This document shows positions 1-64,000 of a DNA stretch of 64,000 nt, in pieces. Source of the DNA: a bacterium (lineage in GTDB: Bacteria; Armatimonadota; Fimbriimonadia; Fimbriimonadales; Fimbriimonadaceae); NCBI GenBank assembly GCA_013823945.1, contig PNMZ01000005.1:1-64000 (forward strand). The letters are read 5' to 3'. Under the pieces are notes generated by a model. The model was not told where the DNA came from, made no database searches, and worked only from the letters and a program-made list of their open reading frames with translations. Position 1 is the first letter of the stretch, and each line of letters starts with the position of its first letter. The position numbers were made by a program, and so were the translations under genes.

Positions 1-1
1 C

Positions 2-277
2 GTTCAGCGGATTCAAACGATTGAGGAGTGGGCGCGGCAGGTGTGCGGCGCGGATTTGGAATGGGCGACAGGGATGACATGGTTGTACGGGGAGTTGTGG
101 GGTCAATGGCGGACGGACGTGCGGCGGAAGTTGTTCACGCCGATTCCGGAGCCGATGGTAGCGAAAGTGGAGCCGAGTCAGGTGGCGCGGGCGCAGGTGG
201 CGGAGTTGCCGAGTTATGGGCAGATCACGGAGCATGAGCGGCGTGCGATTGCGTCACGGTTGGGAGTGAGGTCGTGA
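2..277 (+). CDS. Hypothetical protein, 3' end of a gene entering from the left
   Basis: The frame is open from the first bases of the window to a TGA at 275-277, so the gene probably begins upstream; a GTG at 41 is only an internal start candidate. The visible 91 residues are Trp-rich at the front (EEWARQ, WLYGELWGQW) and end in a basic helix (ITEHERRAIASRLG). I do not recognise the family. It is followed by a candidate short transcription unit and a broken amidase, so it probably belongs to the same decayed integrated element. Confidence 0.5.
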   Translation, partial: VQRIQTIEEWARQVCGADLEWATGMTWLYGELWGQWRTDVRRKLFTPIPEPMVAKVEPSQVARAQVAELPSYGQITEHERRAIASRLGVRS

Positions 278-318
278 GTTCAAAAAGTGCCTTTTTTTGC
301 AAAAAATTGCAGAAGGGG

Positions 319-348
319 TTGACAAGGAGAAGGTGGGAGTTGCATTAT
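319..348 (+). promoter_or_regulatory. Candidate sigma-70-type promoter
   Basis: A perfect TTGACA at 319-324 is followed after 18 nt by CATTAT at 343-348 (TATAGT at 346-351 is an alternative with a long spacer). The only thing directly downstream before a terminator is about 30-60 nt of non-coding sequence. Confidence 0.4.
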
Positions 349-383
349 AGTATTAGGCGTTGATTTTGTGATTGACGCGAGAT

Positions 384-415
384 GCCGGTGAGCCAGTAGG
401 TTCTCCGGCTTTTTT
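384..415 (+). terminator. Rho-independent terminator
   Basis: An 11-bp stem (GCCGGTGAGCC, loop AGTA, GGTTCTCCGGC, one mismatch and one G-U pair) is followed directly by TTTTTT. It lies only about 40 nt after the promoter candidate at 319-348, so the unit could make a very short RNA, or simply end transcription arriving from the left. Confidence 0.75.
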
Positions 416-493
416 GTTAGCCATTGCATGAGGCAAGCAGGTCCGACCATTCCCCAGGGTTGGCCCATTTTATTTTCTGGGGGTGGAGATTTG

Positions 494-901
494 ATGAGTC
501 AAAGTCGCATTTGCCTGGACGCCGGGCACGGAATGAGCAACGTGGTTGCGGGTCGGTTTGATCCGGGAGCGGTTGCCGGAGGCGTACGCGAAGCAGACGT
601 TTCGCTCGATTGGGCATAGGAGGTGCGGAGGGTCGGTTTGAATTGGTTCGGGGTGCGTCCTAGGCAAATCGTGATGACGCGGGATGATCATACGGACTGG
701 TCGGAAGTGGCACGGCGGGATGACCGGGCAAAGGCGGCGGGATGCACCTGTTTTTATACTTTTGAAACAACTTTATTGTTGGAAAGGCACGGATTAAATC
801 CATCGATTAGCTCTCAAATCCGATGGATTCATAAATTGTTTGAAATGGCTTCCAAAGGGGATGGGCAGGAACGCCATAGCCAAGTTCATCGGGCCCAATG
901 A
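494..901 (+). pseudogene. N-acetylmuramoyl-L-alanine amidase (Amidase_3) remnant with in-frame stop
   Basis: Starting at ATG 494 after a GGTGGAG ribosome site, the reading begins like an Amidase_3 peptidoglycan hydrolase: LDAGHG (zinc-ligand His) near residue 10 and a conserved segment ending in VSLDWA. A TAG at 617-619 then stops it. The same frame resumes immediately and shows the next family landmarks, QIVMTRDD and RDDRAKAAGC, before degenerating where the SxHxNA motif should be. The second zinc ligands and the C-terminal half are missing. It is a dead lysin or wall-hydrolase gene, plausibly phage-derived. Stop-codon readthrough is possible but unlikely given the missing C-terminus. Confidence 0.7.
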
Positions 902-925
902 ACTCATTGAAAGGAGAACAAAAAA

Positions 926-1171
926 ATGAACAACGACAAGGATGACAAACAAATCAGAGACAATCTACCGCAACCAATTGGTACGGACGCTCTGGGAGCT
1001 CGACGATACTTGGGCTGCTCAGAATCAACATTCAAGGACTTGAGAAGACGAGGCTATCTCTCCGAACTTCGAAAGAACTGGTTTTTGTTCAGTGACCTGA
1101 ATCTTGATGTTAAGCGACTTAGACTAGATGAGGACGAGCACTTGAGACAAGTAAGAGGGGAGTTGAAGTGA
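926..1171 (+). CDS. Small helix-turn-helix (excisionase/MerR-like) protein
   Basis: 81 residues, with an AAGGAG ribosome site at the right distance from ATG 926. The middle (ALGARRYLGCSESTFKDLRRRG) has the spacing of a winged-helix excisionase/MerR-type DNA-binding motif: AxxYLGxSxxTxKxLRxxG. Base composition is more A+T-rich than the chromosomal genes to the right. It is followed after 1 nt by another small gene and then a second excisionase-like gene, consistent with control or directionality genes of an integrated element. Exact role unknown. Confidence 0.6.
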   Translation: MNNDKDDKQIRDNLPQPIGTDALGARRYLGCSESTFKDLRRRGYLSELRKNWFLFSDLNLDVKRLRLDEDEHLRQVRGELK

Positions 1172-1172
1172 A

Positions 1173-1358
1173 ATGAGCACGATCAGTGAAAAAGGAACAT
1201 CGTTCAGTGATCATAATGACCGGTTGGAGCCGAGGAGAATACGGGAAGCAGAGTGCTTAGAACATGGACTTTGTTGCTGTCTTGTTCAATGGGTATGTGA
1301 GCGAATCCACTTAATCTCGATTACTCGAAGAACCAGCGTTGTGAGGTTGTACTCGTGA
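1173..1358 (+). CDS. Small hypothetical protein
   Basis: 61 residues, unrecognised. ATG 1173 lies right after the stop of the preceding gene. Its TGA at 1356-1358 overlaps the GTG start of the next gene (GTGA), a spacing typical of translational coupling; that is the main support for it being real. It is Cys-rich in the middle (CLEHGLCCCLVQWVCER) with no domain I can name. Confidence 0.4.
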   Translation: MSTISEKGTSFSDHNDRLEPRRIREAECLEHGLCCCLVQWVCERIHLISITRRTSVVRLYS

Positions 1359-1549
1359 GAATTGATACTGGAGAAAAGCTTGCGTACAGCGTAAGACAAG
1401 CCGCAGAACTACTGTCAATTTCAAGGAGTCAGATATACGAGATGATCAATGCGGGAAAAATCGGCTCGATAAAAATTGGACGGTCAAGGCGAATTACTTC
1501 GAGGCAGCTAAACGAATACCTTTCTGACCGAGAAAAGGAAGATGCATAA
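1355..1549 (+). CDS. Excisionase-family DNA-binding protein (HTH_17)
   Basis: 64 residues from GTG 1355, overlapping the previous stop by 4 nt. It matches the short excisionase/HTH_17 pattern across nearly its whole length: YSVRQAAELLSISRSQIYEM, then INAGKIGSIKIGRSRRI and a final helix (LNEYLS). Such proteins control excision or gene expression in prophages and integrative elements. It lies about 100 bp from the 3' end of a tRNA-Asn gene, a frequent integration site. No integrase is present between it and the tRNA. Confidence 0.75.
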   Translation: MRIDTGEKLAYSVRQAAELLSISRSQIYEMINAGKIGSIKIGRSRRITSRQLNEYLSDREKEDA

Positions 1550-1593
1550 AGTCCATCACTGTCCACTGCGTAAACGGCACATAAACGGCAAAA

Positions 1594-1637
1594 AAGAAAA
1601 CCACCTTCTGATCTCAGAGAGTGGTTTTCTTCCTTTT
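1594..1637 (+). terminator. Rho-independent terminator
   Basis: An 11-bp perfect stem (AAGAAAACCAC / GTGGTTTTCTT, 16-nt loop) followed by CCTTTTT. It ends the excisionase-like operon. The A-rich 5' arm means it could also act for the opposite strand. Confidence 0.75.
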
Positions 1638-1651
1638 TAGGTTCAAATTAG

Positions 1652-1726
1652 TGGCTGCCGCTGTAGGATTCGAACCTACGACCCGCTGATTAACAGTCAG
1701 CTGCTCTACCACTGAGCTAAGCGGCA
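1652..1726 (-). tRNA. tRNA-Asn (anticodon GTT)
   Basis: On the reverse strand all arms fold: acceptor TGCCGCT/AGCGGCA, D-arm GCTC/GAGC, anticodon stem GCTGA/TCAGC with loop CTGTTAA (anticodon GTT), and T-arm GTAGG/CCTAC with TTCGAAT. Discriminator is G and the CCA end is encoded (1652-1654). Its 3' end faces the decayed element at 1-1650, which fits integration at the tRNA 3' end. Confidence 0.95.
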
Positions 1727-1821
1727 ACTTGGAAACGAGATAATACCCTCAATAAATTCGGTTGGGGCAAGGGCGAATTTTAGGGTTGGGGCCTTTGGTT
1801 TTGCGGCCCCATTAACGGCGG

Positions 1822-2688
1822 CTAGTTATCGTAGGCCATTGACCGAGTGACGGTTTCGTTGCGGTCGAAATCAGATTTGAGTTGGTTGAGTTTGTCGTTG
1901 GCTCTGATCCATGCATCTTCGCCGAGGAGGAGGCGGAGCGGGGGATTTTCTTCGAGAGCGACGTTGATCATTGCGGCGCAGGCTTTTTCCGGATCGCCCT
2001 CTTGTTGGCCAGTGATATCTTTGATCCACTGGAAGGTGTCGTCAATCATCGGTTTGTAGTCGGCGATTTTGTTCTCGGATGTGCGCAGGCTGGCTCGGTC
2101 GGCGAAGCGAGTACGGAATGCACCTGGTTCGATGAGGATTGACCGAACGCCGAAGTCTTTGACGGAAGCGTGGAGACCTTCGGAGATCGCTTCGACAGCG
2201 TGTTTGGAAGCGCAATAGATGGGGAAGGTTGCTCCGGATGTGAGTCCGGCGATGCTGGAAATGTTGAGGATGGTTCCGGAACGTCGTTCTCTCATATGGG
2301 CGAGGATGGGTCGGGTTACGTTGAGGAGGCCGAAGACGTTGACTTCAAATTGATCGCGGACTTCTTGATCGTTGACTTCTTCGATGACGCCGACGTGACC
2401 GTATCCGGCGTTGTTGATGAGGACGTCTATGTGATTGAAAGAGTTGAGGGTTTGGTTAAAGGCTCCTCGGATTGAGTCGGTGTTGGTGACATCGAGGTGG
2501 GGGGTGATGATTTGTCCGGGGAATTTTTCGGAGAGGTCGGAGAGGGTCTCGGGTTTGCGGGCGGTGGCGGCGACAAGGTGTCCCGCGGCGAGGAGTTGTT
2601 CGGTGAGAATGCGACCGAATCCGGCGGATGCGCCAGTGATGAACCAAGTTTTTTTGTGCACGTTATGTTGTACGTTTGGAGCGGACAC
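1822..2688 (-). CDS. SDR-family NAD(P)-dependent oxidoreductase
   Basis: 288 residues from GTG 2688. Classical short-chain dehydrogenase: glycine-rich nucleotide motif TGASAGFG (18-25), an Asp in DVT (66-68), LINNAG (90-95), catalytic Ser 145 in NISSIAG, and YCASK (Tyr158, Lys162). The Ala-Arg after the second beta strand (ATARKP) favours NADP(H). This subgroup often acts on ketone/aldehyde or retinol-like substrates, but the substrate cannot be read from sequence. It stands alone, with a PEP-CTERM gene upstream on the same strand. Confidence 0.9.
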   Translation of the reverse strand: MSAPNVQHNVHKKTWFITGASAGFGRILTEQLLAAGHLVAATARKPETLSDLSEKFPGQIITPHLDVTNTDSIRGAFNQTLNSFNHIDVLINNAGYGHVGVIEEVNDQEVRDQFEVNVFGLLNVTRPILAHMRERRSGTILNISSIAGLTSGATFPIYCASKHAVEAISEGLHASVKDFGVRSILIEPGAFRTRFADRASLRTSENKIADYKPMIDDTFQWIKDITGQQEGDPEKACAAMINVALEENPPLRLLLGEDAWIRANDKLNQLKSDFDRNETVTRSMAYDN

Positions 2689-2753
2689 TTTATTGCGGCT
2701 TTGCGGGGGTAACGATCAACTTAGAGACCTGTGCGATGATGGAGTGACGTGAC

Positions 2754-2784
2754 GTCAGGCGGCAACCATTGGTTGCCGCCTGAC
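2754..2784 (-). terminator. Perfect stem-loop downstream of PEP-CTERM gene
   Basis: A 14-bp perfect inverted repeat (GTCAGGCGGCAACC, 3-nt loop, then its complement) lies just after the stop of the PEP-CTERM gene at 2811. There is no T-run on either side, so it may be an mRNA 3'-end stabiliser rather than a classical intrinsic terminator. Confidence 0.5.
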
Positions 2785-2810
2785 TCTCCAAATCCAGAGT
2801 GGAGCTTGGG

Positions 2811-3449
2811 TTATGCGACTTTACGCCGTCGGGCGAATGCCGTGGCGATTCCGGCGAGGGCGATGATCGTTGTTGGTTCCGGAACAGCTTCGGCACCAAT
2901 AAGATCTTGGTGAATGTTGTTTGCGGGACCGTGATTGGTTGCTTGGTAGACCTGGATGAACAGGTCTTCGGGTCCACTTTGATTTATTGCGGCTTGGTAT
3001 TGCGCGACTTTTGCGGAAATGCTGGCGTTGATGTTGATGCCTTTGAATTGACCAGTCGAGAGTCCATCGGCTCCATCAACGACACTATCCCAAAGGGCGA
3101 GCTGGAAAGCGGCGGCATCGGTTGAGGATGCGATTGAGCTCCAGAAGTTTGTCATGAGGTTGGAGACTTGGGTGCTGTTGTTGAGCACGTTCACTCCTGT
3201 GATGTTGACTCCGTAGGAATCTCCGAACTTATTGTGATGATCGAGATCAACGCAATAGAGTGCGATTGGGGTAGCACCGTTCACAGAGACGCTTTGGGCT
3301 CCGGCGTAGACAGTGGAGTTTTGGCCCTTGTAGTTAATGGTGAAGACTTCGGATCGTCCGGGGACCATGGAGTTGATTGTGATTTGGGTTGCTTGTGCGG
3401 CGGCCACAAGTGAGCTAGCAACGATTACGGAAGCAATGATTCTTTTCAA
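2811..3449 (-). CDS. PEP-CTERM sorting-domain protein
   Basis: 212 residues from a TTG start with a GAGGTG ribosome site. An N-terminal signal peptide (SVIVASSLVAAAQA) leads into a Ser/Asn/Thr-rich beta-type ectodomain. The last 24 residues are a PEP-CTERM tail: VPEPTT, a hydrophobic helix, then RRRK. In this family the tail is processed by an exosortase, and the protein is exported and displayed or deposited in extracellular matrix. The ectodomain resembles none I can name (contains YCVDLDHHNKFG). No exosortase gene is in the window. Confidence 0.85.
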   Translation of the reverse strand: MKRIIASVIVASSLVAAAQATQITINSMVPGRSEVFTINYKGQNSTVYAGAQSVSVNGATPIALYCVDLDHHNKFGDSYGVNITGVNVLNNSTQVSNLMTNFWSSIASSTDAAAFQLALWDSVVDGADGLSTGQFKGININASISAKVAQYQAAINQSGPEDLFIQVYQATNHGPANNIHQDLIGAEAVPEPTTIIALAGIATAFARRRKVA

Positions 3450-3892
3450 TTTTGCACCTCAGCTGCGGAAAGCTTGCTTTGAAAAGCGAAGAATCCACTT
3501 GAGGTTTTGCAGCACAAATCGTGCCTAAACTGTGAAGTTTTTGAAACCGGTGTTGTCTCAGGCTCATTGGCGAGAATCGTGGATAGGGATTTAGATCGCC
3601 GAGGGGAAATTATTGTTTGATGAATTTGAAAAGTTCCCGGGCGTGACCAATTTTGCGTACTTGAGGTATGCAAGCGATGCGACGACGGTTTGAACCTATC
3701 GAGGTTACGAGACACGTTGCTGAGTAGTGGACTAGGGGCAGTCCTTTGGTTATGTACTTTGGAGGGGGGTAAGGCTTGGGGCCTCATTCGGGGGGGGGCA
3801 AGCTGGGCAGAAGATTTGGTATGGATGGATCGAGAATCCTTTTGCATTTCATTGCTAAGAGAACTTCAGTTTGAAGGGGTATCAGAAAAATG
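3450..3892. other. Intergenic region without a supported gene
   Basis: About 440 bp between divergent PEP-CTERM genes. The reverse-strand frame through it is Ser/Pro/Arg-rich and has no ribosome site, so I do not call it. The region presumably holds the promoter of the TTG-start gene at 3449 and regulatory sequence. Confidence 0.5.
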
Positions 3893-3935
3893 ACCATTAC
3901 ATAAAAAGAGAAAATTTTGAACTTGATGTAATGGT
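3893..3935. promoter_or_regulatory. 10-bp perfect inverted repeat
   Basis: ACCATTACAT at 3893-3902 and its exact complement ATGTAATGGT at 3926-3935, separated by a 23-nt A/T-rich spacer. It lies about 40 bp upstream of the promoter at 3974-4002. It could be a regulator-binding site or a weak hairpin. Confidence 0.45.
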
Positions 3936-3973
3936 TTTAGGCAATCTCGCGGCGGCAAAGTGGATTGATGGAT

Positions 3974-4002
3974 TTGACGGTCTTGAACTTAACTGATATA
4001 CT
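3974..4002 (+). promoter_or_regulatory. Sigma-70-type promoter for the second PEP-CTERM gene
   Basis: TTGACG at 3974-3979, a 17-nt spacer, and TATACT at 3997-4002. Both hexamers match the housekeeping consensus at five of six positions. Transcription would start near 4009, leaving a short leader with a GGAG ribosome site before ATG 4046. Confidence 0.7.
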
Positions 4003-4045
4003 TGAAGGAGAATCCTTGGTTGCAAGGCATTCACATGGAGAAGGC

Positions 4046-4750
4046 ATGAATTCAACTTACAGATTGACGAGCTTGGTTTTGGGGGGTGTTTTTGCGACAT
4101 CACTCTCTTTTGGTCAGATTCCCTTCCAGAACGGGACAGGAACGTTTAGCCAGAACTTTACAGGTGTGTGGAACGCATCAGAATTGATTGACGGCGACTT
4201 TTCCCCCAATAATGGTTGGGCCATTTTTAACAATGGCGTTACATCGGCGCAAACGGCGGTTTTTGAGACGGTTACTGATCAGACTCTTCCTGGCTTAAAG
4301 ATCACGATGGTGCAAAACCACGGAAACCCTGGTCATTTGATTGGTCGATTTCGGTGGTCAGTGACTTCGGATGATCGGAGTTTGTTTGCCGATGGATTGC
4401 AGAATGGTGGCGATGTCACGGCGAATTGGACCGTTCTGACTCCAGTCAGTGTCACCGCGCCTGCTCCTCTGTCGTCAACGATTTTGGGGGATGGAAGTAT
4501 TCTCATGGCGACATCCGGTTCGCTCACAACCGCGACTTATGAGGTTACTTTTGCAGAGGCTCTCACTTCGGTTACGGGATTTCGGTTGGAAGCGATGGAA
4601 GACCCTTCCCTGCCGACGGGCGGTCCGGGATTGTTTCCGAACGGGAATTTTGTTATCAATGAGATAACCGCAGAAGCTGTTCCTGAACCGTTCACTTTGA
4701 TAGCGGTTGGTGCTGGCTTGGCTATGGTCGCTCGGCGCCGGAAGCACTAA
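4046..4750 (+). CDS. PEP-CTERM sorting-domain protein
   Basis: ATG 4046 is chosen because GGAG lies 5 nt upstream and a clear signal peptide follows (LTSLVLGGVFATSLSFG). 234 residues. The ectodomain is rich in Thr/Asn/Gly with short beta motifs. The C-terminus is a PEP-CTERM tail beginning VPEPFT at about residue 212, then a hydrophobic segment and RRRK. Predicted to be Sec-exported and processed by an exosortase encoded elsewhere. It has its own promoter (3974-4002) and terminator (4769-4798), so it is a monocistronic unit. It differs from the other PEP-CTERM protein except in the tail. Confidence 0.85.
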   Translation: MNSTYRLTSLVLGGVFATSLSFGQIPFQNGTGTFSQNFTGVWNASELIDGDFSPNNGWAIFNNGVTSAQTAVFETVTDQTLPGLKITMVQNHGNPGHLIGRFRWSVTSDDRSLFADGLQNGGDVTANWTVLTPVSVTAPAPLSSTILGDGSILMATSGSLTTATYEVTFAEALTSVTGFRLEAMEDPSLPTGGPGLFPNGNFVINEITAEAVPEPFTLIAVGAGLAMVARRRKH

Positions 4751-4768
4751 GTCAAATTATTTGAATAC

Positions 4769-4798
4769 GGGGCAAGGCGAACTTGCCCCTTGTTCTTT
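4769..4798 (+). terminator. Rho-independent terminator
   Basis: Perfect 8-bp stem GGGGCAAG / CTTGCCCC with a 5-nt loop and the T-rich tail TTGTTCTTT. It closes the PEP-CTERM gene and overlaps the last bases of the convergent SDR gene. Confidence 0.7.
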
Positions 4799-5525
4799 AC
4801 CAAGGTAAGGGTTGGCCCATATGGAACAGTCCGGCGGTGGGGCCGTCGTTGGGGAGGGTGGCGAGTTGGACGGATGTTTTGGCGCCATCGGTGATTTCCA
4901 TGAGGGCACTTTCGCCGCCCATGTCGGTTTTGACCCAGCCGGGGTGGGCGGAGTTGACTTTGATTTTTGTATCCCGGAGGGCATAGGCGAGGTGAACGGT
5001 GTAGGCGTTGAGGGCGGTTTTGCTGGCATCATAGGCCGCCCATTTGAAGTCGTAAGTCGGGGAGCCCGGTTGGGCGTGGTAGGTGAGGGAACTGAGGATG
5101 CTGCTGAGGTTGACAATTCGGGCAGCGGGGGCTTTTTTGAGAAGAGGTATCAGGGCTTGAGTGAGCTCTATGAGGCCGAAGAAATTGGTTTCAAAAGTAT
5201 CGCGGTACCGTTGGACGGGGATGTTTTCTATAGCGTCTTCGGTGGTGTCGAGGTTGATTCCGGCGTTGTTGATCAGGACATCGAGGTGGGAGAATTTCTC
5301 GGCTAAAGATGTAGCTGCGGACTGAATGGAGTCTGAACTTGCCATGTCGAGAAGGAGGAATTCGGCGTTGATTCCCTCTGATTTCAGATCGGTTATGGCT
5401 TGCTGGCCCTTTGCCTGGTCTCGAGCAGAGAGAATGACGTGGAAATCGCGTTGGGCGAGTTGGCGGACGGTTTCGAGTCCGATCCCTTTATTAGCTCCAG
5501 TGACGAGGGCAATTTTTTGGCTCAT
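4797..5525 (-). CDS. SDR-family oxidoreductase, carbonyl-reductase-like
   Basis: 242 residues. Landmarks: TGANKGIG (9-16), Arg35 in SARD (NADP preference), LLLD (57-60), LINNAG (84-89), catalytic Ser142 in VNLSS and YDASK (Tyr165, Lys169). The stretch before the active Tyr (TYDFKWAAYDASK) and the later HPGWVKTDMGG are typical of the plant/animal carbonyl reductase-like branch. Substrate unknown. It is convergent with the PEP-CTERM gene and divergent from the hydroxyproline operon, with TATCGT 13 nt before its ATG as a possible -10. Confidence 0.9.
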   Translation of the reverse strand: MSQKIALVTGANKGIGLETVRQLAQRDFHVILSARDQAKGQQAITDLKSEGINAEFLLLDMASSDSIQSAATSLAEKFSHLDVLINNAGINLDTTEDAIENIPVQRYRDTFETNFFGLIELTQALIPLLKKAPAARIVNLSSILSSLTYHAQPGSPTYDFKWAAYDASKTALNAYTVHLAYALRDTKIKVNSAHPGWVKTDMGGESALMEITDGAKTSVQLATLPNDGPTAGLFHMGQPLPW

Positions 5526-5626
5526 GTTGGTTGGTTTTACGATACGTTGGGTTTTGAAAGTTGTGATGTAGGACTATTTGGATTTGATTTAATGTTAAAG
5601 GGTTGGTGAGGGTAAGATTTTTCTCG

Positions 5627-6526
5627 ATGGCACATTGGAGTGGGGTATTTCCGGCGATGACGACTCAGTTTCACAAAGATGGAGCGTTGGATTTGGATGC
5701 AACGGGCCGACATATTGAGGTGATGTTGACAAGTGGGGTTCAGGGGTTGGTAATGCTGGGCAGCTTGGGGGAAAACAACACGCTTTCCCGACAGGAAAAG
5801 TTGGACGTTTTGCGCTGTGCGGTTGAGGTGAGCGGGGGACGGGTTCCGGTAGTGAGTGGGGTCAGTGAGTTGTCGACAGAGTTTGCTTGCGAGTTTGTTC
5901 GGGATGCCCAGCGGGCGGGAGTTGACGGGTTTATGGTGTTACCGGCGATGGTTTACCATTCGGACTCGCGTGAAACTTTGACGCATTTTCAGGCGGTTGC
6001 GAATTCGAGTGAGCGGCCGATCATTATTTACAATAACCCGATTGCGTACAAAGTGGACATTACTCCGGGGATGTTAGAAGAGATGGCGCGTGAGGAGAAG
6101 TTTGTCGCGATCAAGGAATCGAGTGGAGATACGCGGAGGATTACGGATGTGTATAACCAAGTGGGGGATCGGTTTACGATATTTGCGGGGGTGGATGATT
6201 TGGTTATGGAATGTGCGCTGCTGGGCGCGACGGGCTGGATTGCGGGTATTGGGCTTGCGATTCCGGCGGAAAATCAGAGGTTGTGGGACATGATGATGTC
6301 CGGGCGATGGGTTGAAGCGCGGGAGCTTTATCGTTGGTTCACACCGCTTGCTCATTTGGACGTCGGAAATAAATTTGTTCAATGCATCAAGTTGGCGATA
6401 CAGGAAGCGGGGCTTGGTGCGGAATGGGTTCGGGATCCCAGATTGGAGCTAGAGGGAGCAGAGCGAGAGCGTGTCTTGCGGATTATTCAGCAGGGGTTGG
6501 AAAATCGTCCACAATTAGGCTTGTGA
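5627..6526 (+). CDS. DapA-family lyase, probable 1-pyrroline-4-hydroxy-2-carboxylate deaminase
   Basis: 299 residues from ATG 5627; in-frame codons reach back to a TTG at 5603, but family alignment starts at WSGVFPAMTTQF. It is a DHDPS/NAL-type TIM barrel: GSLGEN (45-50), YNNP (135-138, catalytic Tyr) and the Schiff-base Lys163 in VAIKESSGD. The family includes DHDPS, KDG aldolases and the hydroxyproline-pathway deaminase that turns pyrroline-4-hydroxy-2-carboxylate into 2-oxoglutarate semialdehyde. The three overlapping genes downstream encode the other steps of that pathway, which strongly favours the deaminase. Its TGA overlaps the next ATG (TGATG). Confidence 0.85.
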   Translation: MAHWSGVFPAMTTQFHKDGALDLDATGRHIEVMLTSGVQGLVMLGSLGENNTLSRQEKLDVLRCAVEVSGGRVPVVSGVSELSTEFACEFVRDAQRAGVDGFMVLPAMVYHSDSRETLTHFQAVANSSERPIIIYNNPIAYKVDITPGMLEEMAREEKFVAIKESSGDTRRITDVYNQVGDRFTIFAGVDDLVMECALLGATGWIAGIGLAIPAENQRLWDMMMSGRWVEARELYRWFTPLAHLDVGNKFVQCIKLAIQEAGLGAEWVRDPRLELEGAERERVLRIIQQGLENRPQLGL

Positions 6527-7431
6527 TGCAGCGATTCCGGGCGATTGATTCTCATACGGGAGGGGAGCCGACCCGGGTGGTTTTTGGGGAGTCATTGGGT
6601 TTGCAGGGAGGTTCGATGGCGGAACTGCGAGCTGACTTCGCGGAGCGGTTTGATCATTTGCGATCAGCGGTAGCCTGTGAACCTAGGGGGAGTGATATAT
6701 TAGTCGGTGCTTTGTTGGTGCCGGGATTTAAGCACGAATGGGGGGTTATTTTCTTTAACAATGTGGGAACGCTTAATATGTGTGGCCACGGAACAATTGG
6801 TGTCGCCGAGACACTTCGGTTTTTGGGGAAGTGGGGGGCGGGTGAGCACTTGTTGGAGACTCCGGTCGGCGACGTAGGAGTTCGGATCAATGCTGACCAT
6901 TCGGTGGAGTTTGCCAATGTGCCGAGTTATCGTAAGGAATCAGCGGTTCGGGTTGATTTGAGTGACCGAGTGGTGACGGGAGATGTGGCTTGGGGAGGGA
7001 ATTGGTTTTACTTGTGTGACGACCATGGATGTGAAATTTCGATGGGGAATCTGAATGAATTGATGGGATTGAGCGAGGAAATCCGTCGAAAATTGGGACG
7101 GGATGAGGTTGATCATATTGAGTTGGTTTCGCCGATGGAGGGAGGAGCAAAAAATTTTGTGCTGTGTCCAGGCTTGGCTTATGACCGGAGCCCTTGTGGG
7201 ACGGGGACAAGTGCGAAATTGGCTTGTCTTTATGCGGATGGGAAGTTAAAGCCTGGTCAGGTTTGGCGACAAGAGAGCATCACGGGCAGTGTTTTTGAAG
7301 GGTGGGTTAAGATTGTGAACGATCAGTGTGTGCCGCATGTGCGGGGCCGGGCATTCATTACAATGGAGTCGGAGCTTATTCTTGATCCGGATGATCCGCT
7401 CCGGTTTGGGTTCACGGGGGTGAAGTTGTGA
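6526..7431 (+). CDS. 4-hydroxyproline 2-epimerase (proline racemase family)
   Basis: 301 residues. Proline racemase fold with both catalytic cysteines present: Cys86 in NMCGHGTIG and Cys224 in DRSPCGTGTSA. The Cys/Cys pair marks racemases and epimerases rather than the Thr-containing trans-3-hydroxyproline dehydratases. The start RFRAIDSHTGGEPTRVV is typical. It converts trans-4-hydroxy-L-proline to cis-4-hydroxy-D-proline in the cytoplasm. ATG 6526 overlaps the preceding stop by 1 nt, and its own stop overlaps the next gene (GTGA), indicating translational coupling. Confidence 0.9.
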   Translation: MQRFRAIDSHTGGEPTRVVFGESLGLQGGSMAELRADFAERFDHLRSAVACEPRGSDILVGALLVPGFKHEWGVIFFNNVGTLNMCGHGTIGVAETLRFLGKWGAGEHLLETPVGDVGVRINADHSVEFANVPSYRKESAVRVDLSDRVVTGDVAWGGNWFYLCDDHGCEISMGNLNELMGLSEEIRRKLGRDEVDHIELVSPMEGGAKNFVLCPGLAYDRSPCGTGTSAKLACLYADGKLKPGQVWRQESITGSVFEGWVKIVNDQCVPHVRGRAFITMESELILDPDDPLRFGFTGVKL

Positions 7432-8675
7432 GTGGTCGAGTGGTGATTGTTGGTGGAGGGATCATGGGTTTGTGCTCTGCGTTTTATCTGAGCGAGTGGG
7501 GTTGGGACGTGACGGTTTTGGAGCGGGGGAAGATGGGGGATCATGGGGCGAGTTGGGGAAATTCGGGTTATATTGTTCCGAGTCACTTTGTACCTTTGGC
7601 GAGTCCGGGGGTGTTGCGGTTGGGGTTTAAGTTGATGTGGAATCCCAGTGGTCCGCTGGGGATGAAATGGAGCGGGGATTTATTGCGTTGGAATCTGCAA
7701 TTCATGAAATTTGCAACGGCAGATCATGTTCGGCGGGTATCGCCTTTGATACGCGATTTGAACTTGGAGAGTAAACGGCTTTATCGAGTGATGGGGAGTG
7801 ATTTGGGTTGGGAGGATATGCCCGTTCGTCGAGGGATGTTGATGGTGGCATCTAAGCAGCAAACCGTTGATGAATTGCACCATATGGCCGAAGTTGGTCG
7901 CGAATTGGGCTTGGAAGCAGAGGCGCTCGATGAATTGGGAATTGCGCAGAAAGCATCTGGCGTGACGGTGAAGTCGCCGGGGGGATGCTTTTTTGCGGAG
8001 GATGCCCATTTGAACCCGGGAGTTGTTATGGATCGGCTGGGGCGGTTTTTGGAGGCGAAGGGGGTGGAGATTGTTGAAGATTGCGAAGTGGATCGGTTTG
8101 TCCGAGGGGGGAGAGGGATTGAAAAAGTTGTTGCGGCGGATCGGGAATATGAGGCGGACGAGTTTGTGGTGACGGCGGGGGTTTGGAGCCGGAAGCTGGT
8201 TGAAGATTTGCGGATTGAAATTCCGATGGTGCCGGGGAAAGGTCAGCACATGATGGTTGAGAAGTCGCCGGTGCGGTTGGAAGTGCCGATGATTTTGGAG
8301 GACGCCCGGGTGGCAGTGACTCCGTTGGGTGACTCGGTTCGATTTGGCGGGACAATGGAACTTGGGGCTTGGTCGAGCAAAGTGAATAAGGCGCGGCTGG
8401 GAGGAATGAAGCGGTCGATCCGGAAGATATTGCCGCAATTTGCGGGATCTTTGGAGACCGTCAAAACGTGGACGGGTTTGCGGCCTTGTACACCGGACGG
8501 ACTTCCGGTGGTGGGGAGACCGGAGGGGTATTCGAACCTGTTTTTGGCGACAGGTCATGCTATGATGGGGATGAGTTTGGGGCCGGTGACGGGCCTTTGC
8601 GTGGCTGAGAGTTTGAGTGGAGCGAAATTGACGGTGCCGATTCATGCGCTGTCGCCGGGACGATTTAAGAAATGA
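7428..8675 (+). CDS. FAD-dependent D-amino-acid (cis-4-hydroxy-D-proline) dehydrogenase
   Basis: 415 residues from GTG 7428. DAO/DadA-type flavoprotein: the N-terminal VVIVGGGIMGLCSA is the FAD dinucleotide-binding fold, WGNSGYI follows at about 45, and a C-terminal GLRPCTPDGLPVVG plus ATGHAMMGMSLGP is the second FAD-contacting region. Single-subunit family members oxidise D-amino acids and pass electrons to the respiratory chain. Between the epimerase and the deaminase/dehydrogenase genes, the expected substrate is cis-4-hydroxy-D-proline, giving the pyrroline substrate of the DapA-like enzyme. It overlaps both neighbours by 4 nt. Confidence 0.88.
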   Translation: MSGRVVIVGGGIMGLCSAFYLSEWGWDVTVLERGKMGDHGASWGNSGYIVPSHFVPLASPGVLRLGFKLMWNPSGPLGMKWSGDLLRWNLQFMKFATADHVRRVSPLIRDLNLESKRLYRVMGSDLGWEDMPVRRGMLMVASKQQTVDELHHMAEVGRELGLEAEALDELGIAQKASGVTVKSPGGCFFAEDAHLNPGVVMDRLGRFLEAKGVEIVEDCEVDRFVRGGRGIEKVVAADREYEADEFVVTAGVWSRKLVEDLRIEIPMVPGKGQHMMVEKSPVRLEVPMILEDARVAVTPLGDSVRFGGTMELGAWSSKVNKARLGGMKRSIRKILPQFAGSLETVKTWTGLRPCTPDGLPVVGRPEGYSNLFLATGHAMMGMSLGPVTGLCVAESLSGAKLTVPIHALSPGRFKK

Positions 8676-10249
8676 TGAATTTGCCGCTATTTGGATCGCA
8701 GTTGATTGGATTTAAGACCTCTCGCGATAATGAGGAGTTTATTTATGGAGTTGACCCGACTACGGGTAAGGAGTTGCAACCGGGATTTGCAATTGCGAGT
8801 CACGGTGAAGTTGACCGAGCGGTTTTGCGTGCGGAGGGGGCTTTTCCGGTTTATTCAAGGATGAGTGGGGCGATGCGAGGGCGGTTTATGCGACGCATTG
8901 CTGAGGAATTGGAGGCATTAGGCGACCAGCTGATTGCGCGGGTGATGCAAGAGACGGGGTTACCCGAGGCGCGAATCGTTGGAGAACGCGGGAGGACTTG
9001 TGCACAGCTCAGGATGTTTGCAGAGGTTGCTGAGGAAGGAAGTTGGGTGGATGCCCGGATTGACCTAGCTCAGCCAGATCGGTTGCCTTTGCCGAAACCG
9101 GATATTCGGCGAATGCTCGTGGCTTTGGGGCCGGTCGCGGTTTTTGGGGCGAGTAATTTTCCACTCGCTTTTTCAGTGGCGGGGGGGGATACGGCGAGTG
9201 CTTTGGCGGCAGGTTGCCCGGTGGTGGTGAAGGCTCACCCGAGTCATCCGGGGACGAGTGAGTTGGTTGGTCGGGCAATTGTGAAAGCGGCGGTCGGCGA
9301 AGGGATGCCGGATGGAGTGTTTTCACTCGTGCATGGAGGCGCGGATGTTGGGGAGTGGTTGGTTTCTCACCGGGGCGTGAAGGCGGTGGGATTCACAGGA
9401 AGTTTGAAGGCGGGGCGTGCGTTGGCGGATTTGGCGGCGCAGAGGGCGGAGCCGATTCCGGTTTTTTCGGAGATGGGGAGTGTGAATCCGGTGGTGGTTC
9501 TGCCAGGAGCGATGGGCGATTTGGAGGCTTTGGCGTCGGGATATTCGGCTTCGTTGTTGATGGGAGTAGGCCAGTTTTGCACGAATCCGGGAGTCCTAAT
9601 TGGGGTGGAGTCGGAAGCATTTGACCAATTGGTGGGAAAAATTGCGGAGAAGGTTGCAGCGGCTGAGCCGGGGATCATGCTTAACCAAGGGATTTGCAAT
9701 GGCTATTTGCAAGGGGTTTCGGAGCGCGGGAAGCACGAGGCGGTTGAGGTGAAGGGTATGGCAGTCGCGGCACCGGGAATGGCGAGCGGGGTTGTTTTTT
9801 CGACAAGTGGTCAGGATTTTATGGTGGATTCGAGTTTGCAAGCGGAGTTGTTTGGTCCGGCGGCTTTGGTTGTGCGGTGCAGTTCGGCGGAGGAGTTGAT
9901 TGAAGTTGTTCGGGATTTGGAGGGTCAGTTAACGGGGACGATTTTGATGGGGGATGGGGATGAGGAGTTGGCGGGGACGGTAGCTTCGGCTTTGCGGGAT
10001 CGGGTGGGTCGGGTGATTTTTAATGGGTATCCGACGGGGGTTGAAGTTTGTGATGCGATGCAGCACGGGGGGCCGTATCCGGCGACGACGGACGGTCGGT
10101 TTACGAGTGTGGGGCGGGCGGCGATTTTGCGCTGGGCGCGTCCGGTAGCGTGGCAGGGGGCTCCAGATTGGGCGTTACCGGAGGAGTTACGGGACGGGAA
10201 TACTCGGGGGATTTGGCGTCGGGTGGACGCGGTTTTGGGTCGGGAGTGA
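8672..10249 (+). CDS. 2,5-dioxovalerate (alpha-ketoglutarate semialdehyde) dehydrogenase
   Basis: 525 residues, the length of the KGSADH branch of aldehyde dehydrogenases. Visible landmarks: FGASNFPLAFSVAGGDTAS (cofactor site, about 158-176), VVVKAHPSHPGTSE, general-base Glu267 in FSEMG and the nucleophile Cys303 in QFCTNPG. It oxidises 2-oxoglutarate semialdehyde to 2-oxoglutarate, the last step of hydroxyproline (and some sugar-acid) catabolism. ATG 8672 overlaps the previous stop (ATGA). It is the final gene of the operon; a palindromic repeat lies 50 nt beyond its stop. Confidence 0.92.
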   Translation: MMNLPLFGSQLIGFKTSRDNEEFIYGVDPTTGKELQPGFAIASHGEVDRAVLRAEGAFPVYSRMSGAMRGRFMRRIAEELEALGDQLIARVMQETGLPEARIVGERGRTCAQLRMFAEVAEEGSWVDARIDLAQPDRLPLPKPDIRRMLVALGPVAVFGASNFPLAFSVAGGDTASALAAGCPVVVKAHPSHPGTSELVGRAIVKAAVGEGMPDGVFSLVHGGADVGEWLVSHRGVKAVGFTGSLKAGRALADLAAQRAEPIPVFSEMGSVNPVVVLPGAMGDLEALASGYSASLLMGVGQFCTNPGVLIGVESEAFDQLVGKIAEKVAAAEPGIMLNQGICNGYLQGVSERGKHEAVEVKGMAVAAPGMASGVVFSTSGQDFMVDSSLQAELFGPAALVVRCSSAEELIEVVRDLEGQLTGTILMGDGDEELAGTVASALRDRVGRVIFNGYPTGVEVCDAMQHGGPYPATTDGRFTSVGRAAILRWARPVAWQGAPDWALPEELRDGNTRGIWRRVDAVLGRE

Positions 10250-10298
10250 TTTAAGATTAAAAATCCCACCCCCGCCCCCTGGTTCAAGCAGGCGCAGG

Positions 10299-10320
10299 CC
10301 CTCCCTAATCTTAGGGAGGG
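10299..10320. repeat. Palindromic G/C-rich intergenic repeat, copy 1
   Basis: CCCTCCCTAA facing TTAGGGAGGG with almost no loop, in the gap between the convergent hydroxyproline operon and the GT9 gene. It belongs to the same family as copies at 11395, 31563, 42098, 43598, 62026 and 62147. Confidence 0.6.
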
Positions 10321-10402
10321 GATTGAAGCGATCTGATTTCTTTCCCTAACCCTTCCTGCAATTGCTGGGAAAGGCTATCTCCATTGACACTATTGGGTGA
10401 GA

Positions 10403-11326
10403 TTAAATTTTGGAAAGCATTTCGTCGACGTGGGGTTGGAATTCGGCCCAGGTCAGACGATCCATTTGGGAGCCGGGGGCGACGATGGTCTTGTGTGGGG
10501 GTTCGTGGTGGCCCCAGCGGAGGTGGGGGGTGGGGCCGAAAGCGATGAGGGCGGGAGTGCCGCAGGCGACGGAGAGGTGGCTGAGGCCGCCGTCGGGGGT
10601 GATGAGGAGATTGAGGGAGTGGAGAACGCCGGCCATTTCGGATAGTTTGAACTTGGCGACGAGATCAACGACGGGTTCTTTGGCGAGGGGTTTGCAGTAG
10701 ATTTCGTCCCCGGGGCCACCGAGCATGGCGACTTTGTGTCCTTGTTCAACCAAGTGGTGGATCGTTCGGCGGAGGGTTTCGGTGGGGATGAGTTTTTGGG
10801 GCCAGGTTCCACCGGGGACGATACCGATGGTTGCGCCTTGTAACGCTTCTTGGGCTTTGGCGATTGAATCAGGTGATGCGGGGAGGGTGGCGGTCTTGTC
10901 GGTGGTGAGGTTGACAAGTTGGGCGAAAGCATCCATGCGTTCGAATTCCGGCATATTGGGGGAATAGGGGAGCTTGTGGGTGAGGAGGAATCCGCGGCCT
11001 TCGGTGCATTCGCCGACGCGCTGGGGAATTTTGGCGAGTTTGGCGAGGAGGGCGGAGCGGAAGGAAGGGCGCAGGATGAAGCAGGTTTGGAAGTTTTGGG
11101 ACTGGAGTTCTTTTGCGCGTTGGAGGATTTCGCCTAGGGTTTTGGGGGCTTGGGGGTCGGTGAAGGTGATTTGGCCCTCAAGTTCTTGGAAGAGAAATCG
11201 GTAGGGCTCGCCGGCGTTGCTGTGGAGGTCGTAGCTGGCGGCTAGGGTGCGATGAAGGGGAATGCTCAGGATGGTGTCGCCTAGGCGGGCGGGGTGAGTG
11301 ATGAGCAGGGCCTTGGGTTTGGACAT
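10403..11326 (-). CDS. Glycosyltransferase family 9 (heptosyltransferase-like) protein
   Basis: 307 residues. GT9 features: N-terminal HPARLGDTILSIPL (acceptor-domain P-loop-like strand/helix), a middle GIVPGGTWPQKLIP, and the C-terminal donor-site region LITPDGGLSHLSVACGTPALIAFG followed by a GPTPHLRWG loop. GT9 enzymes add heptose to the lipopolysaccharide core from ADP-heptose. Specificity here is unknown, but the protein points to an outer-membrane glycolipid or envelope glycan. It is alone on the reverse strand, just downstream of a palindromic repeat and the citrate synthase gene. Confidence 0.85.
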   Translation of the reverse strand: MSKPKALLITHPARLGDTILSIPLHRTLAASYDLHSNAGEPYRFLFQELEGQITFTDPQAPKTLGEILQRAKELQSQNFQTCFILRPSFRSALLAKLAKIPQRVGECTEGRGFLLTHKLPYSPNMPEFERMDAFAQLVNLTTDKTATLPASPDSIAKAQEALQGATIGIVPGGTWPQKLIPTETLRRTIHHLVEQGHKVAMLGGPGDEIYCKPLAKEPVVDLVAKFKLSEMAGVLHSLNLLITPDGGLSHLSVACGTPALIAFGPTPHLRWGHHEPPHKTIVAPGSQMDRLTWAEFQPHVDEMLSKI

Positions 11327-11394
11327 GGGCAGGAGTTGAGAATAGATAATTTACCTGGGTCGTGGACAGTGTTTTGGAATACCCCACTCGTCGG

Positions 11395-11422
11395 CCCCCT
11401 CTCCACTGACGCGGAGAGGGGG
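11395..11422. repeat. Palindromic G/C-rich intergenic repeat, copy 2
   Basis: Perfect 10-bp stem CCCCCTCTCC / GGAGAGGGGG with an 8-nt loop, followed by AACTTTT. It lies between prpC and the GT9 gene and could fold in RNA as a terminator. Confidence 0.65.
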
Positions 11423-11435
11423 AACTTTTCTGGGA

Positions 11436-12584
11436 TTAGCCTCGGGTTTCGATTGCGGAGTATTCGAGTCCGAGTTCGCCGGTGTAGATGCAGCTGGGTC
11501 GGATGAGTCGGTTGTCATCGAGTTGTTCGATGGCGTGGGCGGACCAGCCGGTGACGCGGGCGATTACAAAGATCGGGGTGTAGAGTTCGATGGGAATACC
11601 GAGGAGGTAGAAGGCGTAGGCGGCGGGGAAGTCTACGTTGGGGTAGATGTTCTTTTCCTCGCGCATGATCTTCTCCATGATGTCGGCGATGTCGCCCCAA
11701 TTGGTGTTGCCTTTTCGGCGGCCGATTTCCTTGGCGACCTCGGTGAGATAGATGGCGCGTCCGTCACCGACTTTGTATTCGCGGTGTCCGAAGCCCATAA
11801 TTTTCTTTTTGGTAGCAAGGGCATCGCGGAGCCAAGCTTCTGCGTTTTCGGGGGATCCGATTTCCATGAGCATCGCCATGGCTTCTTCGTTTGCGCCGCC
11901 GTGGAGAGGGCCTTTGAGGGTGCCGATTCCGGTGACGATGCCGCTGTAAAGGTCGCTGAGGGTTGCTACGCAGACTCGGCAGGCAAATGTGGAGGCGTTG
12001 TAGGTGTGCTCGGCATATAAGGTGAGCGCGGCATCCATGACGAGTACGGTGTAGTCGTCTTGCTCTTCGCCGTGGAGCATGTAAAGGAAATTAGCGGCAG
12101 TTTTGAGGCCGGCTTTGGGAGCGATCGGGTCTTTGCCATTAGCAATGCGGTAGGCAGCGGTTGCGATAGTTGCAGCTTTTGCGGTGATCCGGATGGCTTT
12201 GCGGACGTTGGCTTCATGATCGGTGGGATCTTCTTGGTTGTAGTCGGGGTCGAATCCGGAGAGGACGCTGTAGCCCACTTTGAGCATGTCCATTTGGTGA
12301 GTGCCGGGAGCGCATGCGCGGAGGGCATCGATGACTTGGCTCGGGATGGCACGCTCGGCGTCGAGAGCGGCGTTGAATTCGTCAAGTTCGGATTGAGTGG
12401 GGAGTTTGCCTTTGATCAGCAGGTAGGCGGTTTCTTCAAAAGAACCCTTGGAGGCGAGATCGTGGACGTTGTAACCACGGTATTCGAGCCGTGATTCTTC
12501 GACGGTGATTTTGGATACGGAGGTGAGGCCGCCGATGACGCCTTGTAGGCCGGGGCTGTAGTCGGGGTAGGTGGTTGCGCTCAT
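11436..12584 (-). CDS. prpC: Citrate synthase family, probable 2-methylcitrate synthase
   Basis: 382 residues, the length of the short hexameric/dimeric type (E. coli GltA is longer). Catalytic residues are visible: His228 in GPLHGGANE, His267 in MGFGHREYK and Asp318 in YPNVDFPAA. The N-terminal GLQGVIGGLTSVSKI matches the citrate/2-methylcitrate synthase group that condenses oxaloacetate with acetyl- or propionyl-CoA. The adjacent upstream methylisocitrate-lyase gene on the same strand favours 2-methylcitrate synthase; a dual role in the TCA cycle cannot be excluded. No prpD lies next to the pair. Confidence 0.88.
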   Translation of the reverse strand: MSATTYPDYSPGLQGVIGGLTSVSKITVEESRLEYRGYNVHDLASKGSFEETAYLLIKGKLPTQSELDEFNAALDAERAIPSQVIDALRACAPGTHQMDMLKVGYSVLSGFDPDYNQEDPTDHEANVRKAIRITAKAATIATAAYRIANGKDPIAPKAGLKTAANFLYMLHGEEQDDYTVLVMDAALTLYAEHTYNASTFACRVCVATLSDLYSGIVTGIGTLKGPLHGGANEEAMAMLMEIGSPENAEAWLRDALATKKKIMGFGHREYKVGDGRAIYLTEVAKEIGRRKGNTNWGDIADIMEKIMREEKNIYPNVDFPAAYAFYLLGIPIELYTPIFVIARVTGWSAHAIEQLDDNRLIRPSCIYTGELGLEYSAIETRG

Positions 12585-12744
12585 AGTGCTGTCTTAAATT
12601 CTCTTGTGTCTACGGGGACGGGAGTTGCGCCTTCGGCCTTCCTTGACCAGGTTGGGCACCTTTGCCCCTCTTGGGGTTTCACGCCCTTGATTTGCGGGAG
12701 TTTACCTATGGTCTTTTTTGGCTTTGGGGTTGTCCGGGACTGGG

Positions 12745-13632
12745 TTAATTTTCTTTAGAGTAGGCGCGATCTTTGGTGGTGAATTCAGCGTAATCGATGG
12801 TGTCGTAGAGTTCTTGTCGGGTTCGCATTTTGTCCATCCAGTTGGCTTGGGTGCCGGTAGTGAGAAGATCGCAATAGAATTCCTCGACAGCCTTGAGCAT
12901 GACGCGGAGGGCAGTGACCGGGAAGATGACCATTTGATAACCGAGGTTATTGAATTGCTCGGCAGTGATGAGAGGGGTTTTGCCGAATTCGGTCATGTTG
13001 GCGAGGAGGGGGACTCCGGGGAGTGCGGCGCGGAATTGTTCGAATTCGGATTCTGAGTGGAGTCCTTCGGGGAAGACGGCATCGGCACCGGCTTGGACAT
13101 AGGCTTTGGAACGGTCGATGGCTTCTTCGATGCCGTGGATTCCGCGAGCGTCCGTGCGGGCGATGATCAGGAACGATTGGTTGGCTTTGTGGTCAACGGC
13201 GGCGCGGATTTTTGCTTCCATTTGGGATGTTTCAATGACTTCTTTGCCGTCAAGATGTCCGCATCTTTTTGGGGAGACTTGGTCTTCGAGGTGGATTCCG
13301 GCGAGTCCGGCGCGTTCCATTTCGATGACGGTTCGGGCGACGTTCCAGACGTCTCCGAAACCTGTATCTGCGTCGCAGATGATTGGGACGGGGGCGACTT
13401 GGCAGGCTCGGGCGGCGGTGGAAGCCATTTCTTCCGGAGTGATGACGGCGATGTCGGGGAGTCCAGTGAGGTTATTGGTGATTGCTCCTCCGCTGAGGTA
13501 GATGGCTTGGGCGCCCTGTTTGTGTGCGGCGAGGGCGGTGAGGGCACTGAACGCTCCGGGCATGACGACGATTTGGTTTTGCCAGAGGTCGCGGAGTTGT
13601 TTTCCGGGGGACTTGATGGGAGGGTGGAGCAT
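12745..13632 (-). CDS. prpB: Methylisocitrate lyase (PrpB-type, isocitrate lyase/PEP mutase superfamily)
   Basis: 295 residues from ATG 13632 (AAGG about 12 nt upstream); an in-frame GTG at 13668 would add 12 residues before the family's usual start. Landmarks: VMPGAFSALTALAA, LSGGA, the Mg-binding DADTGFG (87-93), HLEDQ and the catalytic KRCGH (122-126), followed by LDGKEVI as in PrpB. It splits 2-methylisocitrate into pyruvate and succinate, completing propionate oxidation. Transcribed towards prpC with a 160-bp gap that contains no gene and only short weak hairpins. Confidence 0.9.
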   Translation of the reverse strand: MLHPPIKSPGKQLRDLWQNQIVVMPGAFSALTALAAHKQGAQAIYLSGGAITNNLTGLPDIAVITPEEMASTAARACQVAPVPIICDADTGFGDVWNVARTVIEMERAGLAGIHLEDQVSPKRCGHLDGKEVIETSQMEAKIRAAVDHKANQSFLIIARTDARGIHGIEEAIDRSKAYVQAGADAVFPEGLHSESEFEQFRAALPGVPLLANMTEFGKTPLITAEQFNNLGYQMVIFPVTALRVMLKAVEEFYCDLLTTGTQANWMDKMRTRQELYDTIDYAEFTTKDRAYSKEN

Positions 13633-13720
13633 GAGTGAGAGGTTACCTTGACGCTGATTAGGTTGCACATAGCATCGTCACTGGGGAAAATACGAGTAGC
13701 GGAAATGGCGGGCCAGTAGT

Positions 13721-13726
13721 TATACT
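13721..13726 (+). promoter_or_regulatory. -10 box of probable leaderless rmuC transcript
   Basis: TATACT ends 6 nt before the GTG start at 13733, so transcription starting 6-7 nt downstream would begin at or next to the start codon. No ribosome site is present. Confidence 0.55.
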
Positions 13727-13732
13727 AGACGT

Positions 13733-15172
13733 GTGGATGCTATTTCGATCTTGGTGGGAGCGGTTGTTGGTTTGATCGCGGGGGCGATTGGGGTTTGGTT
13801 GATGTTGAGGGGACGAGAAGGGGTGTTGAATTCTGAGCTTGCGGTTGAGCGGGAGAAAGTGATGGGGCTCACTGCGGATCGGTCTCGGGCGGAGGCGGAG
13901 GCGACGAGTCGAGGGGATCGGGTGGTTGAACTCGAGGATAAGCTGGCGGGGGTTGAGGGAGATTATCGGAACTTGCAGGATAGGTTCCATGAGTTGGATG
14001 TTCGGCTTGGAAAGATTGTCAGTGAGTCAGACGAACGTGACCGGGCGCATATGCGTGAAGTTGAAAAGTTGGAAGCGATGGAAACCAAACTCAAGGAGAC
14101 TTTTGAGAACTTGAGCAACAAGGCGTTGACGGAGAGCCGTGAGGAGTTCTTGAAGCAGTCGAAGCAGGTGTTGGAGCGGTACCGGGAGGCGGACGATGAA
14201 TTGGCGAAGACCAAGCGGGCGGAGATTGAGAAAATTTTGATGCCCGTTCAGGGTGAATTGAAGAAGCTGGAGGAGTTCAACCGGTCGATTGAGGATCGGC
14301 GGTTGGCAGAGAATGCATCTTTGAAAGATCAGTTAGTGGCGTTGACAAGTGGGACGGGGAAGTTGATTTCGGCGTTGCAGGGGAGTGGGAGTGCAGGAAA
14401 GTGGGGAGAAGTTCAGCTCAAGCGGATTGTGGAACTCGCGGGGATGCAGGACAAGATTGACTATGTCGCTCAGGAGTCTCTGGCGGGGAGTGAAGGGGCG
14501 CAAAGACCGGACATGCAGGTTTTCTTGCCAGGGGGACGGACGATGATCATTGACTCTAAGGTACCGATCCAGGATCTGGATGAGATAGAGGCGGTGGACG
14601 AGGATGGTCGTAAGGTTTTGGCGCAGGGGATTGCGGCGAAAGTTATGGACTACGCGAAGGGGCTGAATCGTCGGGATTATTCGAAATTGGAAAGCGCGCC
14701 GGATTTTGTTGTGATGTTTATTGCGAGTGAATCGGCTTTCCGAATGGCCGTGGAGGGGCGTCCGGGATTGATTGAGGACGTGATGCATTTGAATGTCGTG
14801 GTGGCATCGCCTTCGACACTTTTGCCGATGCTTAAGGCGGTGAATTACGGCTGGCGGCAGGAGAATTTGGCGAAAGAGGCACGGAACATTCAGCAGTGGG
14901 GGAAAGATTTGTACGATGCGCTGGTTGTGATGAAGGGGCATTATGATGATCTGGGTCGAAAGATCAATGCAGTAGGGTCGAGTTACAACAAGTTTGGTGG
15001 CTCTTTGGATCGGACAGTTATCCCGAAAGCGCGAAAGATGGCTGAGGCGGGTTTGCCGGTAAAAGATGGTGAGATTTTGGATACGGCGGTGGTGGAGTTT
15101 TCGGAGCGGGAACTTCGGGCGGGGGATTTTGTGGCGTTGCAGGATGGTGGAGAGCAATTGAGCTTGGAGTAG
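13733..15172 (+). CDS. rmuC: RmuC-family DNA recombination protein
   Basis: 479 residues from GTG 13733. An N-terminal membrane helix (SILVGAVVGLIAGAIGVWLM) is followed by a long coiled coil (about 25-210, Glu/Arg/Leu-rich heptads) and the RmuC nuclease-like core: GSAGKWGEVQLKRIVE, RPDMQVFLPGGRTMIIDSK, and MFIASESAF. The core has a PD-(D/E)xK-like arrangement. In E. coli, RmuC limits recombination at inverted repeats, which is notable in a genome full of palindromic repeats. Divergent from prpB; followed by an MFS gene 62 bp on. Confidence 0.9.
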   Translation: MDAISILVGAVVGLIAGAIGVWLMLRGREGVLNSELAVEREKVMGLTADRSRAEAEATSRGDRVVELEDKLAGVEGDYRNLQDRFHELDVRLGKIVSESDERDRAHMREVEKLEAMETKLKETFENLSNKALTESREEFLKQSKQVLERYREADDELAKTKRAEIEKILMPVQGELKKLEEFNRSIEDRRLAENASLKDQLVALTSGTGKLISALQGSGSAGKWGEVQLKRIVELAGMQDKIDYVAQESLAGSEGAQRPDMQVFLPGGRTMIIDSKVPIQDLDEIEAVDEDGRKVLAQGIAAKVMDYAKGLNRRDYSKLESAPDFVVMFIASESAFRMAVEGRPGLIEDVMHLNVVVASPSTLLPMLKAVNYGWRQENLAKEARNIQQWGKDLYDALVVMKGHYDDLGRKINAVGSSYNKFGGSLDRTVIPKARKMAEAGLPVKDGEILDTAVVEFSERELRAGDFVALQDGGEQLSLE

Positions 15173-15234
15173 TTACCCTCAGCAGGTTGATTCATATCAT
15201 TGGAGTCGAGGATCGGTAGTAGACTGGCGGGGCG

Positions 15235-16482
15235 ATGGTGAGTGGTGGTTATCGGCCGACGATCGGTTTCAATTTGGGGATGTCGGCGTATTGGTTTGCG
15301 AGTAGCTATAAGTGGTTTATTCTCCTCTTTATTTTGATTCCGGATAAGGTCTCGCAGATTGTTCCGGGCGGGGAGAAGGGAACGACATGGGGGTTGATTT
15401 TGGGGACAGGGGCGGTTTGGGCGTTGTTTGGTCCGGCGATTTTCGGTCGGATGTATGAATTGAGCGGGGGATGGTTGCGGAACCGAGGGCCCTGGATTGG
15501 TTTGGGATCGGCCCTGACAGCGGTGGCGGTGTTTGTGGTTTTTGGGGCGGAATCGGTTTGGATGATTGCGGTGGGATATTTTTTGCTTCAAGTGAGTGAT
15601 GACTTGGGGACGGGGCCTTATGCGGGGATGGTTGCGGATACGGTTCCGGCGGAACATCGGGGGTTTGCAAGTTCGGTTTTGGGGGGCTTTAAGCTCTTTG
15701 GGCAGATTGCTTCGGCGATTGCGGCGTTGATTTTGGGGCGAATTGAGTTGATCTTTGCGGGGATTGCATTGGTGAATGTCCTTTGTGCAGCCTGGACGAT
15801 CTGGACGATTCGGGATTTACCGAATGCGAAGCGGGTGACGGAGACGCGGGGGTTTGTTGCGGACTACGTTACGCCGTTCAAGAGTTATGATTTTCGAGCG
15901 GTGTGGTTCAACAGGTTTATCGTTGCTTTTGCTTACGGGTGCGTGACGGGGTATGCGCTTTACTTTTTGCAGGACATGCTTTTGGTTTACCGTTTGTTTA
16001 CGATTGAATTGGGTGGACCAAGTATGGCGGCCCAGGTTTTGGCGTTAACGATTAGTTTCGCCGGGATTTTGGGAGCAGTGATGAGCGCGAGGGTGGCGGA
16101 CAAGACAGGGCGGAAGCCACTTTTGATTTTGTCGGCGGGGGTTTTAGCGACGGCGTTGTTCCCCGTAGCTTTTTTGCGTGACTTTACGCCGATCTGGGGG
16201 TGTGTATTTTTGTTTGGGATAGGGTTGGGAATTTATCAGAGTAGCGATTGGGCGGTGGCGAGCGATGTTTTGCCGAATCCGGATCGGGCGGCGACGGAAA
16301 TGGGGGCTTGGCAGAGTTCGGAGACGTCGGTTCAAATTTTGGTGGGCTTGGTGATGGGTCCAGTGATTGACGGATTGAACCGAGTGGGGATGGGATATGG
16401 ATACATGGCGATGGTGTTTGTGGCGTGTTCTTTATTCTTGATTTCGATGGTGGCGGTTCGGGCGATTCGGTCAGCTCGGTAA
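15235..16482 (+). CDS. MFS transporter (sugar transporter SLC45/GPH-like)
   Basis: 415 residues with about 12 hydrophobic helices. The RADKTGRKP-type loop between helices 8 and 9 (ARVADKTGRKPLL) is a major facilitator signature, and the first half contains an FGPAIFGRMYE loop. The layout, with a long cytoplasmic middle loop after helix 6 (RDLPNAKRVTETRG), is like SLC45/GPH-type sugar carriers. Substrate unknown. TAGACT ends 9 nt before ATG 15235; a second ATG/GTG start lies 1 codon on. Confidence 0.82.
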   Translation: MVSGGYRPTIGFNLGMSAYWFASSYKWFILLFILIPDKVSQIVPGGEKGTTWGLILGTGAVWALFGPAIFGRMYELSGGWLRNRGPWIGLGSALTAVAVFVVFGAESVWMIAVGYFLLQVSDDLGTGPYAGMVADTVPAEHRGFASSVLGGFKLFGQIASAIAALILGRIELIFAGIALVNVLCAAWTIWTIRDLPNAKRVTETRGFVADYVTPFKSYDFRAVWFNRFIVAFAYGCVTGYALYFLQDMLLVYRLFTIELGGPSMAAQVLALTISFAGILGAVMSARVADKTGRKPLLILSAGVLATALFPVAFLRDFTPIWGCVFLFGIGLGIYQSSDWAVASDVLPNPDRAATEMGAWQSSETSVQILVGLVMGPVIDGLNRVGMGYGYMAMVFVACSLFLISMVAVRAIRSAR

Positions 16483-16565
16483 GAAGCGTTTGTTATGTGC
16501 TAGGACCTTTGGGCAGTTGGGGATGGATTGGTCGGCTTTGGTCGGGGTTGGGCAAGGTGAGTTGC

Positions 16566-16571
16566 TATACT
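16566..16571 (+). promoter_or_regulatory. Candidate -10 element upstream of rpoC
   Basis: TATACT at 16566-16571, immediately followed by TATAGA at 16573-16578, in the 195-bp gap before rpoC. No good -35 at 16-18 nt. If used, it gives rpoC its own transcript with a leader of about 100 nt. Confidence 0.35.
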
Positions 16572-16677
16572 TATAGATCGCTCCGACCCCTTTCTTCGCG
16601 CCCGCCTGATCGTTCTAGACTCCGTTCGGTGAAATTGCGTGGGGAACTTTGTGGGTTTTGGGGCTTGATGAACGCCC

Positions 16678-19600
16678 ATGGCAGATACCAACCTGTTCGA
16701 CAAGATTCGTATTGGAATTGCTTCCCCTGAAGATATTCGTAGCTGGTCCCACGGTGAGGTGAAGAAACCCGAGACCATCAATTACCGGACGTTCAAACCA
16801 GAGCGAGATGGTCTGTTCTGCGAGAAAATTTTTGGCCCGGTCAAAGATTATGAATGCGCCTGCGGTCGCTACAAGAAGATCAAGTACAAGGGGATTATTT
16901 GTGAGCGGTGTGGTGTTGAGGTCACACGGAGCAAGGTTCGCCGGGAGCGTATGGGTCATGTTGAGCTTGCGGCCCCGGTTTGCCACATTTGGTACCTCAA
17001 GGGTGTTCCGAGTCCACTTGCATTGATTTTGGATATTTCTCCTCGGCAGTTGGAAAAGGTGATCTACTTTGCCAGCTTTATCATTATTGATCTTGAGCAA
17101 GAGACGATCAATGAGTTGATGCCGACGATCATGAGCCATGTCGAGGCGGAAAAAGTGGCCATTCAGGAGCAGATGCGCGAGCTTGAAATGGAGAGCTTAG
17201 AGCGGCTTGCGACGGAGATGGCGAACAATCCGGACGAGTACTTTGACGAGGGTTATGTTAAGGATCGGATCAAGGCGAATTACGACCGGATTCGGGCGGA
17301 ATATCGCGATGCTGATGAGCGGCTGAAGGATTTGGACATTGCGGCGAACATCTTGGGTCAGCTTGAGCTTTATCAGTTGATTGAAGAAGATAAGTGGCGC
17401 GCAATCAGCAAGATGTTGGACTCGGTTGGCCGGCGGATGAAGCGCGACTTGAGCGAATTGGTTCGAGCGAACATTGGGGCAGATGCTTGTAAGGAGTTGT
17501 TGCGTCGAGTGGATCTTGAGCAAATGGTCAAAGATTTGCGCAAGGAAGTTCGAGAAACGACCAGTGCCAAGCGCATTCGCGCGATTAAGCGATTGGAATT
17601 GACCGAAGCGTTGGCATCGAGTCGTTCTCGTTCGGAGTGGATGGTTTTGGAAGTGGTGCCGGTTATTTCACCGGAACTGCGACCGATGGTTCAGCTTGAT
17701 GGTGGTCGGTTTGCGACTTCTGACTTGAACGATTTGTATCGCCGGATTATCAACCGGAACAATCGTTTGAAGCGAATTATCGAGATTCAAGCACCGGAGT
17801 CGATTATCAATCACGAAAAGCGACTGTTGCAGGAGTCGGTTGATGCGTTGATCGATAACGGACGTCGTTCTCGCCCGGTTGTGGGTTCAAATCAGCGTCC
17901 TCTGAAATCGTTGAGTGACATGCTCAAAGGTAAGGAAGGACGTTTCCGAAAGAACTTACTTGGAAAGCGTGTTGACTATTCGGGTCGTTCGGTTATCGTT
18001 GTTGGTCCGCACTTGAAGTTGCACCAATGTGGTTTGCCGAAGGAGATGGCGCTTGAATTGTTCAAGCCGTTTGTCATGAAGGTTTTGGTTGAGCGAAAGG
18101 TCACCCAGAACATTAAGACAGCGAAGCGAATGATTGAGCGGATGCACCCGGCGGTCTGGGATGGACTTGAGGATGTGATTAAGGAGCATCCGGTCTTATT
18201 GAACCGTGCTCCGACGCTTCACCGCCTTGGTATTCAGGCATTTGAGCCGATTTTGGTTGAAGGTAAAGCAATTCAGCTTCACCCACTGGTTTGCCACGCA
18301 TACAACGCTGACTTTGACGGTGACCAGATGGCGGTTCACGTTCCGCTGAGTTTGCAAGCTCAAGCAGAAGCTCGAGTTTTGATGCTTTCGACGCAGAACT
18401 TGTTCTCTCCGGCCGACGGGAAACCGGTTTTGTCGCCGGTTCAGGACCCGGTTCTTGGTCTTTACGCGCTGACCTTTACGAATAAGGCAGCGGCGGAGCG
18501 GTTCCACGCAAAGATGGGCGCTCATCAGAAGGATCCCGAGAATAATCCCGGGCCAACGGTTTATGGTTCACCTGACGAGGTTGAGTATTTGCTCAACGCG
18601 CCGGGAACCCATGAAGGAACCCTGCATTGGAACAACTTGATTCGGGTTCGGTTGCAGATTCCGGTGATGAGTCCGGATGAGGAGATTGACTACCGCGATC
18701 CGCAAACTGGTCAAGAGTACAAGTACGTAACGACTGAGAACGAACTGGGTGAAGAGGTTCGCGTTTTGGAACCGCTTGAGCAGAAGTTCGAGTCGAAAAT
18801 CGTAGTGACCACTCCGGGTCGGTTGGTGTTCAACCAGGTGTTGCCTTATCCACTCCGTTATTCAGAAAAGTATCTGAACGAAGAGATGGGCAAGAAAGCG
18901 ATCCCGGCTTCGATTGTGAGTGTTTACAACTCGGTTGGTGCTGAAGCGACGATTCGGTTTTTGGATGACATCAAAGCTTTGGGCTTCCGAAGCGCGACGA
19001 AGTACGGCATTTCGATTGCTTTGACTGACATGGATCCCCCGGCACGGCGGGATGAAATGTTGGAAGAAGCAGACACGAAGGCGAATAAGGTTCTTGAGAA
19101 CTATCGTCGTGGTTTGATTTCGTTCCGTGAAATGCAGGAGAACTTGGTTCGACTGTGGACGGGCACTTACGACGAGATTGGTAACGCGATTGTTGCGAAC
19201 ATGAAGCAAGAGAATCCGCTCTCTATTATCACGGTGAGTGGTGCTCGGGGTTCGATTAAACAGTTGGCGCAGCTCTCCGGGATGCGCGGCTTGATGTTCA
19301 ACCAGTTCAACGAAGTTATCTATGAGTTGCCGGTTAAGAATTCGTTCCAAAAGGGCCTCAGCATGTTGGAGTTCTTTGTTACTACCCACGGGGCCCGGAA
19401 GGGACTTGCGGACACGGCACTCCGAACGGCGGACGCGGGTTACTTGACACGTCGTTTGGTGGACGTTGCTCAGGATGTGATTATCCGAGCCGACGACTGC
19501 GAGACAACCGATGGCATTTTGGCGTTCCGATTGCTGGTTGACGGCAAGATCATTGAGACGATGGGCGAGCGGGCATTTGGCCGCGTGAGCCAGGCAACGA

Positions 19601-21357
19601 TTGTTGATCCGGTATCTGGAGAGCAGATTGTCGAAGTTGGCGAGACGGTGAGCCTGGCGATTGAAGCGAAGTTGGATGCGGCGGAAGCGGCTTACTACGC
19701 AGAGATTGAAGGCAAGGACGAGAAAGCGATTGAGAAAATCAACGCGAAGTGGGTTGAGCTCGGGTTCGAGTTTGATGACCACGCTCGACTCGGCGCGAAG
19801 GTTCGTTCTCCGATTACTTGTGCGCTTGACGTCGGGATGTGTGCGAAATGCTACGGTATTGACCTCTCCACGAAAAAGAAAGTCGAGACGGGCGTTGCAG
19901 TTGGAATTGTTGCTGCTCAGTCGATTGGTGAACCGGGAACGCAGCTTACGATGCGTACGTTCCACACGGGTGGTGTTGCTGGTTCAAAAACCATTGCTAT
20001 CACCAACCAGTACAAGACCGGGAAATTTATTCGCCAGTTCCAAGAGGACTTCCAATCCGCGACTCAAACGAGTGCGAAGGAATTCGATCCGACGAAGTTG
20101 CTGGAAAGCCAAGAAGATACGATCAAGGGCTTGTTCAATGATCCAACGAACTTCTCGAGCATGACGGATGGGAAGAAGACCGTTAAGACGACTAAGAAAG
20201 CGCAAGAAAAGATGGAAGGCGACAGCCGGAAGCTTTGGGAGCGCAGTCGAAAAACCTTCTTCTACTCATGGACGGGTGAATCCAGCGGGATTGTCCGGGT
20301 TGAGGAAATCTTTGAAGCTCGGAAACAGCCTCGAGGTAAGGCGATCATTTGTCCGGTCAGCGGAATCGTGAAGGATATTCAACGATCCAGCTTTGGTCGG
20401 TGGGTGGTTGTTGCAGGTCGCATTGAAGTGACAGGCCCGATGAAAGATGCTTACATCAGCGATGATCAGGAATGGGGCGCGAAGGTGCCGGCTCCGGTTG
20501 AGCGATTGATCGGCCAGAAGCTCTCGACTCAGTCTATGCACACGTTGCGCAAGCACGAGATTTCGCATGTGAACATTCTTTATCCGGTTTTGGTTCCGCC
20601 AATTGGAAACCTGCCGGTTGAGAAAGGTCAGAAGATCATCAAGGGTGACCCGCTGACCGAGGGCCCGCTCGATCCTCATGAAGTTTTGGAACTTGCGGGT
20701 GCGAAAGCAGTTCACGAGTACTTCATTGAGAACTTGCAAAGCGTTTACAAGGACCAGGGTGTTGACATTAACGACAAGCACCTTGAGGTCATTGTTCGGC
20801 AGATGTTGCGCAAACGTCAAATCAAAGATCCGGGGAATACTTCGTTCTTGCCGGGTCAAATTGTTGATCGAAACCGATTCAATCGCGAGAATGAACGGGT
20901 TCGACAGCGCATTGCTGAAGGCAAGAAGATTAAGGAAGTGAATCCGGAAACGGGTGAAGAGTTCGAGCGCGATCCTCGGGAAGCTACGGCAAACTGGATT
21001 CTGCTTGGCATTACGGAAGCGTCGCTTGCGACGGAATCTTATCTCTCGGCGGCATCGTTCCAGAAGACGACTCGGGTTTTGACCGAAGCGGCGGTTCGTG
21101 GAAAGACTGACCCGCTCCTTGGTTTGAAGGAGAACGTCATTATTGGTCGGTTGATACCAGCGGGTACGGGGGTCAAGGCTCACCGAGAACTCGCGGTTGA
21201 CGTTGACCGATCGCAACCAAGCTGGGCACAGCAGTCGCTCACGGCGTTGGTTGAGTCGGATGACAGTGAAGTTGGTAATGACGGCGATATGTTCGGCGGC
21301 ATGAGCCTGGCGGATCTGGCGGCTCAGGATGATGAGCCAGTGATGGATCAAGACTGA
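16678..21357 (+). CDS. rpoC: DNA-directed RNA polymerase subunit beta'
   Basis: 1559 residues. All key elements are present: the first zinc site (Cys60, Cys62, Cys75, Cys78), the catalytic Mg loop NADFDGDQM with Asp545, 547 and 549, the second zinc site (Cys941, Cys1048, Cys1055, Cys1058), and the trigger-loop/bridge region with GEPGTQLTMRTFHTGGVA. The acidic C-terminus follows the usual helix ATNWILLGITEASL (here ATANWILLG). It is longer than the E. coli protein (1407), with extra sequence around 1010-1045 and 1095-1160. Unusually, rpoB is not directly upstream: an MFS transporter is. A strong terminator follows. Confidence 0.98.
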   Translation: MADTNLFDKIRIGIASPEDIRSWSHGEVKKPETINYRTFKPERDGLFCEKIFGPVKDYECACGRYKKIKYKGIICERCGVEVTRSKVRRERMGHVELAAPVCHIWYLKGVPSPLALILDISPRQLEKVIYFASFIIIDLEQETINELMPTIMSHVEAEKVAIQEQMRELEMESLERLATEMANNPDEYFDEGYVKDRIKANYDRIRAEYRDADERLKDLDIAANILGQLELYQLIEEDKWRAISKMLDSVGRRMKRDLSELVRANIGADACKELLRRVDLEQMVKDLRKEVRETTSAKRIRAIKRLELTEALASSRSRSEWMVLEVVPVISPELRPMVQLDGGRFATSDLNDLYRRIINRNNRLKRIIEIQAPESIINHEKRLLQESVDALIDNGRRSRPVVGSNQRPLKSLSDMLKGKEGRFRKNLLGKRVDYSGRSVIVVGPHLKLHQCGLPKEMALELFKPFVMKVLVERKVTQNIKTAKRMIERMHPAVWDGLEDVIKEHPVLLNRAPTLHRLGIQAFEPILVEGKAIQLHPLVCHAYNADFDGDQMAVHVPLSLQAQAEARVLMLSTQNLFSPADGKPVLSPVQDPVLGLYALTFTNKAAAERFHAKMGAHQKDPENNPGPTVYGSPDEVEYLLNAPGTHEGTLHWNNLIRVRLQIPVMSPDEEIDYRDPQTGQEYKYVTTENELGEEVRVLEPLEQKFESKIVVTTPGRLVFNQVLPYPLRYSEKYLNEEMGKKAIPASIVSVYNSVGAEATIRFLDDIKALGFRSATKYGISIALTDMDPPARRDEMLEEADTKANKVLENYRRGLISFREMQENLVRLWTGTYDEIGNAIVANMKQENPLSIITVSGARGSIKQLAQLSGMRGLMFNQFNEVIYELPVKNSFQKGLSMLEFFVTTHGARKGLADTALRTADAGYLTRRLVDVAQDVIIRADDCETTDGILAFRLLVDGKIIETMGERAFGRVSQATIVDPVSGEQIVEVGETVSLAIEAKLDAAEAAYYAEIEGKDEKAIEKINAKWVELGFEFDDHARLGAKVRSPITCALDVGMCAKCYGIDLSTKKKVETGVAVGIVAAQSIGEPGTQLTMRTFHTGGVAGSKTIAITNQYKTGKFIRQFQEDFQSATQTSAKEFDPTKLLESQEDTIKGLFNDPTNFSSMTDGKKTVKTTKKAQEKMEGDSRKLWERSRKTFFYSWTGESSGIVRVEEIFEARKQPRGKAIICPVSGIVKDIQRSSFGRWVVVAGRIEVTGPMKDAYISDDQEWGAKVPAPVERLIGQKLSTQSMHTLRKHEISHVNILYPVLVPPIGNLPVEKGQKIIKGDPLTEGPLDPHEVLELAGAKAVHEYFIENLQSVYKDQGVDINDKHLEVIVRQMLRKRQIKDPGNTSFLPGQIVDRNRFNRENERVRQRIAEGKKIKEVNPETGEEFERDPREATANWILLGITEASLATESYLSAASFQKTTRVLTEAAVRGKTDPLLGLKENVIIGRLIPAGTGVKAHRELAVDVDRSQPSWAQQSLTALVESDDSEVGNDGDMFGGMSLADLAAQDDEPVMDQD

Positions 21358-21372
21358 TAGTTCTTGACCTGG

Positions 21373-21406
21373 GCCCCCGGTTTGGAGACAAACCGGGGGC
21401 TTTTTT
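21373..21406 (+). terminator. Strong rho-independent terminator of rpoC
   Basis: Perfect 11-bp stem GCCCCCGGTTT / AAACCGGGGGC with a 6-nt loop, then TTTTTT. It overlaps the stop region of the convergent lipoprotein gene. Confidence 0.9.
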
Positions 21407-21833
21407 ATTGCTTAATTGCTTTATCAATGGCTTCAGCAATGGGCTGTTCACTCGTCACAGCTCGGACGGCGTATTTGTCTTCTCCGACGCGAATGATGAC
21501 GACTTGAATTTCGGCGGAGAGATCACCTACTTTGGCAAGCATGGGGCCTTCCATCCGGTCGTTCTCTTTGAGGAGACTCGCTTCGGTGATCGTTTGAGTG
21601 ATGAATTCGTTGTTCCACTCCATGTGGGCATCAAAGGTGCCGATCGTGCGAAGGGTTTTGCCGAGTTCGGCCATGGGGACAGTGACTTCAGCGAGTCTGG
21701 CCTGGGTTTTGTCCAGTTCTTGGGTTTTCGGGGCTTCTGGTGAGGAAATTGTGGTGTCGGAAGGGGCTTTGGAGATTGTGCAAGCGGAAAGGGTGAGAGT
21801 TAGGATTCCGGCAGCGATGATTTGGCGGATCAT
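21405..21833 (-). CDS. Putative small lipoprotein
   Basis: ATG 21833 is chosen because a lipoprotein signal follows directly: hydrophobic IIAAGILTLTL then the lipobox LSAC, with Cys18 as the lipidation site. 142 residues; the mature part begins with a Ser/Pro/Thr linker and continues as a soluble domain with an amphipathic Lys/Glu-rich C-terminal helix (AEAIDKAIKQ). No recognised family. Probably anchored in the outer or inner membrane facing the periplasm. Its end abuts the rpoC terminator. Confidence 0.65.
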   Translation of the reverse strand: MIRQIIAAGILTLTLSACTISKAPSDTTISSPEAPKTQELDKTQARLAEVTVPMAELGKTLRTIGTFDAHMEWNNEFITQTITEASLLKENDRMEGPMLAKVGDLSAEIQVVIIRVGEDKYAVRAVTSEQPIAEAIDKAIKQ

Positions 21834-22056
21834 GAGTTCATTTTGGGGGGATCTTGAGTTTTTTTGCCGGGATTGGTTTGGGATTAGTTTTTGGCATGTT
21901 TGGCGCATGGAGTGGTTGTGTCAGATGCGATATTCGAAACTCTGCATTTATCCGCTCTGACGTGCTTCCGATTTCCTTGACACATCGTTGAGGAGCGATG
22001 AGAATAAGGTTGGGTCGCCCTTTGCCCGGCGGCCCATTTCTTCTTTACGGAGATAT

Positions 22057-22941
22057 TTAACGGTTAAGAATGGGCAGGATTTGGGCACCTCGGTCGAGGA
22101 GTGGCTGTCTATTCGGGGAAAGTTCGGAGATTTGGACCTGGCGACCGGAGCGCAGTCCGAGAATGAGCAGTTTTTCCATGTTTCCATTGGGTTTGACTTG
22201 GATGCCGTCAAGGTGCATTGAAAGTCCGCCAATGATGCGGTCGCGGATTTTGTTGGCTGATCGGTGGTAGGGGCGGTAGGGATTTACGGCTGATATAGCG
22301 AGGTCAGTGCGGGGATCGAACTTGTAACGCCATAAGCGGGCAGCGGCAAAGGGTTCCTCGCGTAGATCGTCGCCAAGGGCATTGAAGAGGCCTGTATCGA
22401 GAACGAGGACACGGGGGGCACCCCACCGAAGGGCGGTCACGGCGGAGCGTTGGTACTCAGTGGTATCGTGGCCGGTGATGAGGGTGCGGGAACGCAGAAC
22501 ATGGTGTTCGGTAGCTTTTTCGATTTCGACTAACCCAGCTTCTGACGTTTTCCGTGAGCTGAGGACGCAGAAGGTGTTGGCGGTCAGGAGTTTGGTATTG
22601 CCATAGAGATAGAGAAGTTCAGGAGGCTTTGGGTCGAAGTGCTCGAGTTGGCGTGGATAGTGGGCATCGGCGGCAGTAACGGCGGTGACTCCGAGGGCGG
22701 AGAGAGTTTGATTGAGATCTTTTGCTTGATCGAGATAGTCTGATTTGTGCGTTGAAAATCGTTCGGAAACCGTTTGGTTGATTTTGTATTCTTCGCACAA
22801 TGCCTCAGCACCGAGGGCCAGGAATTCGTCCGGTGTTCTTGCGTAGAGATCGTTTTTGGTAAGTATTCGCGTGATTGTTTTTGCGCCGATCCCTGGGGTG
22901 ATGGCAAGAGTGAGGGTGAGGATTCGGCGAGATGTTGACAT
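22057..22941 (-). CDS. DprA-like (SLOG fold) protein, divergent
   Basis: 294 residues. The N-terminus has a helix-hairpin-helix-like TPGIGAKTITRIL and then the DprA hallmark layout: YPRQLEHFDPKPPELLYLYGN at about 100-120, followed by FCVLSSRK. Canonical DprA proteins instead have a GxRxxSxYG nucleotide-type loop and bind single-stranded DNA to load RecA. Here that loop is diverged (LSSRKTSEAGL) and the C-terminal half is not typical. It may be a repurposed DprA/LOG-like protein. ATG 22941 touches the stop of the upstream phosphorylase gene, so the two are co-transcribed. Confidence 0.65.
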   Translation of the reverse strand: MSTSRRILTLTLAITPGIGAKTITRILTKNDLYARTPDEFLALGAEALCEEYKINQTVSERFSTHKSDYLDQAKDLNQTLSALGVTAVTAADAHYPRQLEHFDPKPPELLYLYGNTKLLTANTFCVLSSRKTSEAGLVEIEKATEHHVLRSRTLITGHDTTEYQRSAVTALRWGAPRVLVLDTGLFNALGDDLREEPFAAARLWRYKFDPRTDLAISAVNPYRPYHRSANKIRDRIIGGLSMHLDGIQVKPNGNMEKLLILGLRSGRQVQISELSPNRQPLLDRGAQILPILNR

Positions 22942-23670
22942 TTAGTTTTGAGCGAGGGTGATGGCGGCGAGCATGATGTCAACGAGTTTTTGTCCGGATT
23001 CTTCCATTACTCGGACGACGTCGAAGTGATCAAGTTTTTCATCAAACATTCCGGCGGCGTGATTGGTGATGAGGGCGATGGTGGAATATGGGACTCCGGC
23101 TTCGCGCATCGCTACGGCCTCGGATGAGGCGGTCATTCCGACGATATCGCCCCCAAGCCGGCGGACTTGTTCAATTTCGGCGGGGGTTTCATATCGTGGT
23201 CCCGGGTTGGTCACGTAGACAGCTTGTTCGTGAATGGGGATTTTCAATGACTGGGCGATGCTGAGAACTCTAGGGGCGGCTGGGAAAGGGTGGGTCATGT
23301 CGGTATGTTCGACCTTATGGTCGAATAGTGTGATATTGCGGGCAGAGAGATCGAGCGAATCGGTACATAGGGCCAGGTCACCAACTTGCCAGTCGGCGCG
23401 CAAGCATCCTACGGCGGCGGAAGAGATGCACAGCTTTGCGCCGAGGGCTTTGATGCCGGTAGCAATGGCGCGGTAGTTGACGAGATGGGGGGGAGTTTTG
23501 TGACCGGCGGCATGGCGTTGAACAAGGAGAATTTTGGATCCGTTGTGTTCGGTGAGTTTGCCACGGAGGATTCCAAACGGAGTTGGTTGAGCGAGGGCAC
23601 GACCGCCGAGGGAGGCGAGACGGGAGCCGATTCCGGTTCCCCCGATGAGAGCTAAGTCAATTTGTGCCAC
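22942..23670 (-). CDS. MTAP/PNP-family nucleoside phosphorylase
   Basis: 242 residues from GTG 23670. Phosphorylase family 2 landmarks: IGGTGIG at the start, the phosphate/base-site RHAAGHKTPPHLVNYRA, YVTNPGPRYETPAEI and the ribose/purine-site GMTASSEAVAMREAGVPY. These match 5'-methylthioadenosine/methylthioinosine phosphorylases. The base-site Ser-Ser and absence of the usual Asn-Asp pair leave the purine preference open (MTA versus MTI). Likely role: polyamine/methionine salvage. Its promoter box faces that of the MBL gene in a 48-bp divergent gap. Confidence 0.82.
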   Translation of the reverse strand: MAQIDLALIGGTGIGSRLASLGGRALAQPTPFGILRGKLTEHNGSKILLVQRHAAGHKTPPHLVNYRAIATGIKALGAKLCISSAAVGCLRADWQVGDLALCTDSLDLSARNITLFDHKVEHTDMTHPFPAAPRVLSIAQSLKIPIHEQAVYVTNPGPRYETPAEIEQVRRLGGDIVGMTASSEAVAMREAGVPYSTIALITNHAAGMFDEKLDHFDVVRVMEESGQKLVDIMLAAITLAQN

Positions 23671-23677
23671 GGCTTGG

Positions 23678-23683
23678 AGGATA
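23678..23683 (-). promoter_or_regulatory. -10 box for the phosphorylase gene (leaderless type)
   Basis: Read on the reverse strand it is TATCCT, 7 nt before the GTG start at 23670. Fits the TANNNT pattern seen before several other genes. Confidence 0.4.
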
Positions 23684-23705
23684 CCGCTTTGGCTTTGGGA
23701 TGGGG

Positions 23706-23711
23706 CATACT
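23706..23711 (+). promoter_or_regulatory. -10 box for the MBL nuclease gene (leaderless type)
   Basis: CATACT, 7 nt before ATG 23719. The intervening GAGGGGG touches the start codon and is too close to be a normal ribosome site. Confidence 0.4.
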
Positions 23712-23718
23712 GAGGGGG

Positions 23719-25104
23719 ATGCCATCAATCACATTTTTGGGCGCGGCGGGGACGGTGACGGGGAGCAAGCATTTGTTGGAGTACGACGGTCACCGGGTGT
23801 TGATTGACTGCGGAATGTTCCAAGGGCAGAGGGAGTTGCGGGAGCGAAATTGGGAGGAGTTTCCGATTGATTTGGATTCGATTGATGCGGTGGTATTGAC
23901 CCATGCACATATGGATCACATTGGGATGCTTCCTCGTTTGGTGAAGTTGGGCTTGAGGAAGCCAGTTTATTGTACGTTCGGGACGAGGGGACTTTGCCGG
24001 GTGAGTTTGCCAGATGGTGGACGATTGCAGGAAGAGGAAGCGAAGCACCGGAACAAGCATGGTGTGACTCGGCACAATCCGGCATTGCCGCTTTACACTG
24101 AAGCGGACGCTTATGCGGCCCTGAAGTATTTGGAGCCGTTGCACTATCACGAATGGAAGCAATTGCCGGGGGGAGCGCAATTTCGGTTTATGCCAGCGGG
24201 GCATATATTGGGAAGCGCGTTTGTGGAGTTCTACTTTGCCAATGGGGAGAGGATATTGATGGGAGGAGACTTGGGGAGATATGATACGCCGATTATTAAG
24301 GATCCGAGTGACGTTGACTTTGCTGAGTACTTGGTGATTGAGAGCACTTACGGGGATCGCTTGCATCCGGAGGGGAATGCGAAAGAAATGCTCGCGGAGA
24401 TTGCGGCGGAAATTGACCGGAATCAGGGGATTTTGCTTGTTCCTAGCTTCGCGATTGGTCGGACTCAGGAGTTGCTGTGGTACATCAATGAATTGGAGAG
24501 TGAAGGCCGTTGGCCCGGATTCCCAATCTATGTTGATTCACCAATGGCGACGGCTTCGACGCTTCTCTACCAAGAGGTTGAAGAAGACCATGATAAGGAC
24601 ATGAAGATTGTGATGGATGAGGGCAATTCACCATTCCGGCAGGATATGGTTCGGTTTGTGAGGGATCGGCAGTTTAGTAAACAATTGAACAGTTCTCCGG
24701 GGCCTTGGATGGTGATTGCCGGAAGTGGGATGTGCAACGGGGGACGGATTTTGCACCATTTGGGTGCGCACCTTGACGAAGAGGACACGACGGTGTTATT
24801 CACGGGATACCAGGCAGAGGGGACATTGGGTCGGCAGTTGCTTGATGGGGCTGAGCAGGTGCGGATATTTGGTCGAGAGATGGATGTTCGAGCGGATATT
24901 CGCCGGATGGAGATGTTGAGCGCCCATGCGGATTATTCGGAGATGTTGCGGTGGTTAGGTGGATTCAAGGAACAGCCGAAGAAGACATTTATTGTTCATG
25001 GTGAGCCGGACGCGAGCTTGGCGATGAAACAGCATATTGAAAAAGAGTTGGGATGGACGGGAGTTGAGATTCCGGCGCAGGGCGAGCGGTTTGAGTTGAG
25101 CTGA
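23719..25104 (+). CDS. MBL-fold/beta-CASP RNA-processing exonuclease
   Basis: 461 residues from ATG 23719 (family start MPSITFLGAAGTVTGSKHLL). The metal-binding motif is HAHMDH (His62, His64, Asp66, His67); later motifs are GDLGRY, the beta-CASP region ESTYGDRLH, VPSFAIGRTQELL, PIYVDSPMA, SGMCNGGRILHHL and SAHADYSEM. This is the bacterial CPSF73/YSH1-like branch, acting on RNA (endo/exonuclease). Length agrees with the family and no KH domain is attached. Its TGA overlaps the next ATG (TGATGG), so GH15 is co-translated. Confidence 0.9.
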   Translation: MPSITFLGAAGTVTGSKHLLEYDGHRVLIDCGMFQGQRELRERNWEEFPIDLDSIDAVVLTHAHMDHIGMLPRLVKLGLRKPVYCTFGTRGLCRVSLPDGGRLQEEEAKHRNKHGVTRHNPALPLYTEADAYAALKYLEPLHYHEWKQLPGGAQFRFMPAGHILGSAFVEFYFANGERILMGGDLGRYDTPIIKDPSDVDFAEYLVIESTYGDRLHPEGNAKEMLAEIAAEIDRNQGILLVPSFAIGRTQELLWYINELESEGRWPGFPIYVDSPMATASTLLYQEVEEDHDKDMKIVMDEGNSPFRQDMVRFVRDRQFSKQLNSSPGPWMVIAGSGMCNGGRILHHLGAHLDEEDTTVLFTGYQAEGTLGRQLLDGAEQVRIFGREMDVRADIRRMEMLSAHADYSEMLRWLGGFKEQPKKTFIVHGEPDASLAMKQHIEKELGWTGVEIPAQGERFELS

Positions 25105-26849
25105 TGGCGCGAGATTTGGTTTTTGGGAACGGCACATTTTATTTGGCGATGGATCGGCGGGGTCTGATTCGGGAGTTATGCTGGCCGGTTGTGGGGGCAC
25201 CTAACCATTTGGCGGGTCGGAAAATTCGGTTGGGGATTCGGCGGGACAATGGTTGGTTTAGTTGGTTGGGAGATGATGATTGGTCGGTTCGCCAGTGGTA
25301 CGAGGGGGAAGTTGGGGTCACTGAGTGGGTGGGGTTTGGAATCCGGGTTTTGCGGATGGTGCAGATGTCTGGGAGTGCCTTTTATCAAAAATTTTACTGT
25401 GATTTAGAAGAAGAGTTCATGTTCTATCAGGCGCATGATTTGCGAATTGGCGAGACGGACATTGGGGATACGTGTTTTTATGTTGATGGCGATGATCAGA
25501 TAATGGTTCATTTTAAGAATGATGTTGCGGTGGCGTTTTTTGGTCGTGGTTTGACCGGAAGGTTGGACCAGGTCGCTTGCGGAATGAACGGGGTCATGGG
25601 GTTGGAGGGGACTTGGCGGGATGCTGAAGATGGGGTTTTGAGTGGGAAGCCGATTGAACAGGGGAGTGTTGATTCGGTGTTTGGGATTCGAGTGCGGGGA
25701 GAGTGGACGGCGCACTTTGCGGTTGACCGGACGGTGGAGGGATCTGCGGAGTATTCCTGCGTTTTTGGCGGGCTACCTCAGAAATTACGAGTAGCCGAGG
25801 TTCGGGTTCGTCAAATTCTGGCGTCGCCCCTAAATTTAGATGAATACTTGAATGATCTGAGGTCTGGCCAATTGGTCGAAATTTCAGAGCGACTCATCTT
25901 GGCGAACTCTGGTGAAGGAGGGAGAGTGGTGGCGGCGATTGATAGCGATATTATGGAGAATAACCGTTCGAATTACGCCTATATTTGGATGCGAGATGCG
26001 GTTTTGACGGCGACAGCGTTGGGGGAGAAAGTGGACTTGGCGGGATTTGTGCCAGAGTGTGATCACGACAGTTTTATCTGGCAGAAGTATCACCCACTTG
26101 GGCACCGGGGTAGCACTTGGCACCCGTGGGTGGGAGAGAATTCATTTCCTTACCAAATGGATGAAACTGCTCTTTTGCTGAGTTATTGTTTCCGGACGGG
26201 CCATTCCGTTGAATTGGCGGAAAGGTGGCTGAATTTGATTCAGGAAGCGATTGGAGAGGATGGGTTGCCGAGGCCGAGTTGGGATTTGTGGGAAGAGCGG
26301 TTTGGGATACATTTTTGGACTTGTGCAACGGTAGCTCAGGCATATTTTGATGCTGGAAGAGAGCAATCCGGTCGCGATTTGGTTGAGGCGGTTACGGAGC
26401 ATTTTCATCCGGTTGAGGGTCGGATTCCACGACGACTCGGCGATGGAGTAGCAGATGCGAGTGTGTTGGCTGGATGCTTGTGGTGCCAGGAGTTGAGAGC
26501 GAAATTTTTGGACCAAGCGGTGGAGATGGTTGAGCGGTATCTCCTCATGGACACCAATTGTCGGGGAGTCGCGCGGTATGAAGGGGATTATTATTGTAGG
26601 GTTCGGGAAGGGTATCCCGGGAATCCCTGGGTGATTTGCACCATGTGGTTGGCAAGGGGCTATTGGCTCCAGGGCCGCAAAGACGAGGCGGATGATCTGC
26701 TGGTTTGGTGTGAGGATTTGGCGAGTCTTAGTGGGATGTTGAGCGAGCAATACCATCCGGACACGAGGGAGCCTCTGAGTGTTTGCCCTCTGACTTGGAG
26801 CCACGCCGAGTACCTGGAGACTTATCGCCTGATCCGGGGTTCTAGTTGA
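25104..26849 (+). CDS. Glycoside hydrolase family 15 (glucoamylase-like)
   Basis: 581 residues, typical of bacterial GH15. The N-terminal beta-sandwich begins GNGTFYLAMDRRGLIRELCWP, a hallmark of the family, and the (alpha/alpha)6 barrel starts with SDIMENNRSNYAYIWMRDA. The WxxRDA motif and the later DGLPRPSWDLWEER (a putative catalytic acid region around 395-410) fit. The enzyme hydrolyses alpha-glucosidic bonds of glycogen, trehalose or related glucans; no signal peptide is visible, so it acts inside the cell. ATG overlaps the MBL stop; the 3' end overlaps the convergent anti-sigma gene by 8 bp. Confidence 0.87.
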   Translation: MARDLVFGNGTFYLAMDRRGLIRELCWPVVGAPNHLAGRKIRLGIRRDNGWFSWLGDDDWSVRQWYEGEVGVTEWVGFGIRVLRMVQMSGSAFYQKFYCDLEEEFMFYQAHDLRIGETDIGDTCFYVDGDDQIMVHFKNDVAVAFFGRGLTGRLDQVACGMNGVMGLEGTWRDAEDGVLSGKPIEQGSVDSVFGIRVRGEWTAHFAVDRTVEGSAEYSCVFGGLPQKLRVAEVRVRQILASPLNLDEYLNDLRSGQLVEISERLILANSGEGGRVVAAIDSDIMENNRSNYAYIWMRDAVLTATALGEKVDLAGFVPECDHDSFIWQKYHPLGHRGSTWHPWVGENSFPYQMDETALLLSYCFRTGHSVELAERWLNLIQEAIGEDGLPRPSWDLWEERFGIHFWTCATVAQAYFDAGREQSGRDLVEAVTEHFHPVEGRIPRRLGDGVADASVLAGCLWCQELRAKFLDQAVEMVERYLLMDTNCRGVARYEGDYYCRVREGYPGNPWVICTMWLARGYWLQGRKDEADDLLVWCEDLASLSGMLSEQYHPDTREPLSVCPLTWSHAEYLETYRLIRGSS

Positions 26850-27582
26850 GCTTGGTCGTGCACTTGGACGCTTTGCACGCAAGGGCGAAACGGCCCTCGG
26901 CGGTGCCGCCGACCAAAACATAGGTCATGCCGCCTTTGTCATACCAGCCAATTCCATCTTGGAATTTGTAGAGCATATGATTACCATATGGTTGAGGCGT
27001 ACCTTGATCGATGTTTCCGGACTCTTTTCGCCCATAAAGTGTGTAGGCTTGACCATTGTGCTTGAGATCGTAAGCGATCCAGCAATGGCCACATTCTGCG
27101 CCAGTGATTTCTGCGCCGGTCATGTTGATAAGGGTTGGGAAGGGCTGCTTGAATTTCTTAGCAATGTGGGCGGCGGCTTCATTGGGATCAGACCCTTGCC
27201 AAGACATGATTTGGGGAGACTTTTTATAGAGGTGAGCGGCTTCAGGGAGTGGTTTTGCAGATGCGACGATGGGATTGGTTTGATCAGTCACGGCGCGGTT
27301 GATTGCGATCCCGATACCGAAGATTGCGACGCATGCAACGGCGGCGGGAGCGAACTTTTGGAACCATGACGTCCGGGTGGGCCGCGCAATTTCTGCGAGC
27401 ATGGGCTGGAGATTCGGGACGGGTTCAGCGAGTCCGGCGGATCGGACGGCCTGACGGAAGGCTTGGAGGGCTTCCGTTTCATTCTGGAGATTGGGGTTAT
27501 GGGACATTTCTTCCTTGAATTTTTCGGATTCAGCAGGCGAGAGGCGGTTGTTGAGAAAATCTTGAATGCGTTGGTTGTTCAT
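26842..27582 (-). CDS. Putative membrane anti-sigma factor
   Basis: 246 residues. The N-terminal cytoplasmic part (about 1-75) has the Asp/Glu/Leu-rich, helix-forming pattern of anti-sigma domains (RIQDFLNNRLSPAESEKF), though without the zinc-finger HxxxCxxC. A single membrane helix follows (about 78-96), then a periplasmic domain containing ECGHCW. ATG 27582 overlaps the ECF sigma stop by 4 nt, the usual arrangement of sigma and cognate anti-sigma. It probably senses an envelope or redox signal through the Cys-x-x-Cys. Confidence 0.75.
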   Translation of the reverse strand: MNNQRIQDFLNNRLSPAESEKFKEEMSHNPNLQNETEALQAFRQAVRSAGLAEPVPNLQPMLAEIARPTRTSWFQKFAPAAVACVAIFGIGIAINRAVTDQTNPIVASAKPLPEAAHLYKKSPQIMSWQGSDPNEAAAHIAKKFKQPFPTLINMTGAEITGAECGHCWIAYDLKHNGQAYTLYGRKESGNIDQGTPQPYGNHMLYKFQDGIGWYDKGGMTYVLVGGTAEGRFALACKASKCTTKLN

Positions 27583-28106
27583 CGGGTGGCCTCCATTTGG
27601 GCTTCGGCGAGGAGGATGTCGCGGAGAGTTTGTCTTGCTCGGGAGAGGCGGGATCGGACGGTTCCGATTGGAATATCCATGATTTCGGCAGCTTCTTCAT
27701 AGGTGAGCTCTTCGACATCGCAGAGGTGAATGGTCATGCGGTAGGCGGGGGAAAGCTGCTCCATGGCGGCGATGATTCGCTCGACTTCGAGTTTGCCGGC
27801 GAGGTCTGACCAGAATCCTTCTTGGATGACTTCGATTTCTTCGTGTTCCTCAAGGGAGAGCGCTTCTTTGTGCGATCTCAGCACCATGAGACGTTCGTTG
27901 CGGAGGATTTTGATCAGCCAGGAGCGGAGGTGATTGCCATCGAAGCGATCCCATGCGCGGTAGGCCTTGATGAGGCAGGTTTGGACGAGATCTTCGGCTT
28001 CTTCATTGCCGCAGCCTAGTCGTTTTGCGACTCGGTAGAGGACAGGGAGTTCTCCAGACACTTCTCGCTCGAAGTCCCTTGGGTTTTTGCGCTTGATAAA
28101 GCTCAT
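27579..28106 (-). CDS. ECF-type RNA polymerase sigma factor
   Basis: 175 residues from ATG 28106; an in-frame upstream ATG at 28157 would add 17 residues. Region 2 lies at about 20-80 (YRVAKRLG, EEAEDLVQTCLIKAYRAWDRFDG, LRSWLIKILRNERL) and region 4 at 117-166 (LSPAYRMTIHLCDVEELTYE, IMDIPIGTVRSRLSRAR). There is no region 3, as in group 4 sigma factors. Co-translated with the membrane anti-sigma factor, which should hold it inactive until a signal arrives. Confidence 0.93.
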   Translation of the reverse strand: MSFIKRKNPRDFEREVSGELPVLYRVAKRLGCGNEEAEDLVQTCLIKAYRAWDRFDGNHLRSWLIKILRNERLMVLRSHKEALSLEEHEEIEVIQEGFWSDLAGKLEVERIIAAMEQLSPAYRMTIHLCDVEELTYEEAAEIMDIPIGTVRSRLSRARQTLRDILLAEAQMEATR

Positions 28107-28268
28107 GCCGTTGCTGGGTTGTACGGTATGGCTGACAGTCGGTGTGATGGCGAGCATCAGCCAGTAGGAATGATTTTAGCGTGAATTTGGTTCCTTCGGG
28201 GTGAGGGTTGGCCTATTCATCACGCATAAGAACCCCTTGATCCTACCTTTGAGGCAGTTAGCTAGAAT

Positions 28269-28826
28269 CTATGGGAGCAAGTAGGATTCTCCGCTCAATG
28301 ACTTGAATTGTGAAAAGATGAGATGGTCTGTCACTCTTTGAAAGGAGTCAGCCAATGGCTCTGCTTGACCGAGTGGGACAACTCGAATGTATGCATCGAC
28401 TGGCTCAAATTTCGATTCCATCTTGAATGAAAATTTGATGTTGTTATTGACCCGCTTGATGTCTCCCAATTTAGTCCGATCTTTAAAATTGAGTTTAGTC
28501 AGATAGACTGCTCCATCCTTCATGGAACCTGGAACGAACGTTTGCTCTCCTATTGATGAGAATACGCAGAATCGGGTTCCTTTCCCGTCGCTAAACCATA
28601 TCTCAGTAAGGACTTTCGAAGTCAAGTTAGCACTTTTTACCATGTCAAATTCGACAAAAAATAAATCACGTCTGCGCTCGACTTTAACTTTTGACGAAAC
28701 CGCCGGAGACTTCAGCAGCCGAGTTTCAAAATTTGTTATCTCCGTGCAAGTCAAATTTTCCATCGACACGATCAAAAAGCTAGCAATCACTTTCCCAACT
28801 CCTGCGGAATTCCGCCACCTGACCAC
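28269..28826 (-). CDS. Hypothetical protein
   Basis: 185 residues, unrecognised. Predicted start at 28826 lies 40 bp inside the 3' end of the upstream gene, so the two may be coupled; an ATG 20 codons in (SMENLTC) is an alternative start giving a shorter product. Mixed beta content with many Lys/Thr/Ser. The third base usage is more A/T-rich than most neighbours. Confidence 0.55.
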   Translation of the reverse strand: MVRWRNSAGVGKVIASFLIVSMENLTCTEITNFETRLLKSPAVSSKVKVERRRDLFFVEFDMVKSANLTSKVLTEIWFSDGKGTRFCVFSSIGEQTFVPGSMKDGAVYLTKLNFKDRTKLGDIKRVNNNIKFSFKMESKFEPVDAYIRVVPLGQAEPLADSFQRVTDHLIFSQFKSLSGESYLLP

Positions 28827-29923
28827 CCAGTAGCTGGGCCCTGGAAGAGTGTGTTGCCGTTCTTATCTTTGACAATTAAGTAATTGGTTTGTGTGTTCAG
28901 CACGAAAATCAGAGTTTCGCCAGTATTTAAATTATTGTTTTCATGGATCAGATAGAGTACTCCATCGATAATTTGATAGTAAGAGACATTTGAAGCACTC
29001 GGCCAAATGCATCGACCAAACAGGCCGATGATTTCATCTCCAGTTAGAGTACCATCATTGTTGGTATCGGTGCCATAAATAAATACTAGATAGTCGAGGT
29101 CTGGAGAATTATCTATGATTCTCGTATCTACACAAATTGTGGAACCAGGAATTCGTATAAGTCCTGGGCCATCGAAATCGAATTTTCCGTCTTTGTTAAT
29201 ATCATCGGTTCTGGGTAATAATCTGTGAGAGCCATCAAGCCTCACACCATCGATACCGCATCGAGGCATATTCAACCTTCTTCTACCCAAATAGCCAGCT
29301 AATCCCAAGGCGTCTTCGATCAGTTTGCCAATATTTGGAAAGTAGATAGTAAGTGAGGTGGTGTTCGTCATAAAAACAGTAGATGCTAGTGCGGCACCAA
29401 TGTTGCCACGGGGTAAGTCAACACCTGTTGCATCAGCAAAGAATTCTTCCATCGGGGAGGGCGGTGCACCGTAACTGGATGAGACGGCAAGACAATTGCG
29501 GTTCGAGTAGTCACCAGGCAGGTCAATGACAATCTGATTTGCCGATACATTGACACTTCCGGTTCCAATCACTTGGTCCATATCATTCGAAAGCACTGCT
29601 TGACCAGACAAACAGAAATTAGGAATTGAGAGTTGCCCTAAACACGCTGTTACTACTGTCCCGTCAGACATATGGGCAAAAATTATGAGTTGACTATTGT
29701 TCACTGCTACGTTCTGCTTCATCGATACGACGAGTTGAGCAGATAAAGGTGTAACATTGAAAACTGCTGAACTTGCTTTTGCGAATTCTGGGACAGACTG
29801 TTGAGTACTTGTAACTAAAGGAATATCAACACTATTTGATCCAGGTTCAAGGGTGGTTGATGTTTGTTGTGCCATCGCTACAGAGCAGAGCAGAGCAGAG
29901 CAGAGCGTAAAAGTATTTTTCAC
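28787..29923 (-). CDS. Secreted protein with Ca-binding-like repeats and a 5-bp repeat tract in its signal peptide
   Basis: GTG 29923 is chosen because a CATACT box lies exactly 6 nt upstream and a signal peptide follows at once (KNTFTLCSALLCSVAMAQQ). 378 residues. The middle is Ser/Thr/Asn-rich beta structure. Near 230-310 are two DxNxDG-type loops (DINKDGKFDFDG and DTNNDGTLTGDE), like EF-hand or dockerin calcium sites. No family named. The signal peptide is encoded by five CTCTG repeats. Low-GC, atypical for the region. Confidence 0.65.
   Translation of the reverse strand: MKNTFTLCSALLCSVAMAQQTSTTLEPGSNSVDIPLVTSTQQSVPEFAKASSAVFNVTPLSAQLVVSMKQNVAVNNSQLIIFAHMSDGTVVTACLGQLSIPNFCLSGQAVLSNDMDQVIGTGSVNVSANQIVIDLPGDYSNRNCLAVSSSYGAPPSPMEEFFADATGVDLPRGNIGAALASTVFMTNTTSLTIYFPNIGKLIEDALGLAGYLGRRRLNMPRCGIDGVRLDGSHRLLPRTDDINKDGKFDFDGPGLIRIPGSTICVDTRIIDNSPDLDYLVFIYGTDTNNDGTLTGDEIIGLFGRCIWPSASNVSYYQIIDGVLYLIHENNNLNTGETLIFVLNTQTNYLIVKDKNGNTLFQGPATGWSGGGIPQELGK
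29881..29905 (-). repeat. Pentanucleotide tandem repeat (CTCTG)5 inside a coding region
   Basis: Five perfect copies of CAGAG on the forward strand (CTCTG on the coding strand). They cover codons roughly 7-15 of the secreted protein. A unit change is 5 bp, so gain or loss shifts the frame. Confidence 0.9.
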
Positions 29924-29929
29924 ACCACG

Positions 29930-29935
29930 AGTATG
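29930..29935 (-). promoter_or_regulatory. -10 box 6 nt before the secreted protein's GTG start
   Basis: CATACT on the reverse strand, 6 nt from the GTG start at 29923. It supports the chosen start and a leaderless transcript. Confidence 0.4.
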
Positions 29936-29963
29936 TCGTATAGGAGAAGTTTTTGTCAAGATT

Positions 29964-31481
29964 CTATTCATTGGCCCATTTGTTGACAAGCCACCAGCAG
30001 GATTGGTCATGGGGGGTGAAGCGGGGGTTGGTGAGGACTTCGAAGGCGGGGAGGTAGCCAAGCTCTCGGTTGCCGTATTTGCGAATACGGGTGATGACGG
30101 TTTCGATATGGGCTTTGGCGATGTTGCACCGCTGGATGTCGGCGAGGGAACCACCGATCCGTTCGTTGTTTTCTTTAGCGAGGCGGGCAAGGGTCTCGAA
30201 CAGGTAGCGCATCGGAGCGAGTTTGCCGATAGCGGCGTCGGCTTCTCCTTTGGCGTAGTGGACGTGGGCTTCGTTCATCATGATCAGAGCTTCGATCATT
30301 GCGCGGAGTCCAAACGAGACATTTTTGCAGGCTTCGTTGGGGGCGTAATGGATGGATTTTTCGATGAGGAGGAGGAGTTGCTTTGCGCGTTCGCCTTGGA
30401 TTTCATCGCGATGATGGAGCCAGGCGAGAAAGGGGTTGCCCATGAGGAGGAGTCGGGTTTTGAGTTTGTGGCGGTGACCTGACGCGGCCCAGACTCCGCC
30501 CATTTCTTCGAGTTCGATACCGAGGTTTCTGGCCCATTGTTCGGCTTCGCCGAAAGCTTCGGGGAGTGATTCAGGGGAGGTCGGATTGATGGCGATGCGG
30601 GCGGCCCATTCGACAGCCGGAAAGATGCTGTCGTAGGGGTTGAGCATGACTTGTTCCCAGGTGGTGAGACAGAAACCAGCAAGGTTGAGTTCGTGAGCAT
30701 CTTTGGCGCATTCGCGGACATTGTGTTCGGTGCGATTGAGGTGCATCCAGGCAGCGTTGTAGACGGCGGTGGTGGGGCAGGCGATCACTTCGAATCCGTT
30801 GAATTTGGGGGCAGATTCTTTGACCCCGTTGACATAGTGCCAGTCGAAGATGAGAGTTTGTTTGGGGAGATTCTCGAGAGCGGTGGGGTGTTGAAGGAAC
30901 ATATCTCCCCACATGGCGGGGCGCCGCCCTGCGGCGATCACTTGGTTGATGAGGGGGGTGAAGTGGTCTTGGTAGAGCCAGGCTTTTTCGTCGGGTTTGT
31001 TCGGATCAATGGCTTGGCCAGCCATGCGTTCAGCACAGCGTGGGCATTTACCAAGCTGAGCGGTTTCGTCGCCGCCGATGTGGATGATTTCGGATTTGAA
31101 CGTGGCGATGGTTTCAGTGATGATGTTTTGACAAAGCGTGACGAATTCGGGACAGGATGGGCAAGCTTGAAGTCCGGTAAAGGTTTCTTCGCGGAATATT
31201 CGGCCTTCTTCGCAGTTGAAGAAGCCTTCGAAGTGCCCGAGGAGGTTGATGAAGGGGATGATTTGGAGGGATGGGAATTCGCTCTGGAGGCTCTGAATTT
31301 GAGCGGGTGTAACAACGCCCTTACCTTGGCTCCAGGGGGTGTCGGCGTAGGCGAATCGGTGTTCGAGATAGAGGCCGAGGGCGGTATAGCCTGCGTTTTG
31401 GGCGGTGGCTGCGTACTGGTAAAGATGGTCGAGGGTGGGGGCTTGCTCTCGGGCGAGGTCAACCATCCAGATTCGGTGCAT
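29964..31481 (-). CDS. Glycoside hydrolase family 20-like (beta-N-acetylhexosaminidase)
   Basis: 505 residues. The barrel shows IPFINLLGHFEGFF (strand/loop with a possible sugar-contact His), then HIGGDETAQLG at about 145-155, where Asp-Glu is the catalytic pair of GH20. A downstream WGDMF and FDWHY fit the sugar-binding Trp/Tyr loops. No signal peptide is visible, so it may act on intracellular amino-sugar oligomers. TAGTAT lies 10 nt before the ATG. Its stop is about 40 nt from the start of the secreted-protein gene, so they may share a transcript. Confidence 0.82.
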   Translation of the reverse strand: MHRIWMVDLAREQAPTLDHLYQYAATAQNAGYTALGLYLEHRFAYADTPWSQGKGVVTPAQIQSLQSEFPSLQIIPFINLLGHFEGFFNCEEGRIFREETFTGLQACPSCPEFVTLCQNIITETIATFKSEIIHIGGDETAQLGKCPRCAERMAGQAIDPNKPDEKAWLYQDHFTPLINQVIAAGRRPAMWGDMFLQHPTALENLPKQTLIFDWHYVNGVKESAPKFNGFEVIACPTTAVYNAAWMHLNRTEHNVRECAKDAHELNLAGFCLTTWEQVMLNPYDSIFPAVEWAARIAINPTSPESLPEAFGEAEQWARNLGIELEEMGGVWAASGHRHKLKTRLLLMGNPFLAWLHHRDEIQGERAKQLLLLIEKSIHYAPNEACKNVSFGLRAMIEALIMMNEAHVHYAKGEADAAIGKLAPMRYLFETLARLAKENNERIGGSLADIQRCNIAKAHIETVITRIRKYGNRELGYLPAFEVLTNPRFTPHDQSCWWLVNKWANE

Positions 31482-31562
31482 GGGAGCCAGGATACTATGT
31501 TCAAAACGACAGGCTTCCTAGATGATGGAAATTTGACAACCCCTCCCGACCCTACGGGCCCA

Positions 31563-31582
31563 CCTCCCCAAACTTGGGGAGG
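31563..31582. repeat. Palindromic G/C-rich intergenic repeat, copy 3
   Basis: CCTCCCCAA facing TTGGGGAGG with a 2-nt loop, preceded by a second C-rich piece (CCCCTCCCGACCCTACGGG). Lies upstream of ubiX. Confidence 0.6.
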
Positions 31583-31677
31583 GAATATAAGCAACTTCTG
31601 CGGGTTACGTCCCGCTTAGTAGGGGGTTAGTTTGGCTTAGAATTGGGGCGGTTTGAGTTGATTAGACCTTGTTAACG

Positions 31678-31683
31678 TAGAAT
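31678..31683 (+). promoter_or_regulatory. -10 box of probable leaderless ubiX transcript
   Basis: TAGAAT, 7 nt before GTG 31691, with TTGAGT 19 nt upstream of it as a possible -35. Confidence 0.5.
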
Positions 31684-31690
31684 AACTAGA

Positions 31691-32299
31691 GTGATAAGAA
31701 CGGGTCGAGTTGTGGTTGCGGTGACGGGGGCCAGCGGGGCGATCTATGCCCAAAGATTGTTGCGGCATTTGGCGGAGGGATTTGAGGAAGTATTTCTGAT
31801 GCTCAGTGCGCAGGCGGTGGACGTCGCGATGACGGAGCTTGGATGCGTTTTGAACCGGAAGGAATTTGATACGGAGAGTTGGCTGGGGAAGCGTTTTGAG
31901 AATGTGAAACTTTTGGATGAGAAAAATTTTTATACGCCACCTGCGAGCGGGAGTTTTCGACATGATGGGATGGTGATTTGTCCGTGTTCGATGGGAACGG
32001 CGGGGCGGATTGCGCATGGGATTAGCAATGATTTAATCACGCGGAGCGCGGATGTATGTTTGAAGGAGGGTCGGAAGTTAATTGTAGTACCGAGGGAGAT
32101 GCCTTGGAACGTGATTCATTTACGGAATTTAACTGCCCTCGCGGAAGCAGGGGCGACGATTCTGCCCGCTTGCCCAGCTTGGTATCACAATCCAAAATCT
32201 TTGGAGGATTTGGCGGACACGGTCGTGAGCCGGATATTGCAGAATTTGGGGGTTGAACAGGATTTAATGAAAGAGTGGATGGCAGAGGAGAAGAATTGA
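31691..32299 (+). CDS. ubiX: UbiX-family flavin prenyltransferase
   Basis: 202 residues from GTG 31691, the family's normal length. Landmarks: the flavin-binding VVVAVTGASGAIYAQRLL, VICPCSMGTAGRIAHGISND and VVPREMPWNVIHLRNL. It makes prenylated FMN for UbiD-type decarboxylases, in ubiquinone or menaquinone or aromatic-acid metabolism; no UbiD is in the window. TGA overlaps the next ATG, so the epimerase is co-translated. Confidence 0.92.
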   Translation: MIRTGRVVVAVTGASGAIYAQRLLRHLAEGFEEVFLMLSAQAVDVAMTELGCVLNRKEFDTESWLGKRFENVKLLDEKNFYTPPASGSFRHDGMVICPCSMGTAGRIAHGISNDLITRSADVCLKEGRKLIVVPREMPWNVIHLRNLTALAEAGATILPACPAWYHNPKSLEDLADTVVSRILQNLGVEQDLMKEWMAEEKN

Positions 32300-33198
32300 T
32301 GAAAGCGGTCATTGCGGGGGGCAGTGGATTTGTTGGGAAGCACTTGGCAGCAGAGTTAACAAATTCAGGATTTGAGGTTGTGGTTTTGACACGATCGCCG
32401 AATGCGGGAGCGAAATTCCGGGAAGTGAAGTGGGATGGGAAGTCGCAAGGCGACTGGGCAAAGGAGATCGATGGAGCGACCGCGGTTTTTAATTTGAGCG
32501 GGGCACCGATTGACAAGAAGTGGACGCCGGAGTATCAGAAAGTCTTGGTGAGCTCGCGAACAGAACCGACCCGGGCGATTCACGAGGCGATCCGGGCGTC
32601 GGCGGTCAAGCCAAAGACGTGGGTGAATGCGAGTGCTGTAGGTTGGTACGGCGATCGTGGGGATGAAATTCTGAGCGAAAGTGATCGGATTGGTGAAGGA
32701 TTTTTGAGTGAGGTTTGTCAGCAATGGGAAGATGCGGCTCTGGTGCCGGATATTCCTGAAGTGAAACAGGTTTGCGCTCGAATAGGGATTGTTTTGGGTA
32801 ACGAAGGAGGGGTCTTGGGGGCATTGATTCCTTTGGTCAAAGGTTTTGCGGGTGGAGCGGCGGGGAGCGGGAAGCAGTATTTGAGCGTGATCCATGTGAA
32901 GGATTTGGCGAAGATGTTGGTTTGGCTAGTGGAGGCGGGTCAAGAAGGGCCGATCAATGCTTGCGGACCTGAACCAGTCACAAATAGTCAATTGATGGCG
33001 GCATTGCGTGAGCGATTTGGTCGTCCGCCTGTGCCTCCGGCTCCGGCATTTGTAATCAAGGCGGCTACGGCAGCGATGGGGAAAGAAGCGACAGTGGTTT
33101 TGGTGAGTCAGCGGGCGGTGCCGACTTTGGCATTGGCACAGGGATTTGAGTTTGCTTTTCCGACGTTGAATTCGGCGCTTGACGATTTGTTAAGCTAG
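32299..33198 (+). CDS. TIGR01777-family NAD(P)-binding epimerase
   Basis: 299 residues. ATG 32299 overlaps the ubiX TGA by 1 nt. The N-terminal MKAVIAGGSGFVGKHLAAEL is the Rossmann motif and VFNLSGAPID, SSRTEPTRAI, ASAVGWYGDRGDE and LVWLVEA place it in the TIGR01777/SulA-like group (formerly called cell-division inhibitor SulA). The active-site Tyr/Lys are likely YGDRG-side residues. Function unknown. The 3' end overlaps convergent cutC by 9 bp. Confidence 0.85.
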   Translation: MKAVIAGGSGFVGKHLAAELTNSGFEVVVLTRSPNAGAKFREVKWDGKSQGDWAKEIDGATAVFNLSGAPIDKKWTPEYQKVLVSSRTEPTRAIHEAIRASAVKPKTWVNASAVGWYGDRGDEILSESDRIGEGFLSEVCQQWEDAALVPDIPEVKQVCARIGIVLGNEGGVLGALIPLVKGFAGGAAGSGKQYLSVIHVKDLAKMLVWLVEAGQEGPINACGPEPVTNSQLMAALRERFGRPPVPPAPAFVIKAATAAMGKEATVVLVSQRAVPTLALAQGFEFAFPTLNSALDDLLS

Positions 33199-33876
33199 GG
33201 CTTCGCGCATTTGGGTGATCCGATGGGGGATGAATTCGGGAAGGGGATAGCCAAGGTATCCATGGCGGTTGCCGGAGGTGCGAATCGAGAAGTGAAGTTC
33301 AGTTGCGCCAAGGGATTGAAGGACTTTCGCATTTTCGGGGCGGACGCCGCCGCCGGGCAGAATCTGAATTTCTGGCTGCTGGAATAGCATTTTGAGGGTT
33401 TCGGTGCCCTGGTCAACTGTGGATGGTGAGCCCGATGTGAGGATGCGCCGGAATCCTAGGGATGCGAGGTGTTGGGCGTTTTCGACTGGGTCGCCGGGCA
33501 GAGTGTCGAAAGCACGGTGGAAGGTACACGGGAGTCCGTTGGCGGCTTCGATGAGGGTGGAATTGCGTGCTTGATCAATGCCACTTGTTTCGGTGATACA
33601 CCCAAAAACGAGACCATCGGCTCCGTTTTCGGCGAACCATACGGCATCGTGAATCATGGCGTCGAAGTCGGGATCGGTGGGGTTGAAGTCGGCTTCGGGG
33701 CTTGCAAGCATTACGAAGATGGGAAGATCAGTAAGATTTCTGAGATGGAGGAATGATCCGGGTGATGGGGTTACACCGCCGGTGGAAAGGGCGTGGCAAA
33801 GTTCTATACGGTCGGCACCGTGGCTTATTGCGTGGACAGCTTCGGCAAGGGAGCCTACGGCAACTTCGAGGATCAT
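33190..33876 (-). CDS. cutC: CutC-family copper homeostasis protein
   Basis: 228 residues from ATG 33876, favoured over the ATG at 33900 because CutC proteins start MxLEVxV and a CATAAT lies 7 nt upstream. Landmarks: SHGADRIELCHALSTGGVTPS, FVMLAS, and LGFRRILTSG. It is a TIM barrel of uncertain chemistry, historically linked to copper tolerance in E. coli. Convergent with the upstream epimerase gene. Confidence 0.88.
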   Translation of the reverse strand: MILEVAVGSLAEAVHAISHGADRIELCHALSTGGVTPSPGSFLHLRNLTDLPIFVMLASPEADFNPTDPDFDAMIHDAVWFAENGADGLVFGCITETSGIDQARNSTLIEAANGLPCTFHRAFDTLPGDPVENAQHLASLGFRRILTSGSPSTVDQGTETLKMLFQQPEIQILPGGGVRPENAKVLQSLGATELHFSIRTSGNRHGYLGYPLPEFIPHRITQMREALA

Positions 33877-33883
33877 AGGACTG

Positions 33884-33889
33884 ATTATG
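33884..33889 (-). promoter_or_regulatory. -10 box for cutC (leaderless type)
   Basis: CATAAT on the reverse strand, 7 nt before ATG 33876. Confidence 0.45.
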
Positions 33890-33981
33890 GTTTGTCCCAT
33901 GGGCGGGAGTTAGGAGTTGGTTAGACTGACAGACACAGTTGAGTAGTCCGTTCAATGGTGATCGGGCGAGAGAATTTGACA

Positions 33982-35505
33982 ATGCCGCAAAACAGCTTTG
34001 ACCTCAGCCGCGCCGGGCGCGTTTATTGGAATTTGTCCCCCGCTGAACTCGTTGAGTTAGCGATCAAGAACGGGGAAGGGGAACTGGCCGCAAATGGTGC
34101 CCTGGTTGCTCGAACGGGGAAATACACTGGTCGGACCCCGAAAGATAAGTGCGTGGTGAAGGACACGAACACGGCTGATAAAGTATGGTGGGAGAATAAC
34201 CGGGCGATTGACGAGGATCAGTTCGCTAAATTGCGAGCCAAGGCTCAGGGAGCAGTTGATGGAAAAACTCTTTATGTTGTGGATACTTACGGTGGGGCTG
34301 ACCCGGCTCATCGAGTTAAGGCGCGATTTATTGTTGAGAAGGCGTGGCATGCTCTTTTCATTCGAACTCTTTTGATTCGTCCTTCGGTGGATGAATTGGT
34401 GGGTTTTGAGCCGGATTGGACAGTGGCAGACTTTAGTACTGAAGTTTGCGATCCGGAGAAAGATGGCACTTTGGGCGATGCAGTTATTGCACTGAATTTC
34501 ACGGCTCAAGAGGTGGTCATTATGGGCACTCAGTATGCGGGTGAGATGAAGAAATCGGTATTCACGATTTTGAATTACATTTTGCCGCTCAAGGGAGTGC
34601 TGAGTATGCACTGCTCGGCAAATATTGGAGAAGCCGGGGATTCTGCGTTGTTCTTCGGACTGAGCGGAACCGGGAAGACGACATTGAGTGCTGATCCGAA
34701 TCGGGCATTGATCGGGGATGATGAGCACGGTTGGAGCGACACGGGAATATTCAACTTTGAAGGCGGATGTTATGCAAAATGCATCAATTTGAGCCAAGAA
34801 GGAGAGCCACAGATTTGGAATGCGATTAAGTTCCAAAGCGTTTTGGAGAATGTGGTTTTGGGAGACCGCCGGATTCCTGATTTCACTGACACAACCTACA
34901 CGGAAAATACACGATGCGCCTATCCATTGGAGAACGTTGAGGGTGCAGTTTCACCGAGTGTTGGCGGACACCCTAAGAATGTGGTGTTCTTGACCGCAGA
35001 TGCATTTGGGGTTTTGCCTCCCCTTGCGCGGTTGACTCCAGAGGAGACGATGTTCTACTTCTTGAACGGATACACCGCGAAGGTTGCAGGAACTGAGGCG
35101 GGGGTTACAGAGCCGCAAGAGGTTTTCAGTGCTTGTTTCGGTGCTCCTTTCTTGCCGCTTCCGCCGAAGGTTTATGCGGAACAACTGAAGAAGAAGATTG
35201 AGGAGCACGATGTCAAGGTTTGGCTTGTGAATACTGGCTGGACGGGCGGTGGATATGGAGTGGGCAAGAGAATGAAACTTGGACATACCCGGGCAATGCT
35301 TACTGCAGCTTTGGAAGGTAGTTTGGATTCAGTTGAGTATGTTCAGGATCCGGTCTTTGGATTGAGCATCCCGACGAGTTGCCCGGAAGTTCCGAGTGAG
35401 ATTTTGAATCCCCGCGAGACATGGGCAGACAAAGCGGCCTATGATGCAAAGGCTACCGAATTGAAGGGGATGTTTGACGCGAACTATACAAAGTTCACTG
35501 GTTAA
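33982..35505 (+). CDS. pckA: Phosphoenolpyruvate carboxykinase (ATP)
   Basis: 507 residues from ATG 33982. Landmarks: RTGKYTGRTPKDK near residue 40, the kinase-1a P-loop GLSGTGKTTLSADP (226-239), GDDEHGWSD (kinase 2 metal site) and the later VWLVNTGWTGGGYGVGKRM. This is the ATP-type family that makes phosphoenolpyruvate from oxaloacetate for gluconeogenesis. That fits the propionate and hydroxyproline pathways feeding the TCA cycle. An in-frame ATG at 33955 would add 9 residues. Confidence 0.96.
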   Translation: MPQNSFDLSRAGRVYWNLSPAELVELAIKNGEGELAANGALVARTGKYTGRTPKDKCVVKDTNTADKVWWENNRAIDEDQFAKLRAKAQGAVDGKTLYVVDTYGGADPAHRVKARFIVEKAWHALFIRTLLIRPSVDELVGFEPDWTVADFSTEVCDPEKDGTLGDAVIALNFTAQEVVIMGTQYAGEMKKSVFTILNYILPLKGVLSMHCSANIGEAGDSALFFGLSGTGKTTLSADPNRALIGDDEHGWSDTGIFNFEGGCYAKCINLSQEGEPQIWNAIKFQSVLENVVLGDRRIPDFTDTTYTENTRCAYPLENVEGAVSPSVGGHPKNVVFLTADAFGVLPPLARLTPEETMFYFLNGYTAKVAGTEAGVTEPQEVFSACFGAPFLPLPPKVYAEQLKKKIEEHDVKVWLVNTGWTGGGYGVGKRMKLGHTRAMLTAALEGSLDSVEYVQDPVFGLSIPTSCPEVPSEILNPRETWADKAAYDAKATELKGMFDANYTKFTG

Positions 35506-35515
35506 TCTTGAAAGA

Positions 35516-35553
35516 AACGGCCCAGGGTGATTTTCTCCTTGGGCCGTTTTTTT
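35516..35553 (+). terminator. Rho-independent terminator of pckA
   Basis: AACGGCCCAGG / CCTTGGGCCGTT, one G-U pair, then TTTTTTT. It overlaps the end of the convergent gene region. Confidence 0.85.
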
Positions 35554-35556
35554 GAA

Positions 35557-36387
35557 TTATCGGACGAGCCAAGTGTAGTCGCCGGATTTGATCGTGGCAT
35601 CGGCGGCGGTTAGTCGACCGAGGCTACCATCCACTTTGATGCTGAAATTGATTTTGCCGTGACGCCCTTCGATGTCTTTTGAGGAGAAGTCACCTTTACT
35701 GGTGTTTTGGAAGGCGAGTCGGGTGACAAATTTTGATTCTGGATCTAGATTAGATTGTTGGTTATCGAACCCGATGGAAAACCCGTCAAACTTTGAGGGA
35801 GTGCCTTCGTCGTCAGAAAAAGGGAGAGGATTGTATACGTTTTGTGAGCCGTTGTTGGATGTTTCAGAAATTAGAACGGTTTGATTTTCGTTTGCGACGT
35901 CGCTCACGGCGCGGGCGCTGAGGCTGGCGAGCATTCCGTAGGTGAGGTCTATGTATTTGAGTTGTTTATCTTCTCGGGAGAACATAGATCGGGATACTGA
36001 TTGACCGTTGACGCGCGTAACGGCTGTCTCTGGCGCGGCGGGGCATTTGAATGACGACCCAGTCGGAAGAGAAGGAATGACGCTGGCCCATACAATTGGG
36101 AGTCCGTTTGTGAGCTGAGGTGAACCGCCGGGGCCGACTTCGTAGAGGGGAGGGAACCGTCCGTCGTAGATTTCTGCGTACTGCTTGATGCTGAAGGCGA
36201 TGTCCTTCATATTCTTTTTGCACGCTGATTCGTGGGCTTGTTTGCGGAGTTGGGGATAGATAGCGGCGAAGGATCCTCCTACGACGACGAGAGCGAGGAT
36301 AATCCAAGCGATGTCTTTTTTGGAGATATATTGGGAGCCTAAATCGGCAGAGCCCTCGGGTGCGTCGGGATCAAATTGGTTACTCAT
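35557..36387 (-). CDS. Pseudopilin-like membrane protein (DUF1559-like, no leader motif)
   Basis: 276 residues from ATG 36387, which overlaps the LCP stop by 8 bp. An acidic N-terminus, then one membrane helix (IAWIILALVVVGGSFAAIY) followed by CKKNMKDIAFSIKQYAEIYDGRFPPL, the pattern that follows the helix in prepilin-type DUF1559 proteins. It lacks the GFTLIELL leader, so it is anchored but not obviously processed. Late residues TYGMLAS, ISETSNNGS and RHGKINFSIKVDGS match the usual C-terminal region. Could be a pilus/secretion minor component. Confidence 0.68.
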   Translation of the reverse strand: MSNQFDPDAPEGSADLGSQYISKKDIAWIILALVVVGGSFAAIYPQLRKQAHESACKKNMKDIAFSIKQYAEIYDGRFPPLYEVGPGGSPQLTNGLPIVWASVIPSLPTGSSFKCPAAPETAVTRVNGQSVSRSMFSREDKQLKYIDLTYGMLASLSARAVSDVANENQTVLISETSNNGSQNVYNPLPFSDDEGTPSKFDGFSIGFDNQQSNLDPESKFVTRLAFQNTSKGDFSSKDIEGRHGKINFSIKVDGSLGRLTAADATIKSGDYTWLVR

Positions 36388-37396
36388 CGGGGTTTCCCAT
36401 GGCGAGGGGATCGTCAACGGGGACGACCATGTATTGACGGAGGACTTGGGGGAGAAGTCGCCGATCAACGCTGAGATTATAGGTTCCTTCGATTTCGTTA
36501 ACGGGGATTTGGCCCATACGAATTCTCTCGTTGCTGTCAAGCGATTGGACGAACATTGCTAGGGATGCAACCTCTTCTGAATCAAAGCTATTTCCACCGA
36601 CTTCGATAGTTTTTTGGAGAACCTTGGGGCCGACTTGCCAGTTGGTGAGAAGCTTAGATTTGAGTGCGAGAAGGAGATCCTTTTGGCGCTTTTGCCGTTC
36701 AAAGTCGCTGTCTCCGCCGCGTCCGGTGGAGTTTTTGCGCCAACGGACATAGCCCATAGCTTGGTATCCGTCCAGGTGTTGGCGGCCCTTTTTGAGGTCG
36801 ATGTAAAGGTTTGCGGCTTTATCGGTGTAGTTCATATCCCTCGGGATATAAAGATCGAGTCCGCCGACCATGTCAATGATTTCGATGAAGGCGTCAAAGT
36901 TAAGGGTGACGACGCGGTCAATTTTGACTTCGGGCAGGATTTCTTCGACCGCGGCTTTGGCGAGTTCTGGGCCACCGATGGCATTATATGCGTTGATCTT
37001 CTGCCGGTCGTATCCGGGGAGTTTGCAAAGCGTGTCACGGGGGATGGAGACCGTTCCGACGAGTTTTCGCTCAAAATCGAACCTGGCGACCATCATCATG
37101 TCGGACCGGGCGTGTTGTTTGAGTACTTGTTTGCCGCCGTAATACAGTTCTTTGTCGCAACCCAGGATGAGGACGGTTATTGAGTCGTCGCGGAAGACTT
37201 TTTGGGGTGTGGTGTTGGTGATTTTTTGACGGATGGTGTCGGTGATGATGCTGCTTTGGCTGAGCCATCCCGCGATGCCTCCGAGGGCGAGGCAGATACC
37301 GAGGAATAGAATATAGAAGAGCCCGCCGACAAATTGCCGAGGCGAGGTGTGCTTCTTTTTTGACTTTGAGGGGGCTTTTTTCGCGGATGAACTCAT
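36380..37396 (-). CDS. LytR-CpsA-Psr (LCP) family phosphotransferase
   Basis: 338 residues. Basic N-terminus, one membrane helix (QFVGGLFYILFLGICLALGG), then the LCP domain: ILGCDKEL, the conserved RSDMMMVARFD, SIPRDT and KINAYNAIGG, with LYIPRDMNYTDKAANLYIDL and GYVRWRKNSTGRGGDSDFER. LCP enzymes transfer glycan or teichoic-type polymers from lipid carriers onto the cell wall. It shares an operon with the pseudopilin-like protein downstream (8-bp overlap). Confidence 0.9.
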   Translation of the reverse strand: MSSSAKKAPSKSKKKHTSPRQFVGGLFYILFLGICLALGGIAGWLSQSSIITDTIRQKITNTTPQKVFRDDSITVLILGCDKELYYGGKQVLKQHARSDMMMVARFDFERKLVGTVSIPRDTLCKLPGYDRQKINAYNAIGGPELAKAAVEEILPEVKIDRVVTLNFDAFIEIIDMVGGLDLYIPRDMNYTDKAANLYIDLKKGRQHLDGYQAMGYVRWRKNSTGRGGDSDFERQKRQKDLLLALKSKLLTNWQVGPKVLQKTIEVGGNSFDSEEVASLAMFVQSLDSNERIRMGQIPVNEIEGTYNLSVDRRLLPQVLRQYMVVPVDDPLAMGNPDE

Positions 37397-37513
37397 TGCG
37401 ACAGGAAGTTTTACGTTCTGGAAGTATAACGCCCGGCGGAGTTTGTGCGTTCCGACTCTTTGGGCACCAGTAACCTTGCTTATGACGTATCATCTTGCTT
37501 GAGGTGGTTTGAC

Positions 37514-38182
37514 ATGAAGATAAATCGGGCCTTTACGCTGATTGAGTTGTTGGTTGTGATCGCGATCATTGCGATTTTGGCGGCAATTTTGTTCCCAGTT
37601 TTTGCCAAGGCGAAAGCGGCGGCGAAGAAAACCGCCTGTATCAGCAATTTGAGTCAGATTGGGAAAGGGACGTTAATTTATATGGGGGACTATGACGATC
37701 GATTTCCGTTTGCGGTTGATCCGATTGATGCGGCTCAGCCCCAGATTTGGTCCGCGGAGCCTCAGTTTCAGGCATTGATTCCGCAGATGCCGTTTTTGCA
37801 TGAAGCATTGCAGCCGTACATCAAGAGTTTAGAGCTATTTAAATGTGCGGGGGATACGGGGACTCGGGTTTTGGATGATCGTCCGTTCATCCTTTTTGAG
37901 AATGCACCGACTATGCATGCGGTTTGGAAGACGAGTTATTTCTTCCGGACGGAGATTGCGTTCAAGCAGTTGTCACAGGCAGGATTGCGGAATCCGGCGG
38001 AGACGAATTATCTGTTTGATGCGGCGGGGCATTGGCATGGGAGCAAGGGGGCAATGGAGCCTGATGATGCGATGCTGTTTGAAAAATTGAAAGAGTATCG
38101 TTACAATACGCTTTTTGGCGACATGCACGTCAAGAGTTTGACGGAGGATCAGTTGCAAGCGGCTTGGGCGACTGATCTCTAG
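37514..38182 (+). CDS. Type IV prepilin-like protein (DUF1559)
   Basis: 222 residues. ATG 37514 is chosen because the type IV leader follows at once: the short basic MKINRA, then [22 protein letters not shown] (prepilin cleavage and helix). GAGGTGG lies upstream. The conserved [24 protein letters not shown], an internal pseudopilin motif, comes after. The C-terminal [10 protein letters not shown] replaces the usual H-x9-DG. These proteins are abundant in Planctomycetes and Armatimonadota. Probably processed by a prepilin peptidase and built into a pseudopilus or surface structure. Confidence 0.88.
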
Positions 38183-38190
38183 GATTTGGG

Positions 38191-38196
38191 TAATGT
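38191..38196 (+). promoter_or_regulatory. -10 box for the GH95 gene (leaderless type)
   Basis: TAATGT, 6 nt before ATG 38203. Confidence 0.45.
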
Positions 38197-38202
38197 TCGC
38201 CT

Positions 38203-40572
38203 ATGTTGGCGATGGTGGCAGCGGGGACGGTGATGATGAGTTCGCCGGATTTAGAGTTATGGTACGACCGCCCGGCGTCCAAATGGGTTGAGGCGTTGCC
38301 AATTGGGAATGGTCGGATCGGAGGAATGGTTTTTGGTGGGGTTGATTCGGAACGAATTGGGCTCAATGAAGATACGTTTTGGGCGGGTGAACCGATTGAT
38401 GCGAGTAGTCAGGGGAGACCAGAGCTTTTGGCTCCGCTTCGGAAGGCACTTTTTGAAGGGGATTGGGCCAAAATTGATGGACTTTCCATGCAAATGCAAG
38501 GGCCTTATACGCAAAGCTATTTGCCATTTGGGGACTTGAATCTTGAGTTTGGCGAAGGTGCCGTGGCGAGTGAGTATCGAAGAAGTCTGAATCTAGTGTC
38601 GGGGGTCGCGTCGACGGAATTCACTGTGGGAGGTCAGGAGATTTCCCGCAAGGTTTTTTCAAGTTTGGCAGACCCTGTCATGGTGATCGAAATTGAGGGT
38701 GCTAGGGATTTTTCGGTTGGCTTATCGAGCAAGGTGCGTCACTCAGTGTTTGGGCGTCGAGGGCGACTTGTGATGACGGGCGAGGCGCCGATTCATGCTG
38801 ACCCGAACTACCTGGGAGGCGAAGATCGAGCGGCGATTCGATACATGGAAGGGCGGGGGATGAAGTTTTGTGGGATGGTGGATGTACAGGCGTTTGGAGG
38901 AGTGATTCGAAAAGAAGGAGAGAAATTGAGAATTTCTGGGGCCCGCCGTGCGGTGATTCGGGTGGCACTACGGACCAGTTTTGTTGATCGCTTTACGGCA
39001 CCCCATCTTGGGCCGGATCCGGTTGAGTTGTGCGAGCGAGATTTGGCGGTATCGCCTATTGACGGGATGCTGGGAAGGCACGAAAGAAAATTCCGATCAA
39101 TGATGGAGCGAAATCAATTAGTTCTTTCTCATCCGGAGCGATTGAGTCGAGATGATTGGCCGACCGATCGCAGAATCAAAGAGTTTGGGGACACGAATGA
39201 TCCAGGGCTTGTTGTTTTGGCGTACCAGTTTGGGCGGTATTTGATGGTGAGCTCCTCGCAGCCGGGAACGATTCCGGCCAATCTGCAAGGGATATGGAAT
39301 GAAGAGATGCGTCCGCCTTGGAGTGCAAACTACACGATCAATATCAATACCCAGATGAACTACTGGCCAGCACTCGTGACCAACTTGTCGGAGTGTCATG
39401 AGCCTTTGCTTGACTTTGTTCGCGATCTAGCGAAGGCGGGCGAGAAGACTTCGCAGTCTTTTTATGGGACTGGAGGTTGGGTGGCGCATCACAATACGGA
39501 TTTGTGGGCGCACAGCTATCCGGTTGGAGCGAAGTCGGGAAGTCCGGTTTGGGCAAACTGGCAAATGGGAGGTCCATGGTTGGCGACGCATATTTTGGAG
39601 GATTTTCGGTTTACTCAAGATGCTCATCGCTTGCGGGAAAATTTTGCGACTCTGGAAGGCTCGGCAACATTTTTGCGGAATTGGCTCACAGCTGATCCTC
39701 GAGTTGGGCGTGAGGGTGAGTTGACGACGGCTCCTTCAACTTCACCAGAAATTGGGTTCTGGGCAAAAGAGGGCGTGGGTGTTTCGACGGGGGTCGGAGC
39801 GGCGATGGATCTTGGTATCACCAAGCAAGTACTGGCGGATTCAAGTGAAGCGGCGAGAATTTTGGGAATCGCTCAAAAGGCTGATTGGTTGAACGTGCGG
39901 GAACGAATTGCCCCGTATCGGATTGGCAAGCGAGGGCAATTACAGGAGTGGTCGGATGATTGGTTGGAGCACGACGAGAAGCACCGCCATTTGAGTCATC
40001 TTTGGGCGGCATTTCCGGGTTCGGAAATCAATGTTGACGACACGCCGGAATTTGCGGAAGCCGTGCGCCGCGCGATGGATTTGCGCGGAGATCAGTCGAC
40101 AGGATGGGCGATGGCATGGCGGCTTTGCTTGTGGGCGCGGTTGCGCGATCCAGAGCGGGGATATGGGATGATTCGGCGATTGCTTGTTCTTTCTGGGGAA
40201 GGGACAAATTACAACTCCGGCGGGGTTTATGCGAACTTGTTTGGGGCGCATCCTCCGTTCCAGATCGACGGCAATTTTGGGGCGACCGCAGGGATTGCGG
40301 AGATGTTGGTTCAATCTCATCGCGGCGATATCCACTTGTTGCCTTCATTGCCCTCAGCTTGGCCGGACGGTGAGGTTCGCGGATTACGGGTTCGAGGTGG
40401 TCATACGGTGGACGTCATTTGGGCGTTGGGCAAGTTAGTTGAGGCAAGAATTTGGCCCTATCGCGAAGCTAAATCGGTGAAAGTTCGGTACGACGGAGGG
40501 GAATTGGAAGGGGTTGCGCCCAATGGAACAATTGTTGCGTCTGGAAAGATGCTACGAATCACAGTGAAGTGA
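38203..40572 (+). CDS. Glycoside hydrolase family 95 (alpha-L-fucosidase/galactosidase-like)
   Basis: 789 residues, the family's size. N-terminal LWYDRPASKWVEALPIGNGR (GH95 start) and FGGVDSERIGLNEDTFWAGEP; mid SSSQPGTIPANLQGIWNEEM, SANYTININTQMNYWPA and late QIDGNFGATAGIAEMLVQSH. These surround the catalytic Asn/Asp cleft in the (alpha/alpha)6 barrel. Releases terminal L-fucose or L-galactose from plant or algal glycans. Only a weak export signal is visible at the N-terminus. It is followed after 18 nt by the amidohydrolase gene, likely same transcript. Confidence 0.92.
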   Translation: MLAMVAAGTVMMSSPDLELWYDRPASKWVEALPIGNGRIGGMVFGGVDSERIGLNEDTFWAGEPIDASSQGRPELLAPLRKALFEGDWAKIDGLSMQMQGPYTQSYLPFGDLNLEFGEGAVASEYRRSLNLVSGVASTEFTVGGQEISRKVFSSLADPVMVIEIEGARDFSVGLSSKVRHSVFGRRGRLVMTGEAPIHADPNYLGGEDRAAIRYMEGRGMKFCGMVDVQAFGGVIRKEGEKLRISGARRAVIRVALRTSFVDRFTAPHLGPDPVELCERDLAVSPIDGMLGRHERKFRSMMERNQLVLSHPERLSRDDWPTDRRIKEFGDTNDPGLVVLAYQFGRYLMVSSSQPGTIPANLQGIWNEEMRPPWSANYTININTQMNYWPALVTNLSECHEPLLDFVRDLAKAGEKTSQSFYGTGGWVAHHNTDLWAHSYPVGAKSGSPVWANWQMGGPWLATHILEDFRFTQDAHRLRENFATLEGSATFLRNWLTADPRVGREGELTTAPSTSPEIGFWAKEGVGVSTGVGAAMDLGITKQVLADSSEAARILGIAQKADWLNVRERIAPYRIGKRGQLQEWSDDWLEHDEKHRHLSHLWAAFPGSEINVDDTPEFAEAVRRAMDLRGDQSTGWAMAWRLCLWARLRDPERGYGMIRRLLVLSGEGTNYNSGGVYANLFGAHPPFQIDGNFGATAGIAEMLVQSHRGDIHLLPSLPSAWPDGEVRGLRVRGGHTVDVIWALGKLVEARIWPYREAKSVKVRYDGGELEGVAPNGTIVASGKMLRITVK

Positions 40573-40590
40573 GTCGAAGAAGAATTTGCG

Positions 40591-41736
40591 ATGTTGCTGC
40601 GTCCCTATGCTTGCGTGATTGCCGGTGAAATTCGGTTTGGGGTGGAAGTTGAAGTAATTGATGGAGTGATTACTCGGCTTGGGATTCAGGGTGGGGTTCC
40701 GGATGACTATATTTTGTGTCCAGCGTTTGTGAATGCTCACTCACATTTTGAATATCGGGGTTTGTTAAACCGGGTTCATGGGGATGATTTTTTCTCTTGG
40801 ATTCGAGAAATATCGGCAGCAAAAAGTGAGCAGGAGATGGCAGAAGTAGCCCATGACTGTCAGATCGCGGCGGAAGAGAACCGTGGGACGGGAGTGGCGT
40901 ACGTTTGGGAGCATTCTGACCGTCCGGGTTCCGGGCACGCGATGAAGGAAGTTGGGTTGGATGGGGTCTTGTTCCAGGAGTTGATAACATTCCGGGAACA
41001 CGCTTCACCGGGATTGAAATTTGCTGAGATTCATGAGCGAGCGGCAGAGCAGTACCGTCAGAGTGGGATTCCGGCTTATGTGAATCCACATTCGCTCTAC
41101 ACGGTTGATCATAAGTCTTTGGAGCGAGTGGGTTTCCGGGCGGGGCCGATCAGTATTCACTGTGCGGAGAGTCGGTTTGAGCGGGATTTGACGGTACACG
41201 GATCGGGTCCGTTTGCGGAGTTCCAGCGGGCGAACGGGTGGGATGTTGTTCCGCAAGGGCTTTCTCCGGTGGCGGTTTTGAACGGACTTGGTTACTTGAG
41301 ACCGGGGACTCAGCTTGTCCATTGCTGTGATGTTGATGAAGGAGATTTGGAGAGGATGGCAAGAACAGGGGTGAGCGTTGCGCATTGTCCTCGTTCGAAC
41401 CACGCATTGAGTTGTCCCATTGCTCCCGTGAAGCGAATGTTGGATGCGGGGATACCGGTGGGGCTGGGGATGGATAGTGCGGCGAGTTCTGGCCCGATTG
41501 ACTTTTTTGAGGAAATGCGATGCGCTTTGGAGATGTCTCGGCGGCGAGGTGAGGCTCTGGAGGGCGAAGAGATTCTTTGGATGGCGACGGGCGGAGGTGC
41601 CCGGAGTTTGAGGGTGCCGAATTGGGATATAGAGGTGGGGAGTCGGGTGCCGTTGATTCGGATTGCGGTGGATGATTGCTATTCGGCGGAGGAGTTGATT
41701 GAGCGAGGAAGTCCGGGAGATGTGAGTTGGGTGTAG
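40591..41736 (+). CDS. Amidohydrolase family protein (possible aminodeoxyfutalosine/guanine-type deaminase)
   Basis: 381 residues. Metal-binding motifs of the TRZ/ATZ deaminase group: FVNAHSHFEYRG (His50, His52), ISIHCAES at about 187, LVHCCDVDEGD at about 240 and GMDSAASSG at about 292. The compact size and the HSHFE wording fit the aminodeoxyfutalosine deaminase (menaquinone) branch, with an MTA/SAH deaminase as an alternative; context does not settle it. Follows GH95 closely and its stop overlaps the next gene. Confidence 0.75.
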   Translation: MLLRPYACVIAGEIRFGVEVEVIDGVITRLGIQGGVPDDYILCPAFVNAHSHFEYRGLLNRVHGDDFFSWIREISAAKSEQEMAEVAHDCQIAAEENRGTGVAYVWEHSDRPGSGHAMKEVGLDGVLFQELITFREHASPGLKFAEIHERAAEQYRQSGIPAYVNPHSLYTVDHKSLERVGFRAGPISIHCAESRFERDLTVHGSGPFAEFQRANGWDVVPQGLSPVAVLNGLGYLRPGTQLVHCCDVDEGDLERMARTGVSVAHCPRSNHALSCPIAPVKRMLDAGIPVGLGMDSAASSGPIDFFEEMRCALEMSRRRGEALEGEEILWMATGGGARSLRVPNWDIEVGSRVPLIRIAVDDCYSAEELIERGSPGDVSWV

Positions 41737-42029
41737 ACCGGGCGGCGGAATTGATGGCGGTTTGTGAGCGGATTCCGGCGGGTCGGGTGGCGAGTTATGG
41801 GATGGTGGGAGCGGAGATGGGGGTGAGTGGATTGGTGGCGGGGAAGTGGTTGGATCGGTGGGGAGATCGGACTTGTTGGTGGCGGGTCGTGGGGGCCAAG
41901 GGTGATCTTTTGGTGGCGCGCCGGGATGCGGGGATGGCGGTTGTTCAGAGATCGATGTTGGAAGGGGAGGGGGTGGAGTTTGATGCGATGGGTCGGGTTC
42001 GGGGGGAGTTTTTTGTGGAGGAGATGTGA
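41727..42029 (+). CDS. Alkyltransferase-like (MGMT-fold) DNA-binding protein, ATL
   Basis: 100 residues from TTG 41727 overlapping the previous stop; an ATG at 41754 is an alternative. It matches the C-terminal domain of O6-alkylguanine-DNA alkyltransferase: the helix-turn-helix CERIPAGRVASYGMVG and WWRVVGAKGDLLV. In active enzymes the reaction centre is PCHR; here it is TCWWR, so the acceptor Cys is replaced by Trp (a Cys lies one position before it). ATL proteins bind O6-alkylguanine and flag it for nucleotide excision repair. I infer that role. Confidence 0.8.
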   Translation: MGVDRAAELMAVCERIPAGRVASYGMVGAEMGVSGLVAGKWLDRWGDRTCWWRVVGAKGDLLVARRDAGMAVVQRSMLEGEGVEFDAMGRVRGEFFVEEM

Positions 42030-42097
42030 GGCGTACTTTGGGTTGTGGATATATTGAGAAGCGAAGGGCCTTCGAACCCCGTGACCTCACCCACTGA

Positions 42098-42123
42098 CCC
42101 CCTCTCCATTAAAACGGAGAGGG
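42098..42123. repeat. Palindromic G/C-rich intergenic repeat, copy 4
   Basis: CCCCCTCTCC, the loop ATTAAAAC, then GGAGAGGG. Together with 16 nt of flank on the left (42082 onward) it matches copy 7 at 62131-62172 at 39 of 42 positions by eye. Confidence 0.8.
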
Positions 42124-42148
42124 AGGATTCGTCTAATTCAAGTCACAT

Positions 42149-43228
42149 TTAGTAGAGAGATCTTTGGCGGAGGGCGTGGTCGGCGAGGGTGAGGGCGATC
42201 ATGGCTTCGACCATTGGGACAGCGCGGGGGAGGACGCAGGGGTCGTGACGGCCCTTGCCTTTGAGGGTCGTGTTTTCGTAGTCGGTGGTGACAGTGTCCT
42301 GCTCTGGGAGGATTGTCGCGACGGGCTTGAAGGCAACGCTGAGGGTGATGGGCATGCCGTTGGAGATGCCCCCTTGGATGCCTCCGGAGTGGTTGGTGGT
42401 GGTGTAAACGGTTTGGTGGTCGTCGCTGCGATAGGGATCGTTGTGCTCAGAACCTCTGAGAAGAGTTCCGGAATAGCCGGAGCCGATTTCAAACCCTTTG
42501 GATGCAGGGAGGGAGAGGAGGGCTTTGGCGAGATCGGCTTCGAGTTTGTCGAAAATGGGTTCCCCCCAACCGGTTGGGACTCCGCGGGCGATAGCACGAA
42601 CGATTCCGCCGACGGAATCGCCTTGCTTGCGGATGGATTCGATGTGGGCGATCATTTGCTCGGCGGTGGCTTGATCAGGGCATCGAACAATGTTGGATTC
42701 TATTTGGGCGAGGGTGAGGGATTCGGGGTTGACGGTGGCTTTGATGTGCTGGACTTGATCAACCCAAGCGAGGATTTCGACATCGAAATGGAGTTGGAGA
42801 AGCTTTTTAGCAATGGCTCCGGCGGCGACGCGGCCGATGGTTTCGCGTGCAGAAGCTCGGCCCCCACCGGAGACGGATCGCAGTCCGTACTTGGCGTCGT
42901 AAGTGAAATCGGCGTGAGATGGGCGGAATTTGTCGCGGAGTTCATCGTAGTCGCGGGAGCGCTGATCTTGATTCTGGACGAGGAGGGCGATGGGGGTTCC
43001 GGTGGTGAGACCGGACTCGATGCCAGAGAGGATTTCGACTTGGTCGGCTTCTTGGCGCTGAGTGACGATTTTGGATTGTCCCGGGCGGCGGCGGTCGAGT
43101 TCAAATTGGATTTCTTCGGCGGTGATGGGAAGTTTTGGGGGGCAGCCATCGATGACGACACCAACTCCGATGCCGTGGGATTCGCCGAAAGTGGTGCTTC
43201 GGAAGAGGTGACCGAATGTGCTGGACAT
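42149..43228 (-). CDS. aroC: Chorismate synthase
   Basis: 359 residues. Landmarks: [19 protein letters not shown] (1st family signature), [38 protein letters not shown] (2nd) and a late [25 protein letters not shown] (3rd). It makes chorismate from EPSP, the end of the shikimate pathway, using reduced FMN. A CATAAT lies 8 nt before its ATG. It is separated from pnuC by 9 nt on the same strand. Confidence 0.97.
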
Positions 43229-43236
43229 CTGGGGAG

Positions 43237-43242
43237 ATTATG
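43237..43242 (-). promoter_or_regulatory. -10 box just before aroC
   Basis: CATAAT on the reverse strand, 8 nt before ATG 43228. It overlaps the pnuC stop codon, so aroC may also be transcribed independently of pnuC. Confidence 0.35.
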
Positions 43243-43951
43243 ACGGGTTGCTTTGGTTCATGCTGGCACGCCATTGGGCCATACCGATGAAGGCCATGAT
43301 AAGAAAAATGATGTAGAGAATTGCGGTGGGATAGTACTGACGATAGAAGAAGAGGGGGATGTAGATCAGGTTGGTGATGATCCAGAAGTGCCAGGACTGG
43401 AAGATTTTGCGGTTGGTGAGATATTGGGCGAGGAGACCGAATGTGGTTGTGGCCGCATCAATCCAGACGAACTGGCCCTTGACGGCTTGGAGAATTGCGG
43501 CGAGGAGGGGAATGAAAATGAGAGGGGTGAGGCCGACGATGATCCAGTTTTTGGGTTGGATGTGGGTGATGGGGAGGGATGACAAATTCCCCTCCCTAAA
43601 TCCCTCCCCAGAGGGGAGGGATTTAGATCTCCATTTGATCCAGCCATCGACGAGGTAGCCGGCGGTGACAAGCATTACGAAGAAGTCTCCATATTGTTTT
43701 GCTACAGTGAAGAAGTAGTAGGCGTAGGCGATGGCCCATATCAGGCCAACGGGGTAGTTGTAAGGGGATTCTTTGATAACGAGATAGACACCGACGACAC
43801 CGGAGACGAATCCGATGAGTTCGATACGGTTGTAGAAATCGGTGGGGACTATTTGGATGGGGAGACCGGGAGGGAGAGTTTGGGCGAGGATACAAATGAG
43901 ATAGGAAGCGGCACCGATGAGGGTGGCGATTTGCCAGGTGGTGAGCTTCAT
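43238..43951 (-). CDS. pnuC: PnuC-family nicotinamide riboside transporter with a repeat-derived insertion
   Basis: 237 residues, seven or so membrane helices. Landmarks: EWIGF-like IELIGFVSGVVGVYLVIKES, YPVGLIWAIAYAYYFF, GDFFVMLVTAGYLVDGWIKW and late DAATTTFGLLAQYLTNRKIFQSWHFWIITN, all typical of PnuC (NR uptake for NAD synthesis). Between the 3rd and 4th landmark, residues 110-118 are encoded exactly by the 27-bp palindromic repeat at 43598-43624, and a further repeat-like stretch follows. The reading frame is kept. This loop is cytoplasmic and variable in the family. Confidence 0.88.
   Translation of the reverse strand: MKLTTWQIATLIGAASYLICILAQTLPPGLPIQIVPTDFYNRIELIGFVSGVVGVYLVIKESPYNYPVGLIWAIAYAYYFFTVAKQYGDFFVMLVTAGYLVDGWIKWRSKSLPSGEGFREGNLSSLPITHIQPKNWIIVGLTPLIFIPLLAAILQAVKGQFVWIDAATTTFGLLAQYLTNRKIFQSWHFWIITNLIYIPLFFYRQYYPTAILYIIFLIMAFIGMAQWRASMNQSNPS
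43598..43624. repeat. Palindromic G/C-rich repeat, copy 5, in frame inside pnuC
   Basis: Perfect 12-bp stem AAATCCCTCCCC / GGGGAGGGATTT with a 3-nt AGA loop. A partial second unit (CCCCTCCCTAAA) lies next to it at 43589-43600. Length 27 bp, a multiple of three. Confidence 0.85.
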
Positions 43952-44103
43952 GGACGTGGTTTTACCTGTTGAGCGTGACGGGAATGGAGATGTTGGTGAG
44001 ATTGGAAAGGAGTGTAGTTCCAGCTATGAGAAGGTTATCGTATAGTAAATTTGTAAAAGACTGTGAATTTCATAGATTTTTAAGGAGTTTTTTTAGTAGT
44101 TTG

Positions 44104-44133
44104 TTGACAATGATCTTAGAGTTCAGTTACTTT
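44104..44133 (+). promoter_or_regulatory. Promoter of the Rhs gene
   Basis: Perfect TTGACA at 44104-44109, 18-nt spacer, TACTTT at 44128-44133. Leads to a short leader with GGGGG about 10 nt before ATG 44169. None of the four downstream Rhs cassettes has a similar promoter directly before it. Confidence 0.5.
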
Positions 44134-44168
44134 ATGTTCATCCGCAAAAATGCGGGGGAACATCCGAT

Positions 44169-47100
44169 ATGTCCATTTCCAAGATTCATGAGTTTTCCGG
44201 TCGTCCTGTGACCCGGTTGTTGTGCACGGGCCTTGCGCTGGCGATGTTTTACAGCGCATCGGCTTTGGGGGTTGATAGTCTTGTCAAGGAAGTATCGGCG
44301 GAGGCTCAGCAGCGGTTTGAGCAGATTGCGCGTAAGCCTCGGGGGCATTACACAGAGTCGCCGACGAAGGTGTTCTATGGGGCGAAGCCGGGTCGTGATG
44401 AGATTGGTCGGGGTGGGATTTGGTCGCCGAAGCTGCGCGCGGATTTGGCGAAGGTTCGCCAAAAGGAAGATGCTGTTCGGCCCTGGTCGGAGCGAGAATT
44501 GCTCCTGTCTTTTACTCCAATTGTTGGCGCATTGATTGCGCAGTCTCAAGGTGGTGAGGGAGGATCTGGCGGCGGAGGATTGCCGGGTGAAGGTGGTGGT
44601 TCTGGCGGGGGAACAGGTGGCGGTGGCTCAGTAGGCGGAGGTGGGGGCGGCATTTCGGGGGATGGTGGTATTGGAGGAAGTAGTCTCAACACGAACACCG
44701 GTAACCGCCACGTGAGTTATCCGATAGTCGCATGGTCGGCGAGGGGAGATAGTGGTGTCAACTTCACGCTCCATCACAACTCGAAGGGTACGTACAGTTT
44801 TGATCTTGGAAAAGGATGGAGTCACGGTTATGACGTGAAAGTGACCCATACAGTGGGTTCTTCCGCAATTGTCCGATATGGCGACGGCACCGAGGTTCCT
44901 TATACGGAAACATCAGGCGTTTTCGACGCCCCTGTAGGAATTCACGATACGCTGGTCAAGAACAGTAATAACACTTGGACGATTACTTCCAAAGATCGTT
45001 CGAAGCTGGAATTCAATACCGCGGGAAGACTCGTCGCGGTCAAAGATGCCAATATCAATACGATTTCAATAGCGCGTGATTCTCTGCAGAAAATCACGAA
45101 TATTTCCGACGGGACGGGGCGAAGCCTTGCCTTTACTTACACATCAAGTGGACTTATTCAGACCATCACCGATCCAAGTTCGCGGGTATGGACTTTTGTT
45201 TACAATTCTAACAACGACATGACCGGGATTTCCTACCCGGTGTTGAATGGACAGACGCACGCGCGCACCTTTACATATGACTCACTCAGTAATATCCTGA
45301 CTGAAACGGATTTGAGGGGGAAAGTCTGGACGTTTTCGTACGACGCAGACGAACGCCTTACTAGTTTTTCGAACCCACTGGGGCAAGTTTCAACTTGGGT
45401 TTTTGGTTCGGCAGCGGTTACTTTCACTCAGCCGAATGGCAAGACGGTGGTTCACAACTATTCGAATGGCCTCATTGCGTCTAAAGTTGACCAGGCAGGT
45501 TTTAGCACGGCTTATGTCTATGATGCTGACCGGAATGTGACGAGCTTCACGGACAAGCGGGGAAAGGTGTGGACTTCGACTTATGACGCGAATGGGAACC
45601 GGCTGAGCAGTACGAATCCGCTCAGTAAAACGACAACTTACACATATTCTGCGGGGCATGATCTCTTGACGGTAACTGACCCGCTGGGGAATGTGAGCTC
45701 GTTTACTTACAGTACGACGGGGAATTTGTTGACGAGCGTTGACCCGCTTGCGCGGACGTCGGCGGTGATGACCTACAACTCGTATGGTGAGTTTGTGAGT
45801 GCAACTGATGCTCTGGGTCGGCAGTCTACCATTGCCTATAGCGGTCAGGGTGATGTTGTCCAGACGACGGCACCGGGGAATGTGAATGCCTGGGCGACTT
45901 ATGATGTGATGGGCCGGGTTTTGACTTCAACGGATGCGGCGGGGAATGTCTCGAGCATTGTTTATGATAATTGGGGGCGAGTGGATTCGGCTACGGAGCC
46001 GGGGGGTGCGGTTTCCTCGATTGACTATGACGCCGAGGGGAATATTGTTTCGGCGACAGATCCGCTGGGACGGACGGGGTCGCGGATTCTGGATGATCTT
46101 GGCCGAACCTTGAGCGCGACGAACGCGAAGAATGAAACCACTTCGTATGCTTACAACTCGGTTGGCTATGTGACTTCCATTACCAATGGCCGGGGGTTTG
46201 CCCGGACATTTTCTTATACCGACCGGGGGCAGGTTGCGAGTTTGACGCTTGCAGATGGTGCGGTTGAGAGTTGGGCTTATAACGGGAATGGTGAGACGAC
46301 GGCTTATGTGAATCCGCTTGGTCAGACAATTAATTATCTCTTTGACAATGCGGGGCAGATGACGGGCGTGGATTACCCGGTTGGACTGACGGACACATCG
46401 TTCAGTTATGACAACGCGGGCCGCCAAGTGGCGATGGTGGATGGGACGGGGACTTCGTCGTGGACATATAACGCGGCGGGTGAGATTACGGGCCTAAATA
46501 CTCCTCAAGGGAACTTGACTTATGCCTATAACCTGGCTGGCCAGATTTCGAGCATGGTGGATGTTGGGGTTGGTACGACTTCGACGAGCTATGATTCGGC
46601 GGGTCGGCCGGTTTCGGTGACGGACGCTTTTGGTGATGTGAGTTCTTATGTTTATGATTCGGCGGGTCGGCTTTCGCGTAAGAACAATCCGAACGGGATA
46701 TATGAGCTTTATGCTTATGACTCTCGGAACCGGGTGACGAGCATTGTTACGAAGAACTCTTCGAATGTGACTCTTCAATCTCGTTCCTATACATTTGATT
46801 TAGCTTCTCAGGTGACTCAGGTTGTTGAGGGGTCGTTGACGACGACTTACGGCTACGACAACATTGGGCAACTGACTTCGGAGACCAAATCTTCGGGCTA
46901 TTCGGCTTCATATTCTTACGATGCAAATGGAAACCGTCTGACGCGGACGGTCAATGGGGTTACGGAGAGTTACGCATATGATTCGGGGGACAAGCTCTTG
47001 TCGGTTACGGGTGGAAGTGATCCGCGAACGTTTGCTTATGATGCGGCGGGTCGGACGACGGGGATTGTTCGGAGTTCCGGGACGACGGCTTTTGGTTATG

Positions 47101-47990
47101 ACTATGAGTCTCGGGTGACGAGCATCACGAAGCCGGGTATGACCACCAACACATTCGCCTATAACGGTTTGGATACGCGGGTTGGGATGGTGGATTCTTC
47201 GGGGAGCAAGAGTTTTAAGCGGAACGGGGTTTATGTGACTGACCCGGTTTTGAGTGATGGGACAGCGAGTTTTACGCCTTCAGGTGAGGTTCGGGGTGGG
47301 GTGAAGACGACTTTCCACGCAGGCCTCAAGAACTCGGATATTCAGACGAATTCGGCGCAAGCTGTAGTTGCGAGCAAGGTGTATGACGCTTTTGGTAACC
47401 AGCTTTCTTCCACCGGAACCTGGGCAGGACAGTTCCAGTATGCAGGAAAGTTTGGTTACCAGCAGGATCCTGATTCTGGGTTGAAGCTACTCGGGCATCG
47501 GTATTACGATTCGAGTACGGGGCGCTTTCTAACACGTGATCCGATTAAGGATGGGCGGAATTGGTACGGGTATTGTAGCAATAATCCGGTTAATCGAGTC
47601 GACCCCAATGGTCTTATGAGCGCTCCATTGGTTGCATTTGAGTTGTTTGAAAAGGATCGTTTGAACTCCGGTGGGATACCCTTTGGTGGTCGAGGAAACT
47701 CTCCTTCAGATAGGGATGTACAAGAGAAACCGAATGGAAAGAAAGACTTTTGGGAATGGTTTAAAGGATTTTTGCCGACTGCTGCGGCCCCACCGCACGT
47801 AGGGGACGCAGCTGAGCCAATGGCGAAAATTCCGTATAAAGACATAGATGCAAAGAGACAAATTGAAAAAGACCTATATGATGAGACGAGTGGAGAAGAC
47901 AAGGAAGGAGACCCATTGACTTGGTATCAGGATCCCGAGAATCATAACGTACCATACATTCAAAGTTGGAACAAGAAGAAAAATAAATGA
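44169..47990 (+). CDS. Full-length Rhs-repeat protein with a C-terminal toxin-like tip
   Basis: 1273 residues. A Sec-type signal (RLLCTGLALAMFYSASALG) is followed by a soluble region, a Gly/Ser linker (about 127-175) and an FDLGKGWSHGYD region. The body is a long run of YD repeats (SYDANGNRLTRTVNGVTE, FAYDAAGRTTGI and many more) forming a hollow beta-shell. It ends with the conserved core GHRYYDSSTGRFLTRDPIKD and NPVNRVDPNGL (Leu1149). The last 124 residues form a tip of unknown activity (KDFWEWFKGFLPT, DLYDETSGEDKEGDPLTW). Its stop overlaps the next gene (ATGA). No T6SS genes are in the window. Confidence 0.92.
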   Translation: MSISKIHEFSGRPVTRLLCTGLALAMFYSASALGVDSLVKEVSAEAQQRFEQIARKPRGHYTESPTKVFYGAKPGRDEIGRGGIWSPKLRADLAKVRQKEDAVRPWSERELLLSFTPIVGALIAQSQGGEGGSGGGGLPGEGGGSGGGTGGGGSVGGGGGGISGDGGIGGSSLNTNTGNRHVSYPIVAWSARGDSGVNFTLHHNSKGTYSFDLGKGWSHGYDVKVTHTVGSSAIVRYGDGTEVPYTETSGVFDAPVGIHDTLVKNSNNTWTITSKDRSKLEFNTAGRLVAVKDANINTISIARDSLQKITNISDGTGRSLAFTYTSSGLIQTITDPSSRVWTFVYNSNNDMTGISYPVLNGQTHARTFTYDSLSNILTETDLRGKVWTFSYDADERLTSFSNPLGQVSTWVFGSAAVTFTQPNGKTVVHNYSNGLIASKVDQAGFSTAYVYDADRNVTSFTDKRGKVWTSTYDANGNRLSSTNPLSKTTTYTYSAGHDLLTVTDPLGNVSSFTYSTTGNLLTSVDPLARTSAVMTYNSYGEFVSATDALGRQSTIAYSGQGDVVQTTAPGNVNAWATYDVMGRVLTSTDAAGNVSSIVYDNWGRVDSATEPGGAVSSIDYDAEGNIVSATDPLGRTGSRILDDLGRTLSATNAKNETTSYAYNSVGYVTSITNGRGFARTFSYTDRGQVASLTLADGAVESWAYNGNGETTAYVNPLGQTINYLFDNAGQMTGVDYPVGLTDTSFSYDNAGRQVAMVDGTGTSSWTYNAAGEITGLNTPQGNLTYAYNLAGQISSMVDVGVGTTSTSYDSAGRPVSVTDAFGDVSSYVYDSAGRLSRKNNPNGIYELYAYDSRNRVTSIVTKNSSNVTLQSRSYTFDLASQVTQVVEGSLTTTYGYDNIGQLTSETKSSGYSASYSYDANGNRLTRTVNGVTESYAYDSGDKLLSVTGGSDPRTFAYDAAGRTTGIVRSSGTTAFGYDYESRVTSITKPGMTTNTFAYNGLDTRVGMVDSSGSKSFKRNGVYVTDPVLSDGTASFTPSGEVRGGVKTTFHAGLKNSDIQTNSAQAVVASKVYDAFGNQLSSTGTWAGQFQYAGKFGYQQDPDSGLKLLGHRYYDSSTGRFLTRDPIKDGRNWYGYCSNNPVNRVDPNGLMSAPLVAFELFEKDRLNSGGIPFGGRGNSPSDRDVQEKPNGKKDFWEWFKGFLPTAAAPPHVGDAAEPMAKIPYKDIDAKRQIEKDLYDETSGEDKEGDPLTWYQDPENHNVPYIQSWNKKKNK

Positions 47991-48205
47991 TCAATAAAAG
48001 GCCCGTTGGTTTTTTCCTTATCCTGATTGGACTACCCGGATTTTTTCATAGTTTGGCAAACTTTGAAGATGGGGACCACAGGGCATTCTATGGAAGAGAT
48101 GGGGATGGTGACCCTTCTGAACGATCACGGATTGTGTTCGGAATTAGTACCAGTATCATAATAGTTGGAGGATATCTATTAATAAAGGGAGATGATGAGG
48201 CGTAG
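47987..48205 (+). CDS. Small two-helix membrane protein, candidate immunity protein
   Basis: 72 residues, ATG overlapping the Rhs stop by 4 nt. Two hydrophobic helices, GFFLILIGLPGFFHSLA and RIVFGISTSIIIVGGYLLI, with an acidic loop (EDGDHRAFYGRDGDGD) between. Immediate position after an Rhs tip and low G+C are what suggest an immunity role; no family is recognised. Confidence 0.55.
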   Translation: MINKRPVGFFLILIGLPGFFHSLANFEDGDHRAFYGRDGDGDPSERSRIVFGISTSIIIVGGYLLIKGDDEA

Positions 48206-48626
48206 ACAAATTATAATAGCCTTTTTAGTGGTGATTATTGTGAGCGCATTATTTTGGTGGCACGATTTCCATATTGGCAGAATTGAGAGACGATATTTGG
48301 AGGCAATAGAAAATTCAGCGACTCGTCTAAGTGCGGCATCAGGAATTAGTCAAGAAGAAAAATTAGAATTGTTGCATAGGACTGAAGTGGAATTCAATGA
48401 ATCGATCTTTGGTTTAGCACAAGAATTTGAGAAGATTCAATTTAGGATTCTGCCTGGGTATAAGTTGTCAAGACTTAAGGGGTTGATTAAAAAAGAATTG
48501 GAATTTTCAACCAGGCGTTCACAAATATATGGCAATAATAAAAATTATTTATCAAAAGAAGAAATCGAAATGCTGCATAGTATTCATGGGAAAACGGAAG
48601 ATGTTCGTAAAAGTTACTTCGATTAA
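48192..48626 (+). CDS. Single-pass membrane protein, second immunity candidate
   Basis: 144 residues, ATG 48192 overlapping the previous gene by 14 bp. One membrane helix (QIIIAFLVVIIVSALFWWHD), then a mostly helical, Glu/Lys-rich domain. A+T-rich, unlike the Rhs body. Either protein, or both, could protect against the tip of the full-length Rhs. Confidence 0.55.
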   Translation: MMRRRQIIIAFLVVIIVSALFWWHDFHIGRIERRYLEAIENSATRLSAASGISQEEKLELLHRTEVEFNESIFGLAQEFEKIQFRILPGYKLSRLKGLIKKELEFSTRRSQIYGNNKNYLSKEEIEMLHSIHGKTEDVRKSYFD

Positions 48627-48872
48627 TTGATGAGTTATTATGGAGAAGAAGTTACATGAATTTCGGGCGATGTGCATCAGTAAGGTTTATCGCCAGTATT
48701 GCATGCATTAACTATTCAATAGTAATTTATAAAGAGAATTAAGGGTATTAAGGTAACTATTCTAATTATCGTCGGTATTTGGGTAGGTTGTTGCGAGGAA
48801 TAGCGGAAATTCTGCGAGAACATTCCAAATGGGACGAATGAGGTCTATTCTTATGATGCGAATGGGAACAGG

Positions 48873-50117
48873 TTGACGAGAACAGTCAATGGGGTGACGG
48901 AGAATTACTCCTATGACTCTGGCGACAAGTTACTTTCGGTTACGGGGGGCAGTGATCCGCGAACGTTTGCCTATGATGCGGCAGGTAGAACGACGGGGAT
49001 TGTTCGGAGTTCTGGGACGACGGCTTTTAGCTATGACTATGAGTCTAGGGTGACTTCGATTACGAAGCCGGGGATGGTAACGAATACGTTTTCGTACAAT
49101 GGTCTCGATACCCGGGTTGGGATGGTGGATTCTTCGGGGAGTAAGAGCTTCAAGCGGAACGGGGTTTATGTGACCGACCCGGTTCTGAGTGATGGGACGG
49201 CGAGTTTTACGCCGAGTGGTGAGGTTCGGGGTGGAGTTAAGACGACTTTCCACGCTGGTTTGAAGAACGATGATGTTCAGACATCTAGCTCGCAGACGAT
49301 TGGCGCGGCGAAGGTGTTTGATGCGTTTGGGAATGAATTGTCTTCGACGGGGGCTTGGAAGAGTCAGTTTGGTTATGCCGGGAAATTTGGGTATCAAACC
49401 GATAGCGATTCTGGGTTGAAGCTGCTCGGGCATCGGTATTATGATTCTTCTACTGGTCGCTTTCTGACGCGTGATCCGATTAAGGATGGGCGGAACTGGT
49501 ATGCGTATTGTGGGAATAACCCTATCAGTCGAGTCGACCCTAATGGTCTTGAGGCTGTTTTGGTTCAGGGCGATGTAGATTTCTTTGGTGGGATGGGCGA
49601 TCACCTTTCGACTGGTGGAGTGCTTCCCGGGTTATTGAAAGATCGTAGTATGACGCGGTTTGTCCGTCGTTGGATTGGTGTTGACGACCAGATTGACTAT
49701 GGTTCACGTGCTTATCGAAATGGTGAGATAGCCGGGATAATATTGGAGCTTGCGATGCCGCTTCCGCCGGCGGCATCTGCACTGAAGGGACTCAGAAGGG
49801 TCAAGCATGCGGAAATGCTTGAGCCACCAACGACTAAATTCATTGGAGGTAGACGGGGCGGATTCCAACATCGTCAAGCCGTAGAACATGCAGAAAAGGA
49901 CTTTAAGGAAAGCGGATTTACGCATCTTTCAGGTGGTTCTAGGCCGGAAAAAATGTATGGAAGAAGATATCCAGATTTGGTTTTCTCGAAAGATGGTCGA
50001 AAAACCTTCGTTCAGGTTGGTAAACTAAACAAAAATGGCACCCCGTTTGCGCGTGAGGTAGATGCGGCTGGTGACCTGGTTGAATTTGCGGATGTGATCT
50101 TCATACCGTATAATTGA
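48873..50117 (+). CDS. Orphan Rhs 3' cassette 2 with a PD-(D/E)xK-like nuclease tip
   Basis: The frame is open from 48804 but the first usable codon is a TTG at 48873, inside the Rhs repeats, with no ribosome site or signal peptide; it reads as a silent 3' fragment. From 48845 it closely follows the full-length Rhs (from about 46911) to NPISRVDPNGL. From 49551 the tip is new (188 residues): a pre-toxin helical part (GEIAGIILELAMPLPPAASA) and then a nuclease-type end, RRYPDLVFSKDG, FVQVGKLNKNGTPFARE, FIPYN. The usual acidic residue before xK is Gln here. Confidence 0.85.
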   Translation: MTRTVNGVTENYSYDSGDKLLSVTGGSDPRTFAYDAAGRTTGIVRSSGTTAFSYDYESRVTSITKPGMVTNTFSYNGLDTRVGMVDSSGSKSFKRNGVYVTDPVLSDGTASFTPSGEVRGGVKTTFHAGLKNDDVQTSSSQTIGAAKVFDAFGNELSSTGAWKSQFGYAGKFGYQTDSDSGLKLLGHRYYDSSTGRFLTRDPIKDGRNWYAYCGNNPISRVDPNGLEAVLVQGDVDFFGGMGDHLSTGGVLPGLLKDRSMTRFVRRWIGVDDQIDYGSRAYRNGEIAGIILELAMPLPPAASALKGLRRVKHAEMLEPPTTKFIGGRRGGFQHRQAVEHAEKDFKESGFTHLSGGSRPEKMYGRRYPDLVFSKDGRKTFVQVGKLNKNGTPFAREVDAAGDLVEFADVIFIPYN

Positions 50118-50124
50118 TCTGACG

Positions 50125-50631
50125 ATGTCCTGGTTCCATTTCATATGCGAAGCGGAGGAACTGCTCCCGATCTTGAACGAACAAGAGGTGAGAAGTAGAA
50201 TAGTTGGGTTTGGATTCTTGGGAAAGAACAAACGATCAACTCAGCTGGAAGACTTGGCAGACGCGCTACTCAATGGAGAAGTGTCAACGATATATTTTGG
50301 TATAGAGCCAGATCGTGGAGACAAAGAATTTCGGATGGTGAATGGTCGTTATGCGGGTATCTGCCACATGCTTATTCCAAGTATTACGGGACAGTCTGTC
50401 TTCCCTGGCAGTATTTCATATGATGACAAAGCTCTAGAATATGATTTTCCCCCTGCCGAAGAAGTTTTCAAACTGCTAAGGAAGAAGTTAAAGCGAGTTT
50501 GCCCACGCACATTGAGTGGTCATCAGACGTTCAGCGGTGGACTTCCTCGGGCTTCTGAGAAGGTATGGAAAGCGATATCCGAATGCGGTGGTGTGGACGG
50601 GCCGTTTAAAAGCAGGTACTTTGCAGAATAG
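50125..50631 (+). CDS. Candidate immunity protein for cassette 2
   Basis: 168 residues, 7 nt after the nuclease-type tip. Mixed alpha/beta, no membrane helix and no recognised family; contains EAEELLPILNEQEVRSRIVG and a Lys/Arg-rich C-terminal half. An Imm protein for a nuclease would be soluble, which fits. Confidence 0.6.
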   Translation: MSWFHFICEAEELLPILNEQEVRSRIVGFGFLGKNKRSTQLEDLADALLNGEVSTIYFGIEPDRGDKEFRMVNGRYAGICHMLIPSITGQSVFPGSISYDDKALEYDFPPAEEVFKLLRKKLKRVCPRTLSGHQTFSGGLPRASEKVWKAISECGGVDGPFKSRYFAE

Positions 50632-50746
50632 CTGCTGTGCTCAGAGTGACTTCTATATTCGATTCATTTAATAACTAATTCGCCTTTATATCATTGATAT
50701 CAACATATCTCGATCTTTCTATTCTTATGATGCGAATGGGAACCGT

Positions 50747-51898
50747 TTGACGCGGACGGTCAATGGGGTGACGGAGAGTTACTCTTATGATGCAGGGGAC
50801 AAGCTTCTTTCGGTTACGGGTGGTGCAGATCCGCGAACATTTGCTTATGATGCGGCGGGGCGGACAACGGGGATTGTTCGGAGTTCCGGGACGACGGCTT
50901 TTAGCTATGACTATGAGTCCCGGGTGACTTCGATTATGAAGCCGGGGATGGTGACGAACTCGTTCACCTACAACGGTTTGGATACCCGGGTTGGGATGGT
51001 GGATTCTTCGGGGTCGAAGAGTTTCAAGCGGAATGGAGTTTATGTCACTGACCCGGTTCTGAGTGATGGGACGGCGAGCTTTACGCCGAGCGGTGAGGTT
51101 CGGGGTGGGGTGAAGACGACTTACGGCTCGGCGCTCAAGAACTCGGATATTCAGACGAATTCGGTTCAATCTGTAGTTGCGAGCAAGGTTTACGATGCCT
51201 TTGGTAACCAGTTGTCTTCAACTGGATCTTGGGCCGGGCAGTTCCAGTATGCGGGCAAGTTTGGCTACCAACAAGATCCGGATTCTGGGTTGAAACTGCT
51301 GGGGCATCGGTATTACGATTCAAGCACGGGGCGGTTTTTGACTCGTGATCCAATTAAAGATGGGCGAAATTGGTATTCATATTGTGAAAATCGGTCAGTG
51401 GGTCACTTTGACGATGAAGGACTTCGGCCGGCGGTCTTGTACAAATTGGTTAGTAATGCTACAGATGAGATAATGAAGTGGGGAAAGACAATTGATGAAA
51501 AGAAGCGCTACACACTGAAATGGCTCGAAGAGAAAGGCGTCAGGCTTGAAGTAATATCAAAGTATGATACAGAGCAAGAATGCCTTTTAGATGAGAGGGA
51601 TCTTGAGTCAACGATGCCTGGACCATGGAATAACACAGACTGGGCTAAGAAGGCGAAAGAAAAGGGCTTTAAAGCGACGAATGCGATTGGGATTGGGTCA
51701 GCTGCAAATCATGCCAAGGAGCATAGAGAAGACATACGCAAGCATCAACCTGATCTGGAAAATATCAAGAATACGCCATTCTTGGTTTCTGAAGTTGTAT
51801 CTGTATTCGAGGGACTTGGTAACTGGATCAATGACCTTGGGGCAGATGTAGTTGGACACAGAATGCAAGCTCATGATGAGATGTTATCAGTAGAATGA
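50747..51898 (+). CDS. Orphan Rhs 3' cassette 3 with a GIY-YIG (URI)-like nuclease tip
   Basis: Rhs homology starts at 50720 at almost the same point as in cassette 2 (TATTCTTATGATGC). First usable codon is TTG 50747; there is no ribosome site or signal peptide. After the conserved core the linker reads HFDDEGL, a variant of DPxGL. The tip (157 residues from 51425) begins AVLYKLVSNATDEIMKWGKT, then KKRYTLKWLEEKG, ECLLDERDLES and GPWNNTDWAK. That order (Tyr, Lys-Trp-Gly, Arg, Glu, Asn) matches URI/GIY-YIG nuclease toxins of Rhs/CDI proteins. Long charged tail. Confidence 0.82.
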   Translation: MTRTVNGVTESYSYDAGDKLLSVTGGADPRTFAYDAAGRTTGIVRSSGTTAFSYDYESRVTSIMKPGMVTNSFTYNGLDTRVGMVDSSGSKSFKRNGVYVTDPVLSDGTASFTPSGEVRGGVKTTYGSALKNSDIQTNSVQSVVASKVYDAFGNQLSSTGSWAGQFQYAGKFGYQQDPDSGLKLLGHRYYDSSTGRFLTRDPIKDGRNWYSYCENRSVGHFDDEGLRPAVLYKLVSNATDEIMKWGKTIDEKKRYTLKWLEEKGVRLEVISKYDTEQECLLDERDLESTMPGPWNNTDWAKKAKEKGFKATNAIGIGSAANHAKEHREDIRKHQPDLENIKNTPFLVSEVVSVFEGLGNWINDLGADVVGHRMQAHDEMLSVE

Positions 51899-52338
51899 AT
51901 CAGCTACCAATCAAGATCATGCTTAGTGGGCGTCAGTATGGCCCACGACATAGCGATTTGGGTTTCAATGGTATGCAATTCAAATTCTGGCAAAATGTGT
52001 TTAGTAATCTGCCAGATCGTGAGTCCCCAGGACTGATACGGATCAGTTTCTTTTCCGAGGTGTCTGGCGAATTTGACCAAGATGAGATTGTTACCAGTGT
52101 AGGTAAGTCGAAAAGTTACGGCGACGATTTCTTTGGTGTTGAACTACATTTTGGGCCAGAGAATCATCTTCTCAGTAAGTCGGAGTATATGGTGAGATGG
52201 GTGAGTATGCTCAAAAAAGGGACTCGCAAGATCATGGCGACTTATGCAGACCGCTTGGCAGCGTTAGAATTGGATTTGGAGGAGTTGATTGCTCTTTACG
52301 ATCCGGCTTTGGAAGAAGTACTTATAACTTTGGACTAA
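51895..52338 (+). CDS. Candidate immunity protein for cassette 3
   Basis: 147 residues, ATG 51895 overlapping the toxin stop (ATGA). Acidic, soluble, alpha/beta; ends in an Asp/Glu/Leu-rich helix (ALELDLEELIALYDPALEE). Unrecognised. Acidity would suit binding a basic nuclease surface. Confidence 0.62.
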   Translation: MNQLPIKIMLSGRQYGPRHSDLGFNGMQFKFWQNVFSNLPDRESPGLIRISFFSEVSGEFDQDEIVTSVGKSKSYGDDFFGVELHFGPENHLLSKSEYMVRWVSMLKKGTRKIMATYADRLAALELDLEELIALYDPALEEVLITLD

Positions 52339-52424
52339 AGCCTGGGCACTCTGCGCTGCTGTTTCCTGGGGGGCGACAGTCGGTAGAGGTTTAGGGCTTC
52401 TCATTTGGTGGGGTTCGGGGTGGG

Positions 52425-53258
52425 GTGAAGACGACCTACAGCTCTGCGCTGAAGAACTCGGATATCCAGACGAATTCGGTTCAATCTGTAGTTGCGAGCA
52501 AGGTTTACGATGCTTTTGGCAACCAATTGTCGTCAACTGGAACCTGGGCGGGACAGTTCCAGTATGCGGGTAAGTTTGGCTACCAGCAGGACGCAGATTC
52601 TGGGCTGAAACTTCTTGGGCATCGGTACTATGATTCGAGTACGGGTAGGTTTTTGACTCGTGATCCGATTAAGGATGGGCGGAACTGGTACTCGTATTGT
52701 GAAAATAGTCCACTTAAAAATGTCGATCCTAAGGGACTTGCGCTTGAAACCGCAGCGGACTTAGTTTCTTTAGCAGTTGACGTTGTCGATGTTATCGCGA
52801 ACCCTTACAACCCCTGGGCATGGGCGAACCTCACATGGTCGGTAGTTGCAGTTGCGGTTCCGGGGGTGCCTGGTTCATACGTCGGAAAAGCGATTAAGGG
52901 TGGGAGTCAGGTATCCGAAGGCTTTCGCACGACGACGGTGATTGTGAAGATGGACGATTTGGCGGAAGCTGGCTATGATATTAGCAAGTACTCCGGTAAG
53001 GGGGGTAAAATGCGCCAAGGCCAAGATGTTCACAAGTTCATTCAGAAGCAGATCCCTGAAAGTGCTGATTTGAAAACAGAATTTGGAATATCTGGAGGAA
53101 GGATTGACATTATTGATCTCATCAAGCGTGAAATTCATGAGATTAAGCCAAACAATGAGCAGGGGATACGGCGTGGTGTCAATCAGCTAAATCGTTACGA
53201 AAAAGGTCTTGAAGATACTAATTGGGTCAAACACTTGGTCCTTTTCACATTGGAGTGA
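52425..53258 (+). CDS. Orphan Rhs 3' cassette 4 with PD-(D/E)xK nuclease tip
   Basis: Rhs similarity starts at about 52411, further into the repeats than cassettes 2 and 3. First usable codon is GTG 52425, with no ribosome site; a TAG lies upstream. The core ends in NVDPKGL. The tip (172 residues from 52740) has a hydrophobic pre-toxin part (LVSLAVDVVDVIANPYNPWAWANLTWSV, about residues 110-137 of the frame) and then GQDVHKFIQKQIPES, EFGISGGRIDIIDL and EIHEIKPNNEQ. Asp and Glu-x-Lys are in the order of the PD-(D/E)xK restriction-endonuclease fold. Confidence 0.82.
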   Translation: MKTTYSSALKNSDIQTNSVQSVVASKVYDAFGNQLSSTGTWAGQFQYAGKFGYQQDADSGLKLLGHRYYDSSTGRFLTRDPIKDGRNWYSYCENSPLKNVDPKGLALETAADLVSLAVDVVDVIANPYNPWAWANLTWSVVAVAVPGVPGSYVGKAIKGGSQVSEGFRTTTVIVKMDDLAEAGYDISKYSGKGGKMRQGQDVHKFIQKQIPESADLKTEFGISGGRIDIIDLIKREIHEIKPNNEQGIRRGVNQLNRYEKGLEDTNWVKHLVLFTLE

Positions 53259-53262
53259 AGCA

Positions 53263-53733
53263 GTGGACATAAAAAGATGGATCGTAAGCGAATTTAAAAG
53301 ACGTGGATTCAAGAAAAACGGTAGGATTTTTGAGAAGAGAGGAAATGAATCAACTCTTTGCGTTTCAACCCATAAGTCGAGATTTTCCCAGGATCATTTC
53401 ATAGATTGTGGAGTAATACTCGATGGATTTGTTCCTCGGGATAATCAGTACTCACATTTCTGGTCGATTTTTTGTAGAATAGAGGATATTTTTGCTGATT
53501 CAGAGAAACGTTCAATTATTAATTCTGCATTAGATGGTGAGGTGGTGATGGTGGATGTGGAGCGCCAGAGAATCGTTTTCAAAGCGCTTGATGAGATGGA
53601 GCGACGGATGGAAGAAGAGTGGTCGAACCGCGAATGGATGGTTGCCCACGCTCCACTAAAGCACGTAGGAGGTTTTCATTTTAATGAGAGATTTGTGAAA
53701 GAGTGTATTAATAGTCGTGAGAATATGAGCTAG
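53263..53733 (+). CDS. Candidate immunity protein for cassette 4 (DUF4304-like)
   Basis: 156 residues from GTG 53263, preceded by GGAG 7 nt upstream. The start DIKRWIVSEFKRRGFKKNGR, FEKR and STHKSRFSQDHFIDCGVIL match the DUF4304 pattern: a helix, LGFKKxG, then an xxQKSRFxxxFxINxGI-type strand (Gln replaced here by His). DUF4304 proteins often sit next to polymorphic toxins. Confidence 0.65.
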   Translation: MDIKRWIVSEFKRRGFKKNGRIFEKRGNESTLCVSTHKSRFSQDHFIDCGVILDGFVPRDNQYSHFWSIFCRIEDIFADSEKRSIINSALDGEVVMVDVERQRIVFKALDEMERRMEEEWSNREWMVAHAPLKHVGGFHFNERFVKECINSRENMS

Positions 53734-53763
53734 AGAATCCTCAAATTGGTATTCGCCGTTAAG

Positions 53764-53813
53764 ATTGTTTCAGCGATGGAGCCGCATGGGCGGACGGGTT
53801 CTCGGATTCTGGA
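53764..53813 (+). other. Fusion scar between two Rhs segments
   Basis: 53764-53805 tracks positions about 46043-46090 of the full-length Rhs (encoding KIVSAMEPHGRTGSRILD versus NIVSATDPLGRTGSRILD). From GATTCTGG onward it tracks 47472 and beyond. The 8-bp GATTCTGG is shared by both source positions (46085-46092 and 47472-47479), and 1387 bp between them is absent. The upstream frame ends at TGA 53814-region, so the join is not in frame. Confidence 0.75.
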
Positions 53814-54539
53814 TTGAAGCTACTCGGGCATCGGTATTATGATTCTTCTACTGGTCGCTTTCTGACGCGTGATCCGATTAAGGATGGGCGGAATTGGTTT
53901 TCGTATTGTGAGAATAATCCCGTTTCATTTTATGACAGTGAGGGACTTGCACCTACTACTTTGGTAATAATGGGAAGTTCCTACCCTCCGTTGTGGCCCG
54001 TAATCATAGTTGGGGCTGTTATTTTCCTCGTCGTTGCAGGAATCTATTACCTCGTCAAAACCCCACCAGCGGAACCTAAATCAGAACCAACTTCTGGAAC
54101 AAGAACGCAGCTTCCTAAAACAATGGATCCCACTTCTACAAATAGTGCACCGAGCGGAGGGCCATCAGATCAGCCTGGAAATGATCGCGGTTCTTCTTCT
54201 CCCCTGGTCTATCCTGGGAGCCCCAACGAGGACGGTAGTCACTGGGTGTCTAGAGTTGTCGCAGAAAGAGAAGAAGCTGCCATTCGGTATAGAGGTGGAC
54301 GCCTAGGTTATGGTGGAACTTATGATATTGGAACATCTTTTTGGACGCATTACTCCGATGCTGAAAGATACAAAGAGAGAACCAAGGATATTCCTGGATT
54401 TGGCCAATCAATCTGGGGTTGGAGAATAAAGCCAGGCACAGGATATCCTGGGCCTCCAATGGACAATAGTAACTTCCCAACTTGGACAATTCCAATAAGT
54501 CAATTTCCTCTTGTCGGCCCTGGTGTAAAATTCAGGTGA
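53814..54539 (+). CDS. Orphan Rhs 3' cassette 5 with a toxin tip of unknown type
   Basis: Only about 45 residues of Rhs core are left (GHRYYDSSTGRFLTRDPIKD to FYDSEGL), beginning at TTG 53814 right after the fusion scar; no ribosome site. The tip (196 residues from 53949) has a membrane helix (LWPVIIVGAVIFLVVAGIYYLV), a Pro/Ser/Thr-rich spacer, then a globular end: HWVSRVVAEREEAAIRYRGG, YDIGTSFWTHYSDAERYKER and WGWRIKPGTGYPGPP. The GTSxWTHYSxAxxY segment weakly recalls ADP-ribosyltransferase-type toxins; I do not assign it. Confidence 0.75.
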   Translation: MKLLGHRYYDSSTGRFLTRDPIKDGRNWFSYCENNPVSFYDSEGLAPTTLVIMGSSYPPLWPVIIVGAVIFLVVAGIYYLVKTPPAEPKSEPTSGTRTQLPKTMDPTSTNSAPSGGPSDQPGNDRGSSSPLVYPGSPNEDGSHWVSRVVAEREEAAIRYRGGRLGYGGTYDIGTSFWTHYSDAERYKERTKDIPGFGQSIWGWRIKPGTGYPGPPMDNSNFPTWTIPISQFPLVGPGVKFR

Positions 54540-55072
54540 TGGATCGGATTCAGTTCATTCGATTTGCTGGGCATGGGTATGATGTGATACCCTCCCATCT
54601 GGTACCGTATTGTTTAGAACTTGAGCCGGACAAAACCCTAGGAGAAAGTAGCTTTGCATTTCATACATATATTCAATTTGCCAAACAACACGGGAGTGAA
54701 TATGTATTTTGGCTTCCAGCATACGTTATCAACACGTGGAACCGGTCAACAATGCAAGAATGGAAACCAGAATTGCCTGAAACGAGAGGCGGAGTTGCTT
54801 TCGTAGATGAGCTAGAATTTTATGCGGTCTATCAAAATTATATGCTGAATGATAAGCGACTAGATGCTCAATTAGGTCTTAGTATTGGAGACTCTGCTCA
54901 CCCTGAATTTTTTAGGATAAGGGCTCAGTTTCTTCTGAAAACTTTTGAGAAATGGAACATCAACTCTGAGGGGAAATATAAACTAATATTTCCTCTTAAC
55001 TGGGATGAGAGCCACACAGAAGAGTATATTAAGAGAGAGTGCGATGGTTGGATCTTTGCACTAGGATTATAA
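54539..55072 (+). CDS. Candidate immunity protein for cassette 5
   Basis: 177 residues, ATG 54539 overlapping the toxin stop (TGATG). Soluble, with aromatic-rich strands (FAFHTYIQFA, YVFWLPAYVI) and no recognised family. Position and overlap are the basis for the immunity call. Confidence 0.62.
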   Translation: MDRIQFIRFAGHGYDVIPSHLVPYCLELEPDKTLGESSFAFHTYIQFAKQHGSEYVFWLPAYVINTWNRSTMQEWKPELPETRGGVAFVDELEFYAVYQNYMLNDKRLDAQLGLSIGDSAHPEFFRIRAQFLLKTFEKWNINSEGKYKLIFPLNWDESHTEEYIKRECDGWIFALGL

Positions 55073-55444
55073 GGGGTCTTCAGGATAAACCCTGTTCAGT
55101 TCAAAAGTTGAGAATCCAGTCAAGGGATCGGTCTTTGGTCTAAACCAATGACCCATGGCACTCAATCGTCGGCAACCCGCCGATAAAACCCCGCCGACCC
55201 CGCAGTGAGCAACGCACATCTTCCTTGACGAGCCTAGGGCGACGATGCTGGAGTTGCCGTTCCTCATGGCGCGGCGGTACGAGGAACTTGGGGTGGGTGA
55301 TGGCGCTGAGCAGTCGAAGTTTCGGATAGTGGCTGAGTCGTTTTTTTTGGTGGTCAGCAAAGTTTCTAATCAGCATCTTTTTTCTCTCAATTGAATTTGA
55401 AATTGGAGTTCCGAGGGCATGCGCGTGTAAGATAGCGATAAGTT
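55073..55444. other. Intergenic region with no supported gene
   Basis: 372 bp between the last immunity gene and the GspE-type ATPase. A 49-residue forward frame from ATG 55244 has plausible codon use (LPFLMARRYEELGVGDG) but no ribosome site or recognised family. It may be a chromosomal gene remnant at the right border of the toxin locus. TAAGAT at 55428-55433 is a possible -10 for the ATPase gene. Confidence 0.5.
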
Positions 55445-56713
55445 ATGGATATGACGCAAGAGAGTGGGAATTGGGGTGCGGCGAAGAAGTTTCGGTTGAT
55501 TATTCGTGAGCAGGGTCAGAGCCGTGAGATGGGAGGGAATGAGATGTCGTTGGCGGTGGGGATTGTTGACAACATCATGATGAACGCCTTGGACACAGGG
55601 ACAAGTGACATTCACTTGCAACCGGAGCGGGATCAGTTGCGGATTCGGTTTCGTCAGGACGGGGTGTTGCAGGAGAATGGTCAGTTGCCGCCGGAGCAAG
55701 CGACAAACTGTTTGGCGCGATTGAAGCTGGCGGCAGGAATGCGGATTGACGAGCAACGGGAGGCTCAGGATGGTCGAATCGATATGGAATACAACGGTCG
55801 CAGGTTAAGCGCCCGGGCGAGCTGTATTCCTTGTTTGAATGGAGAGAAGTTTGTTATGCGGTTGCTTGATCCCCAAGCGATGAAGGTGAATTTGGAGGAT
55901 TTGGGGATGCAGCCTGAGACCGAGAAGACTTGGCGGAGTGCGATTTCCGTTCCGTACGGTTTGATTTTGGTTACTGGCCCGACGGGGAGCGGGAAGACTT
56001 CAACGCTCTATGCTTCTTTGAACCAGTTGGACAGTTCACACCGGAACATTGTCACGGTCGAAGACCCGATTGAATATGAATTTGAGCACAACATTGCCCA
56101 GGTTCAGGTGACGGAAAAGACTCCGTTCCCGAAAGTCATGCGTGCGTTTTTGCGGCAAGACCCAGACGTGATGATGGTGGGTGAAATTCGCGACTCGGAT
56201 TCGTTGAAGATTGCCATTCAGGCGGGTTTGACGGGTCACTTGGTGATGAGCACGTTGCACACGAATAATGCTTTGGAGGCAATTGGTCGGATGGCGGACA
56301 TGGGTGCGGAGTGGTACTTGATGTCCGGGGTTACGGTTGCGATCATGGCCCAGCGGCTTGTGCGAAAGAACTGTCCGAAGTGTACGGAGCCGTTCCCGTA
56401 TTCGCGGGAAGAACTGGAATTGATCGGGGTGACGGCGGCGGATATGCCGGGAGCAACGATGATGAAAGGGAAAGGGTGTGAGGCTTGCCGGGGCAGTGGG
56501 TTCAAGGGTCGGCTGGGGATTTTTGAACTGGTGACGGGGAATCGCGACTTTAAGCAGGCGATTGCCAATCAGGCGGATTATCCGGAATTGATGGCGGTTG
56601 CGCGGGCACAAGGATTTTCAACGATGATTGAGGATGGTCGTAGAAAGGTGTTGACAGGTCAGACGACGCCGGATGAGGTTGCGAAGGCGGTTCTGACTCA
56701 GGCGATAGATTAA
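55445..56713 (+). CDS. GspE/PilB/PilT-family secretion ATPase
   Basis: 422 residues. The N2-type domain has TSDIHLQPERDQLRIRFRQDG; the ATPase has Walker A GPTGSGKT (178-185), the Asp box EDPIEY, Walker B MMVGEIRDSDS and the His box GHLVMSTLHTNNA. The C-terminal Cys motif CPKC...CEAC is the zinc site seen in GspE and PilB. It lacks the long N1 domain. It powers type II secretion or type IV pilus assembly; the pseudopilins in the window are possible clients. Confidence 0.92.
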   Translation: MDMTQESGNWGAAKKFRLIIREQGQSREMGGNEMSLAVGIVDNIMMNALDTGTSDIHLQPERDQLRIRFRQDGVLQENGQLPPEQATNCLARLKLAAGMRIDEQREAQDGRIDMEYNGRRLSARASCIPCLNGEKFVMRLLDPQAMKVNLEDLGMQPETEKTWRSAISVPYGLILVTGPTGSGKTSTLYASLNQLDSSHRNIVTVEDPIEYEFEHNIAQVQVTEKTPFPKVMRAFLRQDPDVMMVGEIRDSDSLKIAIQAGLTGHLVMSTLHTNNALEAIGRMADMGAEWYLMSGVTVAIMAQRLVRKNCPKCTEPFPYSREELELIGVTAADMPGATMMKGKGCEACRGSGFKGRLGIFELVTGNRDFKQAIANQADYPELMAVARAQGFSTMIEDGRRKVLTGQTTPDEVAKAVLTQAID

Positions 56714-56714
56714 G

Positions 56715-57965
56715 ATGGAAACTCCGCGCAAAGGCCCTTCGGTGATGTTTAAGTCGGTTGTGGGGATTTTGCTTTTGGTTGCGGGAGTGATTGGCTTGAC
56801 TCGTGGTTGGGAGAGCTATATGTACCGGCAGGAGTATCTGCGGGTTCCGATTAAGACTCTGGAGGCTCGCCGGGATCAAGTTGAGTTGATGGGGGTGCCT
56901 CTCGATGGGGAGGCGGTTGATCCAGAGTCTCTAGGGAAATTTGCGGCTCTGGACAAGCTTGAGTTCCAGCGGGTTGGTGGGAGTAAGGCGAGTTTTGTTG
57001 CAGAGAGTGAGCTTATTCTGGCGGACAAGGAACTCATTGATGACTTAATGTCGTTTAGTCGGACTCCATTGGAGGTTCGATTCCCGACGAGTGATGCGGT
57101 AGTGAAACAGTCGAGGTTTTTGCCGGCGATGCGGGCAGCGGAGTCACTCAATCATTATGCAAATGTTCAACTTGACAAAGGGGATTGGCAGGCGGCGCTG
57201 GACGCGGTGGATGTGTTGGTGGCCATACAGGCAGCGATTTCTCGGATTCCAACGATTCCGGGAATCACGTTATGGTTTGGCATCAATTTGAATGTCTTGT
57301 CTATTGTTGACCGGATTCGTTCTGAGTTTGAAGTGAGCGAGGAGGGACGTATTCGGATGTTGGCGGCGGTGAGCAATGATCGCGAGATGGTTCGTTTGAG
57401 AAATCATGTCGCGCGATCGGTTCAAGAAATGGCTGCGCTTTCCCGCGGAGTTCTTGAATTAGATCAGAAGTATCGGGATCAGATGCGGATGATGGCAGAG
57501 ATTGATGAATTGCCCGAGTTGACGGCACCGGGAATTGAGCAGGCCTTGGAATCTAATGTTTTAGAGGTTGGTCTTGAGCTCATGAATGCATCGGTCGAGG
57601 ATTCTAATCCGGAGCTTGTGGGTTCCGAGTTGGATTTGCTGTTGATTGAGCGAACCAGGAATCGGTCATTTGAACCATCGGAGTTGATGGTGCATGTTTA
57701 TCCGACTCGTTTTGAGTTAGTCGGTCGGATGATTGAGCGGGTTGCGCAAGGCCGAACGGTGATGCAAATGGTTCTTTCGAGTCAAATCAAGCCGGGTCAA
57801 GCAGAAGTAACTACGGGGGGTGTTCGCGTTCGGACTGTGGTTATTGAGAATAATGCGCATTTCCAAATCACGTCTTCTCGATGGGGATCTGATGAGATGG
57901 TTGAAACGAAAGGTCCGCTTGTTGTGAGTCAGCAGAAGGGAGTCGGAGTCTTGGTTCAGAAGTAA
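56715..57965 (+). CDS. Hypothetical membrane-anchored protein
   Basis: 416 residues, ATG directly after the ATPase stop, so same operon. A single N-terminal membrane helix ([19 protein letters not shown]) is followed by a long helical periplasmic part rich in Glu/Leu/Arg and a beta-rich end ([19 protein letters not shown]). Reminiscent of PulN/GspL-type accessory proteins in topology only; not recognised. Confidence 0.75.
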
Positions 57966-58129
57966 TGGGGGCGAATCGCCATTTACCGACCAAGGTGTGC
58001 GCGGTGTGTGGTCGTGAGTTTTCTTGGCGGAAGAAGTGGGAGAAAGTTTGGGAAGAGGTCAAGTATTGTAGTGATCGCTGCCGGAAAAGGCGACAAACGG
58101 TGAATGATTCCGGTAATGTTAAATCATGA
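57965..58129 (+). CDS. DUF2256 zinc-ribbon-like protein
   Basis: 54 residues; ATG 57965 overlaps the previous stop. It matches DUF2256 almost end to end: [20 protein letters not shown] then [12 protein letters not shown]. Two Cys-x-x-Cys-type pairs (CAVC and CSDRC) should bind one zinc. Function unknown. The stop overlaps the next gene's ATG (ATGA). Confidence 0.85.
58114..58119 (+). promoter_or_regulatory. -10 box before the 58126 gene
   Basis: TAATGT, 6 nt before ATG 58126, inside the end of the DUF2256 gene. Confidence 0.35.
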
Positions 58130-58545
58130 GTCAGGTTTCGGCACCGGCTGGAGATCGTTCGGTCGGGATGACAGGGTTGCAGATCGGGGTGATTGTCTTT
58201 GCGGCAATATTGTTGGTTTTTGGATTTTTGGTTAAGATTGATCGGGCACCGAGTTTTGGCGAGATGGTTTTGGACCCGGTTCGGCTTGTGATTCCGATGG
58301 TGTTGATGTTTTCACTGAGCTTGCGGCAAAAGATTGGGGTGACCCGCCGATTTGCGCTGGTGGGATTGGTTTGCGTTGGTCTGACCGTGTTGAGTGAGGT
58401 TTACCGAGGTTCTTTTGGGAATTGGTTGTTGATTCCGGCGTTTGTCAGCTATGCGTGGATGCTAGGGCATTGTTGGAAAGAAAAGGGTATTGATTCAAGC
58501 TGGGCGGGATTGGCTCTCTGTTTGGTGCTGGCTCCCGTTTTCTAG
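58126..58545 (+). CDS. Small integral membrane protein
   Basis: 139 residues with about four hydrophobic helices ([45 protein letters not shown], and a C-terminal one). No recognised family. It overlaps the DUF2256 gene by 4 nt and may be coupled to it. Confidence 0.7.
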
Positions 58546-58557
58546 GCCCTTGATTGG

Positions 58558-58563
58558 TAGAAT
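58558..58563 (+). promoter_or_regulatory. -10 box for the 58570 gene (leaderless type)
   Basis: TAGAAT, 6 nt before ATG 58570. Confidence 0.5.
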
Positions 58564-58569
58564 TGGGCC

Positions 58570-59427
58570 ATGATGATGGGCTCGATTCTGTTGGGAATGG
58601 TCTTGGGGCAGACCCCGAAAGTGCCCGCTGGGGAGCCCAAGGTGACTGCACGGTGGGAGATCGCGATGAAGGAGATTGACGAGAGCTCTGGACTTGGAGC
58701 TAGTCGTCGGTCGTCGGGGATTTTTTATACTCATAATGACAGCGGCGATACAGCGCGATTTTTTAGGTTTGATAAGAAGGGCGAAGTGACCGGGGTTTAC
58801 CGGCTGGACGGGGTGAAGGCGATTGATTGGGAAGACATGGAAGTTGCATCTGTTGGGGGAAAACAGTATGTTTACTTGGCTGATGTTGGTGATAACGGGA
58901 GAATTCGGCCGGAAATTTATGTCCACCGAGTAGAAGAGCCGTCGGCTGATTTAGGGAATGCGGTTTTGAAACCAGAGACATTTCGGTTCCAGTATCCGGA
59001 TCGGAAGAATGATTGTGAAGCGATATTGGTTGACCCAAAAACGGGGGCAATTTGGTTTGTAAGCAAAGCGAGGGATCAAAAAACAACAGTTTATGTTTGC
59101 CGTGAGCCGAGAGTGGGAGGGCTCCAGGTCTTGGAGAAGGTACATGAGGATTTGAGGATTAATACTGGAGGACTCGGTGGGAATTTGGTTACTGGTGGGA
59201 GTGTTTCGCCGGATGGTCAATCAGTTGTCCTAAAGACTTATGCAGGGGGTTACATCTATAAGGCGATCGAGGGATTTGATAGTTGGGTTAAGGCGGCTCC
59301 GATTCCGGTGCAGTTTCCTTTGGAGAAGCAGGGTGAAGCGGTTTGTTTTAGCGGAGATGGCTCGTTTTTGGTTTCGAGTAGTGAGGGTTCACCTTGTCCG
59401 ATCCAGGTCTTTCGGGTGCCGCGCTAG
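58570..59427 (+). CDS. Exported beta-propeller-like protein
   Basis: 285 residues with a short signal-like N-terminus (MGSILLGMVLG). After it: ESSGLGASRRSSGIFYTHNDSGD, DWEDMEVASVGGKQYVYLADVGDNG and NDCEAILVDPKTGAIWFVSKA, repeated Gly/Asp strands that suggest a beta-propeller of the kind found in secreted proteins that have no assigned function. I recognise this widespread uncharacterised family by the ESSGL...THNDSGD pattern only. Stands alone. Confidence 0.7.
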   Translation: MMMGSILLGMVLGQTPKVPAGEPKVTARWEIAMKEIDESSGLGASRRSSGIFYTHNDSGDTARFFRFDKKGEVTGVYRLDGVKAIDWEDMEVASVGGKQYVYLADVGDNGRIRPEIYVHRVEEPSADLGNAVLKPETFRFQYPDRKNDCEAILVDPKTGAIWFVSKARDQKTTVYVCREPRVGGLQVLEKVHEDLRINTGGLGGNLVTGGSVSPDGQSVVLKTYAGGYIYKAIEGFDSWVKAAPIPVQFPLEKQGEAVCFSGDGSFLVSSSEGSPCPIQVFRVPR

Positions 59428-59500
59428 TGGGACCGGAATTGTGAAGGATTTGGGTTGAAAAGTGCCCCGTTTGGCCCAGGAAAATACCGGTTTGAGTGTG

Positions 59501-59582
59501 TATAGACCCGATCAAGTCCGAAAAGAAGAGGGGTATAACCCAGGAGCCGTCGCAAGGATGCGGCACGCAAGAGGAACACCAA
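59501..59582 (+). promoter_or_regulatory. Possible structured 5' leader of the 3D-domain gene
   Basis: TATAGA at 59501-59506 is a possible -10. Between it and the ATG lies a GC-rich run with mutually exclusive stems (GCCG...CGGC or CGCA...TGCG) and GGGGTATAACCC, unlike the rest of the intergenic sequence. It matches no riboswitch class that I can name with confidence. Confidence 0.25.
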
Positions 59583-60257
59583 ATGCGGAAATTGATGATT
59601 ACTGGCCTGCTGGCCATCTGCGCGATTGCGATGCACCCGTTGAGTGCGAGCGCAGTTCAAGAATCCGGTCGCACGTCGACCGTTGAGACAAAAGAGACGA
59701 AGATTCCTTTTGAAGTGAAGTACGTTTTTAACCGCGACATCACTCCGGGCCGGGTCAAAAAAGTGACAGATGGTCTGGACGGGAAAAAGATTACAACGAC
59801 CACCCATTGGTTTGAAAATGGGGTGAAAGTTGACACAGAGACCAAGACGGAAACGGTTCCGGCGAAGGATGCAGTTTTTCATATGGGAAAAGCGGGTTTC
59901 CTTGAGGCGGATCGAGGTTCTTTTAACCGGGCTTCGGTGAAGACGATGGAATCGACGGCATATCTTCCAACCGATGGATCTGGTCATGGTCGTACAGCGA
60001 GCGGCTTAAGAGCCAAGTTTGGTGTGGTTGCGGTTGACCCGAAGGTGATCAAGATTGGTACTTTGTTGTATGTTGAAGGGTATGGTTTTGCGGTTGCGGC
60101 GGATACGGGCGGCGCGATCAAGGGAAACAAGATTGATGTGTGCATGCATGACAAGGCGAAGGCTCTGAAATGGGGTCGTCGGAAAGTTCAGGTTCATATC
60201 TTCCGAGAGCGGTTCACGGAAGGGATGGCGCGGAAATATCGTTCCGCGGGCACGTAG
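59583..60257 (+). CDS. G5/3D-domain cell-wall protein
   Basis: 224 residues. ATG 59583 with GAGGA upstream; a signal peptide follows (LMITGLLAICAIAMHPLSASA). A G5-type domain spans about 35-105 (EVKYVFNRDITPGRVKKVTDG, KTETVPAKDAVFHMG). The 3D domain has its three Asp motifs: VAVDPKVI, AADTGGAIKG and KIDVCMHD. The fold is that of lytic transglycosylase-like MltA/RpfB/YabE proteins, which cleave or bind peptidoglycan. The stop lies just inside the next gene's upstream region; rsmA overlaps it. Confidence 0.85.
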   Translation: MRKLMITGLLAICAIAMHPLSASAVQESGRTSTVETKETKIPFEVKYVFNRDITPGRVKKVTDGLDGKKITTTTHWFENGVKVDTETKTETVPAKDAVFHMGKAGFLEADRGSFNRASVKTMESTAYLPTDGSGHGRTASGLRAKFGVVAVDPKVIKIGTLLYVEGYGFAVAADTGGAIKGNKIDVCMHDKAKALKWGRRKVQVHIFRERFTEGMARKYRSAGT

Positions 60258-61024
60258 AGCGGTTCGGCTTAGTTCCGGATAAGCGACTTGGTCAGCATTG
60301 GCTGACATCTGAGAAGGCCATTCGTGCGATTTGCGATCGAGCGGATGGCCTTTCTGGCGTTTTGGAGATCGGACCGGGGCCAGGGGTTTTGACTCGTCCC
60401 TTGATAGAGCGAGTTGGACGGGTTACGGCACTCGATGTTGACCGGCGCATGGTGGAGGCAGCGGGCGTGTGGGCGGCTGGTGCGCAGGTAATTTTGGCGG
60501 ATGCGCTGAACGAGGATTGGGGGGTTCACTTGAGGGATATGGAGCTGCCGAGGGGGATTTTCTCGAATATGCCTTATAACATTACTGGGCCACTTTTGGA
60601 TAAGGTTTGCGAGCAAGCGGCGGTAATTGATCGGGCAGTTCTTATGATGCAGCGAGAGGTGGGGGAGAAAATTTTGGCGAAGGCGGGGGATCGTAATCGG
60701 GGGGCTTTGAGTGTAGTCATCCAGCGGCTATTCGATGTGACCCGGGTTTGTCTTGTTCCACCCGGAGCGTTTTGGCCCCCGCCAAAAGTGGATAGTGTGG
60801 TTTTGGATTTGCGTCCCCGGGGGCTGACGGGCGAAAGAGCTTTTGATGTGGTTCGTATGGGATTTCGATCGCCCAGAAAAACACTCGTAAATAATTTGTC
60901 CAGTGGGTATGAGAAGGATTTAGTAGGAGGAGTTCTTTTGGTGATGGGGCTGAGTGAGACTGTGCGACCGCATGAGTTGACAGAGGAGGCGTGGTTTGAG
61001 CTTGCCGGGCGACTTGTTGAATGA
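60170..61024 (+). CDS. rsmA: 16S rRNA (adenine(1518)-N(6)/adenine(1519)-N(6))-dimethyltransferase
   Basis: 284 residues from ATG 60170. RsmA/KsgA landmarks: KRLGQHWLTS at about 37-46, EIGPGPGVLTRPLI, LDVDRRM, FSNMPYNITGPLL (the catalytic NxPY) and MQREVGEKI. It dimethylates two adenines of helix 45. The only ATG/GTG/TTG in frame before the conserved core is at 60170, which would extend the N-terminus by about 25 residues and overlap the 3D-domain gene by 88 bp. A noncanonical start near 60230-60260 is an alternative. Confidence 0.9.
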   Translation: MGSSESSGSYLPRAVHGRDGAEISFRGHVERFGLVPDKRLGQHWLTSEKAIRAICDRADGLSGVLEIGPGPGVLTRPLIERVGRVTALDVDRRMVEAAGVWAAGAQVILADALNEDWGVHLRDMELPRGIFSNMPYNITGPLLDKVCEQAAVIDRAVLMMQREVGEKILAKAGDRNRGALSVVIQRLFDVTRVCLVPPGAFWPPPKVDSVVLDLRPRGLTGERAFDVVRMGFRSPRKTLVNNLSSGYEKDLVGGVLLVMGLSETVRPHELTEEAWFELAGRLVE

Positions 61025-61940
61025 AAAGGTAAAGGCGGAAGGTCACGCTTTGGGATTTGATTTAGTTGGGGTTTGTGATGCTTCACCACCGCGTTCGTTG
61101 GGGGTTTTGGTAGCTTGGATGGGGGAGGGGATGCATGGTGAAATGGACTACATGGCAGATAGTTTGCCGTTGCGGGGTGATTTGAATCGGGTTTTGCCGG
61201 GGGTCAGGAGCGTCGTGGCGGTAGGTTTGAACTACTATCAGGAGCCGGTTGGCGGGGATGTGAAGTTGGCTCGTTACGCTTTGGGGCGTGACTATCATAA
61301 AGTCATTCGAGGCAAACTGAAGAAGTTGGCCCGGACGATGGAAGAGGTTTGTCCAGGTGAGAAGTGGCGAGCTTGTGTTGATTCGGCTCCGGTGATGGAG
61401 CGGGAGTTTGCGAATCGGGCGGGATTGGGGTGGTTTGGGAAAAATACGTGTTTGATTAATTCTCATCGGGGGAGCTGGTTTTTGATCGGTGTGCTTTTGA
61501 CGACGGCTGAGATCGAAATTGATTCACCGGCAGTAGGGGGGTGTGGGACGTGCCGCAAGTGTATTGATGCTTGTCCGACGGGGGCAATCGTTCAGCGTGA
61601 TGGGGTGTGGCAGGTGGATGCGAGGCGCTGCATTAGTTATTTGACAATTGAGAAGCGGGGGGATTTTTCGGCGGAGGAGGCGGAGATGGTAGGGGAATGG
61701 ACGTTTGGGTGTGATGTGTGTCAGGAGGTTTGTCCGTTCAATCAGGTACGCGAGAATCAGCCTTTGCGGGCGGCGACGACGCAAGTGCCAGGGTTTTTGG
61801 ATCGGCGGGATCTTGGGAGTTTGGAGGAGATTTTGGTGTGGTCAGAGTCGGAGTGGGATGAGCGTACTCAGGGGAGTGCGGTTCGCCGGGCGGGGTTTGA
61901 GGGATTGAAGCGGAATGCACGGGCGAATTTGGGGGAGTAG
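60996..61940 (+). CDS. queG: Epoxyqueuosine reductase
   Basis: 314 residues from TTG 60996, placed by an AGGAGG ribosome site 7 nt upstream and overlapping rsmA by 29 bp. Family landmarks: GFDLVGVCDASPP, WMGEGMHGEMDYM, RYALGRDYHK, ANRAGLGWFGKNTC, and two [4Fe-4S] ferredoxin-type motifs, CGTCRKCIDACPTGAI and CDVCQEVCPFN. Uses cobalamin and iron-sulphur centres to make queuosine in tRNA wobble position 34. Confidence 0.93.
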   Translation: MSLPGDLLNEKVKAEGHALGFDLVGVCDASPPRSLGVLVAWMGEGMHGEMDYMADSLPLRGDLNRVLPGVRSVVAVGLNYYQEPVGGDVKLARYALGRDYHKVIRGKLKKLARTMEEVCPGEKWRACVDSAPVMEREFANRAGLGWFGKNTCLINSHRGSWFLIGVLLTTAEIEIDSPAVGGCGTCRKCIDACPTGAIVQRDGVWQVDARRCISYLTIEKRGDFSAEEAEMVGEWTFGCDVCQEVCPFNQVRENQPLRAATTQVPGFLDRRDLGSLEEILVWSESEWDERTQGSAVRRAGFEGLKRNARANLGE

Positions 61941-62025
61941 TTATTGAGTAATTGATTTGGTCTTTAGAAGCTTTTGGTCTGTTGGGAAAGACTTTTTCGT
62001 GAGGTGTTGAATTGATTTACTCTCG

Positions 62026-62060
62026 CCCCCTCCTTAGTCGTCCCCCAGAGGGGGAGGGGG
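62026..62060. repeat. Palindromic G/C-rich repeat, copy 6
   Basis: Outer arms CCCCCTCC and GGAGGGGG enclose a smaller nested hairpin (CCCCC AGA GGGGG). Confidence 0.65.
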
Positions 62061-62146
62061 GAAAGGCAATTAGCGATTCTGAGTTAGGCGAAATACTCTT
62101 CAGTTTCTAATTTCTATTTGCGAGGAATAATGACCTCACCCCCTAG

Positions 62147-62174
62147 CCCCCTCTCCATTAAAACGGAGAGGGGG
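62147..62174. repeat. Palindromic G/C-rich repeat, copy 7
   Basis: Perfect 10-bp stem CCCCCTCTCC / GGAGAGGGGG with loop ATTAAAAC, then TTTT. With its 16-nt left flank it nearly equals copy 4. Confidence 0.8.
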
Positions 62175-62216
62175 TTTTGAATCAGAGTTCGATGGAGGTT
62201 CGTCTGGACAGTTGGT

Positions 62217-63251
62217 TTGACGATACGGGAAGAGACGGAGTTGTGGGAGGGGCGGGCGTTAGCAACGAGGGCGATGCTGGCGTCAGCGAGTGCTGGCCGG
62301 GTGCGGGCGGAAGAGCCTGACCCGGTTCGGACGTGTTTTCAGAGAGATCGAGATCGGATTTTGCATTCAAAGGCGTTCCGTCGGTTGAAACACAAGACGC
62401 AGGTGTTTATTGAGCCGGCAGGGGATCACTACCGCACGAGGTTGACTCATTCTTTGGAAGTGGCTCAGATTGCGAGAACGATTGGTCGGGCGTTGCGATT
62501 GAATGAAGATTTGATTGAAGCGATTGCGTTGGGCCACGATGTGGGGCATACACCGTTTGGTCACGCGGGGGAACAGGCGATTGATGAGGTGTTGCGGGAA
62601 GATTTTGCGGGGGTGGACGGCGCACCAAACGGGTTCCGTCATTACGAGCACTCTTTGCGTATTGTAGATGTTTTGGCGGATATGAACTTGACCCAAGAAG
62701 TTCGAGCGGGAATTGGGGGTCACTCAAAGGGGCGGAAAGATTTGAGCGCGGCAGATGGGGAAGTAACTTCGACGTTGGAGGCGGCCGTGGTTCGAATTAG
62801 TGATCGGGTGGCTTATTTGAACCATGATTTGGATGACGCGGTCCGGAGTGGTTTGATTGATGGAGTTCCGGCGCAATTTGCTTTCTTGGGGGCATCTCAT
62901 GGTAAGCGGATTAGTGGGATGGTACAGGACGTGATTCGAGAAAGTCGGGATCAGGATGTGATTGGGCTAAGCGATGGAATGCTCAGCGCGATGAATGATT
63001 TGAAAGAGTGGCTCTTTGAGAATGTTTATCTGCGGGAGCCAGTACCGATGGTGCAGGTCCGGAAAGCGAAGAAAATCGTGAGGGAGTTGTTGTTGTACTT
63101 TGCGGAGCCGGGGAATCTTCCGGCGGGTTTTGAAGGGGTTCAGGGGGCGGTGGATTATGTCGCGGGGATGACGGATCGGTTTGCGATTAAGACGTATCAG
63201 GACTTGTTTATTCCGACCGAGTTTGCGGATGTTGTAGCGCGGGTTCGGTGA
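62217..63251 (+). CDS. dgt: Deoxyguanosinetriphosphate triphosphohydrolase-like protein
   Basis: 344 residues from TTG 62217 (family start TIREETELWE). HD-domain landmarks: RTCFQRDRDRILHSKAFRR, HKTQVF, RTRLTHSLEVAQIAR (His), IALGHDVGHTPFGHAGE (His-Asp) and HYEHSLRIVD. It breaks dNTPs to deoxynucleoside and triphosphate; length fits the short bacterial class. Ends 77 bp before rel. Confidence 0.92.
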   Translation: MTIREETELWEGRALATRAMLASASAGRVRAEEPDPVRTCFQRDRDRILHSKAFRRLKHKTQVFIEPAGDHYRTRLTHSLEVAQIARTIGRALRLNEDLIEAIALGHDVGHTPFGHAGEQAIDEVLREDFAGVDGAPNGFRHYEHSLRIVDVLADMNLTQEVRAGIGGHSKGRKDLSAADGEVTSTLEAAVVRISDRVAYLNHDLDDAVRSGLIDGVPAQFAFLGASHGKRISGMVQDVIRESRDQDVIGLSDGMLSAMNDLKEWLFENVYLREPVPMVQVRKAKKIVRELLLYFAEPGNLPAGFEGVQGAVDYVAGMTDRFAIKTYQDLFIPTEFADVVARVR

Positions 63252-63274
63252 AGCAAAAAAGGTTTGTGGTCAGC

Positions 63275-63280
63275 TATAAT
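63275..63280 (+). promoter_or_regulatory. Perfect TATAAT -10 before rel
   Basis: TATAAT at 63275-63280 in the 76-bp gap. No convincing -35 at the usual distance. Transcription would start near 63287, about 40 nt before ATG 63328. Confidence 0.5.
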
Positions 63281-63327
63281 CATCCGTACCTCTTTGCTCG
63301 CGGGGTGGCGAGCTGTTCTTCGTCTTC

Positions 63328-64000
63328 ATGGCTTCACCGGTGAATTCTTCGGACGTTCCCGTTCCGGGTTGGGATCGTGTTTTGTCGGCTTTTGGTGAGC
63401 ATTGGCCGGGGGCAAGCCATGATCGGTTGACGAGGGCATTGGAGTTGGCCCGTTTGGCGCACGAGGGTCAGTTTCGGAAGTCCGGTGAGCCTTATATTAT
63501 TCATCCGGTTGCCGTAGCGGTGACAATTGCTGAGTTGGGGATGGATGAAGATAGTATATGTGCGGCTTTGCTCCACGACGTCATTGAAGATACTCCAGTT
63601 ACTGCTGACGATGTGGAGGCAGAGTTTGGGAAAGATGTTCGGCACATGACGGAAGGGGTGACTAAGCTTCAGTCCCAAAAGTTGGCGGAGGCATCAGTGA
63701 GTAAGCGGGCGCGGGCGGAGAATAACCGTGCGGCGGAGAGTTTGCGCAAGTTGCTCTTGGCGATGGCGGACGACTTCCGCGTGATGGTGATCAAGCTTGC
63801 GGATCGGCTACACAATATGTCCACGATTGATTCGATGGCAGTTGACAAACAGGTGAGGATTGCCAATGAGACTTTGGAAGTTTATGCGCCGATTGCGGCG
63901 CGGTTGGGGATATGGCAGATTAAGTGGCAGTTGGAGGATTTGGCGTTCAAAACGCTGCACCCGGAGGAATTTAATGCGATTCGGGAGCGGGTGGCCAAGT
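63328..64000 (+). CDS. rel: RelA/SpoT-type (p)ppGpp synthetase/hydrolase, 5' part
   Basis: The gene runs off the window's right edge; 224 residues are visible. The HD hydrolase domain is present: RLAHEGQFRKSGEPYIIHPV, ALLHDVIEDTPVT (His-Asp) and KLADRLHNMSTID. The intact HD motifs suggest a bifunctional Rel/SpoT enzyme, as usual in bacteria with a single long gene. Start chosen at ATG 63328 with no clear ribosome site. Just downstream of dgt, both controlling nucleotide pools. Confidence 0.92.
   Translation, partial: MASPVNSSDVPVPGWDRVLSAFGEHWPGASHDRLTRALELARLAHEGQFRKSGEPYIIHPVAVAVTIAELGMDEDSICAALLHDVIEDTPVTADDVEAEFGKDVRHMTEGVTKLQSQKLAEASVSKRARAENNRAAESLRKLLLAMADDFRVMVIKLADRLHNMSTIDSMAVDKQVRIANETLEVYAPIAARLGIWQIKWQLEDLAFKTLHPEEFNAIRERVAK

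Follow-up and report, generated by a model that had tools for sequence, protein, structure and literature searches.

REP-like palindromic repeats within reading frames of a Fimbriimonadaceae bacterium: the copy in pnuC

Palindromic repeats that sit in frame within genes are known from Rickettsia and a few other bacteria; the RPEs of Rickettsia occupy many unrelated genes that still read open (PMC10969869). For the GTAG and CGTC superfamilies of REPs, intragenic copies are described by Di Nocera 2013 (PMC3733652); the available part of that source includes tRNA synthetases among the genes hit, with several insertions per gene, and the hosts reported there do not include Armatimonadota. The locus considered here lies in a window of 64,000 nucleotides (the whole stretch of DNA analysed) from a bacterium of that phylum. 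In its pnuC gene, a REP-like copy has most probably (probability about 0.85) been inserted into a loop, is read through in frame and persists as a tolerated, neutral spacer; the same would hold for copies in other genes. The range of in-frame palindromic insertion thereby comes to include, beyond Rickettsia and the Proteobacteria-type REPs, a distant phylum, with a genome of 3.2 Mb. Species pairs are close enough for gain, decay and tolerance to be visible in single-copy essential genes, and therefore a comparative test is possible of whether the repeats are a source of new protein segments or are merely survived by their hosts.

The element in pnuC

The gene pnuC (43238–43951, minus strand) encodes a protein of the nicotinamide riboside/NMN transporter family (Pfam NMN_transporter, E 3.4e-39; solved relative 4qtn). 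Read directly from the letters, the core of the element (43598–43624, minus strand) consists of AAATCCCTCCCC at 43598–43609, the loop AGA and GGGGAGGGATTT at 43613–43624. It forms a perfect 12-bp stem and encodes residues 110–118, exactly as the first-pass annotation had placed it. Once the CTA/TAG pairs are counted, the perfect stem grows to 14 bp around its 3-nt loop, and the computed fold of the hairpin as RNA is −25.6 kcal/mol. On the coding strand the order is CTAAATCCCTCCCC-TCT-GGGGAGGGATTTAG-GGAGGGGAAT, starting at ∼43626 and ending near 43586. The whole element thus covers ∼43586–43626 (minus strand), since 43586–43597 is its own 3′ tail (AGGGAGGGG). Neighbouring repeat-like sequence had been thought to add further residues, which is incorrect: 43570–43580 is native pnuC sequence, because the encoded Leu-Pro-Ile-Thr occurs in insert-free homologues. 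Elsewhere in the window, positions 44169–53950 hold an RHS/YD-repeat gene followed by repeated cassettes of ∼1.9 kb that are 75–86% alike.

Among 18 aligned PnuC homologues, the insert segment is common only to the genome under study (G000) and its sister species G006 (Armatimonadetes bacterium Uphvl-Ar1, CP021423.1), which bears out the reading of an insertion. Following GWIKW, the loop is 18 residues long in both species, 13 in G007 and 8 in G002–G005 (G001–G007 being the genus members compared). The net gain over the 8-residue loop is 30 bp (10 codons), which preserves the frame and leaves the gene open throughout. The copy would have entered the pnuC loop in the common ancestor of the two species; in G006 the palindrome is lost, its second stem arm having decayed. 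The insert peptide is hydrophilic, rich in Gly, Pro, Ser and Glu, and lies between two predicted transmembrane helices. An AlphaFold model computed from two sequences places residues 110–133 outside helices, with a mean pLDDT of 42.7 that is too poor for more.

If the segment were a functional part of the protein under selection, such as a regulatory loop, this could explain why it has persisted since before the split of G000 and G006; in the solved PnuC 4qtn, too, a long loop occupies this place. Against this, 9 of the 18 loop residues differ between the two species, as opposed to 18 of 219 elsewhere in PnuC. The pN/pS ratio of the loop is 0.76, near the level of neutral sequence (an estimate from small counts, 18 codons and 13 changes), versus 0.15 and 0.04 in the flanking parts. 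Selection for function is accordingly improbable. Near-absence of protein-level constraint, together with loss of the palindrome in G006, makes the segment look like a tolerated spacer and not a new function. The proposal that such repeats create new protein segments therefore stands as far as open reading frames go; usefulness is another matter, and the relaxed constraint in pnuC argues that the insert peptide is probably just tolerated.

The repeat family and its in-frame copies

The element belongs to a family of ∼40–45 bp units, each a GC-rich hairpin followed by a G-rich tail. After merging, a profile search of 2.82 of the 3.16 Mb of the genome (89%) yielded 82 copies at E<0.01, or 72 at the stricter E<1e-3; the reversed-genome control gave 1 and 0. 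The exact core pattern CCCTCCCCN{2,8}GGGGAGGG has 59 matches in the genome and the reversed pattern none. With such contrasts to the controls, the pnuC palindrome is not a chance occurrence. Four subfamilies share the hairpin and the G-rich tail, and A and B subfamilies are distinguished by a matched C–G to T–A change in the stem (50 copies with CCCTCCCC/GGGGAGG, 14 with CCCTCTCC/GGAGAGG). Across the genus the core copies are unevenly distributed: 59 in G000, 56 in G006, 43 in G003, 34 in G005, 20 in G004, 3 in G007 and, by exact-pattern search, 0 in G001 and G002.

The family resides mainly between genes, in agreement with the first-pass annotation. The other copies in the window all lie between called genes: the profile search places subfamily B copies at 42082–42123 and 62132–62172 and a subfamily A1 copy at 31532–31583 (all minus strand), and the exact pattern matches a B hairpin core at 11396–11420. 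In the genome, 22 of 82 copies are gene-internal, versus ∼73 expected at 89.5% coding density (binomial p ∼1e-40 if copies count as independent, an assumption that tandem copies violate). Short hairpin, high copy number and mainly intergenic location make this a REP-like short palindromic repeat family.

In-frame copies elsewhere in the genome, which the first-pass annotation suggested looking for, do exist: 15 recognisable genes, pnuC included, carry them. These are argS, pheT, ftcD, pnuC, an APH-like kinase, NFACT/RqcH, two FHA proteins, a purple acid phosphatase, the CCA-adding enzyme, a sugar ABC ATPase with three tandem copies, a CT_C_D (PxpB-like) protein, two CrtI-like oxidases and one amidohydrolase. 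Domain identity is Pfam-checked in 13 of the 15; the last CrtI-like protein and the amidohydrolase, where the copy is near the C terminus, are named from sequence only. In ftcD and NFACT, matches to homologues break at the insert, as judged from match coordinates. All three forward frames of the element are read in genes (SLPKLGEG, FPPQDWGG and SPSLGRVREG), and copy orientation follows gene direction in 15 of 18 ORFs, or in 13 of 15 when three doubtful ORFs are set aside (p ∼0.007 in both cases). Those three, left out of the list, are C4 192030 and C4 190182, where the probable start lies downstream of the copy, and the very short C7 82816. The list itself comes from a greedy ORF caller followed by reading by eye; the caller is crude (aroC was placed on the wrong strand) and reports open frames only. 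Codon-score filters of 0.1 on 1.66 Mb and 0.08 on 2.82 Mb gave 5 and 8 gene loci, respectively, both missing genes with long repeat-rich flanks. Frame-breaking insertions are invisible to open-frame calling and copies are strongly depleted in genes, so an 'always in frame' rule is partly a matter of ascertainment. Insertions would recur in genes, and selection probably removes most of them, which would account for the mainly intergenic location.

Two of these loci have features of their own. At G000:C4:151657–151796, the three head-to-tail copies encode a repeated 16-residue unit between the ATPase halves of the sugar ABC transporter protein. At G000:C2:133079–135265, a single open frame joins a DUF559 domain (residues 1–95) to the CCA-adding enzyme (from residue 205) with the element in the linker, possibly a gene fusion or a mis-set start.

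The palindrome in pnuC might also have arisen in place from ordinary coding sequence, through point mutations or a local duplication, its family likeness being convergence. There is a resemblance between one stem arm and the native codons immediately downstream (SLPI: TCCCTCCCCATC), so that a local inverted copy is conceivable. Yet the pnuC copy has the family tail AGGGAGGGG in addition to the hairpin, the segment is added with native codons unaltered, and the family is also in frame in unrelated genes. An origin in place is, on this evidence, quite improbable.

Essential genes and the mobility of the elements

Insertion of a family member is the reading that argS and pheT also illustrate. The clearest case is argS, which has three insert sites, with contents that differ by species; insert-free ArgS homologues exist. 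Site 1 comes after the match to the N-terminal domain, site 2 in a gap between Pfam matches, and site 3 inside the DALR_1 match. At site 3, a 45-bp B element is present in G003 and absent from G005, with matching flanks; the corresponding position holds an A element in G000 and two B-type inserts in G006. This clean 45-bp pair, the one clean empty site found, shows recent gain or loss. In pheT, five relatives have 677 codons; the gene is longer in G000 (694 codons, with an A1 copy) and in G006 (692, with a B copy), and both copies sit at one codon position (pheT homologues judged from match coordinates). Mobility of the repeats, suggested from the pnuC copy, is thus supported at two levels: by presence versus absence at argS site 3 between the close species G003 and G005, and by the finding, in pheT and in argS, of members of different subfamilies where the codon position is shared. 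It is tempting to propose, tentatively, that a small set of loops in essential proteins (argS sites 1–3, the pheT site and the NFACT site) may be recurrent landing sites for different subfamilies, where independent insertion, accumulation and decay in each species would keep supplying the core translation proteins of the genus with new loop peptides.

Other observations in argS concern the surrounding sequence. Beside the element at site 1 (L003 ∼1540–1590) is a second, different palindromic repeat of the CCCCGCCTACGTGGGGATGAC type, encoding RHPHVGGDPALE. Between G003 and G005 (L181 and L183) the flanks are common and the middles unrelated and unequal, at approximately residues 215–380 of the G003 protein. 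In G006 the sole argS found has frame changes at both multi-element sites (L200 ∼1430–1520 and L184 ∼1510–1620), which adjoin C7, C8 and G8 runs and may reflect assembly error, slippage or something stranger.

As to how the palindromes originate or are copied, replication slippage or template switching could also be responsible, which counts against the favoured reading. Least probable is that inserts go untranslated by ribosome bypass or RNA processing, as with byp elements: the G006 ArgS frame shifts, lethal if read plainly, would fit, but the homopolymer runs there are where sequencing indels are expected, and the argS frame is kept across inserts in G000, G003, G004 and G007, for which bypassing has no need.

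Inserts of elements that probably move, and are probably translated, are the favoured reading. No PF01797 protein (Y1 transposase) was found in the G000 genome, which speaks against a resident RAYT. Two Y1-type genes are present in each of the copy-rich relatives G003, G005, G006, G014 and G017; G004 has copies and no Y1 gene, and several genomes have a PF01797 protein without these repeats. Copies lie within 5 kb of one of two RAYT loci in G003 and in G005 (p 0.01 and 0.02, within a span of 0.01–0.03, for distances chosen after the positions were seen and, in G005, a list of 32 of 34 copies). Near the Y1-type genes of G014 there are no elements, and no RAYT gene was seen directly flanked by an element. 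Mobilisation by RAYT is therefore a weak lead, a post hoc link in relatives. The leading candidate for the mover would still be a Y1 transposase of RAYT type, active either formerly or in trans.

Comparison with known repeat systems

Several known families were considered. The GTAG tag stands at the hairpin foot in 2 of 66 copies (1.5 expected). The CGTC superfamily is defined by a tag directly at the hairpin plus a CCA-like tail; here CGTC is weakly present (10 of 66, 3.4 expected), apart from the stem and mainly in subfamily A2. Neither assignment applies. A RAYT-associated REP, with an element-flanked RAYT gene in the genome, does not fit G000 given its lack of PF01797, and the best Rfam matches to known RNA families fall far below gathering scores. 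The open-access literature on Armatimonadetes palindromic elements and Fimbriimonas repeats yielded no report of this repeat family, nor of in-frame insertion by it or in this phylum.

With RAYT-mobilised REPs and REPINs, the elements share the two Y1-type genes of each copy-rich relative; they differ in that G000 and G004 have copies without Y1 and the Y1 genes of G014 are not near elements. Like GTAG and CGTC REPs, as the available part of their description presents them (PMC3733652), they have the same size and hairpin, lie mainly between genes in tandem or convergent gaps, include a minority of intragenic copies, several per gene and in tRNA synthetase genes among others, and also occur as paired copies. 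Like the RPEs of Rickettsia, set beside them by description, they are in-frame palindromes in many unrelated genes whose frames stay open; RPEs are ∼150 bp long (PMC10969869), whereas the elements here are ∼40–45 bp and occur in a different phylum. Collectively, the family is new, and the type of event is one already known from intragenic REPs and Rickettsia RPEs.
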